DNA from: Pyrocephalus nanus
Lineage: Eukaryota > Chordata > Aves > Passeriformes > Tyrannidae
Direction of reading: 5' to 3'
NCBI GenBank assembly: GCA_038380795.1
Contig: CM076264.1
Span: forward strand, 73,587,223 to 73,651,222
DNA length: 64,000 bases
The notes below the pieces were generated by a model. It worked only from the letters and a program-made list of their open reading frames with translations. It made no database searches and had not been told where the DNA came from. The translations under genes and the position numbers were made by a program. The number at the start of each line of letters is the position of its first letter. Position 1 is the stretch's first letter. Positions 1 through 64,000 of this stretch are shown one piece after another.

Positions 1-629
1 CTATGCCAGTGGGTCACTCACTTCTGTGAGACCTGTGCAAAAAACTGTGGGGGGGAAAGTGAAGAGTTAAAGAACAGAAGCTGTTTCTTCACACCCTGGG
101 AGGGGAAGGAAACCCCTTGCAATTCAGGAAAGCATGAATATGGAGCCAGATAGGGGGGCAGGACACGATCCGCTTGATTTCCCATCCCCGAGGTGGACGT
201 AAGGCTGTGAGGTTTGTTGGCAAAGAGCTTGCACCCTCTCTGCCAGTGGTGTGAAATAGCATTTCCTCCTGTTTGCTTTAATCCTGCTGCCAGGGCTGTG
301 TCAGGACCTTCCAGTTCCTGCACACCGGGGTTGGAGGCACAAAGGCTCGGTCTGGATCGGCCCCGGCTGGGGGAAGTTGTTGTGACCAAAGGCCCGGGCA
401 CCCCCAATGCCTTGGGCTGTGCAGGTCTGGCCTCTCACACCCTGCTTGCAGGTATTTGATCTGCTTCACTGGGAAAATGACCCCAAATAATAATACTAAT
501 AATAACAACAACAACAACCTGGGCTCCTGGTTTTCTCTGCAGCCCCTAAGAGGTGGAGATAATGAGGAGGTTGGGGGAAAACCACGTGCATCTGTGACCC
601 CTGGCAGAGGCTGAGTTCAGTCTAAGGGG
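1..629. other. non-coding single-copy DNA
   Basis: No recognisable gene or mobile element was seen here. The open frames on both strands are short, overlap one another and lack splice context or recognisable protein motifs. The only low-complexity tract is the AAT/AAC microsatellite listed separately. Confidence 0.5.
485..520. repeat. AAT/AAC compound microsatellite
   Basis: A run of AAT-like triplets (with one ACT interruption) changes into AAC triplets. It lies about 110 bp upstream of the first CR1 copy and has no visible function. Confidence 0.8.
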
Positions 630-921
630 ATTTTTTACACAGGCAGATAGGGATAGGACAAGGAGCAATGGTTTTAAATTAACAGAGGGGAGATTTGGAT
701 TAGATATTGGGAAGGGATTTTTCCCTGTGAGGGTGGGGAGCCCCTGGCACAGGTTGCCCAGGGAAGCTGTGGCTGCCCCTGGATTCCTGGAAGTGTTTAA
801 GACCAGGTTGGACAGGGCTTGGAGCAACCTGGGCTAGTGGAAGGTGTCCCTGCCAAGGGTAGGATGTTGGACCTAGATGATTTTTAAGGTCCATTCCAAC
901 CCAGTTCTGATTCTGTGATCT
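630..921 (+). mobile_element. CR1: CR1 LINE 3' end, sense orientation
   Basis: The stretch reads in CR1 sense order: a block around a 'gataggacaagg' motif, an 'aggttgcccaggga' block, a 'ggagcaacctgggctagtgg' block, then 'ttaaggtccattccaaccca' and a short 'attctgtgat' tail. CR1 is the dominant avian LINE, and copies are typically truncated at the 5' end like this one. There is no reverse-transcriptase frame, so the copy is inert. Several substitutions relative to the other CR1 copies in the window suggest moderate age. The left edge is approximate. Confidence 0.93.
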
Positions 922-3900
922 TAACCTGACCCCTTCCACCAGCTTAAGACAGATTTCTCCTGACTAAGGATATTAAGAGACTGGCTTTGAAAAGCAAAGC
1001 TTCCTGCTGGAGGCACAGCCTGGTGACCAAGGGGAGCCAACACAAACACCTGGCAAGCTTCCCTGGCCAAGTTTCACACCTAGAATAAATCAAAACATCT
1101 TCCTTCCTGCTCAGCCAGCCCCCAAGGAGCTGCTTGCCCCTGCCACACACACGTTCTGTTCTTTCCAGGAGAAAACTTGCTTCCTCTGGGAAGTTCACAC
1201 CATGAAACCTTTTATTTTAGACTGGCCCCCTTGACCGTGGTTCCAGCTGAGGGTTGGGAATAGGGAATGCTGGTCCCTCTCCTGTACTGACTTCAGGCAC
1301 ACTTAGCCAGGGAGGTCTGTGCATCTGTCACTATTTAGGGCTCCCCAGTGAAAAAAAGGCATGGAAAAAACCCTCACAAACAGCTCAGGGTGAGGAGAAA
1401 CACCTTCCCACTGATGGAATTTCTCCCTTCTGGTATCCTCTGTCCAAGCCTGCTGGTTTCAGAGGGGTAGAGTTGCCCTGATATGGCTAGATAGGTGGTC
1501 CTTGGTTTTTATTTTTTGCTTTGAAAGAGCCATCATTTGCAGGAGAGGATGAGAACTATGGCGAGGAATTTAGATTGCAGAACAAATCCATCAGGAAATT
1601 ACCCCTCTGTGCTCCTGTGGAGGAAGATCTCATCATCCACAAGACAACGGGTGCCCCACCAGTTCCTCCATCATCCCTCTGGTTCCTCTTGATGATCCCT
1701 ATCCCACCCAGCCCACTCCAACTGCTGAGGTGTAAATTCCATGTGCTGTTTGTGAGCTGGGATGTCCCATCTGTCCCCTGTCTGCTGGCCCAGAAGGACA
1801 TGGGTCTCTTGCAGGTTCTCAACCAGGTGTTTCAGATCCCTGTGGCCCCGTGAAGATGTCAAAGGTCTGGCAGGACATTCTGTGAGAGGAATGGTCAGGC
1901 TGGCAAGGACTTCCTAGCAGGTCCATCAAATCCAGCGTGACAGGGAGGAGTGGGAGGGACCAACTTGTTCACAGGGAAGTGATTTTTTTTTGGGGGTGGG
2001 AAGGAATTTCTGGGGGATTTTTTGGCACCTACACCAGTGCATTTTGCACTGCTGGAGAGGATCCCACGTGCTGGTGGAATAGCAAAGCAATCCCCTGGTT
2101 CAGCTTTCCATCACAAAAATGCCCTCAAAACCAACTCCAGAGGCAGCTTTGTCAGCCCAGTCAAACTTTAAAGCAGAAGGAGGAGGACACAACCAATTCA
2201 ATGATTTTTTTTTTTTTTGTCCAAATGCATACTCAGACAAGAAGCATCCCATTGTATTCCTTTGGAAGAGGGCTAATTCCAGGCTGCTCCAGGAGCAAGG
2301 GGGCAGCAGGAGCTTCACAGTCCTGCAGCACCTAATTTTCACATCCTTGGGTGAAAGTTGACACAAGGCTGCCCGTGTGATGTGACAGCGGAGGAGGATT
2401 TTTATGCTCCTTCTTATTCTTTTACAAAGTCTTCCTCCTGAACGATCTGGTGACCTAAGATCTTGAATTTGGGATTACCTTAAGAGCTGCTTTATCCTGA
2501 TGGGGAGGGGAAACAGCAATTCCATAGCAAATCCCTTTTAGGATTGCTCTCCTGTCAACAGCAGCAGCAGAAAGCAATGAGGAGGAAGATAATGTGGTTT
2601 TCCCCCCCCCCCCCCCCGGCAAATTTTGCTCCATTTTAGAACAAACTATTCCTTGTCTTAGCTATTAGCTGAAGTGATTAGCTTATTGTCAGTGATTTAT
2701 GACTCCTCTTAAGCTATTCCCAGGGTTATTGGACTGACATCACCAAATTGTTCCAGTTAAGAGCAGGCAGAGCCAGCAGATAAGCAATCCTGAGGAGCTG
2801 CTGCTGTTCCAGGCAGGATTTGCTGAAGTACTGATGGTGTGAAATGCAGAGGCTGAGTTTTCTCGCCCTGGCCCAAGTTCTGGTGGTGTTGAACTGTAAG
2901 CCTGAGCTTTTCCATCCTGAAGTTTAATTTTAGATACTTCCAGGGGCTGGCAGCCCTCAGGTTATGAGAGAAGAGTGAAGCATCCTAAAATTGGCTTTTC
3001 TTTGCACCCCTGATAAGGGGCTCTGTAGTTGCTGTGCAAAGCAGAACTTGCTTTTCTTTCACCATCCCGAATCTCTCTGCCATATCCAGGACCATGAATC
3101 TATCCTGCAGGCCCATCTCTGGTGGTTTCCTCTTGCCTCAAGCATTCTTCCTCTCCCATTTGGTGTCCTCTCCAATAATGCTTCCTCCTGGAGCTTGAAT
3201 CCCCCCTAAAACCAGTCTCTGTGCCCCTGTCACCGCTCTGAGTGGTTCTCCAGCTGGGATAAGAGAGGAGATGGGGGCTGCAGAATGTCCCTGGCAGGAT
3301 CAGGGCTGGGCAAACTCTTGAAAATAGCCATCTGGTCGTTGCATCTCATTTCCCACTCTTCTGGCTCTTCTCTTCCTCCTCCTCTCTCCCTTCTGCAGAT
3401 TCCCTCCCCTCTGGTGTCCTGGTGGGATCATGTCATGGTTGAGCAGGAAGCTCATCCCTACAAGCCAAAATGTCAGCATTTTGCAGGTGGTGGAGCCACT
3501 TGGATTTTCCGTATGAATCCTCCTGTGGGTGGGGGCCAGGTCTGGCAGACCTGGGCAGGCAGGGGCCGAGGTTCCCACTGCCCTTCCAGCTGCACAGCAG
3601 ATGTCCATTCCAGCAGAGGAATGTGTCTCCCTGCCTGCTGGACTTGCTGAGAGGGAAAGCAAGCAGGGGGATGCTGCTCTGCAAAGGGGTTGTGTCCTCC
3701 TTCCTTCCCTGTGGGCTGCCTTCCTGCAGGGCTTCACTCTGTATCCAGGGATGCTGCATGGCCTTCTGCTGCATTGTCTCTCCCCATCTCCTCCCACCCA
3801 AATAGAAGTGCCCTTAGATGCAGCCCAAACACGGCCCTGTGCCCCCAGGCTGGGGATCCTTGGTCTGGAGGAGACAGACTGGACACCCTGGAGATGGCTG

Positions 3901-5022
3901 GGGGTGATGCCACCTCCCATTGATGGGACATTTCATGGATCAAAGCTGTGGGAGCGCATCCCTCTGCCAGCTCTGCCAAGCAGCTGAGCTGGGACCTCTG
4001 GTCTGAGCAGCTCCTGTGTGTCCAGATCAACCATTCCACCTTTTGGGGGGCAAGTCCTACCTGCTCCCTGTTCTTTAGTGGTTACAGGCTGCAGGCAGGA
4101 GAAGATGCTGGAAAAAGATGTTGGGGGCTATGCAGGGTCTTGGGGTGATGGATCCAAGGTCATGTCGAGTAGAACTCTCCTCCACTGCCCCTAATCCAGG
4201 GCTTTGCTGTCCCGCTCCCACCCAGAGCTGCACAGTCCGGCTCTAAAACAGGATGCCGGCTGTTTTCTTTTCAGGGTGGACACCCTTGTCAAAATAAAAC
4301 CTTCTGAGATAAACCCTGCTGCTGTTCACCCCCGGGTCACTGCTTCAAACAGCCCCAGGTTATCAGTCCCACCTGGTCACGGGTGGGAGATGACACAGGC
4401 ACGTCCGGCAGCTGTTGGGTGACCAAAGCGGCGGCTCCTCCGTGTGCCTGGTGGATGGACACCTCCCTTGGACCTCCACCCCATCAGCAGGGCTGTTAGG
4501 AGGCTGCTGTCATTGCTTCCAGTCCTGGCAGAAGAATGAAGAGGTGACTGGGTGGCAGCCTGTGTCCCCCCCTGCCTTCCCTCTGGGCTGCTCCCACCAC
4601 AGCTGGAGCCTCCTGGCATCGCCTCACTGAACACATCCAGCACCAGCCACCCCTCTGTGGCAGCTTCATCCTCACAGCAGAGTCTGGGAGACAAATTTCC
4701 AGCTCACCACTGACTTTCTGTCAAATCTCATGCCTGCCCCAGCCATTGTGTGCCTCAGTTTCCCCATGTTTGGAGATGGGAGCTGTCACCTCTCTGATCC
4801 TCAGCCCAGGACGGGCTGTCTCCTGCTGGGTCACACACTGCCAAGCATGCTGAGAGTCTCTTGGGTCTGGTTTGTCATTACTATAGCAGTGGTAGCTTCT
4901 CCTGCCATGGGTTGTTCACCAGGCCAGCAGATAATTTTCCTCAACTTTCTGCTGCTGATCCCCATCTTTGCCAGGTCTGAGGGCCAGAGATGCAAATGCT
5001 GGGCTGATAAAATACCTTGGGA
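922..5022. other. non-coding single-copy DNA, 4.1 kb
   Basis: No gene was recognised. Overlapping frames around 3.3-4.0 kb on both strands (up to about 206 codons on the minus strand) have unremarkable composition, no recognisable domain and no convincing splice borders, so they are treated as chance openings in moderately GC-rich DNA. Low-complexity tracts are a T run near 2,206-2,219 and the C16 tract listed separately. Confidence 0.5.
2602..2617. repeat. C16 homopolymer
   Basis: Sixteen consecutive C residues follow a short T-rich lead. On the opposite strand this is a G16 run, which can form a G-quadruplex and is prone to length errors in sequencing, so the exact length should be treated with caution. 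Confidence 0.9.
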
Positions 5023-5205
5023 TTCACAGAATTGTTTGGCTGGAAGGGACCATGAAGATCATCTCATTACAACCCCCTGCCATGGGCAGGGACACCTTCC
5101 ACTAGCCCAGGTTGCTCCAATCCCTGTCCAACCTGACCTTGGACACTTCCAGGGATCCAGGGGCAGCCACAGCTTCTCTGGGCAACCTGTGCCGGTGCAA
5201 GAGAA
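5023..5205 (-). mobile_element. CR1: CR1 LINE 3' end, antisense
   Basis: The + strand shows the complement of a CR1 tail: 'cacagaattgtttggctgg', then 'aagggaccatgaagatcatc', 'gccatgggcagggacacctt' and 'ggcagccacagcttctctgg'. The order fixes the element on the minus strand. It is only about 180 bp long and carries no coding potential. Confidence 0.93.
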
Positions 5206-8200
5206 ACCACCAAGATTTACACTCCAGTTGAGGCTGGAGGCAGAGCTTGCAGTGGTAAGAGAAACACCTTCAAAATGAAACAGGGAAAGGCTGTTGTGAT
5301 ACCCCCTGCCCAAAATTTCCGCTCCTCTGATCTGGGAGTGGTCCCACCGAGGGCTGTAAACACGGAGGCAGGGAGGGAGATGCCAGAGGACCTTCCTGCA
5401 CTCAGTGATGATGCAGTGAAGGGGTTTGTTTGGTCTTGGACAACCCTGACTTTTGTTTGTTCGTTTGTTTTATATTAAAAAAAAACACCACAAAGGATGG
5501 AAAATAAACCAAGAACCTTGAAGTGGGTGTAGAGTAGGTTCACATGGATGGCAGGGCTCAGTCCAGTCCAGGAGCCACAGGCTGCTGGAGGTGTCCTAGG
5601 ATCTGCTGCCCTCCAGCCCCGCTGGGTCTCCTGCAGGATATGGAGCACCTGCAGATGTTTAGGGCGTCACTGAACATTTTTTTATGTCACCAGGGAGTCA
5701 GCTGCCCCTTCCACCCCAGAGACTGTGCTCTGCCGGCCGACTGCCTCCCAAAATTTATCCGCTGCTTCTCGCGGCTCCTGTCTCTGGAAAGGCAGCCCGG
5801 CTGAGGTTGGAAGCAGCAGCAGCAGCAGCAGCAGAGGGAGCTGCTCGGCCAGTGGATGGTGGAAAACTGATACTTAAAAGGTGTTCTTGTTTCACCGAAA
5901 GCACTTCAGGGGCTGGGCAGGAGCTGGGCTGGGAATGCTGCACCCTGCTGCTGTCGCTGGGCTGGATCCCCGCGTGGTGACCAGGAAAGCGACCTTGTGT
6001 CCTCTCAAACAAGTCCGGGAGGAGGAGGAGGGGTTGCAGAGCCCGAGCTGGGAGCTGCTGGGAGGCAGCAGCTGCCGGGCTGAGCTCCACGAGTACAAGA
6101 AGTGCGTCAGCACAGCCTGTGCTGGGTAAATAAACCCCGTCCCGCGTGGGTCCCTCTGAAGGGCAAACCTTGGAGTGACACTGCCGATGCTAGGGACAAA
6201 TCCCACCCGCCCAAACTCCCTGGGTTTCTCAGAAAGTGGGATTTTTGTCTCTGCTGCAGGAGAGGGTTGCCTGAACTCCCCTAGACTGGGCTTTTTTTTT
6301 TCTTCTCCATTGGAAAAAACATTCGAGCTAAAGATGCCTCTTTCCTTCGCAAGCAAAATCCTCTCAGCATTATCTCCTCTTCCAGGAAGCAGATGTTGGC
6401 AAAAATCTGAGTTTCACGTCACTGAAGTTTGATTTTATTTTATTTTATTCTGCCTTTTTTTTTTCTTTCCTTTTTAAAATAATCACTTATTTTAAGCTAC
6501 AGAGTGGAAGGTTGGCTCCACAATTTAGAAAGATGATTGTGGATCAGAAGGAAAAAGAAATCAGTCTTCTGGTTCTGCTTGTAAATCTGAGGGGTCTTGG
6601 TAAATTTTTAATACATTGATAGTCCATTAAGGTTTAAGTCCTTGGAATGAATGGCAGTTTGGGAACTTTAGGGTTTGGGTTAAAATCTGTCCTTGCCTTT
6701 CCTTTGCTTGTCCTAATTCCTTGTTTCTGTGAAATGAGAACGACTCCATCTCTCAGTGGGCCCTTGGGATGATGCTGGAGATGCTCAGGGGTCTCTGGAG
6801 CTCCCACTTGGGCAGCAAGGCCATGTGTGAAGGGCATCCCCTTGGTCCCATCCCCTGAGGGGCTGTCACACCCTGTCCCACGATGTCCCCCAGCTCCCCC
6901 ACTTCCCTGTGGTTTGACAGAGAGGTTCCCAGGATGGAATCTGCTTGGCTGTGAAGGCTGATGAGCTCCTGAGCCTGCTCTGCATTTCCTGCACATCCTC
7001 TGCAATTTCTGCACTTTTGGAGGGGACTTTTCATCTGCTTTCACTTGATTCCCTTTTTGGGCTTTAAATCTCAGGAGCAGATCAATATCTCACCAACCTC
7101 CTCCATGAGGATGGGTGTGATTTTCTGGGAGCTCTGTCACCCTCTTCCCCCTCTCCCCTCCTTATTCCCACTATAGGCACATGAAGTCATGCCACAGGCA
7201 GGGATCCATCCAAGGCTGTAACTGCTGTGGATGTTTCCTTAAGTGTCTCATTCAGAGGATGATGAGGTTTGAGTGCTTCTCCTAATGCAGGCACAGTCCA
7301 GAGTTACTGGTGTGCTCTTAACTAATAAACTCGCAATCGCAGCCCAGAATAGCAAGCTCTGTAATCATGGAAAATTGCTTTCTGATGGGTGAAAATGCAC
7401 GAGCCTGGGGTGGAGATTTGCTTCCCTCCCCCCCCCCTCTTTCTCCTCATTTTTTAAGGCACTGAGTAGGAGGCTGGAGATGTTGCCTGATGGGGGCTGC
7501 GTGGAGGGGGAGGGAGGCAGGAGGATCCGTCCTCCCCTCCCTGTCATGATTTCTCTTTTGGCATCTGACTCTGGTTATCACTGCAAAGGGAGATTTTAGG
7601 ATGGATGGGAAGGGACATCCCCGAGGCACTGGGAAAGCTTCCCCACTCTGGGCTTCATCCAGCAGGTTGCTGGGCCTTCCATGGTGGTGCCAAGTTCTCT
7701 CTTCCCTGGAAAAGTGCATGCTCAGCATCGTGAGAAGAGGTGCCCTGCACCACGAGGGAAGGGATGGGCTGGGAGCCTGGTGGCCCTCATCCCTTCATCC
7801 AAGTTTTCTGAAGCATCTGGTCTTGACTAGGGGGTATGTGAGCTCCAGAGAGAGCTGGGAGAGCCAGAGACACCCCTCAGGGTAATGCCAGACTGGAGAA
7901 GGGGTGAAGAGCTTTTCTGGTGGGTGGGAAATACTCCAGTGTCTCCAGCTGGAGAAATCCCGAATGGTCTGCAAGAGGCAGCGAGGAAAGGGGTTGCTTG
8001 TGCTGCAGAGAAGTGACTGGGGGGACCCCTGGGCTTACAGGCGTGGGCTGAAGGGCCACCTTCAACAAGGCTTGGCAGGTGATGAAAATGCCAAGTGGTC
8101 TGTGGACAGAAAAGGCCCCCTCTCACTGCCAGGGCAGGAACATCCCCCTCCATGTCTTGCTGGGGGGTGCACAGCTCAGCAGGACGTGTGATGTGAGGCT

Positions 8201-9180
8201 CTGCAGGGAGCACATGGCAGTGCTGTGCTGTGGGACACGGGGCCCTCTCCAAGGACACTTCCAGGGCCAGGAGCACGGCGAGGTCATTCCCTTGTGCAGA
8301 GAGGGGGGCACTCCCTGGACAGAGCAGGGTTATCCTGATTGTCAACCCGGGTGACCGCAGAGGATGTTCCCTCCTGGAGCCTGGCCTGGCTGAGGTCGGA
8401 TTTCCAGGAAGAATAACGTCCCTGGAGACATCTGATGCACCGTGTGTGCAGTGACAGTGGCTGACAGATGATAAACACAGCCCTTGGGTGCAGCACATGC
8501 AACACATGGCAGTGAGGGGGGAGGCCCAGCAGCCATAACCCACATCTTTGCAGCTCCAAAGTTGAACTCAAAGTTCAAATTCAGTAAAAAAATTAAAATA
8601 AAATCCTTAGATCCACCTTTCCTTCTGTGAGGTTTGGCCTTAACTAGGGCTTCTGTGTTCATTCTGAATTATTAATGAATAATTATTCTCTTTCATGCAC
8701 ACTGGTTTGGGTTATCCTCCTTCACCTCAGGCTGGCTCGTCTAATTAATTGGCACCTATGAGAATATGAGGCACAAAAATCCCTCCAAGCCCTTTCAAGG
8801 ACTTCATATCTAAATTCAAAGACTATCCAAGGACTGAGGTTCTGGCTGCTAAATATTAACACTCATAAAGTAATATTTATCCTTCTCCTCTTCCACTCCA
8901 CCCCTCTCCTTCCTTTAAGCTTCTCCTCCTTCAGTAACAAGATGAGACCATCGATCATTGTCACCCCAAACCTTTCTGGGGCTCCCTGCTTTGCAGCTTA
9001 CGTGGAATAACTTGGTATCTGTGTTCCAAAGCACCTCGTGAGCTTTACTGGCAGCAGAAAAAGTGCTCTCCCAGTTGGCTTCTGGCTGAGAGGAGGAACA
9101 CACAGGCTGGAGCACGTGTGCCAAAAACGGGAGCAGAGGGGCTCAGCCAAAATCCCGTGTTCTCCATGGAGACCAGAACT
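5206..9180. other. non-coding single-copy DNA, 4.0 kb
   Basis: No gene was recognised. The part from about 5,700 to 6,150 is richer in CpG than its surroundings and holds an AGC-triplet tract; it has no TATA box, initiator or splice donor that could be defended, so it is only a weak regulatory candidate. The 238-codon minus-strand frame at 7,827-8,543 has no recognisable domain. The end of the block (about 8,550-8,900) is AT-rich and stop-rich. Confidence 0.45.
5812..5834. repeat. (AGC)n microsatellite
   Basis: About seven and two-thirds perfect AGC triplets. One overlapping frame reads it as polyalanine and another as polyserine or polyglutamine, but none of these frames has other protein-like features. 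Confidence 0.9.
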
Positions 9181-9475
9181 GGAATCATAAAATCATAGAA
9201 TATCCTGAGTTGGAAGACACCCACAGGGATCATCCAGTCCAACTCCTGGCCTTGCCCAGGACACCCCAACAGTCCCACGCTGTCCCTGAGAGGATCATCC
9301 AAACCCTCCTGGAGCTCTGGCAGCATTGGGGCTGTGCCCACTGCCCTGGGGAGCCTGTTCAGTGCCCAACCACTCTCTGGAGGAAGAACCTGTTCCTGAT
9401 CTCGACCCTAAACCTCCCTGACACCGTTTCAGCCCTTCCCTTGGGTCCTGTCACTGGTCACCAAGCCAGGGTGGC
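9181..9475 (-). mobile_element. CR1: CR1 LINE 3' end, 'tatcctgagttgg' subfamily, antisense
   Basis: The + strand begins with 'catagaatatcctgagttgg' and continues through 'ccagtccaactcctggcc' to an 'agcctgttcagtgccc' block and a 'cccttgggtcctgtcactgg' block, the complement of a CR1 subfamily distinct from the copy at 5.0 kb. The same subfamily recurs at 16.9 kb and 38.2 kb. At about 295 bp it is one of the longer copies here. A 98-codon minus frame across it is incidental. Confidence 0.92.
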
Positions 9476-12400
9476 CATCAGTGATACCTCAGGGTTGTAG
9501 AAGCCCACGCGTGGCTGAGGTTTGTCCCTCTTTCCTGTGTGCCTTGTGCCACTGAGTGGTGTCAGAAGACACCAAGGGGTGTCTGACAGAGCCAGCACCA
9601 CCCTGCCTCCCCATGCTGGTGCACCAAGGAGATGAATTTTGATGGCATCAGAGTTTTTCCAGGCAACGTGTCTGTCTTCCAAGGCAGAGCGAGACACAGC
9701 CATCAAGCCTGGAGATCCCTGGTCTGTGGGAAACTGCAGCCATGTCCAAGGAGGAGTTGATGAGGTGTCAGATTAAGGTCAGGGCCAGCTGGGAGGGAGT
9801 GTATCTTTCCCATCACGGCTGCTGGGATGCTTGGGGGAATTGAAGAGGACACAGAAGCTGCGGGATGACGCGGTCAGAGGGCAGAGGTCTTGAAAACAAG
9901 GGGAAAGTCCCCTTTGGCTACAGCTTCATCCATGCTCTGCCTCTCTTTCTCTCACTGTGTTTGGGCTGGAAAAAACCCTGGAGGGAAAGAGGACCCCTCT
10001 TAGCACCCTGCCAAGGTCTGGGAGGGTCTGGGCCAGGACAGAGGTTGCATTAGTGGCTATTCCCACAGCAGTGATGTCCTGCATGGGAAGGTGTTTGGGT
10101 CTTTAAGGGGGCTCCTTGGGTCTCTGAGCTGAAGGTCAGACCCCAGCCTTGCCTGGCCAGGACAAGCAGGAGCCCTCTCTGCAAGAGCTTGGAGCTGCTT
10201 CAGCCCTTGGAGCAGCTAAAGAGTAAATCATGAAATCAAATAGGCACAAGCAAGCACAGAGATCAGAATTCAAGGCTCTCCGGCGCTGCTGGCCCGGTAT
10301 TTGCAACAAAACCTTTTCTCAGCTGGCTTTGAAAGGGAAACCCACACAAGCTCCTTTTGCTATTCAGCCCAAACACAGGGCTGCTACTCATGGGAGCCCT
10401 CTGAGTGTTCCCTTAGCTCCGGGTTCAGGGGCTGTGCCAAGAGCACAGACACTGAGGCCACTGGCTGTAGGTGGGCAGGAAACCACAGCAGCAGAGCAAA
10501 GCATTTTCCAGAGCAGGGTAGTCAGGGCATGTCCCAACCCTCTCATCCCTTTTTTTTTTTTATTTTTTTTATTTTTTTTTTTAATGTAGAGAAGTGGAGG
10601 AGAGGACGTCCTGGGGGCTGCTTGGCTTCCTCCTGTCATTTCTGGTACGGCTTTGGCTCACTTCACAAGGCCAAGCCAAGCTGTTCATCCTCGTCCAGTT
10701 CCAGCAAGAGCGGGGCCAGCACCGAAACCTTTCACCTGGGCCATCTGACACGGGCTGGGGGATCGGCCAAAGCAGCTCCAGGGCTCAGCTGTTGGTTTGG
10801 AAGCTGCCTGCTTCATCTGCCAGGAAGCCTGGGGGAAGGCATGGCGCTGGGATCCCCTCCTTGGGGTGCACATCTCTGCTGTGCCTCAGTTTCCTTTCAG
10901 CTTTACTGCTGCCTCACTGGGCTGCTGGGTGTTTCATTAACTGATCCAGTGGAGGAAGCCCTAAAATTAGGCTCAGCAGCCCCTGTGTGGGTGTGCTCCA
11001 AAACCACCCGAGGATTTCACCTCACCTCCATGCCCTGGTTGTGCTGCCTGGGTCCTCCCCAGGAATGAAGCTATGGAGTGGTGTCCCCTGGGTTGTCTGG
11101 AGCCATGGCAGATAAAGAAAAGTGATTTTACACGTTGCCTGCATTCTTTGTTGTCTGCTCAGGAGGAGATTTTGGCCCATCTCCATGTTTTGTGGCCACT
11201 TTCAGGATGCACCTCCAGAAACCATTCCCGAATACTTTGGTTTTTAGCCCCAAGGAGTATCAGCCAAGGGACGTGGCTTGTCCTCATGGCCAGGTCAAGG
11301 AGAAAGTGTCAAGCTGTAATCCATGCTCCTGCTCTTGCTTGTCCCTGGAGTCTCTGTGCTTTCCCTTCTGTTATGAAACAGAGGTTGCAACACTCTTTTA
11401 CCTTTCTGAAAGCCTGGGATGTTCCCAGAGGTGTGTTGACATGCAGAGATGGGATCACCCACGACGGTGCTTCTCCCAGCACAGAGGCTTCTGCTCTGTT
11501 CTCTACGACAAAACAACCTCCAAGTATCTTCCCTTCTCAATTGCCTTGGCTCATCCCGGGGAAATTCCATCAGAAAACTCCTCCTGCCCTCTAAAGTGCA
11601 TTTATATTTGATCCCTGCCTGTGCCAGGCATCACCACCCCCCAGCCCTGATGCTTATAGGTGATTTTTAAATCCCATTTTAGCTAACAACGCAAGGATTT
11701 GAATTTCTAGCTCGTGAGTGTGGATCATGCTAGGAGGGCTGGCCATGCCAGGAAATTCTTTGCATTTTCTTGGGCAATTTGTTCCTCTGTGCCTCCTTGC
11801 TGGAATGGGCTCTGACACAGCTTTTGTTTGCTGCAGCTGCTGGAGAACAGAGCCATCACGGTTCCTTTCCTTCGTGGGTGAAGCTCCTTGTTCTGGGAGG
11901 GGAGCTGGTGTTTTTAGGGACCTGCTGAATTGGCATCCAGGATCCCAGGGTCCTCTTGGGCCAAAGCTAACACAGCCCAAGCTTCTCGCTGTCCTATTTT
12001 TGTGTGCTCACTATGGGATGGACACACCTGTAGACTTAGGCACTGATTCAGTTGCCTAAATACAGGTTTTCAGTGCTGTTTTAGACACCCAGGCTCTCCT
12101 GCCCGGCACATCCTTCCCTCCTTCCCTGTTCTCTTCCTCCCTCCCTCCTTCCCTCTGCTGGTTCAGTGGCCATGTCTCCATCTGAAGAACCTGTGCCATA
12201 TCCCTAAGAGGATGTCCCAGACAAAGAGGATGTCCCAAACACTGCAGCAGGTCTCAGGCAACATCAGCCATCCATGTTTTGGCAGCCACACCGAGTCTCT
12301 TGCCCTTACAGGCAATAATGTCTGGAGGAGATTCACCTGACCACGTGCAGGCACTTTCTGAGGAGGTGAATTGCTCTCCAGGGACCCTTTAATTAAACCT

Positions 12401-14557
12401 CTGTGGGCACTACAGGTCCTTGCACCAACCCCTGGCTAATTTCAGTGTAGACACTTCGTGCCTTTTGAGAGCTGCTGTGCCACGCCCGGGGCACCAGCAG
12501 GAGATCCATGGCTTTCCAGAGGGTCAGGTGGGATACCCAAGGATGCCCCAAGTGGAAATGGATGCTGGTATGTAGGTAGCTGAGTCCTGACAGCTGGTGG
12601 GGTTTTCACTTGTGAACTGAACCCCATTCGTGCCGACTCCAAGGGACTTTGCCCGCTCCAAGACCCCAAAGAGAGGAAGGGTTTCAGGGGGCTGCTGACA
12701 CATCTCAAGAGACTTTTCCTCCCTGTCATGGTGCAGGTGAAAAACAGCTGGTGAGGGGATGGATGGTCACTCTGGGGACAAGCCTGTCCCCATGGCCCTC
12801 CTGGGGGAGTGAGGACAGAGCCAGGGACGGGCTGTTGGTTGTGCTTGTCCCAGTTACAGCATCATGGAGAAGGGCAGGGTGTCCTCCACGCTGACTGGTC
12901 CTGAATGATGCCCTTCCATGGGCAGTGCCAGCCCCTGTCCTCGCTGGATCGAGCCCTGGTGTGACCATCCATGAGCCTCTATGGATGAGGAGTTGGCTTG
13001 GGCAGAGGGACAGACAGACGGTCTGAAAAAGCCAGAGGCACAACAACGTCAGCACAGAGCTAGTGGATACATCCAGAGGGGTGTTCCCGAGGAAGAATAA
13101 CACAGGAATTGATCTCTTACTTTCTGTTCCTCTTGGAAAAGTCACCTGTCCCCATTCTGAAAGCTCCTGTTGGATGCTCACACCTCGTGGAGCGGGCAGA
13201 GCACCAGGGGGTCCACACATATCCCCGAGAGCTCTGTGAGAGCCCAAACACTTTCCTGCCCATCCCTGCACTGCCAGTACTCTCCAAGCTCCCGATTTAT
13301 GTCCCTGACACCTTGCTGTAGGCTTGTCCAGCTGTGACAGAGACGTGTCCATGCTCACCGACTCCTTCCCGTGCAGATTATGGGGACAGGATGGTTCAAG
13401 CCAAGCCCTCCTTCCTTATGCTGTGCTGTGGGTATGGTGTCTCTGTGCCAGAGGAGTTGGAGCTGGGAAAGGTCCAGAAAAGGAGGTAGAAACAGGGTGT
13501 CATATTCCCACAAGGAATAGCCAAGTAGGTCCTTCTCGGCTTTGAAAGAGGACCATGGGAGGACACAAGAGCAGTTTAGAAACTCATGGATGGTCTGGAG
13601 AGTGTGGACAAGGACTGGCTGGTCTCTGCCTCACACAGCTCAGGAACCAGGGATGATCACATGAGGCTGACAGGACAAGCACTTTAAATTCCAGGAAATC
13701 CCAGAGATTATTCCCCCTCACCACCACCCCTTGCTTGTGTTTCAATTGCTTGGTAGCTCTTAGAATAAACAAGATGGTTGACAGCATCCCCTGCAGCATC
13801 CACTCGGAGTGGAAGTGCTCTTCCCAGTGGAAAATCCTTTAGGGGTGGCTGCAGAGGACTCCACTGTCATTGTATACACTGTCAAAGTCTCTCCTCCTCT
13901 GCCACATCCCCCAGGAAGAGTTTGGAGTGGGGTTAGTGGCTCCAGAGCCTTTCCTCTCCCTCTGTGATGACCCATGGCTGGAGATGCTGCAGGTTTCACA
14001 ACAGATCTGGATCCTGTGTGGTGCAAGACCCCCTAATTCCTTGTCACCCTCAGGCTTCCTTTTTCTCCTTCCACTTTGGTTCCAGTTCTCCTTTGCCTGC
14101 TCACACAGGGGCAGCGTGTGTTTGTCTTTCAGCAGCTCCACAGGGTATTTTGTCTGAAAACATTTACATTTTCTCCCCTGGTTGATTTGATACAGCTTTA
14201 GCTTCGGTCCCAGCCCAGCAGTTCTCACTTGGCACACCCTCTGGGCATCGTTCTGGCTGTCCTGAGGACCAACACATCTCATAGATGGAGGGGGGGAAGC
14301 TTTTAAGTGGAAAAGTGCCCAAGATGCCCTCCTGCACCCCAGGGGGAGGAATGCTGTTCTCAGTTCTGTAATATTTTATCTGCTCATTTATCCTGAGGGA
14401 GTGCAGGACACAAGACCTCATCCCTGAGGAGCTGCATTGTGTCTTCCAGCCCAGCAAACTCTCCCCTGGGTGTTCATGCCCACTTAATTTGACGTGGGAC
14501 TGTGGAGGGACAGACGGGTTGATCTATGTGGAGTTCTGCAGAACAGACAAAAAAAGT
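9476..14557. other. non-coding single-copy DNA, 5.1 kb
   Basis: No gene was recognised. The 255-codon + frame at 10,301-11,068 runs through a T-rich tract translated as phenylalanine runs and is almost certainly fortuitous. The 210-codon minus frame at 12,726-13,358 shows no domain. A pyrimidine-rich stretch with CTCCCT-like units lies at about 12,105-12,158. Confidence 0.45.
10549..10583. repeat. T-rich tract with A interruptions
   Basis: Two T runs separated by single A residues, ending in a TTAA. It splits what would otherwise look like a long + strand frame and marks that frame as spurious. Confidence 0.85.
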
Positions 14558-14712
14558 CACAGAAACACAGAATGGTTTGGGTTGGAAGGGACCTTAAAGA
14601 CCATCTAGTTCCACCTGTCTGCCACGGGCAGGGACACCTTCCTACCTAGACTGGGTTGCTCCAAGCCCCGTCCAACCTGGCCTTGAACATTTTCCAGGGA
14701 TGGGGCACTCAC
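14558..14712 (-). mobile_element. CR1: CR1 LINE 3' end, antisense, short
   Basis: The + strand reads 'cagaatggtttgggttgg', 'aagggaccttaaagaccatc', 'gccacgggcagggacacctt' and 'gtccaacctggccttgaaca', the complement of the CR1 tail. Similarity ends after about 150 bp. Confidence 0.93.
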
Positions 14713-16925
14713 CAGATGGATGCCACTAGATGGATTGATGGATTCCACAGAATTGTTTGAGGATCAGAATATTCCATTAAAAAAAACCCTCAAACAAGAT
14801 CATGAAAGGAAGTGCACCCAAACAAAACCTCTGATTTTCACTCCTAAAAGCGTTTGAGCTCTACGTGGTCTCTTCGTGGTGCTAAGTGCTGACGAGGGTA
14901 AATGTTCTGCTGGGCCACAAAGCAGGGCAAACTGATGTGATCGTTGTGGGCACCCTAATTTTTATAGTGTTTTCCCTACATTTTTAACACACAGTTGGTG
15001 AACCCCTGTGCTGTGAGGGGATACAGTGCTGCTGCAAATGGTTGGCAGGGGCCAAGCAAGATTTTCCTTTGTGTGCCTTAGTTAACCTCTTAACATGTAG
15101 ATGTCTCTGTGAAGGAGCAGTGGTGGCCACTAGAGGGTGGCCATGCCATAGCTGGTCCTGCCCTTGGGGACAGTGCCTTCCTGGGTCAGCCCCAAGCCTC
15201 AGGAACCTGAGCAGTCTTCCAACTTCGGGTATGTGACCTGCCCAGGCACCACATTTCTGATCTGAACGAGGTTTTGTACACCCTGACGGCTGATGGACAG
15301 GCAGCTGGTTTCCATATCATGCGTCAGAGGGGGAGCAGAGGTGTCTGGACACCTGGGAAGGAAGGAAAGGAAAGGTGTGAGAGTCGAGTGGTTGTCCAGG
15401 CAGGGCCATGAGTCTCCTGATCCGCTCCAGTTAGGGGCACCAAGGCAACCTTTCCATCAGCTCGGAGCTGAAATGCCAGTTTTCTAAGCTCCAGTTTTTA
15501 TCTGCTTGCACCATGACCTGACTTCTCACCCCAGCCAAGGCAAACTCTGCTTTCTTGGTTTCTGTTTGAAAGCCTCGATGCTGTCAGAGAATGTGATGAG
15601 TCCTCCACCCCTCAGTTACTGCAGGTCTCTGAGGCAGGACTTGAACTTCTACCTGTTCCTATGTGTCATAACCTGAAGGACGTTGTTGCCTCGCTGGAGG
15701 TGGCCCCGGGCTAAGGCACGGTGTGGGTTATCACTGTAAAGGGACAAAGTAACTTGTCTCCTCAGTGCCTGGCTCTCTGCAGGTCCCCCAGGCCATCCCA
15801 CGAGCGCTGGCCACATTCCATCATCCGCTTCCCCTCCTCTGCCCTCCTCCTGCTGCAGGATATCTCGTGATGGAGCTGATTTCCTCATTCATTCTCCCCC
15901 TGGTTTTGGCTCTGAACAGGAGCTCTCTGTTCCAAGGAGACTTTGGGAAACGAGCACATTTCTTCCTTTCCCTCCAAGAGCCCCTTTCCTGCCCCAGAAC
16001 TGTCCCCACCATCCTCCTCGCTCGGTCACCTGATGCTCCCTTTTGCTTTGGCTCTCTTTTTGCTTACCCTTCCTCTGGCTTCTGGTTCTGCTCCCAGGCA
16101 CATTTTAATCTTTCCCATCTGAAACAACTCTCCCTCGGCTCTGATTCCCTCCCTGATTGCCACTTCTGTGCACACACCATGCCAAGACCCAGCTCATGTC
16201 TTCACTAAAGCCTTGGCCCGTGTCTGACAGGACCTCATGGATTTTTGGGTTGTGCCCAGCATCGTTAATTTGTTCCTCCTGTGCTCTCTTGGTGTCTTCT
16301 CTTGAAGCCTGAGGACACCACTGTGCCTGCTGACACAGTGAATATGTCCCCTCCTGCTCACACATGTGTCATCCCAGCCCCAGAAACCGTGCTGTGCCCA
16401 AACCCTGAGGATGTTTTGCTGTGCTGTGTCCATCCCACCTCCCTGCTCGGCTGAGGGTCTCACCCTGGGCCGCTGGACCCTTCACCACTTCAAGGATTCC
16501 CTCTGCCTGGTCGCTGCCTTTCTGTACTGAATGTCTGACTCTGGCTTCTGTTCAGCCCATGGTGTCTGAACCCTTCTTGCTTGGTGGGGAGAATTTCTTT
16601 TAAACATCCTTATTCTCTTTAAGTATCTCCTTAAAAAACACCACGACGCTGCAATGGCAAAAAAAAAAAAAATAAAAAAGGAAAAAAAAAGAAGGTTTGG
16701 GAAGACTCAGCACTGGGGTTTTTTTTTCTTCTTTGTGCTTGTTTTTATTCATATTGGTGTCTGCTGATGGTCTCTGACCCTATGTACTTGATTCCTGTGT
16801 TTATGAGCAGGAATTTGAAAGAACCTGGAATGATGAAGTGTCTTTAATCTAAACATCTCTTTTGGTGGAGTTGTGATCTCATCAGCATTGAGTCTGGTTT
16901 TCCTGGGGTGTCCCAGACAGGCAAA
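14713..16925. other. non-coding single-copy DNA, 2.2 kb
   Basis: No gene was recognised. The first 330 bp is AT-richer and stop-rich. From 15.6 to 16.6 kb there are overlapping frames on both strands without recognisable domains. An A-rich tract lies at 16,658-16,691. Confidence 0.45.
16658..16691. repeat. A-rich low-complexity tract
   Basis: Two long A runs with a single T and two G interruptions. No retroposed sequence is recognisable immediately upstream, so it is not interpreted as a processed-pseudogene tail. Confidence 0.8.
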
Positions 16926-16990
16926 TCACAGATTATAGAATATCCTGAGTTGGAAGGGACCCACAAGGATCAGTGAAGTCCAGCTCTGAC
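16926..16990 (-). mobile_element. CR1: CR1 LINE terminal fragment, antisense
   Basis: Only the extreme 3' end of the element remains: 'agaatatcctgagttggaag' followed by 'ggacccacaaggatca'. It matches the start of the copies at 9.18 kb and 38.17 kb. Similarity is lost within about 65 bp. Confidence 0.85.
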
Positions 16991-17888
16991 AGGCAAAGCT
17001 GTAGGATGCTGCCCAGAAAAGTGCTGGGGAGACAGAGGATGTTTGCATGGCAGGCAGGCTGTCACTGCCAGCCAGCACCAGCTGCTCTCCAAGAGGATCT
17101 GCTGGTGACTCTGCAGTTCAGTCTGAGCCTCTTAAAGCCTTACCTGTGTCCATGGAAAGGGCTGGTTGTGTCTGCGCACCCCTGAACACCCCGCAGTCCT
17201 GTGCCCCGAGCACCTCTCTGGGTGCTCTGCTTAAGGCAAAGAAGCAAGGAGAGGATTGAATCAACCTCTGTAAGTTTGTGATTTCTGTGATCAGGGACAG
17301 AAAATACTCAACAAGCCCTCTTACACTTCCTACCTTCCCAGGCTGTGGATTGGGATCCACGTGCCTCCTGCCTTGGCTGTTGAGGGTTCCTCGTGTGTCA
17401 GTGTTTGTAAAACGAGCCTGACCTTCCCAGGCTTGTTCCTTCCTCTGCTGACTTTGCAAACATGGACTCTTTGCCCAGCTAAGCACGTATGAGATTTGCC
17501 CTGTGTTGTCTGTGGCTTCATCAGCAGGGTGGGGGCACGGGAGGGTTTGCCCAGCTCCTGGGATAGTGCAGATGGAAAGGGAATGGGGAGGGGTTCATGG
17601 AGGGTAACGCTGCTCAGAGACCTCTGCTCTGTCATGTCACCCATCCTCCAGGCTTTCTTTCAGGGAAATCACCCTGGATAAATTCAGATCTCCTCTGTTC
17701 TTTTTCTCCCTTCCAGTATCCCCGGAGTCTAATACAAAAATATTGGCATTTTTCTCCCCCTTTTTTTGGAAAAATGCCTCTCTCCAAGACCATTTGCTTG
17801 GAGAGACTCCTACTTTCTAAGGTGAGCAAGAAGAAATGTGTTTACTAGAGCTGTTAGAGCTGCTTTGACCTGCTGGGCCTCTGTGTTC
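16991..17888. other. non-coding single-copy DNA, 0.9 kb
   Basis: No gene or repeat was seen. Frames of 60-122 codons overlap on both strands and none looks protein-like. Confidence 0.45.
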
Positions 17889-18277
17889 CAGGCTGAGACA
17901 GCTGGGGTTGTTCAGCCTGGAGAAGAGAAGGCTCCAGAGAGACCTTCCAGCACCATAAGGGGACTTATGCAAAAGAGGGAGAGGGACTTTTTACACAAGC
18001 AGATAGTGATAGGACAAAGGGGAATGGTTTTAAACTGAAAGAGATTTAGATTCGATATTAGGGAAAAATTCCTCCCTGTGAGGGTGGGCAGGCCCTGGCA
18101 CAGGTTGGGCAGAGAAGCTGTGGCTGCCCCTGGATCCCTGGAAGTGTCCAAGGCCAGGTTGGACAGGGCTTGGAGCAACCTGGGCTAGTGGAAGGTGTCC
18201 CTGCCCATGGCAGGAGGGTGGAACTGGATGGTCCTTAGGGTCCCTCCCAACCAAAACCATTCCATGATTCTGTGATT
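17889..18277 (+). mobile_element. CR1: CR1 LINE 3' end, sense, ~390 bp
   Basis: One of the two longest ordinary CR1 copies here. It begins with 'ggttgttcagcctggagaag', then 'gagaaggctccagagagacc', the 'gataggacaaagg' block, 'gaagctgtggctgcccctgg', 'ggagcaacctgggctagtgg' and a tail with 'attccatgattctgtgattc'. The whole 3' UTR-like order is preserved. No open frame survives from the element itself. Confidence 0.95.
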
Positions 18278-18529
18278 CCATGCTCCCATATTTGGCAGCC
18301 CCTTTGCTTTGATCCCATATGGGATGCAGAGACCCTCACAGGAAGGGGCTTCAGCTGCTCCTGGTCCCCTTCGAGGAGCATCTGGAAGATTGTCCCCTGG
18401 CCTCTAAGGACAAGTAAACACCAAGGGGAGTTGGAAAAGACTCAGGACACCGAGATGCCCCAAACTCTACTGTAGCTGCTGCATCTGCAAGTACGAGAGG
18501 AGTCCTCAGGCTGGAAGGGAGTCGTGTGA

Positions 18530-18995
18530 GAAGGGTTATGACAGAGGACTGCAAATCACTGGGTGGCATGGGAAGGGTGGACAGGAAGAGTATGTTCCCC
18601 ACCTCTGTCTCTGCAGGAATTACAGGACATCAGGTGAAACCAGAAACTCCTAAGTCCAAAACAAACAAGAGGAGGTGGCTCTTCTCCCAGCGTGTAATTA
18701 AGCGGTGGAGCTCCTTGCAACAGGATGTTGTGGACTCTGAAAATGGATGGGGGTTCATAAATCAGCGAGACAAATGGATGGAAGTAAAAATCATTATGGG
18801 TAATTAAATATGCAATCGATCTGTATGGCACACAAACCCATCAACTGTTGGAAGCTGCCTGGATATTTTTGGGGAAGTATCTCAAGCTATTTGCTGTGTT
18901 CTGACCCTCCCCTCTAGATACCCACTGTTGGCTGTGGCCAAAAGGAGTCACAGGGGTGAAAGGGCCTTGATGGCCCTTCTGATGGTCCCACATTT
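18530..18995 (+). mobile_element. ancient CR1-superfamily LINE 3' end, sense
   Basis: The block reads 'cagcgtgtaattaagcggtg', 'ggagctccttgcaacaggat', 'gttgtggactctgaaaatgg' and later 'accctcccctctagatacc' and 'gggccttgatggcccttctg'. This order recalls the widespread amniote CR1/L3-like 3' end (root-system phrases 'aactccttgccacaggatgt' and 'gacctttggtct'). It is far more diverged than the neighbouring CR1 copy at 17.9-18.3 kb and probably predates the avian radiation. The edges are approximate; assignment rests on remembered family patterns, not on a search. Confidence 0.7.
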
Positions 18996-21900
18996 TTCTT
19001 CCTGAATGGCAACTCAGGGCCCCCTTAATTTTTTATATTCCAGGACTTGTGAGGGTGCTGTTGTTGTTTCTTCTGTCTTCTGGCTTTGCACAGGTAGGGG
19101 CAAGTCACCTCCACAGAGACCACACATAACATGGCTTAGAAACTGTTTGTTCCACCCCTGTGTCCTTAACATTCCATGCTCCCCATGCTCTCCAAACCTC
19201 CTAATACCAAGACAAGGTGCTTGTTTAAGCTGCATCTACAGGCCAGCTGTGGATCCTTTACAGTAGGACTCTCTGGCTTCAGTGGGAACCATCCCAGTGT
19301 GGGGAGGTCCAACTGCATCTATGGTGGAGTTCAATCACCTGCAACAAGGCTGGTTGTGATGAACATTTCATAGTTTTCCTGATCCTAATTCATGAGAGTA
19401 AGCTCAGCAAGGCTTAGATCAAGCTTTGTTAATTCTACATATTTCTCTATTTGCAGTTTTGAGCAAACATCTCTTTTACAGCCAAGGCACATCAGAGAAG
19501 CTTTTGTTGCCTCCTTCCCCAGCCTTGTGTGGAGCAGAATCCTCGGGCAGATCCTTTGGGACCTGAAGGCACTTGCCTGCCCTTGTGTTTGCTTATCTTG
19601 AGTGCCTCAGTACTGGTAAAACATAAACATGCACCCCTTCCCCAGTGCCCAACCCTATTTTTTATCCATGCCATCTCCTGTGTGCGTCTACTGACTGCAC
19701 AGGGGTGCAATTATGGGAGTTGACCCACTCAAAAAAACACCTAAACAACATCAACACCATCACTGAGGTTGTTTTGGAAGCTGTGCTGGTTGCAACCGAG
19801 AGGACAAGGCAGGGGCAGCGTGCGATGGTAGGTGGGGAGGGATGAAGCAGCAATACCTCCAGCAGGTTTTTCTGCAAAAACCCGGTGCTGGGAAGCCACA
19901 GACTCGATGCTTGTTGATGTTTGCACAACGCCATTGGCAAAGGCGCCGGTTTTGGGATCTCTGGCTTCGCGTGCCTTGAAACAAGACTTGTGTGTTGGTC
20001 GAGAAGAGTGGGGGCTTGAGCTGGGTTGTAATTTCCTTGTAAAACTGGCTTCTTCTGTGGGGAACACAGGGGAATCAGCAGGGATGGAAACTGCCACCCC
20101 GGTTTCAGGGCATGACCGGAACAGGCTGGGCCGTGACCTGCGAGCTCCCCGTGGTCCTTGCGAGCGCAGTTCGGCTCGGTGACCTTTAAAGGCACAGCAC
20201 GCTCCTGGCGGGTGACCTACCGAGCAAAGAAAGAGGCTCCTGTGCCCGGGGAGCTCCAGGCAGGGGAGTTTCCCCGTGAGGAGCCTGGCTCTCCCCTTTC
20301 CCACAGATCACGAGGGAAGGGGGAAGTCACAGTGCTGGCACTCGCTGTTTTGACGGCTGCGAGTCCCCGCTCTGCTGCAGCCGCGAATCAACGTCGGCTT
20401 CCCCATCTGGCTTCCCTCTGCAGGGCCAAGGAGGGCATGTCAAACTAGCCCAAAAAACAGTGAGTGGTGCACCTTGCTGGCAACTCCCTGCCCTGGCCAG
20501 GTGACTTTGCCCCCGAGTTAAGACACGAGGCTGGTTACTCATCCTGTGACAGCCCTTGTAGATTTGCAGCTGGAGGGTCCGAAGGCTGGAGGTGAGGGCA
20601 CAAAACACAGGCTGATGGAGGGCCTGCAAGTTCCCAACACATTAACCTTCGGGGCAGGGCTGTGTGAGCTGCAAATCCAACATCAATTAGCCTGCTGGGA
20701 GCTAAACAACATCGCTGGGATTCGGAGGCGTGAGGTTCACAGGCCACGTCCTGAGCTAATAACAGATGGAGACTTTGAATAGCTGCACACTGCAGCAAAT
20801 GGTGCATTTATTTATAAAAAGCATTTATTTATGAACTATTACTGCATTCAATAGATTTTAAAGCTGAGGCATCAGAAACCTCTGTAGAAGGAGAGGTGAC
20901 CCAGTGTTCAGAGCTGTGGGTTTTTGTATGTTCAAGACCCATTTCACCTGGCAGCATAAAATACCCTGGAGGTTTTTCTGCCCTATCAGGAGTGGACACC
21001 ATGAACTGAGGACTTGGGAGTCCAGGATTCATCACTCAGATCACAGCTTGGTTTTTCTTCTCTTCAACACACACAACATGTCCTGCCAAGCTGCACTAAG
21101 GAGGCACCTGAGGCTGATTTAATGAATTCTCTTATAACAAGTTAAACTATCCCCTGAGTCCACTCCAGTTTAGGTGTGCTGTTTGGTCAGTGATCAGACA
21201 GGACACCTCAGGCTGAATGCCTGAAAAAAAGCCCACTTTCCCTGCTGGGGCCACATTTTAGTATTAGGTATCAAAATAAGCCACCACATTGACAAGAGAG
21301 GTCTGTGTAAGGTGGGAGGGACTCTGACATGCTCCCAAACTGTGGTCCCAAAGGCTGTCATGGTTTGCAGTTCTCACCTTTGCCACACACTGTGCTCAAA
21401 ATCTGTGCTGTGCTTTGGTGCCTACGTGAGATCTGGCTGAAAAAATTGTTGATTCCTCACAAATTCAGCTGAGCTGAGGTGGACCTGAAGGATGGTCATG
21501 CCTCTCAAGATGGTCATCCCCTCTGGTTTTCTTTCAGAAGCCCAGAGAAGGATTTGCTTTGGCATCTTAGCCAGAAGCCAGACTGCAGCACCCCAAGTCC
21601 CGCCAGGCTCTGCCAAGGCAGATGGTACTATTTGACCTTCTGCAGTCACTTCCATTTTCACCAGCAGCTTTATAAAGTTTCTGGGCAAAAAGGGACATAA
21701 TCTTGTTTTGTTTTATGATTCCTGCCAGGAAAATCCTCCTGGAGACAGCCCTACATTATGTGCCTGCTCCCTCATCCACCGTGGGCTCTGCTGCAGGAAG
21801 GGGATGAGTCTGTCAGGCTTATCCTGCATCCTGCTCCTTCTGCTGGCCCAGAAAGTCTTGGGGATTATTCAGCCTCCTCAGCTGCTGATTTAACCAGCCA

Positions 21901-22119
21901 AAGTCAGCCCAAACATGGGGCTCTCCCTCCTGACCTTCCCAGCCTTTCCCTGAACCTTTGGGCTGTTCAGCTAAAGCTGAACAACTCTTGGTAGAGAAGT
22001 CAGGAGAGAGGCTTCAGAAACAGATGGATATTCATAAAAACTCAGGTAGAAACGGCCCTTTGGGGTTACTTACATGCAAAGACTTTCCACTGGGATTAAT
22101 TTCCCTTACTTTCGTAGCT
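18996..22119. other. non-coding single-copy DNA, 3.1 kb
   Basis: No gene was recognised. It includes the CpG cluster listed separately, and next to it (about 20,640-20,870) an AT-richer stretch with ATTA cores and TTTATTTA motifs that looks like a constrained non-coding element but cannot be proven so from one sequence. Confidence 0.45.
19860..20400. promoter_or_regulatory. weak CpG cluster, possible enhancer or minor promoter
   Basis: CpG is spread through this 540-bp stretch (for example around 19,940-19,970, 20,100-20,220 and 20,340-20,400), whereas the kilobases on either side are almost free of it, as expected for methylated vertebrate DNA. A 'ggtgacctttaaaggcac' site near 20,178 resembles a nuclear-receptor half-site joined to a TATA-like core. 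A 187-codon minus frame also spans the cluster, so retained CpG could instead reflect coding constraint; no domain is recognisable in it. Confidence 0.3.
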
Positions 22120-22185
22120 TCATGGAATCACAGAATGGTTTGTGTTGGAAGGCACCTTAAAGACCAGCTTTACCCCAGTGCCTGA
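22120..22185 (-). mobile_element. CR1: CR1 LINE terminal fragment, antisense
   Basis: The + strand reads 'catggaatcacagaatggtt', 'tgtgttggaaggcacc' and 'ttaaagaccagc', the complement of a CR1 3' end, and then loses similarity. Confidence 0.85.
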
Positions 22186-22639
22186 GACAGTGAGGAGCCA
22201 TTTCCCTGCTCCAGCTGTGGTCTGCATGGAAAAGGTGTCCTTGCAGTGTCCCAGACTTGTGTTTCACTCTTGGCTGGCTGCTTGTTTTGGTCCAAGTTTG
22301 TCCCTAAAGAGATGGAGGGGGAGGAAAAGGACTTCTCTCTTTCAACCCACCCACCCCTGGGATTGCTGCCTCTGCTGCTGAACACGAACAGCAGCCAAAG
22401 GTCACAGTTTTAACCCTCAAATGTCCCAGAAGAGGAAGTGCTGTACATGCTGAAACTGTCTCCTCAACAAAACAGCGAGACAAACACTGCAAGCTGGGGC
22501 TTTAACAGCCTGACCTTGAGTAGCAGGGGCTTGCCAGCTGTAAGGGAAAGGTAAATGCTGTGCTTTGGGGTAAGAAGGCAACTGTGGGAGGGCAAGTTTG
22601 GCTTCCAGAAGAGAAGATCTCTCTGGATCTTAGTGAAAA

Positions 22640-22832
22640 TTGCTCGGCTGAAAGGGTTGTCCAGCCCTGGCACAGCTGCCCAGGGCAGTGGTGGAGTCCC
22701 CATGCCTGGAGGGATTTAAAAGACATGCTGATGTGGCACTTGGGGACATGGATTAGTGGTGGCCTTGGCAGTGCTGGGGAATGGTTGGACTCAATCTCAG
22801 AGGGCTTTTCCAACCTCTGTGATTCCATGATG
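22640..22832 (+). mobile_element. CR1: CR1 LINE 3' end, second subfamily, sense
   Basis: The stretch reads 'ggttgtccagccctggcaca', 'gctgcccagggcagtggtgg', 'agtccccatgcctggaggga', 'gctgatgtggcacttgggga', 'ggttggactcaatctcagag' and 'ccaacctctgtgattccatg'. This is a CR1 subfamily different from the 'ctagtggaaggtgtccc' type that dominates the window; the 28.1-kb copy is related to it. Confidence 0.9.
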
Positions 22833-23992
22833 GTGCTCCACAGGGTGCCAGCACAAGGAATGGTGTGCAGGTGCCCTGCAGAGCAGGTCTGTGCCCCACG
22901 AGTGCATTGCCACAAACTCTGGGACAGCCAGGCTGGGTGGAGGCTGATCTCCCAGCAGGAGATGTGGCTGCTGGAGCTGTCCTGGGGACAGGGAACTGAT
23001 CCCTGGATTGAGACCAGCAACCCGCTGAGCGTGGTGACAATTGTGAGCTGCAGCCTGTGATGGGCACTGACAGATCACCCTGGTCATGGGGATGTGCTGT
23101 CCTGGCCCATGTTTGTCAGTGCTGGGGTCGTGCTGGGGCTGAGAAACCTGTGGCTGGGGGCTGCACACAGCCTGGGGCTTCATTCCATTCATTCCTCATT
23201 AGGGCATCTTGGCTGAAAGCATCTGAGTTGAAGTCTGGCTCTTGCCAACCCACAGGTCTCTCCAGCACCACCCCAGCACGTCTTGCACCATCTGCCATGT
23301 CCATCTGCCCAAGGTTTTGTCCAAGGGCACTCAGTACATACCCTGGACACCACTCTGGAGGGTTGCAGCACAGTCCTCACAAGGTCTTTGAACTGAAAAA
23401 AAAAAAAAAATTAATAATTTCATTTTGTGCCCCAAAGGATCAGGGAACCCAAAAGAGAGGTGCAGCAATCCCAGTTCAGAGTGGACATGGTTAATTTAGT
23501 CCAGTGGAGAAGAGCCTGCAGCATTGAGCCTGGAGACCAGACACTGCTTCCTGGGGAGGGTGAGTGGCAGTAAGAAGATAGTCCCAGCTAATTAGATCAT
23601 TTGCAGCTCGTTCAAAGGGTGTGAAGGATCCGTTTGACCTTTTTTAATGAAAAAGCCCACGGCCTCATTTTACACAGTGAAGTGGGAAGGTTTAAGCCCT
23701 GGAGAAAGTAGTCACACACAGAAGATGTGACTGGCCAGGATGGACACTTGACCTGTCTGCAAAGAGAGGCTGGAACAGGGTAATGGGCTGTCCTGGCCCG
23801 GATTGTTTTGGGAATCTCTGTGCGTTGTTACATTAGGGAAGCAGTGGGAACAGGGACGGTGGGAAGAGCATTTCCCAGCAGGAGAATGGGAAGGGGACTC
23901 TGGCTCCCTGCCCGTGGAGCAGCCACGACTACCCTTGGGTTTTTTCGGTTTAGAGGTGGTTACAGACAGGAAGCAGGAGAGGGACATTTGAC
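22833..23992. other. non-coding single-copy DNA, 1.2 kb
   Basis: No gene was recognised. A 15-nt A run with a few T residues lies at about 23,397-23,415. The overlapping frames at 22.5-23.2 kb cross the CR1 copy and are therefore not genes. Confidence 0.45.
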
Positions 23993-24277
23993 AAGGGGAC
24001 GGAGGGACAGGACACAGGGAATGGCTTCCCACTGCCAGAGGGCTGGGATAGATGGGATACTGGGAAGGAATTCCTGGCTGGGAGGGTGGGCAGGCCCTGG
24101 CACAGGTTGGGCAGAGAAGCTGTGGCTGCCCCTGGATCCCTGGAAGTATCCAAGGCCAGGCTGGATGGGGCTTGGAGCAACCTGGGCTGGTGGAAGGTGT
24201 CCCTGACCATGGCAGGGGGTTAGAACTGAATGATCTTTAAGGTTTGTCCCAACTCAAACCATTCCATGATTCTATGT
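23993..24277 (+). mobile_element. CR1: CR1 LINE 3' end, sense
   Basis: Order of CR1 blocks: 'ctgggaaggaattcctggct', 'cctggcacaggttgggcaga', 'gaagctgtggctgcccctgg', 'cttggagcaacctgggctgg', 'gatctttaaggtttgtccca' and 'attccatgattctatgtg'. A 132-codon + frame runs across it by chance. Confidence 0.94.
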
Positions 24278-24344
24278 GAAATTCCAAGGAAATACAAGGA
24301 CAAAATCTCCCTCGTGAGGATGGCCAAACAGGGAACAAAGGCAG

Positions 24345-24492
24345 CAAGGGAGGGTGGAAATCTCCCTCCATGAAGATGTTCAAAACTGAATTTTTAGAAA
24401 GCCCTGAGCAATCTCAGCTAAGTAGCCCTGCTTTGAGCAGGAGGTTGGATCACAGAACTCCAGAGGTACCTTCTGACCTAAAATGAAAATAT
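24345..24492 (+). mobile_element. CR1: older CR1 LINE tail, sense
   Basis: The text 'gatgttcaaaactgaatttt', 'gccctgagcaatctcagcta', 'ccctgctttgagcaggaggt', 'tggatcacagaactccagag' and 'gtaccttctgacct' matches the order of a diverged CR1 subfamily. It lies only about 70 bp after the younger copy at 24.0-24.28 kb, so the two are separate insertions. Confidence 0.8.
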
Positions 24493-24514
24493 TCAGTGTT
24501 TCTAGGACATGTGA

Positions 24515-24553
24515 ATGTGTGTGTGTGTGGGTGTGTGTAGTGGGTGTGTGTAG
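24515..24553. repeat. (TG)n microsatellite, interrupted
   Basis: TG dinucleotides broken by GGG, AG and TAG interruptions into three short runs. It is likely to vary in length between individuals. Confidence 0.85.
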
Positions 24554-25390
24554 ATACCTCAGGAGTGATTACTATGTGATTTTTGAGATGCCTCCTGGAG
24601 TTATCCATAACACCTCACTGTGCAGTGTTCCCTGATCCATTAGCAAGTGGGGGAGTGGATAACCCACCGTAGGCATCACTTCTGGGATGGCATCCCCAAA
24701 GAAACAGTGAATCTCACCTGTCCCTTGATACCCCTTTACAGTTTTTCATTATTCTTTTGTTCTGACTAACCTAAAATCTGAACTGCTGTTGTGTCCCTCC
24801 TGGGCCCCTTTAATTGGGTCACCAGCCTGTTCAAGCATGAGTTCTTATCTGGCACCTCAGCTCGGTGATTTGGAGAGGGGGGGCTGAGAGGGGAAGTGAT
24901 TTCCATCACTCTTTTCTGTCCCCTCCAGCACCAGCAGCAGGAGGAGCAAGCCTGGCTCTCCTGGATTCACACTCCATTCCTTTGTCTCATCTCCATCCAT
25001 CTTCTCTCCTGAGGGAAGACACCAACTCTTCACCCAATGGGAGAAGCTGTGAGGCTGCTCTGGCTGCAAGGAAAAACTCAACACCCCCCATGTTTTAATG
25101 TGCAAACTCAAAAACCTCCTGCTGTTGGCACCAAATGCTCTTCCAAGTCCATGAAAATCCTCTGCCAATCTCCACATCAGGGAAGAGACTGCTGGTTTTT
25201 TTTTTTTGTTTGTTTGTTTTTGTTTTTTTTTTTTTTTAATGTGCCTGGCTCAGCTTCCTTGTGGAATTTGCAGTCAAAAAGACTGCAGGACAGTCCTATT
25301 GAACATGTTCTTCCATGGGAATCAAAGGAGACGTTTAAGAAAAATGGCAAGTTGAGATTGCAGACTTCTCAGGAATGTCACTGTTGTGTA
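24554..25390. other. non-coding DNA with a T-rich tract
   Basis: No gene was seen. A T/G low-complexity tract with TTTG units lies at about 25,197-25,239 and is read through by a chance + frame. Confidence 0.5.
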
Positions 25391-25552
25391 TAGAATCACA
25401 GAATGGTTTAAATCCTGATTTGAATCATTGATTAAATCATAGGATTATAGTTTGGGTTGGAAGGGACCTCAAAGACCACCTCACTCCAAACCCTGCCACG
25501 GGCAGGAACACCTTGCACTGGACCAGGTTGCTCCAACCCCCATCCAACCAAA
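25391..25552 (-). mobile_element. CR1: CR1 LINE 3' end, antisense, with internal insertion
   Basis: The element starts with 'agaatcacagaatggttta', then about 45 bp of AT-rich non-CR1 text containing two 'aaatcat' motifs, and resumes with 'gtttgggttggaagggacct', 'ctgccacgggcaggaacacc' and 'ccaggttgctccaacccc'. The extra segment may be a local duplication of the tail octamers. Confidence 0.88.
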
Positions 25553-28069
25553 CTCTGAGAATAACCCATCTTTTTCTACCAATTTCTACCACTTTATCTG
25601 CCAATACCTGCAAAAAAATAAGGTGAGGATTTGGGGTAAAACTGTTTCCATGCAGCTCATCAGGGCTATCAAGGCCAATAAATGGTGCAGGGGTTCTGCA
25701 GGAGAGAAAGACTCTGTACAGGGACCACCTGGAATGTGTCATTTCCCAGCCTTCACACAGCTGATGGTTGTGGGTCACTGTCCCCCCTCAGCTGTGTTTC
25801 GTCTGCACACATGAAATTTTTGACCTGGGTTGCTAATCCTTGGCCCTGAGATAGGAAAAGGCGGATTTCAACCATGTTAGAAGATGTAGCTTGGTGGGAG
25901 CACGTATCTCCCAGAAAGGCAAGGCTAGCAGGGGAGCTGGAAGGGTTCTGGGCTGTCAGAGTGTGAGTGTAGACAGCGTTAGAAATTTATTGGAAGGGTA
26001 AATTTCATTTAAATCCTTGCTGGCTACAGAAATATGATTTTTTTTCCCCCCTCCAAATGGAAATCTCATAACATTTTTGTCTGAGGCGATGCCAACTCCG
26101 AGTGCTTCCAGACTCAAACTGCAGGAGTGAGGGCTGGAGCTGGTGGGATTCTTGCCAGATTTAAGGCTGCTATTTCCAGCTGTGCTGGCTTCAGACAGTG
26201 ACTGCAGGGATTTTTAGGGGTAAAAGAAGGAGCAACGGCTTCAGGTAAGGCAGATTTACCTGACTGGTGGGGCAGTGAAGCTCCCAAAAGGACAGTCCAG
26301 CAACCTGGAGATAATGTGAGTTGGGATGGATCTGTAATGAGCTGCTCCAGGGCCATGAACTGCCAAGACGGTCCCAATATTTGAGCTGGAAGAGAGACTT
26401 TTGTAGCAGCTCATCAAGTCATCACCTGGGATCCTGACTGCAAATCTACAAGCCTGGCTCCCTAGAATTGTGGCCAGGTTGGTTTGTGAGGAGTTCCTCG
26501 CGCCGTCACATGAACTGGCAGTCGGGGTTCCTGATGGGAATTTGTCTTGTCTGGTGGAAACATCTCCCTGGCTTTGCTCCACCAGAGGTTCACGAAATGC
26601 AGTGTGCTTTCTGTGAAATGTTTAGCATTCCACAAATTAGCACATTCTGATGGAGGAAAAAAAAAAAAGATTGCCTGGAAAATTCCCGAGCATCTTGGCA
26701 GGCTCGATGTGGTGTGGTGTTAGGAAACATGACTGTGTCACACTGTCCATCCCATCTCTTGGGTGTAACCTCATCCCAGACCTGAATAACCTGTCACTCT
26801 TGGCTCTCTGCCCTGGCTCCCCTGTCTCCACTGAGCTTCTTTCCATGGATGTCTTCCACTGACAGTGGCTTTATCTTGGTCTCCTAAGGACAATTCTGTG
26901 AGCACACTTTGTATATGAATAGAAGAGGCCTGGCTTCATCTGTAACCTTCTCTAGTTAACCCTCTCTTAAAGCATTTGACCACCTCCCACCAGATTCCAC
27001 AGCAAGAGTCAGAGTTATAAGGCTTTTACAAGTTGGGGGTCAACTTGCACCAGAGTGGGACCACAAGGCACAAATCCACGTGGAATCCTTGGGCATTATC
27101 AGCTTAGTTGCATACTGAACTACTTGTTCTTGCTGCCTTTCTCTTCCTGTCCCTGCAGGGTGAGATTGAACGGGCTAAGAAAGGCCCACGTGGCTGGCAA
27201 AAGTAATTTGCAGAGTTATCTCCCTTTCGCCTCCCCTTTGGGTTCTGTAGTAGATCTCCACAACTCACAGTCAGGGTTGGGGTCTCTTTTCTTTCTTTCC
27301 CCTCTGGGTTTTGCCCAGTGGGGCAGAACCCTGGTGATAACTGCCCGTGAAGCTGCTCTCCAGATCCTGTGGTGGCCTCCAAAATCCTCTTAGATTCTCT
27401 TCACTTTTCAAAAGGAGGAGATGTTAATTTTTCATGTTAATGGAGCGACTTTTGGCTCAGCCAGCCAGAGGCCTGCAATGTGAGAACAACAAACATTTCT
27501 GCTTTCAAATTCAAAGGGATTGCAGGGAGGCTCCAGGAGCAACCTGCTCACAGGTTTGGGAGTCATAAGTCAGCCCTTCGAACTCTGCCAAGCTGAAGGC
27601 TGGAAAATTCAGTGGATTATGGTGTGTGTGTGTGACTTGATAAAATCTGGGTCTCTCCACTAATTGAGCAACTGTGAGGATGGGGTTTAGGAAGGGTGAT
27701 GAAGATTTGGACACTCCTGATGACGAGGTGTGAGCTGGCGATGTCCTCTGTCCCAGAAACGTCTCAGGTGGATAAAATGCTTCAACACAGAAAGGACAAG
27801 TTTTCTGGCATCTGATAAAACCTTTGCATTCTGGCATCCAGACTCTGCCATGGGTGTAAAATGGCCACAGTTACCACCAAAAGCAAGAGCCATGTGGACA
27901 TCTCTAATTGGTTAGAAGAGCTTTAATTAAACCAAAGCTGGAGGAGAAGCAAGGGTATTGCTGAGCTGGTCAGTGGGGGGACAGTATCACCCACCAGTGG
28001 ATGGACCATGGGCTCTGAACAGATGAGGGAACCTGCCTTGTCTCTGTCTTTGGATTCACAAAGAGGATC
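25553..28069. other. non-coding single-copy DNA, 2.5 kb
   Basis: No gene was recognised. Short A and TG runs occur at about 26,655-26,668 and 27,620-27,633. Frames up to 120 codons have no protein-like features. Confidence 0.45.
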
Positions 28070-28222
28070 CCAGTGCAAGGCAGAGAAAGACCATGGAGGT
28101 GTTTAAGGAGAGACTGGACATGGCACTGAGTGTAGCTGACATGGTGGTGTTGGGTCGTAGGTTGGACTTGATCTCAGAGGTTTTTTCCAAACCAATTAGT
28201 TCTGTGATTCTGTGATTAGACC
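28070..28222 (+). mobile_element. CR1: CR1 LINE tail, second subfamily, sense
   Basis: The stretch reads 'atggaggtgtttaaggagag', 'actggacatggcactgagtg', 'gttggacttgatctcagagg' and 'ttctgtgattctgtgatt'. It belongs with the 22.64-kb copy rather than with the following one. Confidence 0.85.
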
Positions 28223-28239
28223 ACCCTCTGCAGTTCTGT

Positions 28240-28566
28240 AAAAAAGAAGGACAGTGGCTTTTTCCCTGAGCAGAGAGTGATAGGACAAGGGGGTGTCATT
28301 TTAAACTGAAAGAGGAGAGATTTAGAATAGATATTGGGAAGAAATGCTTCCTTGTGAGGGGAGTGAGGCCCTGGCACAGGTTGGGCAGAGAAGCTGTGGC
28401 TGCCCCATCTCTGGAAGTGTCCAAGGCCAGGTTGAATGGGGCTTGGAGCAACCTGGGCTGGTAGAAGGTGTCCCTGCCCATGGCAAGGGATGGAACAAGA
28501 CAAGTTCTAAAGTCCCTTCCAACTCAAATCACTCCATGATTATATGAATATATGATTCTATGATCT
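28240..28566 (+). mobile_element. CR1: CR1 LINE 3' end, sense
   Basis: Begins with a 'gagagtgataggacaagggg' block, continues through 'taaactgaaagaggagaga', 'ctggcacaggttgggcagag', 'cttggagcaacctgggctgg' and ends with octamer-like units including 'atgattctatgatc'. A small deletion removes the usual 'ctggatcc' part after 'gtggctgcccc'. It sits only about 20 bp after another CR1 tail, so the two insertions are side by side in the same orientation. Confidence 0.94.
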
Positions 28567-29577
28567 CCTTGAATCTCAATGACAGGCCTGCAGAAATGTC
28601 TGTGGAGCCCAAGGAATGAATCTTTATTCTCCAGGACCCCACCACCACACCCTCCTTTCCTGTGGGAAAAGCACCTGAGTGGCCCTTGATCTGAAAAGGT
28701 GCCAAAGAGCTCTCTTAAATCCGAGGAAGAACCAGGCACAGCACTTATAACGTTGCATAACTCACACAGATCTCCAGGCTCCCCCCTGGATGGCAGCCCA
28801 AAGGTACTTTGTCTCGATTCAGTAATGCTCTCTGATGTGTGGGATTCACCAAAAAAAACAGGGATGTGTACCAAATTCCCTGTGTGCAGCAAGGAGAGGG
28901 TTCAGCACGTTACTGCTTCCCCAGCTCGCAGCTCGATTCTGTGGAACGAGGGCGTGTGCTGAACGAGAGAGCTGGGCCAACAGACAGGTCTTGATTTCAA
29001 CTCCCCCTCCCCGTTTCCTCAGAATCCCAGAGAATCTCCAAGGAGATCCTCAGCCTTCCAAAAAAACCACAAAGGCAACAGACTGAAAGGGCTTGCTCAG
29101 AGTGCCTCCAGACCGACAACTGTTCACCAGATAGGCCAGATATTATTCTTTCTTTTTTTTTTTTTTTCATTTTAACAGCAAAACCATCCCATTCAGGCAG
29201 TCAATCCGATGTTTCTTGGTGAGCAGGGATAATTAGGTGGCTGTAACCATACAACACCGAGTGCTCTTGCTACTATAAATAAAGGTCAAACACAAGACAC
29301 TTCCTGCTACTTTTGCTGACACGTGGCTGCCATTTAGTGATTCATAATCTCTACACACGGCTTGGCACACACAGGGGATTTTTTTTTTTTTTTTTTTTTT
29401 TTTAACCAGGAGCTGTTTTCCACTTGTGCAAACACAACAAAGGATTTAAAGGGACCTGCTTTGATCCACCTACAACCCCCCCACAGCACGATCCAGCTGA
29501 AGGTAACTAAGGCGAGCAGGACCGTGGGCTGTAGGTTGAGCTATGCACAAGTGGGAGCTGATCCCCTGCTGGCTTTC
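28567..29577. other. non-coding single-copy DNA, 1.0 kb
   Basis: No gene was seen. Contains a T run at about 29,152-29,167 and the T25 tract listed separately. The last 50 bp may already be weakly related to the sequence upstream of copy B. Confidence 0.45.
29379..29403. repeat. T25 homopolymer
   Basis: Twenty-five consecutive T residues. On the minus strand this is an A25 run, but no retroposed gene is recognisable on the adjoining side. Confidence 0.9.
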
Positions 29578-30030
29578 AGGGGTCTTCAAGCTGGAAAAAA
29601 GTTTAAAGCTACGCCTATTTTTGATTTTCTATAGTGTTTCTCTTCTCTCTATCACACTCCCCTGTGCAACTGCATAAACACTGATAGGACTGAGCAGCAG
29701 AGGGGAAAATGGACATTGGGAGATAAGAAAACCTGACAGTCTTTGGATAGGACTGTGGTGGGCTGTGGTCTTCTGGTCCACAGGCTGGGCTTTAGCTGTG
29801 AGATGGGCTCTGATGAGATTATTTGCATTGTCTGGACAGGAATAGGAAAAAATTGCACATGAATTAAGTGCTTTCACATGTTGGGTTCTGTGGTTTGTAC
29901 AATGTCTTGGTAGCAGGAGCACAGAGGCAATCACAAAAGATCAAAAAGGCCCTTCATGTTTAGGAAGAAAACTGGGCACAATGTGCTTGTTTCATCAAAT
30001 AGGTGTTCCTGGTTTGGAAGATTTGTGTTT
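29578..30030 (+). repeat. duplicated segment, copy A (CpG-depleted)
   Basis: This segment aligns by eye with 39,755-40,253 in the same orientation. Shared text includes 'aaagctacgcctatttttga', 'gcaactgcataaacactgat', 'gggctgtggtcttctggtcc', 'gaattaagtgctttt'-like and 'aataggtg'. About four positions in five appear identical, with a few small indels. Of 17 CpGs that I count in copy B between 39,781 and 40,090 only one (in the shared 'acgcc') is still CpG here; most of the others read TG or CA. It is neither CR1 nor a recognised LTR. Both copies contain overlapping minus-strand frames of about 70-100 codons, but indels shift the frame between copies, which argues against a protein. Confidence 0.85.
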
Positions 30031-30454
30031 GTGTGAGATTGTGGTGATTTTATTTGAGACAACTCCTGTCTGTTTCTGTGGAAAATATCTGCAAGATTCA
30101 GGCAAACATGAAGCATCAGGACACGGAGAGCTGCTGGGTATTTGGGAATTCGTCCCAAAGCAGTGAAAAAAAAATGACTTTCTTAACACACTCTCACAAT
30201 TTCTCAGGCTGCACTAAAAATCTGCCTCATCTCCTCTTTTGATTTGTTTTAAAGACCCCCTAAGACGTTTCCAACTGGAACTAGACTGGGGGATGTGCAC
30301 CTGTGAGCACGTAATTCCATGAAAGATTGTCTGGTACCTTTGATGGTTGGTCCACCTAATTTCCTTTTGGTAACTTTATTTTTCTGCTGCGTATTCATGA
30401 AAAGTTCAGGGCAGTGGTTTGAATTCTGTTGCTGGAGTGAATTCACCATTCAGT
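30031..30454. other. non-coding DNA after copy A
   Basis: Similarity to copy B ends abruptly at its left edge: where copy B enters the GC-rich exon region, this sequence is ordinary AT-rich DNA. Nothing else is recognised. Confidence 0.5.
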
Positions 30455-30695
30455 CATGGAATCATAGAGTCATGGAATGGTTTGGGTTAGAAGGGGCCTT
30501 AAAGGTTATCCCATTCCAACCCCCTGCCACGGGTAGGGACACCTTCCCCTATCCCAGGTTGCTCCAAGCCCTGTCCAACGTGGCCTTGGATAATTCCAGG
30601 GATGGGGCAGCCACAGCTTCTCTGGGCAACCTGGGCCAGGGCCTCCCCAGCCTCACAGGGAAGAATTTTTTGCCAAAATCCAGTCTAAGTCTTTC
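30455..30695 (-). mobile_element. CR1: CR1 LINE 3' end, antisense
   Basis: The + strand begins with tail octamers 'catggaatcatagagtcatg', then 'gaatggtttgggttagaagg', 'gccacgggtagggacacctt', 'gctccaagccctgtccaacg' and 'ggcagccacagcttctctgg'. It spans about 240 bp; the right edge is approximate. The 195-codon + frame running through it is therefore not a gene. Confidence 0.94.
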
Positions 30696-33600
30696 AGTCA
30701 CTTTGGGGTTTGCATTACACCCCCCCTTGGAGTTTCCACTGTGCTGGGGACCACTTAGATGTGCAGCCAGACCCAGTCCTTGCACAGGGAGCCAACAGCT
30801 GAGGGGAACAGGAGAGAAAAACCTGGCTGGGGAAGGGAAATCTGTAAGGGGTGCCCTAGTGGGAGCCTGGCAGTCCATGGTCCTACCGACTGAATCACGC
30901 TGCTGATGTCATTTATTGAGGCTGTTTCCTGGTGAGGAAGAGACTCAGCCCCACACAGGTCACCAGCTGGTGCTGGCACACCCCGCAGCAGTGAATCACT
31001 GAGGCTGTTTGCAGAGTCCAAGCTGAGTCACTTGCCTGGACAGAGACCTCCCAGAAAACGTTCCTCTGTGAACAAAATACCCCACCAACTCGGTCAAAAA
31101 AAAGTCCAGGTCCCTTTCTGGTGTCCTTTGCCTGCTGAAAGGAGCGTTTTGCTCAGTGGAATGTCTCCTCCCGAGGCTCTTGCCCCGTGGGGGTGTCCCG
31201 GTGCAGAGTGACCCGCGTTTCCAGCTGGCAGAACAAAGGCAGGGATCGTGTTAGCAGGCTGTTTGTTCAGCGTCCAACTTACAGGACATCGGGCACCTGG
31301 AACCTCTGGCACGCAAAACCTGTATCTCATTATCTTTTTTTTTTTTGCTTTTCTTTTCTTCTGAACCCTAAGGGAACAGAAGAAAAAGAGAAGGCTTAAA
31401 ATGTTGGGGGTTTTTTTGTTTGTTTTTGTTTGATTGTTTGGTTTTTTGTTTGTGTGTTTTTGTTTGGTTGTTTTTGTGGGGGATGTTTTTGTCTTTTCAA
31501 TTAAAAAAGCAAATTGTGCAAGGAAGGGGGAAAAAGTGGCTCCAAGGCTACATTATCACCTGCTCACTTATAAATACTGGCTCAGATGAGATAAGTAAAA
31601 GTAGAATGTGGCCCTAGACACACAAAGGAGGTCTGGAAAATCCTGTGTGCTAGGGACAAGCTAGTGAGGGATCTCCTGAGCCATCCAGGGTCTTGGCCTC
31701 TACAGGGACTAGTGGCCAGCAAATGGTGGGATATGGGCTCCAGGCAAGCCCATGAAGGTGGGTCCCCATACAATGGGTAGCTGAGCTGTAAACACCTTTC
31801 TGAAGGATCTTGTGGTTACACAAAGGGCCAGGTGGTAAATGGGCAAGTGAGAGATGATGAAGTTTAGTAAGCGAGATCTTTTGGGATTTTCTAAGCAAAC
31901 AAATCCCATCAGGCTCAGGACATTCCTGAGCTGAATATAAAGGAGGCAGGGAGATTTCTGGGGAGACATGTCACGTGTGTTTGACCCATGAACCTCGAGC
32001 ACCTGCTCACAGCCACTGATTTTATTTTCTTTTCATCGAGATAACCTGAAGCAGCAGGAAGCAGAACCAGGCAGAGCTTGGCCACCCAGCACCTCATACC
32101 ATGTGATTGGAGCTGGGAACAGCATCCTTGGTCACATGGGGCAGGAATGTGTTCTCAGCAGGTCTCCACGTAGGCAATCCCAGGTTGGAGACGCACCCTA
32201 TGAGGATGTCTTACGTTTTCTTTTCCAAGTCCCTTCCTGCTTTTATCTGTACCTGCCAAAGCAGCTTCCCAAGCTGGATAGAGCCTGGGCCAGAGCACTG
32301 ACTGTTTTATTCTCTTAATGTGTCCCAGCAACACTGGGCAGCCAGCCTGGCATTTTGACTAAGATTTTAATGGCTTGCTATTACCAATTCCCCTTTTCCA
32401 TTTCTCTCCTAGCAACACTGGGTAATTTTACCTTTTTTATTTTTTTTTTTTTTTCTGTTAAACTCTTGTTTTGCCCTTCCTTTGGGGATTGGGACAAAGG
32501 ACATGCTGCCACAAAAGGGATTTGGGTGCCATATCCCTGCTAGTGCTGTTGCTGGCTGTAGTGTGCTGCTACCTCTTTCCCTCCCCACCTCAGAGCCAGG
32601 CAAACACATTCTGTTCTTTTGGGATTATATCCCAGAGATCTGAATGTCACAGCAGGCTGCACAGTTTAACACAGGAAACATTTGTGCCTGCTATTTAAGA
32701 GAAATAAGTTGCTCGTGTTTCCCTGGGAACCAGCCCGTCAGTCGAGCTCGTTTGACTCCCCTGCTATTAAAATAAAATGTGAAAGAGCAAATGGGTGTGT
32801 TTTGCAAGTTGTAGAAGGGCAAAACGCTCTCTGGGTATATTTTGTATCCAAAATGCATATCCTTTTGTAGAGAAGGAGGTACATTAGAGTGTTTTTCCAA
32901 GCTTATTGTTATTCTTTCGGGTTACTTTTGCTAGCAGCGCCGTGTCTTCACACAGAGAACTTGGAGCTGACTGTAAAAAACCCCTGTAGCTCAGCAGTTG
33001 TCATCTTCTGTCTGTGTGCAGGTTACACACAACACTTGCTCCCCTTGGCGCTGGTTTCCTCGGCTACTTGGGGGTGTTCTCTATTGTGCCTCTTAGCCTA
33101 TTTCTTCAGAGCTTTTCTCTCCCCCCTCCCTTCCTCCAGGAGTGTTTTCACTTCTCGTTTTGTCCAGGTTCACGGGAAGGTTCATCTTTAAGACCTGGGG
33201 CTCCTAGAGGCGGCAGGTTATCCGTGGGGCAGGCTATTTTTAGGGAGCGCAGCCCCGGGATGGCTCACAGCCCTTGGCAGCGGACACGTGCGGAACACAA
33301 AGGCAGGCTCTGTCCCGGCTCGGCATCGGCAGGAGCTGAGGCAGGCACGGGCAGGGAGCAGGGCACAGCAAAACAACGGGGCTGTTCTGGCCAGGGAGAA
33401 GGGCTGCAGGCTGGGAGCGGGGATCTGTGGGAATCGCAGTGCCCGGAGCCAAGGCAGGGGAGGCTAGGATGAAAACAGTGCAGCTTCTCAGGATCGTTCC
33501 CTGGCTTTTGCAGGTATCACCCCTCGGCCTTTAAGGGGAGACATCCAAACTTGCAACACGTTGCCTGGAAGAGGGATATATTGCTTTTAACACTGCTGTC

Positions 33601-34039
33601 ACCTGGCCAGCGCTAGAGATTCAAAAAACCCGTAGGACTAGGTTGCATTTTCCCACTGTTCTCGCTGCTGTTCCTTGCGTTTTCCTCTGCTACCTGCTGG
33701 GAGATAAGGCAGGAGCTGAGCCGCTGTCATCAGCGAAGCCTCCTCCCAGATTTCCACATTCAGCCCTGTTCCTTTGTACCTGCCAAATTTCCGTTTCCTG
33801 GATTCTTTGTGTTTGGAGTAATTCAAGTGGTCGGGGTTTCACGCGATCTGTGCTGAACTGGCCACAAACTGGGGGAAAGGTTCAGAACTGCTTTCCTAGG
33901 AAGGCAGGTTGGGCAAGAAAAGTCTGGATCTCCGGGGAATAACTTGTGAAGGATGTGCTAAAGGTGTACAAAATAGTGATAAATTGCCAAGAATTCGGCT
34001 GTTCACTGCTTCACCCAGTATAGGAACACGAGGGCACTG
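30696..34039. other. non-coding single-copy DNA, 3.3 kb
   Basis: No gene was recognised. A T/G low-complexity tract is at about 31,408-31,490, and a T run at 32,440-32,456. A TATA-like 'atataaag' lies at about 31,935; the flanks (31.6-32.1 kb) have no clear LTR borders. The CpG cluster near 33.2 kb is listed separately. Confidence 0.45.
33180..33480. promoter_or_regulatory. weak CpG cluster with a MEF2-type site
   Basis: CpGs are concentrated here relative to the surrounding kilobases. At 33,234-33,243 the sequence CTATTTTTAG exactly fits the MEF2 consensus YTA(A/T)4TAR. No splice donor or initiator can be defended. An enhancer or a minor promoter upstream of the main island is a reasonable reading, on sequence alone. 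Confidence 0.3.
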
Positions 34040-34316
34040 AGGGCTAGAGCACCTCTCCTGTGAGGAAAGGTTCAGAGAGCTGGGGTTGTTCAGCCTGGAG
34101 AAGACTTCAGGGAGAATTTAGAGCCCCTTCCAGTGCCAGAGGGCAGGGTTAGATGGGATATTAGTGAGAAATTCTTGGCTGTGGAGGGTGGGGAGGCCCT
34201 GGTACAGGTTGCTCAGAGAAGTTGTGGCTGCCCCTGGATCCCCGGATCCCCCACGGCAGGGGGGTTGAAACCGGATGATCTTTAAGGTCCCTTCCAACCC
34301 AAACCCTTCTGTGATT
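34040..34316 (+). mobile_element. CR1: CR1 LINE 3' end, sense, internally deleted
   Basis: Starts with 'gggctagagcacctctcctg', then 'ggggttgttcagcctggaga', 'cctggtacaggttgctcaga' and ends with 'gatgatctttaaggtccctt' and 'ctgtgattg'. The stretch normally between 'gtggctgcccctggatcc' and the 'ggcaggggg' block is missing, a deletion of about 80 bp compared with the 17.9-kb copy. Confidence 0.92.
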
Positions 34317-37300
34317 GTTCTTCTGTTCTTTTCCAGCCCAGTTTTTCTGTTTCTATATGTTTTTTCCCCCCTTTTTCCAAGGCATCTGCTTTGGAAGGTG
34401 GCTGGGGGTACTGCCGTTCTTCCTGCTGTTCCCTGGAGATCACTTTCTCCAGGATTTTTGAGCGACACAGCGAGGCACAAGGGAAAAGACAGTGTAGGAA
34501 AAGCCTGAATTGCTGACACCAGGATCTCTGCACTAACAGCCCTGCTCACCTGGTGATGCTGAGGCCAAAAGTCCGGGAAGGATTTGCCTCCTGTGCACTT
34601 TCCAGTACAGCCAAACAACGGCCTTGGCTGCACCAGCTCAGGTTGTTCCCACCATATATCCCAGAGAATCCTGCAGCACTTGCACAGCCCATGGAAGATG
34701 CAGCAGTTCTCCAAGCTCCCTGCTGAATGATCCCAGTGCTGGTTACTGGGAGGCACTGGGAGATATCCTGGCTGTGGGACAGCACAGCCCCTGGCCAGCA
34801 CACAGGTTGTGCGTGTGAGATAGTGCCACCTTTGGTCCTGCTTTCCTCCTGTGTCCCAGGGAAAGTATTTCCAATTTTCCTGGTCCAAATGAAGCCAAAA
34901 GGGTGCTTTAGGTGTGAGAACTCGCAGAAATGCAGTCGTGGGGGACTTGTAAATTTAGCAGAGAGGAAGTTGTGGTAAGAATAAGTATTTGGGACTTCGC
35001 AGACACAAGCCATAAACAGCAGCAAATTTCAGGCATTTGGGGTGTGTGTTTCCTACAATGATTTATTGAGGATTGTGATGGATCTTCCACACATAGATTT
35101 CTTTTTTGCCCCAATTTTGTTGATTGGATACTTTTCTCAGCAGCTGTATCCTTTCCAGGTATTCATGTAGGAAGGTCTTAAAGCCTATAGCTCCCAGGAT
35201 ATTAAAAGAAAATATCATTTGAGCTTTATCATTCTGGAAATCACCTTGCTAGGAGGGAATAAGGAAGAACAGACCTGAAAGGGGGAATTTCTCCTCCTCA
35301 TCTGGGCTCATTTTTTTTTCTAATCACAACGGTGAGCTGGATGGTTGTTCTGTGTCTAGACTGTTTATCATCACAGGGAAATATTTATGATAGAGCTCCC
35401 TGTCCCTTGGACAGCTTGTCAAATGATGACTGAATAGCAAATGTCATTATTACTCATTCCCATGAATTGCAGCAGCTACACTGGGATGACTGAAAGGTCA
35501 CAGAGGCCTTTTTAGCAAAGGGCAGACTCTCAGAAGTGACTTTTGAAACTGCCTGTAGCCTGAATATACTTTCAAAGGGAAGCTCCTGGGCTTTCAGGTT
35601 CCCTTTGTAGTCTTGGTAAAACCTTTCATTGAGTTATTGTCAGGGGACTGTGAGGAAAAAGGGGAAATGCACTCACAAGAAGCGATACTGTTTGATCTTT
35701 GCCCTTCCCTGTTGTGTTTGTGATCCCCAGTCTCGCTCCGGATAGAATTTCTAGCGGGATTTTGTATTTATGTTAGAATGTTTCTCCTGCGCCGGACGTG
35801 GTTTTGGTTTTTCTCCTGGGAATGTATGTTTTTGTTTGACTGCTCGAGTGTCCCTCAAGTGGGTGAATGAATCATGGAAATTCTGTATTGTGGCTGGATG
35901 GAAAGATAATAAAGCCTTAAATCTGGGCCCTCCACGGTAAGTTTACTTTGCCTGGTTTGCAGGTAACAGGGATTAGTCTTTCTCTAGTAAACAAACAGTG
36001 TAGAGGATGGAAAACTCAGCTGGGCTGTCTGGAGTTGTTGTAGTTATTTAACACAGGTATTTTCAGACTGTTCTTGGTGTCCTGCCTGGGGAAACACAAG
36101 TGGCTTTGTCGTCATTTGTTACTCAGCCCAGAGCAGGAGCCAAAATCAGCACCCAGGTACCCTTGTGATAAAGAATCCTGGCTTAGAAAATCAGAATCCC
36201 CCTGCTCTAAGCTGCCTATTTTCTGCTTGCCTTTGAGAGTTATATTTTAACTTGACAAGGGTCTCCTGCTAGATGTCAGTGTGGGGGTGGATCCCCCGAA
36301 GATTTCAGCATGTGCCAGAGTCCTTTTCGCCACAGACATGCTCTCAATGCCAATGATGGATCTTGGCAAGGGCGGGCAACCTGTAAAGCACAACACAACC
36401 CCTGGCTTATATCAGGTGTCTTTGCACTGGGAGATTCCTGGCTTCAGGTGGATAATGGCATTTTTACTGATATTTTTAAATCTGAGGATGAAAAACGCTG
36501 CGTGAGAACGGTAAGAGGCAAAGCCTTTTTACTCCAAAAGCCAGGAATGAGGTGTTTTGGAGCATGGAGGGGTACTGCCTGCTGCCTGTTTTTTATTTTC
36601 CTAAAAAACAGCTTATACCAGGCTTGTTCTTCATCTCACCTGACAGTTCTAGGAACGGGGCATTATGTTGGTCAATAGGAATCAAGAGAACAATCTCTTA
36701 ATGGCTCAAAATCATTATTTTGCTTGTCAGGGAAAGAAAATAATCAATCCATCCAATAAACCTCCTTGGCCAGACTTCAAACAGCCGCAGACTCAGAAGT
36801 ACAGCTTCATACAGTGTCCAGGTACCCTTCCACCCAAATTGTGCCCACCATGTGCTCTCCTGATTCGTTTGCTGGACTCCCTTCCCCACCTGAACGTGGG
36901 TGCTGAAGGACATGAGATCTGAGCTATTTCTGTCCATTCCAGGGAGAATTTTCCATGGTGCAAGAAACCCTCTCAGAAAGAGATCTTCCAGGCAATAATA
37001 CACTTTCCTTTCTCCATTTCGATTATGTCTCTGGATTGCAGGTCTTGGCTATCTTTTCAGGTGTGTTTTGCACAAGGAGGTCTTTCTCCTCCCTAGTTTT
37101 TAGATTACTCTCTCTGGACATTTATCATTCACTTTACATTTCATTCATAAACCTGTTCTTCATGTGTTCCTCCCAGGAAAGATGCTTTACTTACCATGTG
37201 GTCTGTTCACAGAAAACAAGTAAGAGAGGCACAAAAAAAATGCTGATTTTAAGATTTCATCAAATTTCTTTGGAACTACTGTCTGAATGTGTCACCAACC

Positions 37301-38167
37301 TCAGCCATATCTGTCAATTCCTCTTCCTTAATGAATCAAACGCTGCACTAAATATAGGCTTGCAATTCATCTTGGCTTTATTTTCCTCCAGGTTATTGCA
37401 TTTCTGTGTACCCTCAAAATGCCTCACAAACATGCCTGGGGCTTTGGGCTGGCTGGGCTCTGTTGCCAAATTTGAACTGGAGAAAGAGGGTAGAGCCCAG
37501 GGGACCCCAGCTACTCAGAGCTTTCTAGATATAGTCCAAATCCCTCGAATTGCAGCCAAGAGAGCTCAGAGCTGGTGCAGCAGCCCTGCAGCACGGTTGT
37601 TTATTTGCTATGGAGGAAATAGAAGTGCCATTCAGTAGGAATTGGCTCACCAGCTTTCCCAGCTGCTGGATGACTAGCGTCCCTCAACGGGTCAGCTTCT
37701 CTGTGGGAACAGGGAGCACCAGTCTGTTCCTTGGGGCTCCTCTTTGTCTACAAACAAACAGGGCCTGGATTAGAGGCAGCCCTAGGGGCAGGTATTGCTC
37801 TGTGAGATGCTGAGGATTCCAGGAAGGAAATCCTGGCTTCCCCACTGTTCCCTCCAGACAGGTATCTCCAAGCTGGATCATAAAACTCATCCCATTTCCT
37901 CATCATCTCGGACTGTGTCCGGCCTGGTGGGAAAGACTGCTCTTTCCAGCCAAGATAACCAACCTTGTTGCCAATTCCTCTCTTTCCAGATATAGCTGGT
38001 TAAAAGAGGGATATGGCTCATTTCCCCGAAGTCCTTTAGTTTGCAAAGCTCTGCTTCCATCTGTAGGCTCAGTGGAGACCCAGTGCTGAGCCTGTGGGGC
38101 GTGTGTGAGAAGGCAGAGCAGGCTCAGAAACCACATTTCAAACACAGCGTGTGGCCATGAGATGCTA
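34317..38167. other. non-coding single-copy DNA, 3.9 kb
   Basis: No gene was established. From 35,115 to 36,280 neither strand has an open frame of 60 codons, yet the DNA is not simple-sequence or a known repeat; it contains an NKX2-like TCAAGTG at 35,855-35,861 and a GATA-type AGATAA at about 35,904. A donor-like 'gaacggtaagag' lies at about 36,508-36,519, after a short open stretch, but no full exon can be defended. The 227-codon + frame at 36,955-37,638 shows no domain. Confidence 0.4.
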
Positions 38168-38435
38168 CAGAATCACAGAATATCCTGAGTTGGAAGGGAC
38201 CTCCATGAGGATCATTAAGTCCAACTCCTGACCCGGCACAGGACACCTCGAGAATCCCACCATGTGCCTGAAAGCACTTTCCAAATGCTCCTTGAACTCT
38301 GGCAGGTTTAGGGCTGTGACCACTGCCTTGGTGAGCCTGTTCCAGTGCCTGACCACCTCTGAGGGAAGAACCTTTTCCTAATATTCAACCTAAACCTCCC
38401 CTGAAGTTCCAGCTGTTCCCTTGGGTTCTGAAGGG
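38168..38435 (-). mobile_element. CR1: CR1 LINE 3' end, 'tatcctgagttgg' subfamily, antisense
   Basis: The + strand reads 'cagaatatcctgagttggaa', 'gtccaactcctgacccggca', 'ccttgaactctggcaggttt', 'agcctgttccagtgcctgac' and 'cctaatattcaacctaaacc'. It is the same subfamily and orientation as the 9.18-kb copy and retains the same blocks. Confidence 0.93.
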
Positions 38436-39116
38436 CAGTCAGGGAAGCGCAAGGCCTGGAAGAAAATGGCCTTCAAGCACAATGTGTACGGAATGGAAAA
38501 GTTTGCACATTTATTTAATATCTGATGGAATCTGGGAAACCCGAATCCGTGTTATTCTTGCTGTTTCCTTCAGATGTTTCGGCTGGCTCAGCAACCTCAG
38601 CCCAGCCGTGCAGGTGCAAACCTCTGGCAGGCAGCTGGCCGTGTTTTATAAAGCCTTAAAATGCTTGAAGGCAGTTTGCAGACACGACTGATTTCTATCC
38701 AAGGTGCACTCTTTCCTCCAGACTTTCTCTCCAGGCATCCAAAAGCAATTTCAGCCAGTGTTTAATGGGAAGGCTGCAGGGTGTCTGAGTATTCCAGCTC
38801 TGTGATGGACCCTCATCCTGTGTGTTACACATTGCTTGATTCTGGTAACAAATGTGGTTTTTTTCAAAGAAGATATAACTTAATAAACCATGCTGTTTAC
38901 AGGGCTGCTAGTTGGAGAGGAGAATTTTACCCTATAGCTGCACCAAAGGCATCAAATTCAGAATGAGCAGAGATGTCTTGCCTCTGCTTTAGGGCTATGA
39001 ATGCTGTCTCCCAATGAGTGACAATGGAATTGGATTATTTTGGCTTTCCCCTCCATTTGGGAGAAGTCTCCATGGCAGAGGCTCTGTGCCTCCATTTAAA
39101 CATATATATATCATAT
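38436..39116. other. non-coding single-copy DNA, 0.7 kb
   Basis: No gene or repeat was recognised. Confidence 0.5.
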
Positions 39117-39250
39117 TTAGAATCACTGAATGATTTGGGTTGGATCTTAATTTTAACCCCCTGCCATGGGCAGGGTTACCTTCCACTAGACCAGGTTGCT
39201 GAGAGCCCTGTCCAACCAGGTCTTGAACACTTCAAGGGATGGTGCATCCA
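39117..39250 (-). mobile_element. CR1: CR1 LINE fragment, antisense, cut by AT-rich block
   Basis: The + strand reads 'agaatcactgaatgatttgg', 'gccatgggcagggttacctt', 'ccactagaccaggttgctga' and 'gaacacttcaagggatggtg', then stops exactly where the TA-rich inverted-repeat block begins. The AT block thus marks either the truncation point or a later expansion inside the element. Confidence 0.92.
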
Positions 39251-39550
39251 ATATATACCATATATTATATATATATAGTATATATTATACATATAGTGTA
39301 TATATATTTACACTATATGTATTATAGCGTATTGAGTACATGTATACATTATGTATACATATATACACATTATGTATACATTTTGTATTATATGTTTATA
39401 TGCCTTATAGTATCTATGTAGTATATAGAGTTTGCATATGTACATATACATATATGTACATATACAAACATATGTACATATACAAACTCTATATACTCTA
39501 TGTATTATAGTCCATAGATATACTATCTATATTATATATATCCTATATGC
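39251..39550. repeat. TA-rich block with long inverted repeats
   Basis: About 300 bp of TA/CATA-type sequence. One inverted repeat has arms 39,287-39,300 and 39,309-39,322 (14 bp, 8-nt spacer). A larger one has arms 39,420-39,447 and 39,470-39,497 (28 bp with a single mismatch at 39,435/39,482, 22-nt spacer). An 18-bp unit is repeated head to tail at 39,452-39,469 and 39,470-39,487. The stretch could extrude as cruciforms. It lies about 500-800 bp upstream of the CpG island. Confidence 0.9.
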
Positions 39551-39754
39551 ATTGTATCAGCTGTGTGGTCTGCCTGAGGGCCACTGTGGGGTAGTGCTGG
39601 AACCCCCATTACCATCCCCTACCTCTAAAGGAGAAGGGAGAGGTTTATTAACCCAGAGGGTTTATTAACCCCGGATCTCTGCAATGGGCTGCGGCTGAGA
39701 CGTCCCTTGTTCTGAGGCTCGCCCTGCAAGAGGGACATAATCCTCCGGCGGATT
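39551..39754. other. spacer before copy B
   Basis: Single-copy DNA with rising CpG content. It has no firm counterpart upstream of copy A, although a 'gggctg' to 'gag' stretch near 39,690 might be a faint continuation of the duplication. A solo LTR cannot be excluded but no terminal TG/CA borders were found. Confidence 0.4.
39642..39671. repeat. 13-bp direct repeat, 17-bp period
   Basis: GGTTTATTAACCC occurs at 39,642-39,654 and 39,659-39,671. Each unit contains AATAAA on the minus strand and an HNF1-like ATTAAC half-site on the plus strand. Which, if either, is used cannot be told from sequence. Confidence 0.75.
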
Positions 39755-40253
39755 TTAGAGGTCTTCGGGATGAAGGAAAAGCGTAAAGCTACGCCTATTT
39801 TTGATTTTCCATGGCATTTTTCTTCGCTATATCACACTGCCTCGTGCAACTGCATAAACACTGATAGGACTGAGTGGCAGAAGGGGAAAACGGACGCCGG
39901 GAGATAAGAAAAACCTGACGGCGTTCGGAGAGGGTTGTGCTGGGCTGTGGTCTTCTGGTCCCCCTGTGGGCCGGGCTGTAGTTGTGAGATGGGCCCCGAT
40001 GAGATTAATTTCATTGTCTGGACGGGAGTAGGAAAAAAAAACCCTGCACATTGAATTAAGTGCTTTTCCACGCCGGGTCCGTTCTGCGGTTCTCAGAACG
40101 CCTCGGAGCGGGGACACCCACGGCAGCCTCGGAGCGCAGCGGCCAAACCGCGAAGGGCGAAAAAGAGCCTTCCTTTCGCGTTCGGGAACAACACCGTGTT
40201 TAACGCGCTCCTTCCATCGAATAGGTGCCCCTAACCTTGAAGTTTCGCGTTCG
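39755..40253 (+). repeat. duplicated segment, copy B (CpG-rich)
   Basis: This is the direct-orientation partner of 29,578-30,030 and forms the upstream shoulder of the CpG island. It keeps CpGs at positions where copy A has TG or CA. Near its right end an 11-mer, TTTCGCGTTCG, occurs at 40,174-40,184 and 40,243-40,253; its TTTCGCG core resembles an E2F site. In copy A the corresponding stretches read 'ttcatgttta' and 'tttgtgtttg'. An insertion of about 60 bp around 40,100-40,160 has no clear equivalent in A. Similarity stops just where the GC-rich exon candidate starts. Confidence 0.85.
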
Positions 40254-40720
40254 AGCCGCCCAGGCTGGCGGGCGGGGAGGAGGAAGCGGCGAAGGAGGAG
40301 GGGGAAGCGGCGGAGGAGGAGGCGGGGGCGGAGGCCGCTCGAGGCGGAGCCAGGGCGGGCCGCAGGGGAGGCGGCTGGAAAACAGGCCGGCGCTGGTTCT
40401 GGCCCCGCAGTGCCCGCAGCCGCCGCTCAGCAGCGCCGGGAGCCGCTCAGCCGCGGGAGGGCAGCGAGGCGAGAGCCGGGCGGGCGCCCAGACCCCGACA
40501 GTCCCCTCCGGCACCGCACAGAGAGGTACGAGCCGGGCGGGGGGGCGGCGGCCCCGGGTCCGCTCGCCGAGGGATCCCCCTCGGCGGCACCTGCGGAGGT
40601 TGGGCCGGTGCCGCCTCGGCGGGGGCTGCCCGGCTCTGGCCCCGCACGGAGCGCCCGGGGGGTGCGGGGAGAGGGCGGGGGGCTTTGTCTGAGGGGATGG
40701 ACCCGGGACCCGTCCCCCGC
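40060..40720 (+). promoter_or_regulatory. CpG island promoter
   Basis: The only dense CpG island of the window: GC content is very high and CpG is frequent throughout, in sharp contrast to its flanks. A GC box (GGGCGGGG) lies at 40,270-40,277, and two E2F-like TTTCGCG cores lie just upstream. No TATA box is present near it, as is usual for CpG-island promoters with dispersed start sites. The weaker shoulder extends left through copy B to about 39,700. Direction is inferred as + because a donor-like site follows on that strand; a divergent minus-strand transcript is possible. Confidence 0.85.
40254..40525 (+). other. candidate first exon, probably 5' UTR
   Basis: A G- and purine-rich stretch (40,265-40,345, many GGA/GGC units) is followed by GC-rich sequence up to the donor-like 'cagagag' / 'gtacga' at 40,525/40,526. 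The start is not defined; the left edge is set at the end of copy B. ATG codons are scarce. Frames across it translate to glycine-, proline- and alanine-rich text typical of GC-rich UTRs, so no CDS is called. The gene cannot be named because no downstream coding exon was found within the window. If the donor is real, 40.5-64 kb is first intron. Confidence 0.45.
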
Positions 40721-40724
40721 ACCC

Positions 40725-41094
40725 ACCTGCCCGAGCCACTCCAGGGGCCGTTCCCTGCGCCCCATCCCGCACGCCCACCTGCCCGAACCACTCCAAGGTC
40801 CATCCCCCGTGCCCTGTCCTACACACCTGCCCGAGGGGCCGTTCCCTGTGCCCCATCCTACACGGCACCCTGAGAGGTCATTCCCCCTGCCCCATCCCAC
40901 ACGGCACCCTGAGAGGTCATTCCCCCTGCCCCATCCCACACGGCACCCTGAGAGGTCATTCCCCCTGCCCCATCCCACACGGCACCCTGAGAGGTCATTC
41001 CCCGTGCCCCATCCCACACGGCACCCTGAGAGGTCATTCCCCCTGCCCCATCCCACACGGCACCCTGAGAGGTCATTCCCCCTGCCCCATCCCA
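40725..41094. repeat. 39-bp minisatellite with degenerate leader
   Basis: Six tandem 39-bp units occupy 40,861-41,094, each starting CACGGCACCC and ending CCCCATCCCA. They are nearly identical; the fourth (40,978-41,016) has CCCCGTG where the others have CCCCCTG. Between about 40,725 and 40,860 are diverged relatives with a CACCTGCCCGA start. As 39 is a multiple of 3, all frames stay open across the array and give 13-residue repeats on both strands; this explains the 275- and 253-codon frames here and is not evidence for a protein. On the minus strand each unit has four G runs (GGG, GGGG, GGGGG, GGG). Confidence 0.95.
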
Positions 41095-44000
41095 CGCACC
41101 CCAAAACACCCCAGGAACGTGCCCACCCCTCGCTCCTCAGCCCCTCGACACCCCAGCTCAGCTGCAGAGCAGGAGGCTGCGGTGTCATATCCCTGTTTTT
41201 TGGGGAGGGTGGGAGAAGGGATCGCTGTTTTGACTAAGGGCAGGGAAGCCCATGGTCGTGTAGGGATGTTGGGATGCTTTGGGTCTCTTTTCCCCCCCCT
41301 CTGTGTGTTGATGTCAGCGCATCTCCCGCACGCGATGCTCGCCTCCGCATTCCCCGCCTTGGCATTCCAGGCGATGACAAGAGGAGGAAAGGTTAAGTGG
41401 GGAAGTCACCGTGGTCGGGATGTAAATGACGAGCTGTGAAGACTCGCTCGGTGTTTCTTGTTTACACAAAGCTGTTACAAATACCGGGGGCTTGGCAAGT
41501 TCGCACCGGTCTGGCGTTTTCAGTCAAATCCATTGACTTCTTCGGAACTGCTCGTCTTTGAGGTCGCTGTGATAGGCGAGGAATGATTAGCCCCGGACTC
41601 GCGGTGGTGAAATGCACAGAGCCAATTGTCAGTTACCGAGCCTGACCTCAAAACAAAGCAATTTCAGCAATTTACATCCTCACCCCCAGACGCGGAGCCT
41701 TGCTCTGATCGCCCCAAAAAGGGCTGTGCGTGGTGTATAGACACTCTGCCCCAAACCCGGTGCCAGCTGTAATTGCTCGTATATCAGATGTAAACACAAG
41801 CTTTATGTAAAAGTGAAACCATATGTATCAGCTAACGTGCATCCACTCCGCGATCCTGCACAAACAGAGTCGAGCCCGGAGCTCTGTCCTTAGCTCACCC
41901 TGTTGATCCACTTTTCCCGTAGCCTGTACGGCGCAGCCCTATTCCCAGAGTTACCAGACAGGTTTAGTGGAGAACAAGAAATCAGCCCAGGAGCATTTCT
42001 GCGTGTTGTGCAAGAACGCTGTTATGTTCTCAGTCCTTTACAGATGTTGTTTTATTGACTTAGTGATAACATTTTGTTCTCCTAGGTCCTTTTCGCTTTC
42101 CAGATTGTTAGCCCAGCACTTACTAATCTTTTATGGCACTGCTGTGGAACAGATGTACCATGTTTTTTAGGGAGTAGCAGGCTCCGTGGTTTCAGCTGGC
42201 TGTGCCTCTAAAAAAAGCCAGTGCTGCCTTTCCCTCGTGCCGCTGTTGTGAAGTGGGTAGCCGGACTAGGAAGCAGTTTTGGATGACTACTGAGCTGGCA
42301 AAGATCCAAAGGTCTTGGGTCTGACTCAGTGCCTGCTTCCAAATCATTGTGTCGTTGCTCAAATGTTTACCTGGGCATCTCTGGGTTTGGAGGAGCATCC
42401 AGCTGGTATTTTGGCTGAGCCGTGCATGGGAATAGGCACAGAGCTCTGGGGCTTTAAGTCCTGAAAATGCTGGCTGATGTTGTTAGCTGTGGTTGTTTTT
42501 CCTTCTCTATCCTTTGGCTCCACGGAGCAGCCGCTCTGGAGCTGCAGAGCTTTGTGCCACGCTTCCCTGGGATGCTGGGGTGTGTGGCTGGAACCCCACA
42601 AACGCACTGCACGTGTCCTGGGATCCCATATCCTTGTCTCTGTGGCTGCTGAAAGCACTCCTGGGTGTCCCTCTCTGGTTTGTGCTGAAAGGGCTTTCTC
42701 CTGTTGCGCCTGTCCTACCAAAACGTGCCGTCACGAGTCAGCTGTGGTGCCTCTGAAACACGGGATGGAGGGGGCTCAGTTGACTTGGTGGGTTTGAAGG
42801 AGTTGAGGTGGAGTTTGTTAAGCTCAGTCAAACTGTTAGTGTTCCTCACAAACAGGGGATCAGCAATTTATGGGCTCCCCACAGCATCCTTTGGTCTATG
42901 AGGTGTGATGGTGCTTTTACTGACCTCCACCTTTGCCAAGTAGTGCAGTTTGGGTTTTCCACCATCTTCCATCCCTCAAAGGCTATCGGATTCCTGCCTG
43001 TCTCTGCCTCAGAAGGCTGGAGGAGTATTCCTGCCTCCTGCTGCCTGCCTCCAAAGTGTATCTGCCCGTCTCTCAGTGCCACTTACATCGCTTTGTATTT
43101 TCTGTTCCTGTCATCCCCACAGAAAAGTAATCCCTTCAAATCAAATCTGAGGTTCTCCAGCTAAATTCCTGCTGGCCCAAATGAGCTCCTAAGGAGAAGG
43201 GTGATGCTGACTTCTGAAGTATGTGGATTTACTTTGTGTGATTGGGTTATACAAAAAAAGAGAGAGAAATTGTTTTCTCTGTTCCTTTTACAAATGTTAA
43301 AGCACAGCCTGCTGTGTTTCACAAGTCTCACCGCTGTCTCCTTCTCTCTCAGTAATTGTAATTAACAGACCAGAAAATGGAAAAATGTAGAAATACCCTC
43401 TCCCAGTGGCCACAAACACTAGTCCTCTCCAGAAGTTAATGAAGTCAAGTCTATGGAAATTAAATAACTGATTTTTCAAGCTCTGTTGTTGAGTTAAAAC
43501 ATAATGTCAGAGGGATAAATTATAAAGGGATATAAAGATTGCCTCTTGAAACTGATGTGGGTGAAGAATGGATTTGAACTCTCCCTTCTCAAGAGGGAGT
43601 CTAAACCTCTGGCTTAAAAATGTTGGCTTAAGGATCTGTCCTTCTCTGCTTGGGTGCAAAAAATAATCAGTAGCACAGCAGTAATGTGGGAGAGGGATGG
43701 TAACCCACCAGGGGAATAAGGAATAGAAGCACTGCCATAAAAAACCCCAAATGCAACCAATTCGCCTCATTACAGACTCCTGAGAAGCAAATGATTTAAC
43801 AAATGGCATCTCAAAACCACCTTTGTGGTTTTTCCAGGCTATGTTACCGTCCTTGTTGTCTTCCTGTTGAGGGAACCTGACAATTTCCAGCCACCCCTGA
43901 TCCTTTGTCCCGTTCCCATCGGCTCTGTGGATGTGTTGGCTTTGCTGTGCCCAGGCTTTCCGTGCTCCCCATGGAGGGCCCATGGGTGTGTGCACTGGAG

Positions 44001-44667
44001 TTTATAGGGAGTCACCATGGAAATTGGCCTCAAATCTCTGCTTTATATATATACATATATATTTTATAATCTAATATTTCAGTGGTTTCTTTGTATTTTG
44101 AGGAAAGATTCCAGAAATGCCATGGGTGGGAATGTGAGCTGCTCAGAAAATAAGACTTGGTGGCTGCTCCCGTTACCACCACGTGCACGGGTGGCACCTG
44201 AAGAGCGCAGGGATGTGGTGCAGCTCTTCCACGGGGGGAGGGTAGATCCATTCTGGAGAGTGGCCACTCAAGAACCTTATTTTGAGGTCCTGTTTCTGTG
44301 TCTGTGGACAATTATAAACATATTATGGGCAGTCTGTGAGGTCCAGCTCCTCGCTGTACCTTATGAAAGGACGTTGAAACCTGTAACAAAGCCTGCTGAG
44401 GTTAAACTTGACCATGTACAACTGACTTTTGTTAAATAGGAGACCATCAGTCGGTGGTGCAGTGGGATTGCTGTGCAGGATGTGTGCTCCTTAGGGAATT
44501 CATGGCACTGCCCTTCCCTTCATCTGACCAGATGGGGTGCCCGTTGCATCACCAGGATACACAGTGTGTTCTTTATTTATTGCATGGGGAAAAAAAGGCT
44601 CTGGATATTAGAGCCAGCACCCTGAGGGACCCCGGGAGAAGGGTTGGACTGCAGGTGAGTGTCTGAG
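41095..44667. other. presumed intron 1, proximal 3.6 kb
   Basis: No gene was established. Between about 41,440 and 41,940 CpGs persist outside the island, together with ATTA and CAATTG motifs, and no mobile element is visible; this part is a candidate intronic enhancer. A short TATA-type microsatellite lies at 44,043-44,064. Confidence 0.45.
44122..44439 (+). other. small ORF, doubtful, 105 codons
   Basis: An ATG at 44,122 sits in a GCCATGG context that fits the Kozak consensus well. The product would start MGGNVSCSENK, which loosely resembles an N-myristoylation signal (Gly at 2, Ser at 6), and has a hydrophobic stretch at about residues 55-75. An acceptor-like 'tctaatatttcag' lies about 35 bp upstream. 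I recognise no homologue, and one good start context in a 64-kb window is expected by chance, so this is recorded only as a candidate. Confidence 0.12.
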
Positions 44668-45052
44668 AGAGCTGGAGGTGTCCAGACTGCAGAACAAAAA
44701 GCTCTGGGGACACCTTCCAGCATCTCCCTTAAGTGGGACTTAAGTGCCTTAAAGGACTCCATGAGAGCTGGAGAGGGAGCTTGGAGCAACAGGACAAGGG
44801 GGAATGGCTTCACACTGACAGAGGGGACATTTGGGTTGGATATGGGGAAGAAGTTCTTTACTCAGAGAGGGTGGTGAGGTCCTGGCACAGGTTGCCCGGA
44901 GAGGCTGTGGCTGTCCCTGGATCCCTGGAAGTGTCCAAGACCAGGTTGAATGAGGCTTGGAGCAACCTGGGCTAGTGGAAGGTGTCCCTGCCCGTGGCAA
45001 GGGGTTTGAAGAAGATGGTCTTTAAGGTCCTTCCAACCCAAACCATCCTGGG
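44668..45052 (+). mobile_element. CR1: CR1 LINE 3' end, sense, ~385 bp
   Basis: Order: 'gagctggaggtgtccagact', 'ggacaccttccagcatctcc', 'caacaggacaaggggg', 'gaagttctttactcagagag', 'gaggctgtggctgtccctgg', 'ggagcaacctgggctagtgg' and 'ggtccttccaacccaaacca'. With the 17.9-kb copy it is the longest ordinary CR1 in the window. The octamer tail is reduced to a trace. Confidence 0.94.
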
Positions 45053-48000
45053 ACTGAACCAGCAGCCCTGAGCTGTGAATAACACACCACACAGGGTTTT
45101 TATAACAACATCTTTGCCATCTGAACCTGACAGCACTGTGACAAGGACATTTGCTTTGGAAGATGGGCTCAATATACTAGTGACCTTTTCCTGTGGAAAT
45201 CCTTAAATGCAGTAGATTTTTAAGCGGTGGTGGTGTTTGGTGAATTTTAATAATCTCCTTGGTTTTAAATGCATCTTTAGTGTGGGTGGTTTTTTTTTGT
45301 TTGGTGTTTGTTTGTTTGTTTGTTTTTCTTTTTTGTGGCGATTGGAGTTTTTGTTTTGAGACATTTTGGGGCCATGAGATTGCAAGGCTGGGATGTAAGG
45401 GAAGGTGGGAGGTGCAGCAGGGAGGGGTTTGGCCTGGCTTGCTCCGAAGGTAGTGAGATGAGCTCATCAGCAGGAATGTAATGCAAGAAGGCTCAAAAAG
45501 CCCCTCCTTGCTGTTCGTGCTGGAGTTTGATCCCTGAGCTGTTCCTGGGTAGTTCTCTGCTACCAGCCCATCCTTCAAGGATCGGTTAAAACCCCAAACA
45601 AGGCAGCTATTGTTAGTGCTCTGGGATAACTCAACATGATGGTGGCTGGGAGCTTGCTGGGCCTGAGGGAAACACATTTCGCAGCCCTGGGGTAGCCATT
45701 TACACAGGGCTTTGGTTGTTGCCTGTTCCCTCTTTGGAGTGGTTTTTCACATCACGCTCTGAGTCCATGTTTATCCCACTTCCAGGAGGGAGAACTGGAG
45801 GCCACGGAGCAGATCAGTGGCAGAATGGAGGTTGCAGTGAGAGAGGAGAGTCTCAGCTGTGGGGAGCCCAGAGAGCTGCAGTGACGTAAACACAGGCAAT
45901 TTCAGCTTCTGGGGAGTTTTTTTGCTTTGGTCACATGCATTTCTTTTATGCAATAGGTCTTTAAAGGGCTGCAAAGTCTTTATAATGGCTTGAAAAGTTC
46001 ATTTAATTCCACTTTTTCATCGTGTGTGTGTATCTACTGAGTTCAAAGGCAGGAACTACCTCTTAAGAAATAGGAAAATATTTGTTTTCCTGGCTGACGA
46101 AGTAGAGAACTGAGTGGATGTAGATAATTTTTGAAGAATGGATACTTAGTTATTCATTTCTTCATTCATTATTCCGCATAAAGCCAGATTTTTCTCAAGT
46201 GTGTCCTCTAGATTGAGCTGAGTGGCATGGAACAGCGTAGGCTTTGCTGGCATGCTTGGAATGACTGAAATATTGGACAGGATATAATGATGTTTGCACA
46301 CTTGGAGGAGGAGAGGGAAAAAAGAAAAAAAAGGAAGGAATGTTGGTTTGGATCATTTCTTTTGTGAAGCACCTGCTCAAGCTCCCTTGTAGCTGGCATA
46401 GCCAGAAAATGCCTTGTGCTAAAGGAAGCAGGTAGTCCTAGGCTATCCTTAAGCTGGGAATTGCATAGGGAAGGAGGAGTTTCTTTCTTTTTCTAAGAGT
46501 CAGTTCAGTTTAGTTCATTTTTCAGGGCAGGTGGGGAATGGATTTTCTCCCAGAGACCTCGTGCAGGTGTAATACTCGAGTGTTCTGACCCGATGTTTCT
46601 GTTGGCTGGGCACTTAGTCTGAAGCTGAATTAAAAATTCTCCTCTCCCATGGGCATGCATGTTCCAGGATGTAGGTGTAACCTGCTGCTTTGATCTCCAG
46701 TCTTCTTCTAACAGGATTTTCTTTTTTGGAATCGGCCACCGCTGCGATCCCGGAGGACTCTGCCAGGAGGACGTGTCTGGTAGTGCTGTGGTCGAACTCC
46801 TGAAGCTCACAGACCCTTTGGGACAGCCTGGGAAGCTGCAGGGAGCGTTGTTGTGCAAGCCCCTGGTTCCAGGAGTGGAGCTGCACTGGAGATGTTTTCT
46901 CTGAGCTGTCCTGTCTCCGACTGCTCGTTTCCTCTCTTGCAGAACTGTTTTCCAGCCCTGGCAGGGCACAGGCTCACGGGCCACTTACACAATTTTGAGA
47001 CTCTACTTCTAGTAAAAGGGTTCACCCCATTCCTGTGCATGTCCTGGTGGGACTGTGGGTGACAGGTCTTGGTCAGGGAGCCCACACACCCGGCAGGGGA
47101 TTGTTATTTATTTTTATGGGGTTATTTTTCAGCTGGATCCAATCCTTGGCCTGTCCCGTGACTGCTGCTGTCAGCACCAACACAGGCACACAGGGCTGTC
47201 CTTAAGGACGGTGCAAACTTGGATCTAAGGTTTCTGGAATTGCATAACTGTGCCCTCAGATGTGCTGGGATGTGCTCCCAAACACACACACATATGGGCA
47301 CTTCTCCCTGTGACCACTTCTGTCACCTTCCTCATTGTGTTCTTCCTTGCGCAGATGCAACTGAGAGCTTGGAGATCGACTTTGGACGTGCAAGAATAAA
47401 CCAGGAGGAGTCTGGGGGCAGACCAGGGAGGCATGTGAGGAAGCAAAAATGACTAAAAACCCCTCTGATAGGCCAAGGTTTAGCCCTGAGGTAAAAAGGT
47501 TGGTGCTTTGGAGGTTGCAGTTTACACCCTGCTGTTTGGATGTTCTGATCCCACAGAACAGTTTGTGCTGCTCATTAAATGCTTGCACAAAGTCCTCCAG
47601 ACTGAATTGAATGGCCCCTTCTAGTCGTGGGGAGCTCACACCATCAGTCCAGTGCTCCAGTGGTGCCTCTGTTTGGGCTTTGAGGAGGACTTGGCAAAGG
47701 GCTGAATGTGACTGAGGGATTTGGAGTGAAGCACTGGGTCGCTTATCTTTTTGTGTCCAGATTCCCTTGTGGGGGGATCCAGGGCTGAAGATCCTACACA
47801 TGAAAATAGTCTAGGGAGAAAAACAGAAGAGAGGCCTAAAGTAAAAAAAAAAAAAAAAAAGGAAAAGAAAAGAGAGCTGCTCTGACTGCAGGGTGAAATG
47901 GGAAGGAGGCAAATGGGAAGAAAAATGTGGATGTGCTCCTGTTAATAACTGTGTCCATGCTGTGGGGTGGGAGAGGGGCTGTCTCCTTGGGAAGGCTGTG

Positions 48001-48224
48001 CTGGGGAGCTCCTGTTCCCCTGCCTGTTCTGTGAGTCCAGCTCTGTGTTATCCCTGTATTACTCCTGCAGGAACGGAGGAAGCAGGTACCATGTAGGAAT
48101 GGGCAGCTGCTGCAGGTGGGATCTTACAGAGTTTCTCCAGCGTATGGTGGAAATATCAGGGAAGGTCCTGTGCTCTGGGGCTGCTGCTGACATGTTCTGC
48201 TGTCACGTTTCTGTTACAAAGCAA
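45053..48224. other. non-coding single-copy DNA, 3.2 kb
   Basis: No gene was recognised. A TTTG-type low-complexity tract lies at about 45,291-45,335 and an A18 run at about 47,843-47,860. Frames up to 181 codons (minus strand, 47,256-47,801) have no recognisable domain. Confidence 0.45.
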
Positions 48225-48545
48225 AGAGCAGCAGGGCCGGAAGGGACCTTAAGTTGTCTAATCTGACCTCCTGCCCCAAGACTGGGTCAGATCTATCTAA
48301 ACTTTCCCAGCAGATGTTTGTCCAACGCAGTTGTTAAAAGCCTCCAGTGGTGGACTTTCCCCGTCCTCCCGGGGTGATCCTTGAAAGTCCTTCATTGTTC
48401 TTGCCATTACCAAGATTTTCCTAGTTTCTGACTTTGATTTCTTGTGCTGCAGTTGGGGATTGCTGCCCTCTTGCCCTTTTGTTACTGTACAGAGCGAGCT
48501 GTTCCATCCTCTGGAGCAGCCTTTGGGAATCTCTGGGTCGTGTCT
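48225..48545 (-). mobile_element. ancient CR1-like LINE tail, antisense
   Basis: The + strand reads 'gccggaagggaccttaagtt', 'gtctaatctgacctcctgcc', 'gtcagatctatctaaacttt', 'cagatgtttgtccaacgcag', 'ttgttaaaagcctccagtgg' and later 'ttctagtttctgac'-like and 'cttgtgctgcagttgggg'. The order corresponds to an old amniote CR1 3' region on the minus strand. It is much more diverged than the young CR1 copies. Right edge uncertain. Confidence 0.72.
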
Positions 48546-49759
48546 TTCTTGAGTTTCAGGGTCCAAAACTTGCCTGGACCTGCCTGTACTGAGCCAGCAA
48601 ACACCATTTTGTGACTCTCATGTGGACCTTGGGGTGTGATGGATGCTTTTTATTCTTGGACAGAGCACACATAAAGTGTTTTGCCATGAAAGGTTTCCTT
48701 ATGGCTTCTTCTTTCTACCCATTATAAAAACAGGGCACATGCTCTTCTTACTCAAGTGCTTTTCCACAGGCATGCATTATGGATTTCTGACTGTTCCAGA
48801 GTAGTTCCTCCCTGTTTTAAGGTGAAGGTCCTCACCAGCTGCTCGGGCCAAGGCTTTGCCCATGATTAGCTCTATTGCAGCTGAGGTGTTGTGCTTTCCT
48901 GCTCTGACCTCCCAGCTGGAGCTCAGGAGTGACCTTCCCTTCTCCCTCCCTGCAGTGGTTACGCTCCCTGCATCTGATTTTGTACCCTCCTGTATCTTTG
49001 TTTCCGTGAAGGAGACTCGGTTATTCGTGCATTTCTAAAGTTGGTAAAGTGTGAATGTGAAGATTATTTTGCGAGGTAGCACTCAAACATAAAATGTGAC
49101 AGAAAACGCAGCAGATAAACACTAGAAACATTATTTACTAAGGTAAACTGCTTCTCTTTACTGGGAGGGGGGAGGGAGGGAGAAGGAAAAACTTGTCTGT
49201 GTATATTTTTCCAGGCATTTTCTCCGGATCTATTAACACCTTTTATACCTTTCAGTGGGAGAGAGTAGGAAGTTTGTGTGAAAGGTGTGTCTGCACACAG
49301 GGAGCCTTTGTCCTGGAGACAACTGAGGAAGCTCTCACCAAAACAGAAGGCTGGTCTGGACAGGTCTGAAACATCTCTTGGCATCAGCTCGTGTTTATTG
49401 CGGTGGGAAGAGCAGGTAGGGGGGAGCAGTCTGGATTTTGTTGTTTGTTGAACTATCACTGTGTATCTTCTTTGAATTCCTCACAGTTTTCTCCAGAGCT
49501 TCTTCAGTACAACTTGCATAACTTGAGTCTCCAGTCTCTCTTGTTCTGTTTCCAGTGACAGTGAAAGCTCTCAGTGTTTATTTCCTTACTCTTTTTTCTC
49601 CCCCAGTTTCAGATACTGGGATGTTTAGTCATGTGGAAGGCATTTTATTGACAGCTTTTGAGTCTAAAGTACTTGTTAGCACTGAACAGGTGTAGAGTGA
49701 TGTAGACTACTGGGCAAATTCCCTTGTTCAGTGTTCCTTGATAAAGATTTCTTAGAACT
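48546..49759. other. non-coding single-copy DNA, 1.2 kb
   Basis: No gene was recognised. A purine-rich GGGAGGGA-type patch lies at about 49,160-49,190. Confidence 0.45.
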
Positions 49760-50040
49760 GAAGAGTAACTGAGGTGGAGTAGGACATCTGGAGCTTCCTT
49801 GCCTGACCTCCTGCTCCAGACAGGGCCAGGATCAAAGGTAGGTTTTTTGTGAACATTTCTGATCCACTTTTGGACCTTTTCCAGGCACGTGTTTGAGTCT
49901 GGTTTCATCTGTAGCCCCCTAGTTAGGCAGAGTAAGTTGGATCCCCCACTAACTTCCATTTCTTCTCCAGGTTTAACAAACCCTGTTCACTCATTCCCTT
50001 TTCTTCCATCATGTTTTCCAGTCTGCTGGCTCCTACCTTT
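49760..50040 (-). mobile_element. possible ancient CR1 remnant, antisense
   Basis: The stretch 'tctccaggtttaacaaaccc' followed by 'gttcactcattccctt' and 'catcatgttttccagtctgc' recalls the complement of the CR1 'ggctgaacaaacccagctcc' region. The left part (49,790-49,850), with 'gacctcctgctccagacagg', also fits. The similarity is weak and the edges are guesses. Confidence 0.4.
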
Positions 50041-50071
50041 CGAGCTCAGTGATCCAACCAAATTTTAACCA

Positions 50072-50215
50072 CAGAGTCACAGAATAACAGAACAGGTTTG
50101 TGTTGGAAGGGACCTTAAAAGACCATCCAGTTCCAACCCCCTGCCAATATCCAATCTGACCCTACCCTCTGGCAATTTAAAGGTGTGTGTTCCACCCATC
50201 CAATCCACTTCTCCC
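50072..50215 (-). mobile_element. CR1: CR1 LINE 3' end, antisense, internally deleted
   Basis: The + strand reads 'cacagagtcacagaataaca', 'gtgttggaagggaccttaaa', 'ccagttccaaccccctgcca' and then jumps to 'atatccaatctgacccta' and 'ccctctggcaattt', which belong about 150 bp further into the element. An internal deletion of that size explains the fusion. Confidence 0.88.
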
Positions 50216-53200
50216 AATTTATGAGAACAATTCAACTGTCTCTAGGATGGTCACTCTTTAAAACATCTGCTAACGAGGGGGTTGCTTCAAGACAGTGAAA
50301 AATTTGTGTTGAGACTGACCTGTGTGGAGCTTTTCAGTGGACTGAGTGAGCTGGGAGAAGAGGGCTGAGAAGTGGGATTCTGAAAAGTAGTTTTTGGTCT
50401 CCTGTGTTGGTGAGCCCTAGTCTTTTGTTCTTTCCATACGCATCAATGGCCATTACCTTGTTTTTTAACAAAGATTAAAGCCAGAGGGTTAAACTCAGGA
50501 GAGTGAAACCCTGAATTTTCCTGCAGGATTTGGATGGAGGAGACTCCCCTCAGGCCGTGTCCTGCTTGCTTGCCTGGGCTAGTCTGCTCTTGGGAACCTG
50601 TCTGGTTTAAATGGATCCAGCTTAATCTCATACCTGGTGTTTTTTTAATTTTGTTGTTCTCCACAGGATTCTCTCAGGTCTGCTTTCACAAAAAGCACCT
50701 GGGGGCAAGACTTTTCAAGGCATAGCTGAGTCTTTCTGTGGATCATCCCTTGAGCTTTGCCTTTGTGCAGCTGTGGGACACTGTTGGAACCTCCCAATTT
50801 TACTTTGGCCCTCTCAGAGTCTTTTCTGGAGTGTGGCTGAACAGGAAGTCGCTCCCCACCTTTGCACTTGTACCTGTGACTTCTCTTGCTCAAGTATTTC
50901 CTCTTGTCATTTATTAGACCAGCGCATCGAGATAATTCAGAAGTTGAAATCTGTACACCAGCGGTGTTTGCAAACACTCCCAGCTGAATCATCTGCTGGG
51001 TTTGCGGCCATGCATTCCGGTCTGTCATCCACACTGGGAATGAAAATATTGCACAGCCCTTGTGCCTGGCTGGACCCGCTTTCCAGTGCTCTCCCAGTTG
51101 CATAAGAAACCCTTGATAATTATGCTCAGGGAACGATGTTGTCATGCGGCCATTTTGCGGTGATTGCATCTGATCCTTGGTGTTTTCCTTGCGTGGATCT
51201 TACGGGAGCATCACGTGGAACAGAGCCAGAGCTAATAAAGGTGCATTTCTGAATGTCCTTATCACTCCTGGACATTTTCCTCTATTGCTCCATGTATTTC
51301 TGAAGCTGGAAGGGACCATAAAGGTGGTGGGATCTGCCCCTGTCCACACTGAGAGTTTAGGTGAGCAGGTCGCAGCAGATTTACCGGGAGTTTCGTCACG
51401 GGACGGTTGCGATGTGACAGCTCCGGGAGATCAAGAGGAAACAAATGTGATGTGCCCGTGGGTCCCAAACAGAATTAAACAATTACCTGAATCCAGTCTT
51501 CGGAGCAGCCTTTGAACCAATCCCAACCCTTTTTCTGCGAGGGCTGGAAAAATAAGGAACGTGTCTAATCCGCACCAGGTATCAGCCGACAGTCACCGGT
51601 GCCTACGTGCTGCTACTCAGATCTCGTTAGCTGTCTAATTGGATAACAGGCAGTACACTTCACAACTGCATAAGTTTATTAAGCTTAATCTGCTTTGCAG
51701 CAGGGAGGGGGAGATGTGCTCGGTGACAAATGGGCACAAGAAGATGCACAGTGGGGCTGGGGTGTAAATGTGGGGCCGTGTCCCCGTTGCTTCAGTTCCA
51801 GCAACTTTCCTGAGGCAGAGGCTCTGTATTGTCTGCAAAATTTACAGTTATATTTGAGTCCCAGAGCAAAGAGTTGCAGCACTTTGAGACTTTTGTCCGT
51901 GTTGGCCAGGCAGCTTCACTTTTAAAAGCACAGGTTTTTTTAGTGGTTAAATCCTTCTCAGAGGGACCTTTTGATAAAACATGCAGGATCACTTCATCCC
52001 TGTTGTTAAATCCAGTTGTTATAGCAGAGAATATGCCTCTCTCTTTCTGTGTGTGTGGGACACTTGGACTTTTGCAACAAGTTCCTGGTCCTAAAGCTTG
52101 TTTTCAGTACATGAAGCTGTGCAGGGGCAGGACCAGAAAGCTTTGACAGGGGTTGGTATGACCAGTTCTATATATGGAGGGGAGAAACTATTTAATTATT
52201 AAATAATCTCCCCTTTCTTCCCTGAGAAGATGAAGTTACTACAGTTACCCAGTTTTAAACTTACGGAGTGGATTGACTCTTTTTCAAAGGCATAACAAAA
52301 AAACAAAGCCAGACTTCTGTAGATGAGTGTTTTTATTTAAACATGTGTGGATATGAGCACATTTCATGAGTTGTCACCACCTGTTCCGTTCTCAGGAGGA
52401 AGTTCTACAAGGTGGAAAAGATCCATCTGCCAAGGGGATCTTTAGCTCAAGGTAGTGGAGGAGTGACTGTGTGAACTGTGTCCTGTCCAGATGTTGGATG
52501 CCCTTGGGATGGATGGGGGGTTTTCACACAAGACTCAAGGTGAGCCCAACTTCTGGCCCTGTATCTTGTGTGAGCTTTTGGGAAAAGCTACAGATTTTCA
52601 TTTATTTCTTGCTTCACCTCAACTAAAAAGTACCTTCACCTTGTTGTGCTGTCCAGCATTTGCCTGTAGTTGGCAGGAAAGACAGGAGCAGGCCTCTTAA
52701 AGTGTCTTCAGCAAATGTAAACTCTGTTAAGTGTGTTTATCACCGAGCAGCTCATTTACCAGCTGTGCAAAGTACCTTGTGGTTCATTTGCATGAGATGT
52801 TTAGAAGATTCTCTGCTGCTTTCTCTCTTGACATCTGTATTTGTCACCAGCAAGGGTTAAGAGGGAGGTTCTTGTATTGTGTTCCACTGTGTTGTGAATT
52901 TTGAGCTTGTTTACTTTTCCCTGGAAAATCCTATTTGGTAACAAAACTCCTTAATGGCTTTTATTTTGGATGGTGGGAAATGATTTCAGGGCAAGTGTTT
53001 GGTCCACTTTGGTTTAGACAAACTCCCAAACCACCAGTTTATTTTGGATGGTCTAAAGAATATCAGTCGAATTTTTATAGTTACCCACACCTGATTTAGT
53101 GCCTGAAATAAAAGCATGGTCAGCAGGGAAAAAATCATATTTTTTTCCTAAAGGGTAGCTCACATGTCAGCATCCAGATTACTGGGACAAGCCCTGTGTC

Positions 53201-55469
53201 GTTGTTTTCCCTGCGTGGTCCCACTGAGGCACTGATGGGGAGGAGCTGCAGGTAACTTTTTCCCTTCTGTTGCTCATACCTGGGTCACACGGGAATTGGA
53301 GGCATCCAGAAGGAATGAAGGAGAGTGGTCTGCTACAGATGGTCCCCAGAGCGTTGAATGAGGTGATGGTTGAATGTTTTCTGTTGCAATATCCACTAAT
53401 AATGCCTTTATCTCCTATCCCAATCTGCTGTGTATTGACACAGACTCCCATTCTCAATCCGTCATCAACTTCCAGTCAGGCTCGACTTCAACCTGTACTT
53501 ATTAAAGGGTGAAGAATGCTCTGTCATGTGCAGTTGATAAGGGAATTCAGAAATAAAAGTGCACATTAAATTGTCAGTAGCCTTTTTTTCTTTCCTCCTT
53601 TTAAGTTTAGCTGGAAAAAAATGATGACATAGGTTGTTTTCCTCCCCCTGCGTGGGCAATATGTGGGCATGCCCAGCTCTTGCAGGATTGTTTTACAAAG
53701 CCAGGATAACCCTTAGAGTGGTCCTGACTTGCTGCAGATCAAACCCACACCCAGAAATGCAGGAATCAAAAGCAGAACACCTTCTTGGTTGGTCATCAGC
53801 GTCTTCTTTACAGGTTTTAAAACTCGTTGCTTTCAGGAAAGCAAAGAAGTGACGATTGCCTGCCGAGGATTCATCCCGCCGCTCTGGCTGAGGATGAGCT
53901 GTCCTTATAGAGGGATCCACAGTAGGATGGCGTCACTGTAGGTCTTCATTAGGGTCTTTAAGCACTATTTTAAGTTTCCTGAGCTTAAGTCAAAGAACAT
54001 CTGATGCCTGGAGTCAAGGCCTTGCCCGTGACAGGCAGGCCTTTGGAAAGCTGCACGGAGATCCTCGTGTCTCCCCAGAGCGGTGCCCTGTGTCTCAGAA
54101 AGGGACATTGTGAATGAGGAGAACAAGTTTCAGATCACATGTCCCCCAGCAAGTACTGTCCTTTCGATAGGAAGACTTGTTGGAGAATGTTAATTGAGTC
54201 CCTTTTTAAATGAAGGAGGCTTTGCTTCCTTCCCAAGTTTTCAAAACAAATTTTCCAAATACAGTGCCTATGTTTCATTCAAGTGTAAATCCTTTCTCTT
54301 TAACCTGGAAGTTATCCCAGAAAAAAGCCTATCCATTCACTGCAGGACAGACCTTTGTGGTTGTAGTGGAGAAAAAAGCAGTGGATCAAATTGTCCAAAC
54401 AGGAAGGGAATTAAGAAAAGCCTTTGCTCAGTGAGCGGAGCTCTCATTTCGGTTTAAATGGTCGTCCTGCAAGCTCCACTTTACATCTCCATTGCTTTTG
54501 AAGCATCACACAATGATTGAAGTGTCTGCTAAATTTAGAAATGACAAATTTTCCCTGCCAACATGCCAGCCTATCTGCAGGGATTTCAGCGTGTAGTTAT
54601 GGGACGGATGCAAGCAGTGATTTGAAATCTACTGTCTTGTTGCCTCATCCGACTTGCACATGGCTCAGTCCTGGTGGGGATCTAATACCTTACACTGATT
54701 CCTTTTCATTCGAGGGCATTAATGGGACTGCTTTTTTGGCACAGCCAGGTGCTCGTGCTGTTTTGCACTCGGCGGAGCTGAGGCACTGGGAGGATCGAGC
54801 GTGGTGCGCTGAATAAAATGAGCCCCCACCTGAACACCTTGAAATTGTGCTAAATTTTTAGCCAGTTATGGGTAGGATTGTCGTTCTTTTACCCCAGTCA
54901 CATGGGAAGGCTGTGGAAGAAGAGATAAATCCCAAGTGTCCCAGTTCCAAGAGTCTACTGTTTACCATATGACAAGTCTTCCTGCTCTGTGAAAAATCTC
55001 TCAGATCTAAAATCTGTCTTTTTTTTTTTTTTCCCCTCAGCCTGAGCTACTTAATTTTTCTGAGCAACATTTTACCTCAGTTATGGGAAGCTGTTTGACG
55101 CAGTTTCGTGAAGAGGATCAGTACAAAGTAAACTTCCCTTTGTTCCATTAAAATGTCTTGACTGTCACAGAGAAGAAATGTTTTGAGTTCAGGTGTGTCA
55201 GGAGAAATGAAAGGCACCTTGCAGCAGTGATAATCCATCATTGGAGTGCATCCCATGGCACTCCAGGCTGCACTTGCCTGCAAGGCACTTAGTAACCTCA
55301 AAGCACAAGAAGTCGATGGGAGGAGGTTTTCTGTTGGAATCTCCAGACAAAATTTCATCCTCGGGCTTTGTTTTGAAGTTTGCAACAAGGTGGGAACAAA
55401 GCCCAAGGTGTCACTGTGGTGTTTTCATCTCCTTCCTCACCCACTCTTCTGTTCCTTGGCTTTGATTTC
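50216..55469. other. presumed intronic single-copy DNA, 5.3 kb
   Basis: No gene was established. CpGs are moderately retained at about 51,170-51,620. A trace 'gctggaagggaccataaagg' at about 51,305 is a CR1 scrap. A small open stretch at 54,346-54,430 lies between an acceptor-like 'cactgcag' and a donor-like 'ctcagtgagc' and translates to a charged, helical-looking peptide; it is kept as a weak exon candidate. Confidence 0.4.
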
Positions 55470-55528
55470 GTTTGACCTTTAAAGGTCCCCTGCAGCCCAA
55501 ACTATTCTGTGATTCCATGATTCATGAG
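55470..55528 (+). mobile_element. CR1: CR1 LINE tail scrap, sense
   Basis: Only the terminal part remains: 'cctttaaaggtcccctgcag', 'cccaaactattctgtgattc' and 'catgattcatg' with octamer-like units. Confidence 0.82.
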
Positions 55529-57904
55529 CTGTTTCTGCTCTCCGCTCCATTTCACACTCAAGAGGAAAATCACTCAACAGGGTGAGTTGCTTCTGTTGCT
55601 TTACAGCAGGGATATATTCCTATATAAAAGGTTTTCTGTAGCAGTACCGATTTCCTTTGGATATCTCCAGGTTACCTGGATGCAGACAGTGTATAGTGAG
55701 GAGAAGGTCAGCGCTTTTTGTGTTAAAACATTTCCTGCTGCTGCATGCAAACCCATGGGCAAAACTCCAGTCTGCTCAGGGGGAAGCTTCTGATGGGTGC
55801 AGACCTCAGCCAGCCAGTCTGCCAGCCATAACCCAGGCTTCCTCAGGATCCAAAGGACATGCTTCCCAACCTGAATTCCCCTGCCCTGGGCTCTGGGCTG
55901 CTGTGTGAGCGTGTTTGTGCAGACAGCAGGATGGAGGGGGCCGTGTGTCTCAGCGTGCTGAGGCCAGCCCTGGTTACGTGTCTGCTGCCTTATAAAGCTG
56001 GAACATGTGGTTTGCCTTTAACCACGAGCCCAGGAGAAGTCCCCTCCACGCAGCTGCACCTGGAGAGACATATTTTTCCTGGAGTCACGTCTGGTCTGTT
56101 CCCAGGCTGAAGCCGATCCAGTTATTGTGGGAGTAAATCCGTGTGGTGTTTGGCTTTTCTAATTTTGGCTCTCTTCCCGTGGTGTTTCTGTTGGATTTAA
56201 TGATTTTCCCTGTGGCTTAAATGGTGAAGAAGTGGTAACTGCTCGGGGATGGCTCGAAATCAAAGATTGAGTGTGGGTGTTGCTTTCAAAAAGAGAAGAA
56301 ATGATGCTATTTTCGAGAGCTGTGCTGCTATTTCAGGGCGGTTTGGTTGGTCTGGGTTCTGAGAAGTGGTGAGAAAAAATAATTGCTTTTGGGCTAGCGT
56401 GTCTCGTATGGTGTGTCCTGAAATGATCCTCATGTACACATTGAGCTGGAACCAATACTGAGCCTCTCTGCATGTAGATTTATTCCCTGTCTCCTCCCAG
56501 TGCAGAGGATGGGAGGAGAAGAAAAGACTCCTGTTGGAACTTTGCTCCCAAGCTTGCTGCAACAAATTTAAAACCCCAAGCCACAGCGAATTCCCAAGTG
56601 TAATTTGGACACCAGTGTTTATTTGACTGAGACACGATTGTGTACCGAGTTGTGCAAACATGGGCATGTTTCCTATTTAATTAAGGCTGCTTTTATCAAT
56701 TAATTTTCCCAAACGATTGGAGAGAGAAGGAGGGTGGAGAAGATAAGATCGCACGGTTGTGCGGGCGGGATGGGATACAGCTCCTTTTGGCAGCTGGAAT
56801 GGGAGTTCTGCAGGAAACTTGTTTGCAGCATTGTTCTATCCTTTATGTCAGTGTTTTTTAGTTTATAACCTCTTCATTTCCCCTTAGATTTTACTGTCTC
56901 TCTCTCTCCTTCCTTTTACAGTTCTGAAACACCAAGCTTTGCTTTCACCAGGAGCTCAGCAGTGGCAGATACTTCCCGATGCTCAGTGTGATTGAGGAGC
57001 TGGAAATAGGGGAAGATTCCCACTAGGAGGTCCACCAGAGCCTTGGAAGCTTGCAAAGACCTGGGGAAAGGCAGGCCAGTTTGAGACTGGTTGTTGCTTG
57101 TCCTGGTTAGTTCAGCAGCTCTGTTCCTGAGCTGTTAACCCTTTGTCCTGAGCTTGGTGTGCCGGTTTAGGTTCTGGCCAGCTGACAGCTTGGTGGTCAA
57201 TAGGATTTGGAAACCAGTGGCATTAGAGTTTTTGGCTACATCACCATTTCTGTGCCCAGGGTTAAGATGGGAATGTCCCATCCACTGCAGCAGGTTGAAC
57301 ACCACTCTGGTGTCCCTGTCCTCTCCAGCTTCTCCCCATGCAGAAGAGGAGTGTTCTGGCAGTGAAAGCTGTCTCTCTGATGTGGTAGAGGGATGTTGTG
57401 GGATGCCTTCTGGGTAGGTGGGACCTTTTTATATCTTCAGCCTTCCAAAATCAGGGGGTGCTGATGCTCCAGCTACAGCACATGCTTGTTCTGTCTGCAG
57501 GGGATTTGCAGAGCAGTGGAATTATTGGATTTCCTCCTCTGTTGTCCAAGGAACATGCCCAAGCTCTGCCTTTTGTTGCTGCTCTGATAAGCTGTGTCTT
57601 GAGTAATAAATACTGCAGCCTCTGAAACACAAACCACAGTGCTACAGTGTTCTGATCTTGCTGGCTGTGCAGGCAGGATCAGCTCCGTAGCCCAGACTTC
57701 ATTCTCAGGCCATTTCTCTGGGAATCAGGATGATCAGTCAATCAGGACGACCACCTCCTCCAACAGGAGTGTCTGATGGTAGAGGAAATCTTCCAGTCCT
57801 TAATTTTATCCCCTCACTGTAAATCAAGATGCTGAGCCACTGGCCAAGGGGTGCTCCAGAGGCTGCCAGAGGAACCTGTGCAGAGGAGTTCCAGATGGCC
57901 TGAT
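55529..57904. other. presumed intronic DNA with one strong acceptor-like site
   Basis: No gene was established. At 56,891-56,921 a long CT-rich tract ends in TTTTACAG, an excellent match to a + strand splice acceptor. It is followed by an open stretch containing an ATG at 56,979 and a stop at 57,024-57,026, but no good donor follows until a GTAGGT-type site near 57,413. It could be a UTR or alternative exon, or chance. Confidence 0.3.
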
Positions 57905-57957
57905 CCCATCCCATCCCATCCCATCCCATCCCATCCCATCCCATCCCATCCCATCCC
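57905..57957. repeat. (CCATC)n microsatellite
   Basis: Ten perfect copies of the 5-bp unit CCATC in a row, ending in CCC. The minus-strand frame through it reads a WDGMG-type repeat and is not a gene. A perfect array of this length is likely to be polymorphic. Confidence 0.95.
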
Positions 57958-58245
57958 CTTGGAGCTGGCAGGGCCTGCCACGTTCTCACCGTGCCCTTCA
58001 GCCGGAGGAACACAGTTATTTTAATTTATTTCCTTTTCTCTTCCCTCAGCTGAGGAGGATTTGGAAAAACACATATAATGTGGTGCATTTCACCAGCGAG
58101 TTTTGAATGGTGTGATTCATCCCCCGTGTTCTTGGCGTGACGTTCCTTGGTTTGTGTTTTTGGAGATCCGTGCAGTTCTGTCAGTGCCAAGCATGGTATG
58201 GAAGTGCCCTGTGGCAGACAACCTGCTCTGCCCATATGTTCACTT

Positions 58246-58264
58246 AAAAAAAAAAAAAAAAAAA
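58246..58264. repeat. A19 homopolymer
   Basis: Nineteen A residues, then TT and a further A run. No retroposed gene body is recognisable upstream. Confidence 0.85.
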
Positions 58265-60767
58265 TTAAAAAAACCACCCAGCTCATAATAGGAAGTCTTT
58301 ATACTGCATGCCAAGACGCTTGGGGCTTGTTAAATATATTCTACTTGTCAACAGCTACCCAATTGAAGAAGTAGCCTTGGTGTGAATCAGCTTTGAACAA
58401 GTTCATTTGACTCGAGGGATATTTGCAGGCATTAAAACAAGTTGGATCACAGTGGTAAAAATGTGCAGTGGTTTCCTGATCAAAAGCACCAGCCAGTGAC
58501 CCTTTTTTTTTTTTTTCTGTTTAAATCTCCTCCAAACCTTAAAAAGTACTGAGATTTTCACAGTTAGCAAATTTTTGGTGATTCTGGAGGATGGGGGAGG
58601 CTTAATAGGGCAAGTGTTTCAGGGGTCCACTGTTTGTGGATGTGGGAGTTGGTGGCTCGTTCCACTGCTCCCCATTCCTCCTTGTCTGGAAGACTGAATT
58701 ATCCCAAATGCTGTTCCATCCACATTTCCCTCTCTCCACGGACTGATTAGTCAAATCACTCAGGGATTTGGACACAATCTATGTCTTGTCTTGCAACACA
58801 GCTTCTGATAAGCTGCTCAGAAAATGGAGTGGCAAAGGAGGTGCCCGGCGCCTCTGAGATAGCAGATCTCATCCTGGAACCTGTTCCACCATCTTTGCCG
58901 ATTCAGGCTTAATTATAAAATGTCAAATTTCATGGCTAAGGTTCTTTTCCAGCCTGAGCAGTTCTGTGAGTTCTGTGGTTTGTTCTCTGTCTCCCCCCCT
59001 GCATTTTTCCTGCACACAGTGGTGCTGTGGTGGGAGGCTGCAGAAGATCTGATGGCCTCAACTTTAATATCCAGAAACTTTGGGCTGCTTCTCCTTAATA
59101 ATGAGTGGAGTGATCTACAGAGTCCATTATTTGTTGTGTGTGTATTGAAGAAGCACAGCTTCTTCCCAGCTTGGGAAGAGGAGACAATTTAGTATGGCCA
59201 TTTCTCTGTCTCTCCTGAGATGAGGGGAGGTTATATTTCGGGAAGTGAGTGGGTAAATGAAGTTAAAGCTTTCAGGTAAATGGACAAAAACCCAGCTAAG
59301 ATCAACTTCTAAGGCTGGAGACCTGAGTTTGGACTGTATTTTTTAGTGCTGTATTTCCCTCTGTCTCTTTTGCAAAGCGTTCTGAGGAAAAATAGCTCAG
59401 AGTCAGCCTGAAGTTCTCTCCTGCCTTGAAAAAAGCAGGATGCTGAGGAGGTTTTGGGCATGAGGGCTGCAGGTTTGGTGCATGGGAAGAACAGGAAGCA
59501 TTTTGGCACGCTGCTGTCCTGGAGTACACGTGGGGCGTTGTTACAGCCTTTCCTTCCTTGATGTCTGATCCAGCCTGTGTGTCAGTCATTGGGGTGGGTC
59601 AGTAATTTGTAACTGGGGCTGGTAGGTGCTAATGGAAGATCTGCATTTTCAGTGCCTCGAGCCACACTTGATGGCTTGGGCTTTTACCTGGGTTTATTTT
59701 AGTGGATTGTAGCTTTCGTCTTCAGTTCCAACTTCAGTTTCTCTCTCACAGCCACCCCTATAAATTCCAGAAGCTCTCTGCATATCAAACCACTTCATTT
59801 CAACTCCTGCCTGTGGAAATATAAGGGATTAATGAGTTGCTGGTGGGCAGCAGGAGTGCTGGCTTGTTTGTACCACCAGGGTGAGAAAGGTGAGCGTGGT
59901 CTTCTCTCCTTCCCCAGGGCTGGTGGGGACAGGGGAGGCACACAGGACAAATGGACTGTGGTGGTGGTGTGGGGTGCAGTGGAGAGGGTGCTGCAGAGGT
60001 GATGGAGGTGCTCCACCCACAGCCTGCTTGGGGCCAGGGAGAATTGCCCACTCAGGCTCACGTGTCCCCCGTGTAGCACCCACGAGGCTCCTCGCTCTGG
60101 TCAGGCGTGACGAGGTGATGAGGAGCAAGGGGATGGAGTCACAGTGATGGGAAAAGCAGGGATTTTGCATCTGCCTTCCTTGTTCCAAGTACTGGAAAAC
60201 ACTGTGTTCAAGGGCACCGTGCTGGTGATGGTCCTGGTTGGAGTAGGGTCTTTCAGGGGCTGCCTCTGACCAGCACTTGAGTTTCTGTGAGCTGTCAGAG
60301 CAGGTCCCCTCTGCCCACACCTGGCAGCTGCCTGCAAAAGGGGGCAGCAGAGCTGGTCTGGGGCTGAGTGACTGTCCCAGGTCACTCATCCACCTGGCAA
60401 ACCTCTTCAGACTAAAATACTGACAAAAAGCCCAAGTTTGAGGATGCCCATGAAGTGCCACTCTCCGGGTAGTCTCAGCCCAGCAGCTGGGGGTGAGCTG
60501 CTGCCATGTGCAAGTGTCACACGAGGTAACCTTGATCTCAGAGGTGCTTGTGCCTCAGTGACACAGGTGTATGAGCTTGGGAAGGGCTCTGGTATGTATG
60601 TAGAAGGCTGAGGACCATTATCCTGCTCCTGCAGCTCTCCAGGTAGTCGAGTAAACGAGGTGTGTCAGCTCCCGATGCAATAAAGCTCCCGTTGCGCCGC
60701 AGTCGCAGCCCGGGCTGATGTTTGCACAGCCACTGTACAAAGGCAGTTTGTAACAGAGTGGGCTCAC

Positions 60768-60881
60768 CTGGGTGTCTGCCTGACGTGGAGGACTTGAGTT
60801 CAGTTAATAACACTCCTGCCTTCTCCTGAAAGGGTGTGAATGGCGGCTCTGGAAAGGATTGTGAGGTTGACATGCGACCCG
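60768..60881 (-). other. candidate minus-strand exon, 114 nt
   Basis: On the minus strand a pyrimidine-rich tract (complement of 60,884-60,915) ends in CATCCAG, and 114 nt later comes CACCCAG followed by GTGAGC, which is close to the ideal donor. The stretch is open in a frame that enters and leaves in phase 1, so it would be a symmetrical cassette of 38 codons, with a peptide rich in Ser, Pro and Thr. It lies inside a 247-codon open frame. I recognise no protein. Adjacent DNA on the 3' side (60,630-60,720) retains several CpGs. If 40.5-64 kb is a + strand intron, this would be an opposite-strand transcript. Confidence 0.2.
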
Positions 60882-63778
60882 CTGGATGAAAAAGGAGGGA
60901 GAAGGGAAAAAGAGACATATCTTCCAGTTTGACATGTTTACAGCCTGCAGAGCTTGGAAAGAGCATCTTGAAATAACAGGCACTAAGGATTAATGTGCTT
61001 GTGTCTGAGAAGGCTGATGAAAGGGGGAAAGAGGGAGAAGTTACAAAATGCCTGTTTGTTGTGCCAGGAGCTGTGGAGAACCACAGCAAACAGCGTCGGG
61101 AGGCACTGACAGGCACTGCTGGGGCCAGCCCAGAAATCCTTTCCACTTCATTTTTGTATCTCCTCAGAGATACGATCACTGTTCTGCCCTCACCTATGCT
61201 CAGGGGACAGCCTGAGTCTGAAGCCTGGAAAGGTGTTACGAGAGATAAAACTGCTCCAACTAGAATAATCTTTCCAAGCACTTCTCCCCCAGCTTAGGGA
61301 AAAAAGGTGCATTAGAGATGATAATTGAAAATTCTGTTACTGCAGTTGCTTAGGCAAAGGTTACTCATTACAACTGTGCACTTGCTCAGTACAAGTAGTG
61401 CTGGGCTGTGTAATGAGTTAATGGCCTAAAAATTGGAGTGTCTTTCCATCTGCTGAATAAGTCACCTTTCTGTTTCTGCTGTGGAGCTTTTGCAAATGGG
61501 TTTAGCTAATAGAGCTTTCAGATAACCACTTTTCCTTCTGCAGCTGATGAAATAATAGAGATTATTACATCTACTGGAAAAAGGCTTTTGAAACTCTGTA
61601 TGAAGAAGTTTGCTGGTATTATTATTATTCTTTTTTTTTATTGCTTTCTGAGGCCCAGGAGATGCTCTGGACTGGATGGTGCGTGCAAATTTCCATTCCT
61701 TAGGCATCTCTGGAAACCACCTGCATGTGTGTTCTGTCTCTACAACACCCTGCTAATAATGCAAGGGCTCACAGACAGACAGACAGTTCTGCGTCGTGGT
61801 AGATCCCTGGGGTGCAAAGTCCAGAAAATTCTGTCTTGCAGCTCTGCCCTGGCCACATCCATGGAATGGGCAGGAGCATTCCCAGCACCACAGCCCTGTC
61901 TTCTGGTGGGACTGGAGTGTAAATATCTGTGATAGACTGGATCCTGATTTGGAAGCTTCAAGCAACATCCCCTCTGTCTGTAGTGAAAAGGATTTCAGCA
62001 CCTGATTAGCGTCACCGTTAAAAATGAGATATTTTATTCTTCTTGTGATTTTTTTTCCCCCCTAGCTTCTGCTCTGGGTTGCTCAGTCTCACTCTGCTTA
62101 AATTGAATGAAGCTTTGGTGTCAAGTACTCTGTGTTTGTAAACACTTCGAGGCTGTGATGACAAACCTGCATTACAAACACATGTGTGTGCAGTGCCCCG
62201 TCATGTGCTGATAGGATCTTGAATAGCTGCACTTAAAATAATGAGAAAATAGCAGTGTGTTTGTTTCTTGTGCTGCCATTTAGTCCTTCAGCTGAGTCTT
62301 GTTGGTTTTACCCGAGTTCCTTTCAAGCTCATGGAATATTGTTGCTTAGTTTTCTGATTAAGGATGATGCTTAATTCCCATCATTTCAAAACCTGGAGGG
62401 GATAAAGTGATTCTGGTGCATTTTTTATGCTGGGGCTGCTCAGTCTGTGCAATCAGCAGGGAATTTGTTTGTGTTGATGGCGCATTTCTCCCCCTCCAGA
62501 CTGGCTGTTACACTTGTTAATGTGAAGACTGTTGATTTAACACCGTATAAGAGCACTCAGGAAGGTTAGAGGTCTGTTTTAAATGGTCTGTAAGCTCCTT
62601 TTCAGCTTGTCCATCCTGAGATGGGACTGTCAGATGGATTGCAGGATGGATTGCTCCTCTTCTCCGTCACCTGAAAGGCTGAGGGCAGCAAATGCAAGCT
62701 GGGCACCCAAAATAATGCAAGGGTTTGTAGAATGCCAGGAGCTCACAGCTATGGCCCATGGGTATGAGACAGCCTGAAGTCTGAAGGAAGGTCACTTTTT
62801 AAAGATCAACCAATCCTGCTGGAAAAGAAAAACAACCCCAAACAACCCCCAAAATCCCAGCCAACCCCCAGCCCAGCCTCCAAGCACACAAGCCTTGTTT
62901 TCAGAGCGTTGCCTTGCCCGAATCTTTGTATCATCGCAGCTACAGCAGTACTACCACGGGAGCACTTGGGTGAGCTAAGAATAGCAGATTTCCTTGAGAA
63001 ATGCTTTTGTTTATTTGGGTTTTGTGTTTTTATGTAGTTGGAGCCTTGGTGACCTTTCTCTGAAGGGTCCTAGAAGAATAGCCTGGTCAGAGAGCGTTGT
63101 TGAAATAAGGAGGGCAGTTGTGAACTGCCTTAATTCTCTGGCTTCTTCTTTGTGACCTGCAAGGTTTTACTGGCAAAATGAGGGGGAAAAAAAAGCCTCA
63201 TGAAGTTGTCACACCTCTGAACTTTTCATAGCTGAGATCAGCAGAGATGAAAGGATGGGCAGCTCAGAGGATTGAAGGGTAAAAATGCCAGGAATGGAAA
63301 CCCATGATTCTGGGTTGGTAGAGCGATGCCCATCTCAGAAAACATATTTTTGCAAAGATTCGTCTGCTGGTAACTGGCAGTTATGCTCAGGATTTATTTT
63401 CATTTTTAGGGAGGGGTTGGTTTCAGGGATTTTTTTTTTAAAGAGTTTTATTTTTTGAAGAAGGAAATAGAAGGGGATAAATGAAGGGTAATGGCACACA
63501 AAGAGGCAGGGGCAGGATGGTCATAAAGGCTGAGGAAAGGGAATAGAAGTGGTTAAAATATCCTGAGACACATGAGGTAAGAGGATCAAAACTGTATATT
63601 TAAGACAAAAGGAAGAGGTGTATTTGAATATTTTATTGTGGCTGTCGGGCAGGAGGGCTGTAAGCAAGACAAAGTAGGGGAATTTGACTTTCAGTGAAGC
63701 TGTGATTTAGTGCTACCCTTGGTCTTAGATGGACACAAAGTAAAATTACAGCCTGAGAGAGACTCACAGTACAACAGC

Positions 63779-63912
63779 CAACACACTGTGATTAAAAGAG
63801 AAACAAAACAAACAAACAAACCAACCCCCCCCCCAAAAAAAAAAAAAAAAAACCAAAAAACCCCAACCAAACAAAAAAACCCACCACAAAACAAACAAAC
63901 AAAAAAAGAATA
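63779..63912. repeat. A/C-rich low-complexity tract
   Basis: CAAA and CCAA units, a C10 run and several long A runs follow one another, with almost no G or T on this strand. The opposite strand carries a G10 run among T/G sequence. Confidence 0.92.
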
Positions 63913-64000
63913 AGAGAAAGAAACAACTGTTTTTGGCAACTAAGAAAAAGTAAAAAGCCAAACTATCTTTGTCTCAGGGGACCTGGTGATGTTCACTGGC

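Follow-up and report, generated by a model that had tools for sequence, protein, structure and literature searches.

A promoter-proximal segment duplicated about 10.2 kb upstream of SMOX in Pyrocephalus nanus, with a CpG-poor and possibly enhancer-like copy

A segment that lies against a CpG island occurs a second time, on its own, about 10.2 kb farther upstream in a 64,000-nucleotide stretch of the Pyrocephalus nanus genome (hereafter the window, positions 73,587,223-73,651,222 of the contig). How this second copy arose, and whether it does anything for the gene beside the island, are the questions addressed here. The original prediction had described two homologous direct repeats of about 450 bp with identical stretches in common, and had offered several readings of the solitary copy: a decoy, an enhancer, a relic alternative promoter or a member of an undescribed low-copy dispersed repeat. 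On the basis of the sequence comparisons described below, we give roughly even odds (about 50%) to an old, single and local duplication of a promoter-proximal segment, in which the solitary copy (copy A) is probably a CpG-poor, enhancer-like element acting on the same gene as the promoter-proximal copy (copy B).

Homology of the two copies

Pairwise alignment confirmed the repeats and showed that they had been placed accurately. The best local alignment joins copies A and B in the same orientation, i.e., as direct repeats (Table 1), at a spacing of ~10.18 kb. It comprises 563 columns, 48 of them with gaps, and holds 398 identities in 515 ungapped columns (77.3%). Its score of 454 compares with a maximum of 40 over 200 dinucleotide-preserving shuffles. 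Under the stricter scoring of blastn, the strongest part of the match pairs 29,548-29,874 with 39,727-40,066 at 80.3% identity over 340 columns (E 1.7e-82), and looser scoring gives a single match covering 29,548-30,029 and 39,727-40,251. When the segments were shuffled separately, the scores of the core and of the right part were reached in none of 500 shuffles each, and that of the leftmost 67 bp of copy A (29,511-29,577) was reached in 21 of 500, which makes this far-left piece marginal.

Identity declines toward both ends of the alignment, and no homology was detected outside it on either side (153/500 and 456/500 shuffles reach the score). The latter figure comes from the comparison of 30036-30240 with 40261-40460, and thus copy A has no homology to the core promoter or to exon 1. 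On the left, tracing of the homology is limited by an AT-rich microsatellite block upstream of copy B (39251-39487), with a CR1-type match just ahead of it (39119-39250). Within the alignment there are three long identical runs, of 31, 26 and 21 bp, and both of the words by which the repeats had initially been recognized fall inside the 31- and 21-bp runs.

Table 1. Features of the duplicated segment and its surroundings (window positions)
Feature	Positions	Strand	Basis or remark
Copy A, solitary and CpG-depleted, upstream of SMOX	29511..30029	+	Alignment and segment shuffles; outer left 29511-29547 marginal
Copy A core, less diverged	29578..29874	+	Non-CpG mismatch counts, Fisher test
Copy B, promoter-proximal, directly upstream of the putative SMOX CpG-island promoter	39693..40251	+	Alignment, CpG count per 100 bp
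Copy B core, less diverged	39755..40066	+	blastn, mismatch counts
26-bp identical block	29604..29629 = 39784-39809	+	Contains the sole CpG common to both copies (29612 / 39792)
31-bp identical block	29664..29694 = 39844-39874	+	E-box/MYB-like, FOX-like and GATA-like words (consensus strings)
21-bp identical block	29759..29779 = 39941-39961	+	RUNX-like word (consensus string)
CpG island, putative SMOX promoter	40001..41000	+	Two 500-bp steps: GC 0.67, 0.74; CpG observed/expected 1.03, 0.62
Probable non-coding SMOX exon 1	40390..40525	+	Read by eye; donor GAGAG/GTACGAG at 40,525/40,526; start approximate
25-T tract left of copy A	29379..29403	+	Weighed as a retrocopy tail, not accepted

The gene beside copy B

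Downstream of the pair, the same strand carries three strong predicted exons, at contig positions 73,654,131, 73,666,409 and 73,669,483 (window-relative 66,909, 79,187 and 82,261). The first and the third, the two that were submitted to Pfam, both match the flavin amine oxidase family PF01593, and the third, which is the largest, matches spermine oxidase (7oxl) at E 6.5e-109 compared with E 4.2e-51 for the paralogue PAOX (5lae). By these matches, the gene beside copy B is SMOX, which encodes spermine oxidase. The first of the exons contains a methionine that fits what we take to be the SMOX start, and the exon with this putative start codon begins ~26 kb downstream of the promoter region. Because SMOX coding exons with a putative start methionine lie downstream of a CpG island that carries a donor, the stretch at ~40,000-41,000 is most simply read as the SMOX promoter together with an exon 1 that is non-coding, followed by a 26-kb first intron. 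Upstream of SMOX are a RING-finger exon and a pantothenate kinase (Fumble) exon, presumably of RNF24 and PANK2, and past SMOX there is a receptor gene that resembles ADRA1D; this arrangement would match the gene order of human 20p13. Within the window itself, inspection by eye of the ranked list gave no convincing coding exon.

Copy B directly precedes the SMOX island core, and copy A is isolated farther upstream. This bears out the view that one copy abuts a CpG island and the other stands by itself, and it lends support to the description of a promoter-flanking segment duplicated once, with the promoter assigned from the island and the gene structure. In contrast, the idea that copy A is a relic alternative promoter has been weakened as far as a start site is concerned, as the homology ends before the island core and exon 1 and no trace of the SMOX start was found in copy A. 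A 39-bp minisatellite of 6.5 copies (40842-41095, 97% match) is located directly behind the CpG island, in the presumed first intron of SMOX.

Copy number and mode of duplication

The full-genome search that had been proposed as a check was carried out in an assembly of 1,072,440,100 bases and 153 contigs (1.07 Gb), where the window belongs to a 74.0-Mb contig, ~0.4 Mb short of its end. A query with copy A recovered two places, A and B, and a query with copy B plus its edges recovered the same two, with the partner at 80-82% identity in either direction; the many dispersed copies of an interspersed repeat did not appear, although the search reports the best candidates and the absence of a match is no proof of rarity. 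At the sensitivity reached, there is hence no repeat family. Inside the window, matches to a third copy are short and at chance level. When 254 kb surrounding the locus were compared with themselves (E <= 1e-10), the A/B pair was one of two pairs outside the larger repeat families, and it was the sole two-copy pair of at least 100 bp. The other is a 91-bp repeat with copies ~290 bp apart, far downstream at window-relative 156698-157079, near the presumed ADRA1D. The window matches and the self-comparison agree with the earlier claim that the segment is distinct from the CR1 copies. A collinear tandem unit of 10.2 kb was also considered and rejected, as the other matches near that offset (E < 1e-3) fall in CR1-type families. 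What was found are therefore two homologous copies outside transposable elements with one of them at a probable promoter, as expected of a duplicated regulatory element.

Three other origins of the pair were weighed. One is that copies A and B belong to a low-copy dispersed repeat not described before and are near SMOX by coincidence; a length of ~0.5 kb would suit a short element. However, the only two places reported in 1.07 Gb belong to one locus, identity tapers toward both ends, and copy A is not bracketed by an exact target-site duplication (no exact repeat of at least 8 bp between 29330-29403 and 30005-30110). This reading, also raised in the original prediction, has thus found no support, and we regard it as very improbable. 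Even less credible is a false duplication produced by the assembly: we found no point in its favor, and at 77% identity with CpG-biased differences the copies are far too diverged to be two haplotypes. Slightly more can be said for copy A as a retrocopy of an antisense (divergent) transcript of the SMOX promoter, in which the right end would be the 5' end of the RNA and the 25-T tract the reverse-complemented poly(A). The tract is on the fitting side and in the fitting orientation, the homology stops at a plausible position for a divergent start site, ~140 bp before the approximately located exon 1, and comparison by eye shows 8 of 9 positions in agreement between GGGGATTTT, at the tract's left edge, and GGTGATTTT, to the right of copy A. 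Against this, the 107 bp between the tract and the homology (29404-29510) are unmatched elsewhere in the genome, with a best E of 0.03 in the 254-kb region; the flanks share no exact repeat of at least 8 bp; and two further T tracts of at least 25 occur in the same window. In addition, retrocopies are few in chicken, with 78 listed and attributed to CR1 (PMC3136929). A poly(A) abutting the homology together with a target-site duplication, the marks of a processed retrocopy, was not found here, the 8/9 likeness aside, and we consider this origin improbable.

CpG loss, core divergence and possible function of copy A

The two copies differ most conspicuously in their CpG content. Copy B has 41 CpGs and copy A has 3. 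Opposite the 41 CpGs of copy B, copy A shows TG in 18 cases, CA in 8, AG in 4, TC in 2, TT, CT, TA and CG in one case each, and gaps or half-gaps in 5. Hence, a single CpG of copy B has been kept (1/41, with a 95% interval of 0.06-12.9%) and 26 of the 41 are now TG or CA. A second, global alignment of a narrower span contains 39 of the CpGs of copy B (2 in the left part, 14 in the core and 23 in the right part), and the single retained one is in the core (Table 1). Along copy B, the CpG count per 100 bp climbs at 39,700, close to where the homology begins on the left. A general drift in GC content as the cause of this contrast is opposed by the non-CpG differences in 29,548-29,874, where 16 sites have G/C in copy A and A/T in copy B and 15 the reverse, and less so by the right part, where G/C is found in copy A at 9 sites and in copy B at 18. 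Because of the TG/CA pattern and the balance of the non-CpG changes in the left and central parts, methylation followed by deamination is the most likely route by which copy A would have lost its CpGs.

Non-CpG mismatches are unevenly distributed along the alignment, with 8/26 in the left part, 16/127 and 13/142 in the two halves of the core, and 33/118 in the right part. The core therefore has 29 mismatches in 269 sites (10.8%) and the edges have 41 in 144 (Fisher test, p 6.6e-5 for the core against the right part and p 1.4e-5 against both flanks), a contrast that is confounded, since the right flank of copy B belongs to the CpG island and may turn over faster there for unrelated reasons. Inside the core, the clustering of differences is within chance (longest-run permutation p 0.06-0.42, dispersion p 0.085).

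For a rough neutral yardstick, we used the CR1 LINE copies of the same 254 kb as a CpG clock, with the 86 of 97 aligned copies that passed a coverage filter and with three inferred CpG columns, of which one is doubtful. CpG retention is 7/50, 3/43, 4/46, 1/46 and 1/45 at mean divergences of 0.082, 0.105, 0.134, 0.253 and 0.335, respectively, values that are inflated since divergence was taken from a majority sequence that mixes subfamilies. For a single CpG column (78 of the 97 copies), retention is 7/20, 2/20, 1/19 and 1/19 at 0.088, 0.115, 0.212 and 0.333. Set against the retention in copy A, this rough clock suggests neutral change of at least ~8-10%, and probably more, on the branch of copy A alone. 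The 10.8% observed in the core is the sum over both branches, which favors some constraint on the core without coming close to proving it; if the clock estimate is taken at its lower end, constraint on copy B alone would explain the divergence of the core. Assuming a neutral rate in birds of around 2 changes per thousand sites and million years, an age of ~30 million years would follow for the core and one of ~90 for the right flank, figures to be taken for scale only.

The following course of events would account for these observations. A segment of ~520 bp just upstream of the SMOX core promoter would have been duplicated once, locally, to a site ~10.2 kb away in the same orientation, with copy B as the probable source and with the core promoter and exon 1 left out. 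Copy B would have stayed in the shore of an unmethylated CpG island and kept its CpGs, and copy A, placed in ordinary methylated DNA, would have lost them by deamination. Since the central 300 bp changed less than the edges, a control function shared by the two cores may be proposed. Copy B would then be a promoter-proximal control module of SMOX, and copy A a promoter-derived distal element acting on SMOX rather than a second promoter. The lower divergence of the core would be in keeping with the enhancer reading offered originally. The chain as a whole, i.e., a promoter-proximal module copied without its core promoter, stripped of its CpGs by germline methylation and kept as a distal SMOX enhancer, is put forward tentatively.

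A non-functional relic would be the product of the same duplication followed by neutral decay, with the core preserved through constraint on copy B and the edges lying in fast-changing sequence. The near-total loss of CpGs, the lack of clustering beyond chance within the core, the absence of core-promoter homology in copy A and the location of the right flank of copy B within the CpG island would all suit such a relic. Two observations weigh slightly against it: the divergence of the core over both branches (29/269) is about equal to or less than the clock estimate for the branch of copy A alone, and the one CpG that was kept sits in the 26-bp identical block. We consider the relic a serious contender, nearly as likely as the enhancer-like copy.

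Both copies have, at aligned positions, words that resemble the sites of GATA (two), RUNX, FOX, E-box/MYB, relaxed MEF2, SOX, NKX2, NFAT (two), ETS and SMAD, and the GATA, RUNX, FOX, E-box/MYB, SOX and NKX words are found in the central 300 bp. They are consensus strings rather than entries of a motif library and were chosen partly after the conserved blocks had been viewed, and are given as description, not as evidence of binding. Some are only partly kept, as copy A shares 2 of the 5 NFAT words and 1 of the 3 ETS words of copy B. STAT, NRF2-type and HIF words occur in copy B only, and octamer, C/EBP-ATF-type and NF-Y words in copy A only. No Rfam family reaches its gathering threshold within the window, and the minus-strand open frame of copy B gave no protein match at E <= 0.1 among 3725 word-sharing candidates. 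No match was found for exact blocks of 29 and 26 bases among viral contigs or for those of 29 and 22 bases among GTDB contigs. A 19-base block did occur in two viral contigs; those 19 bases are the sole match better than E 1 and were taken as chance. Searches of the literature on the SMOX promoter and enhancers, avian spermine oxidase, duplicated non-coding elements and words of the segment showed no published record of this duplication among the papers listed, and among six segment words sought in the text only an 11-base word matched.

Duplication of regulatory segments is a known phenomenon, of which the A/B pair would be a further case, and its gene can now be named. In human, distal activity was acquired by duplicated promoters, one of which has minimal promoter activity left (Weaver and Lowe 2026, PMC13333887). 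The pair resembles those segmentally duplicated regulatory elements in that a promoter region was copied by DNA duplication and the copy loses its promoter character and may act distally. However, the human cases described there went to other chromosomes, one of them as part of a duplicated stretch of ~200 kb, and have been assayed with CRISPRi and STARR-seq (PMC13333887), whereas the present, putative one is ~520 bp long, local, old and from a bird. In the GeneHancer entries quoted in PMC11335940, a human enhancer, GH20J004133, is linked to SMOX and lies, to judge from the element names, ~15 kb from the SMOX-linked promoter/enhancer GH20J004148. Its position is a lead only.

The pair also has features in common with shadow (redundant) enhancers, where one gene has two elements in its neighborhood that contain the same sites. 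Shadow enhancers, however, are defined by overlapping activity and not by sequence homology, and copies A and B are paired by sequence.

If copy A is active, the pair would probe the contribution of CpG density to a promoter-side element, with 41 and 3 CpGs in versions 10 kb apart that have many candidate factor-binding words in common. As a distal enhancer it would provide a natural experiment in which transcription-factor content and CpG content are set apart, with the two versions in one locus, and a compact case of the conversion of a promoter segment into a distal element, at a gene that controls polyamine breakdown. An inert copy A would be a case of CpG-island decay following relocation. 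Either way, the scope is modest. Farther downstream in the window, a perfect tandem array of 11 ATCCC units was observed at 57903-57957.
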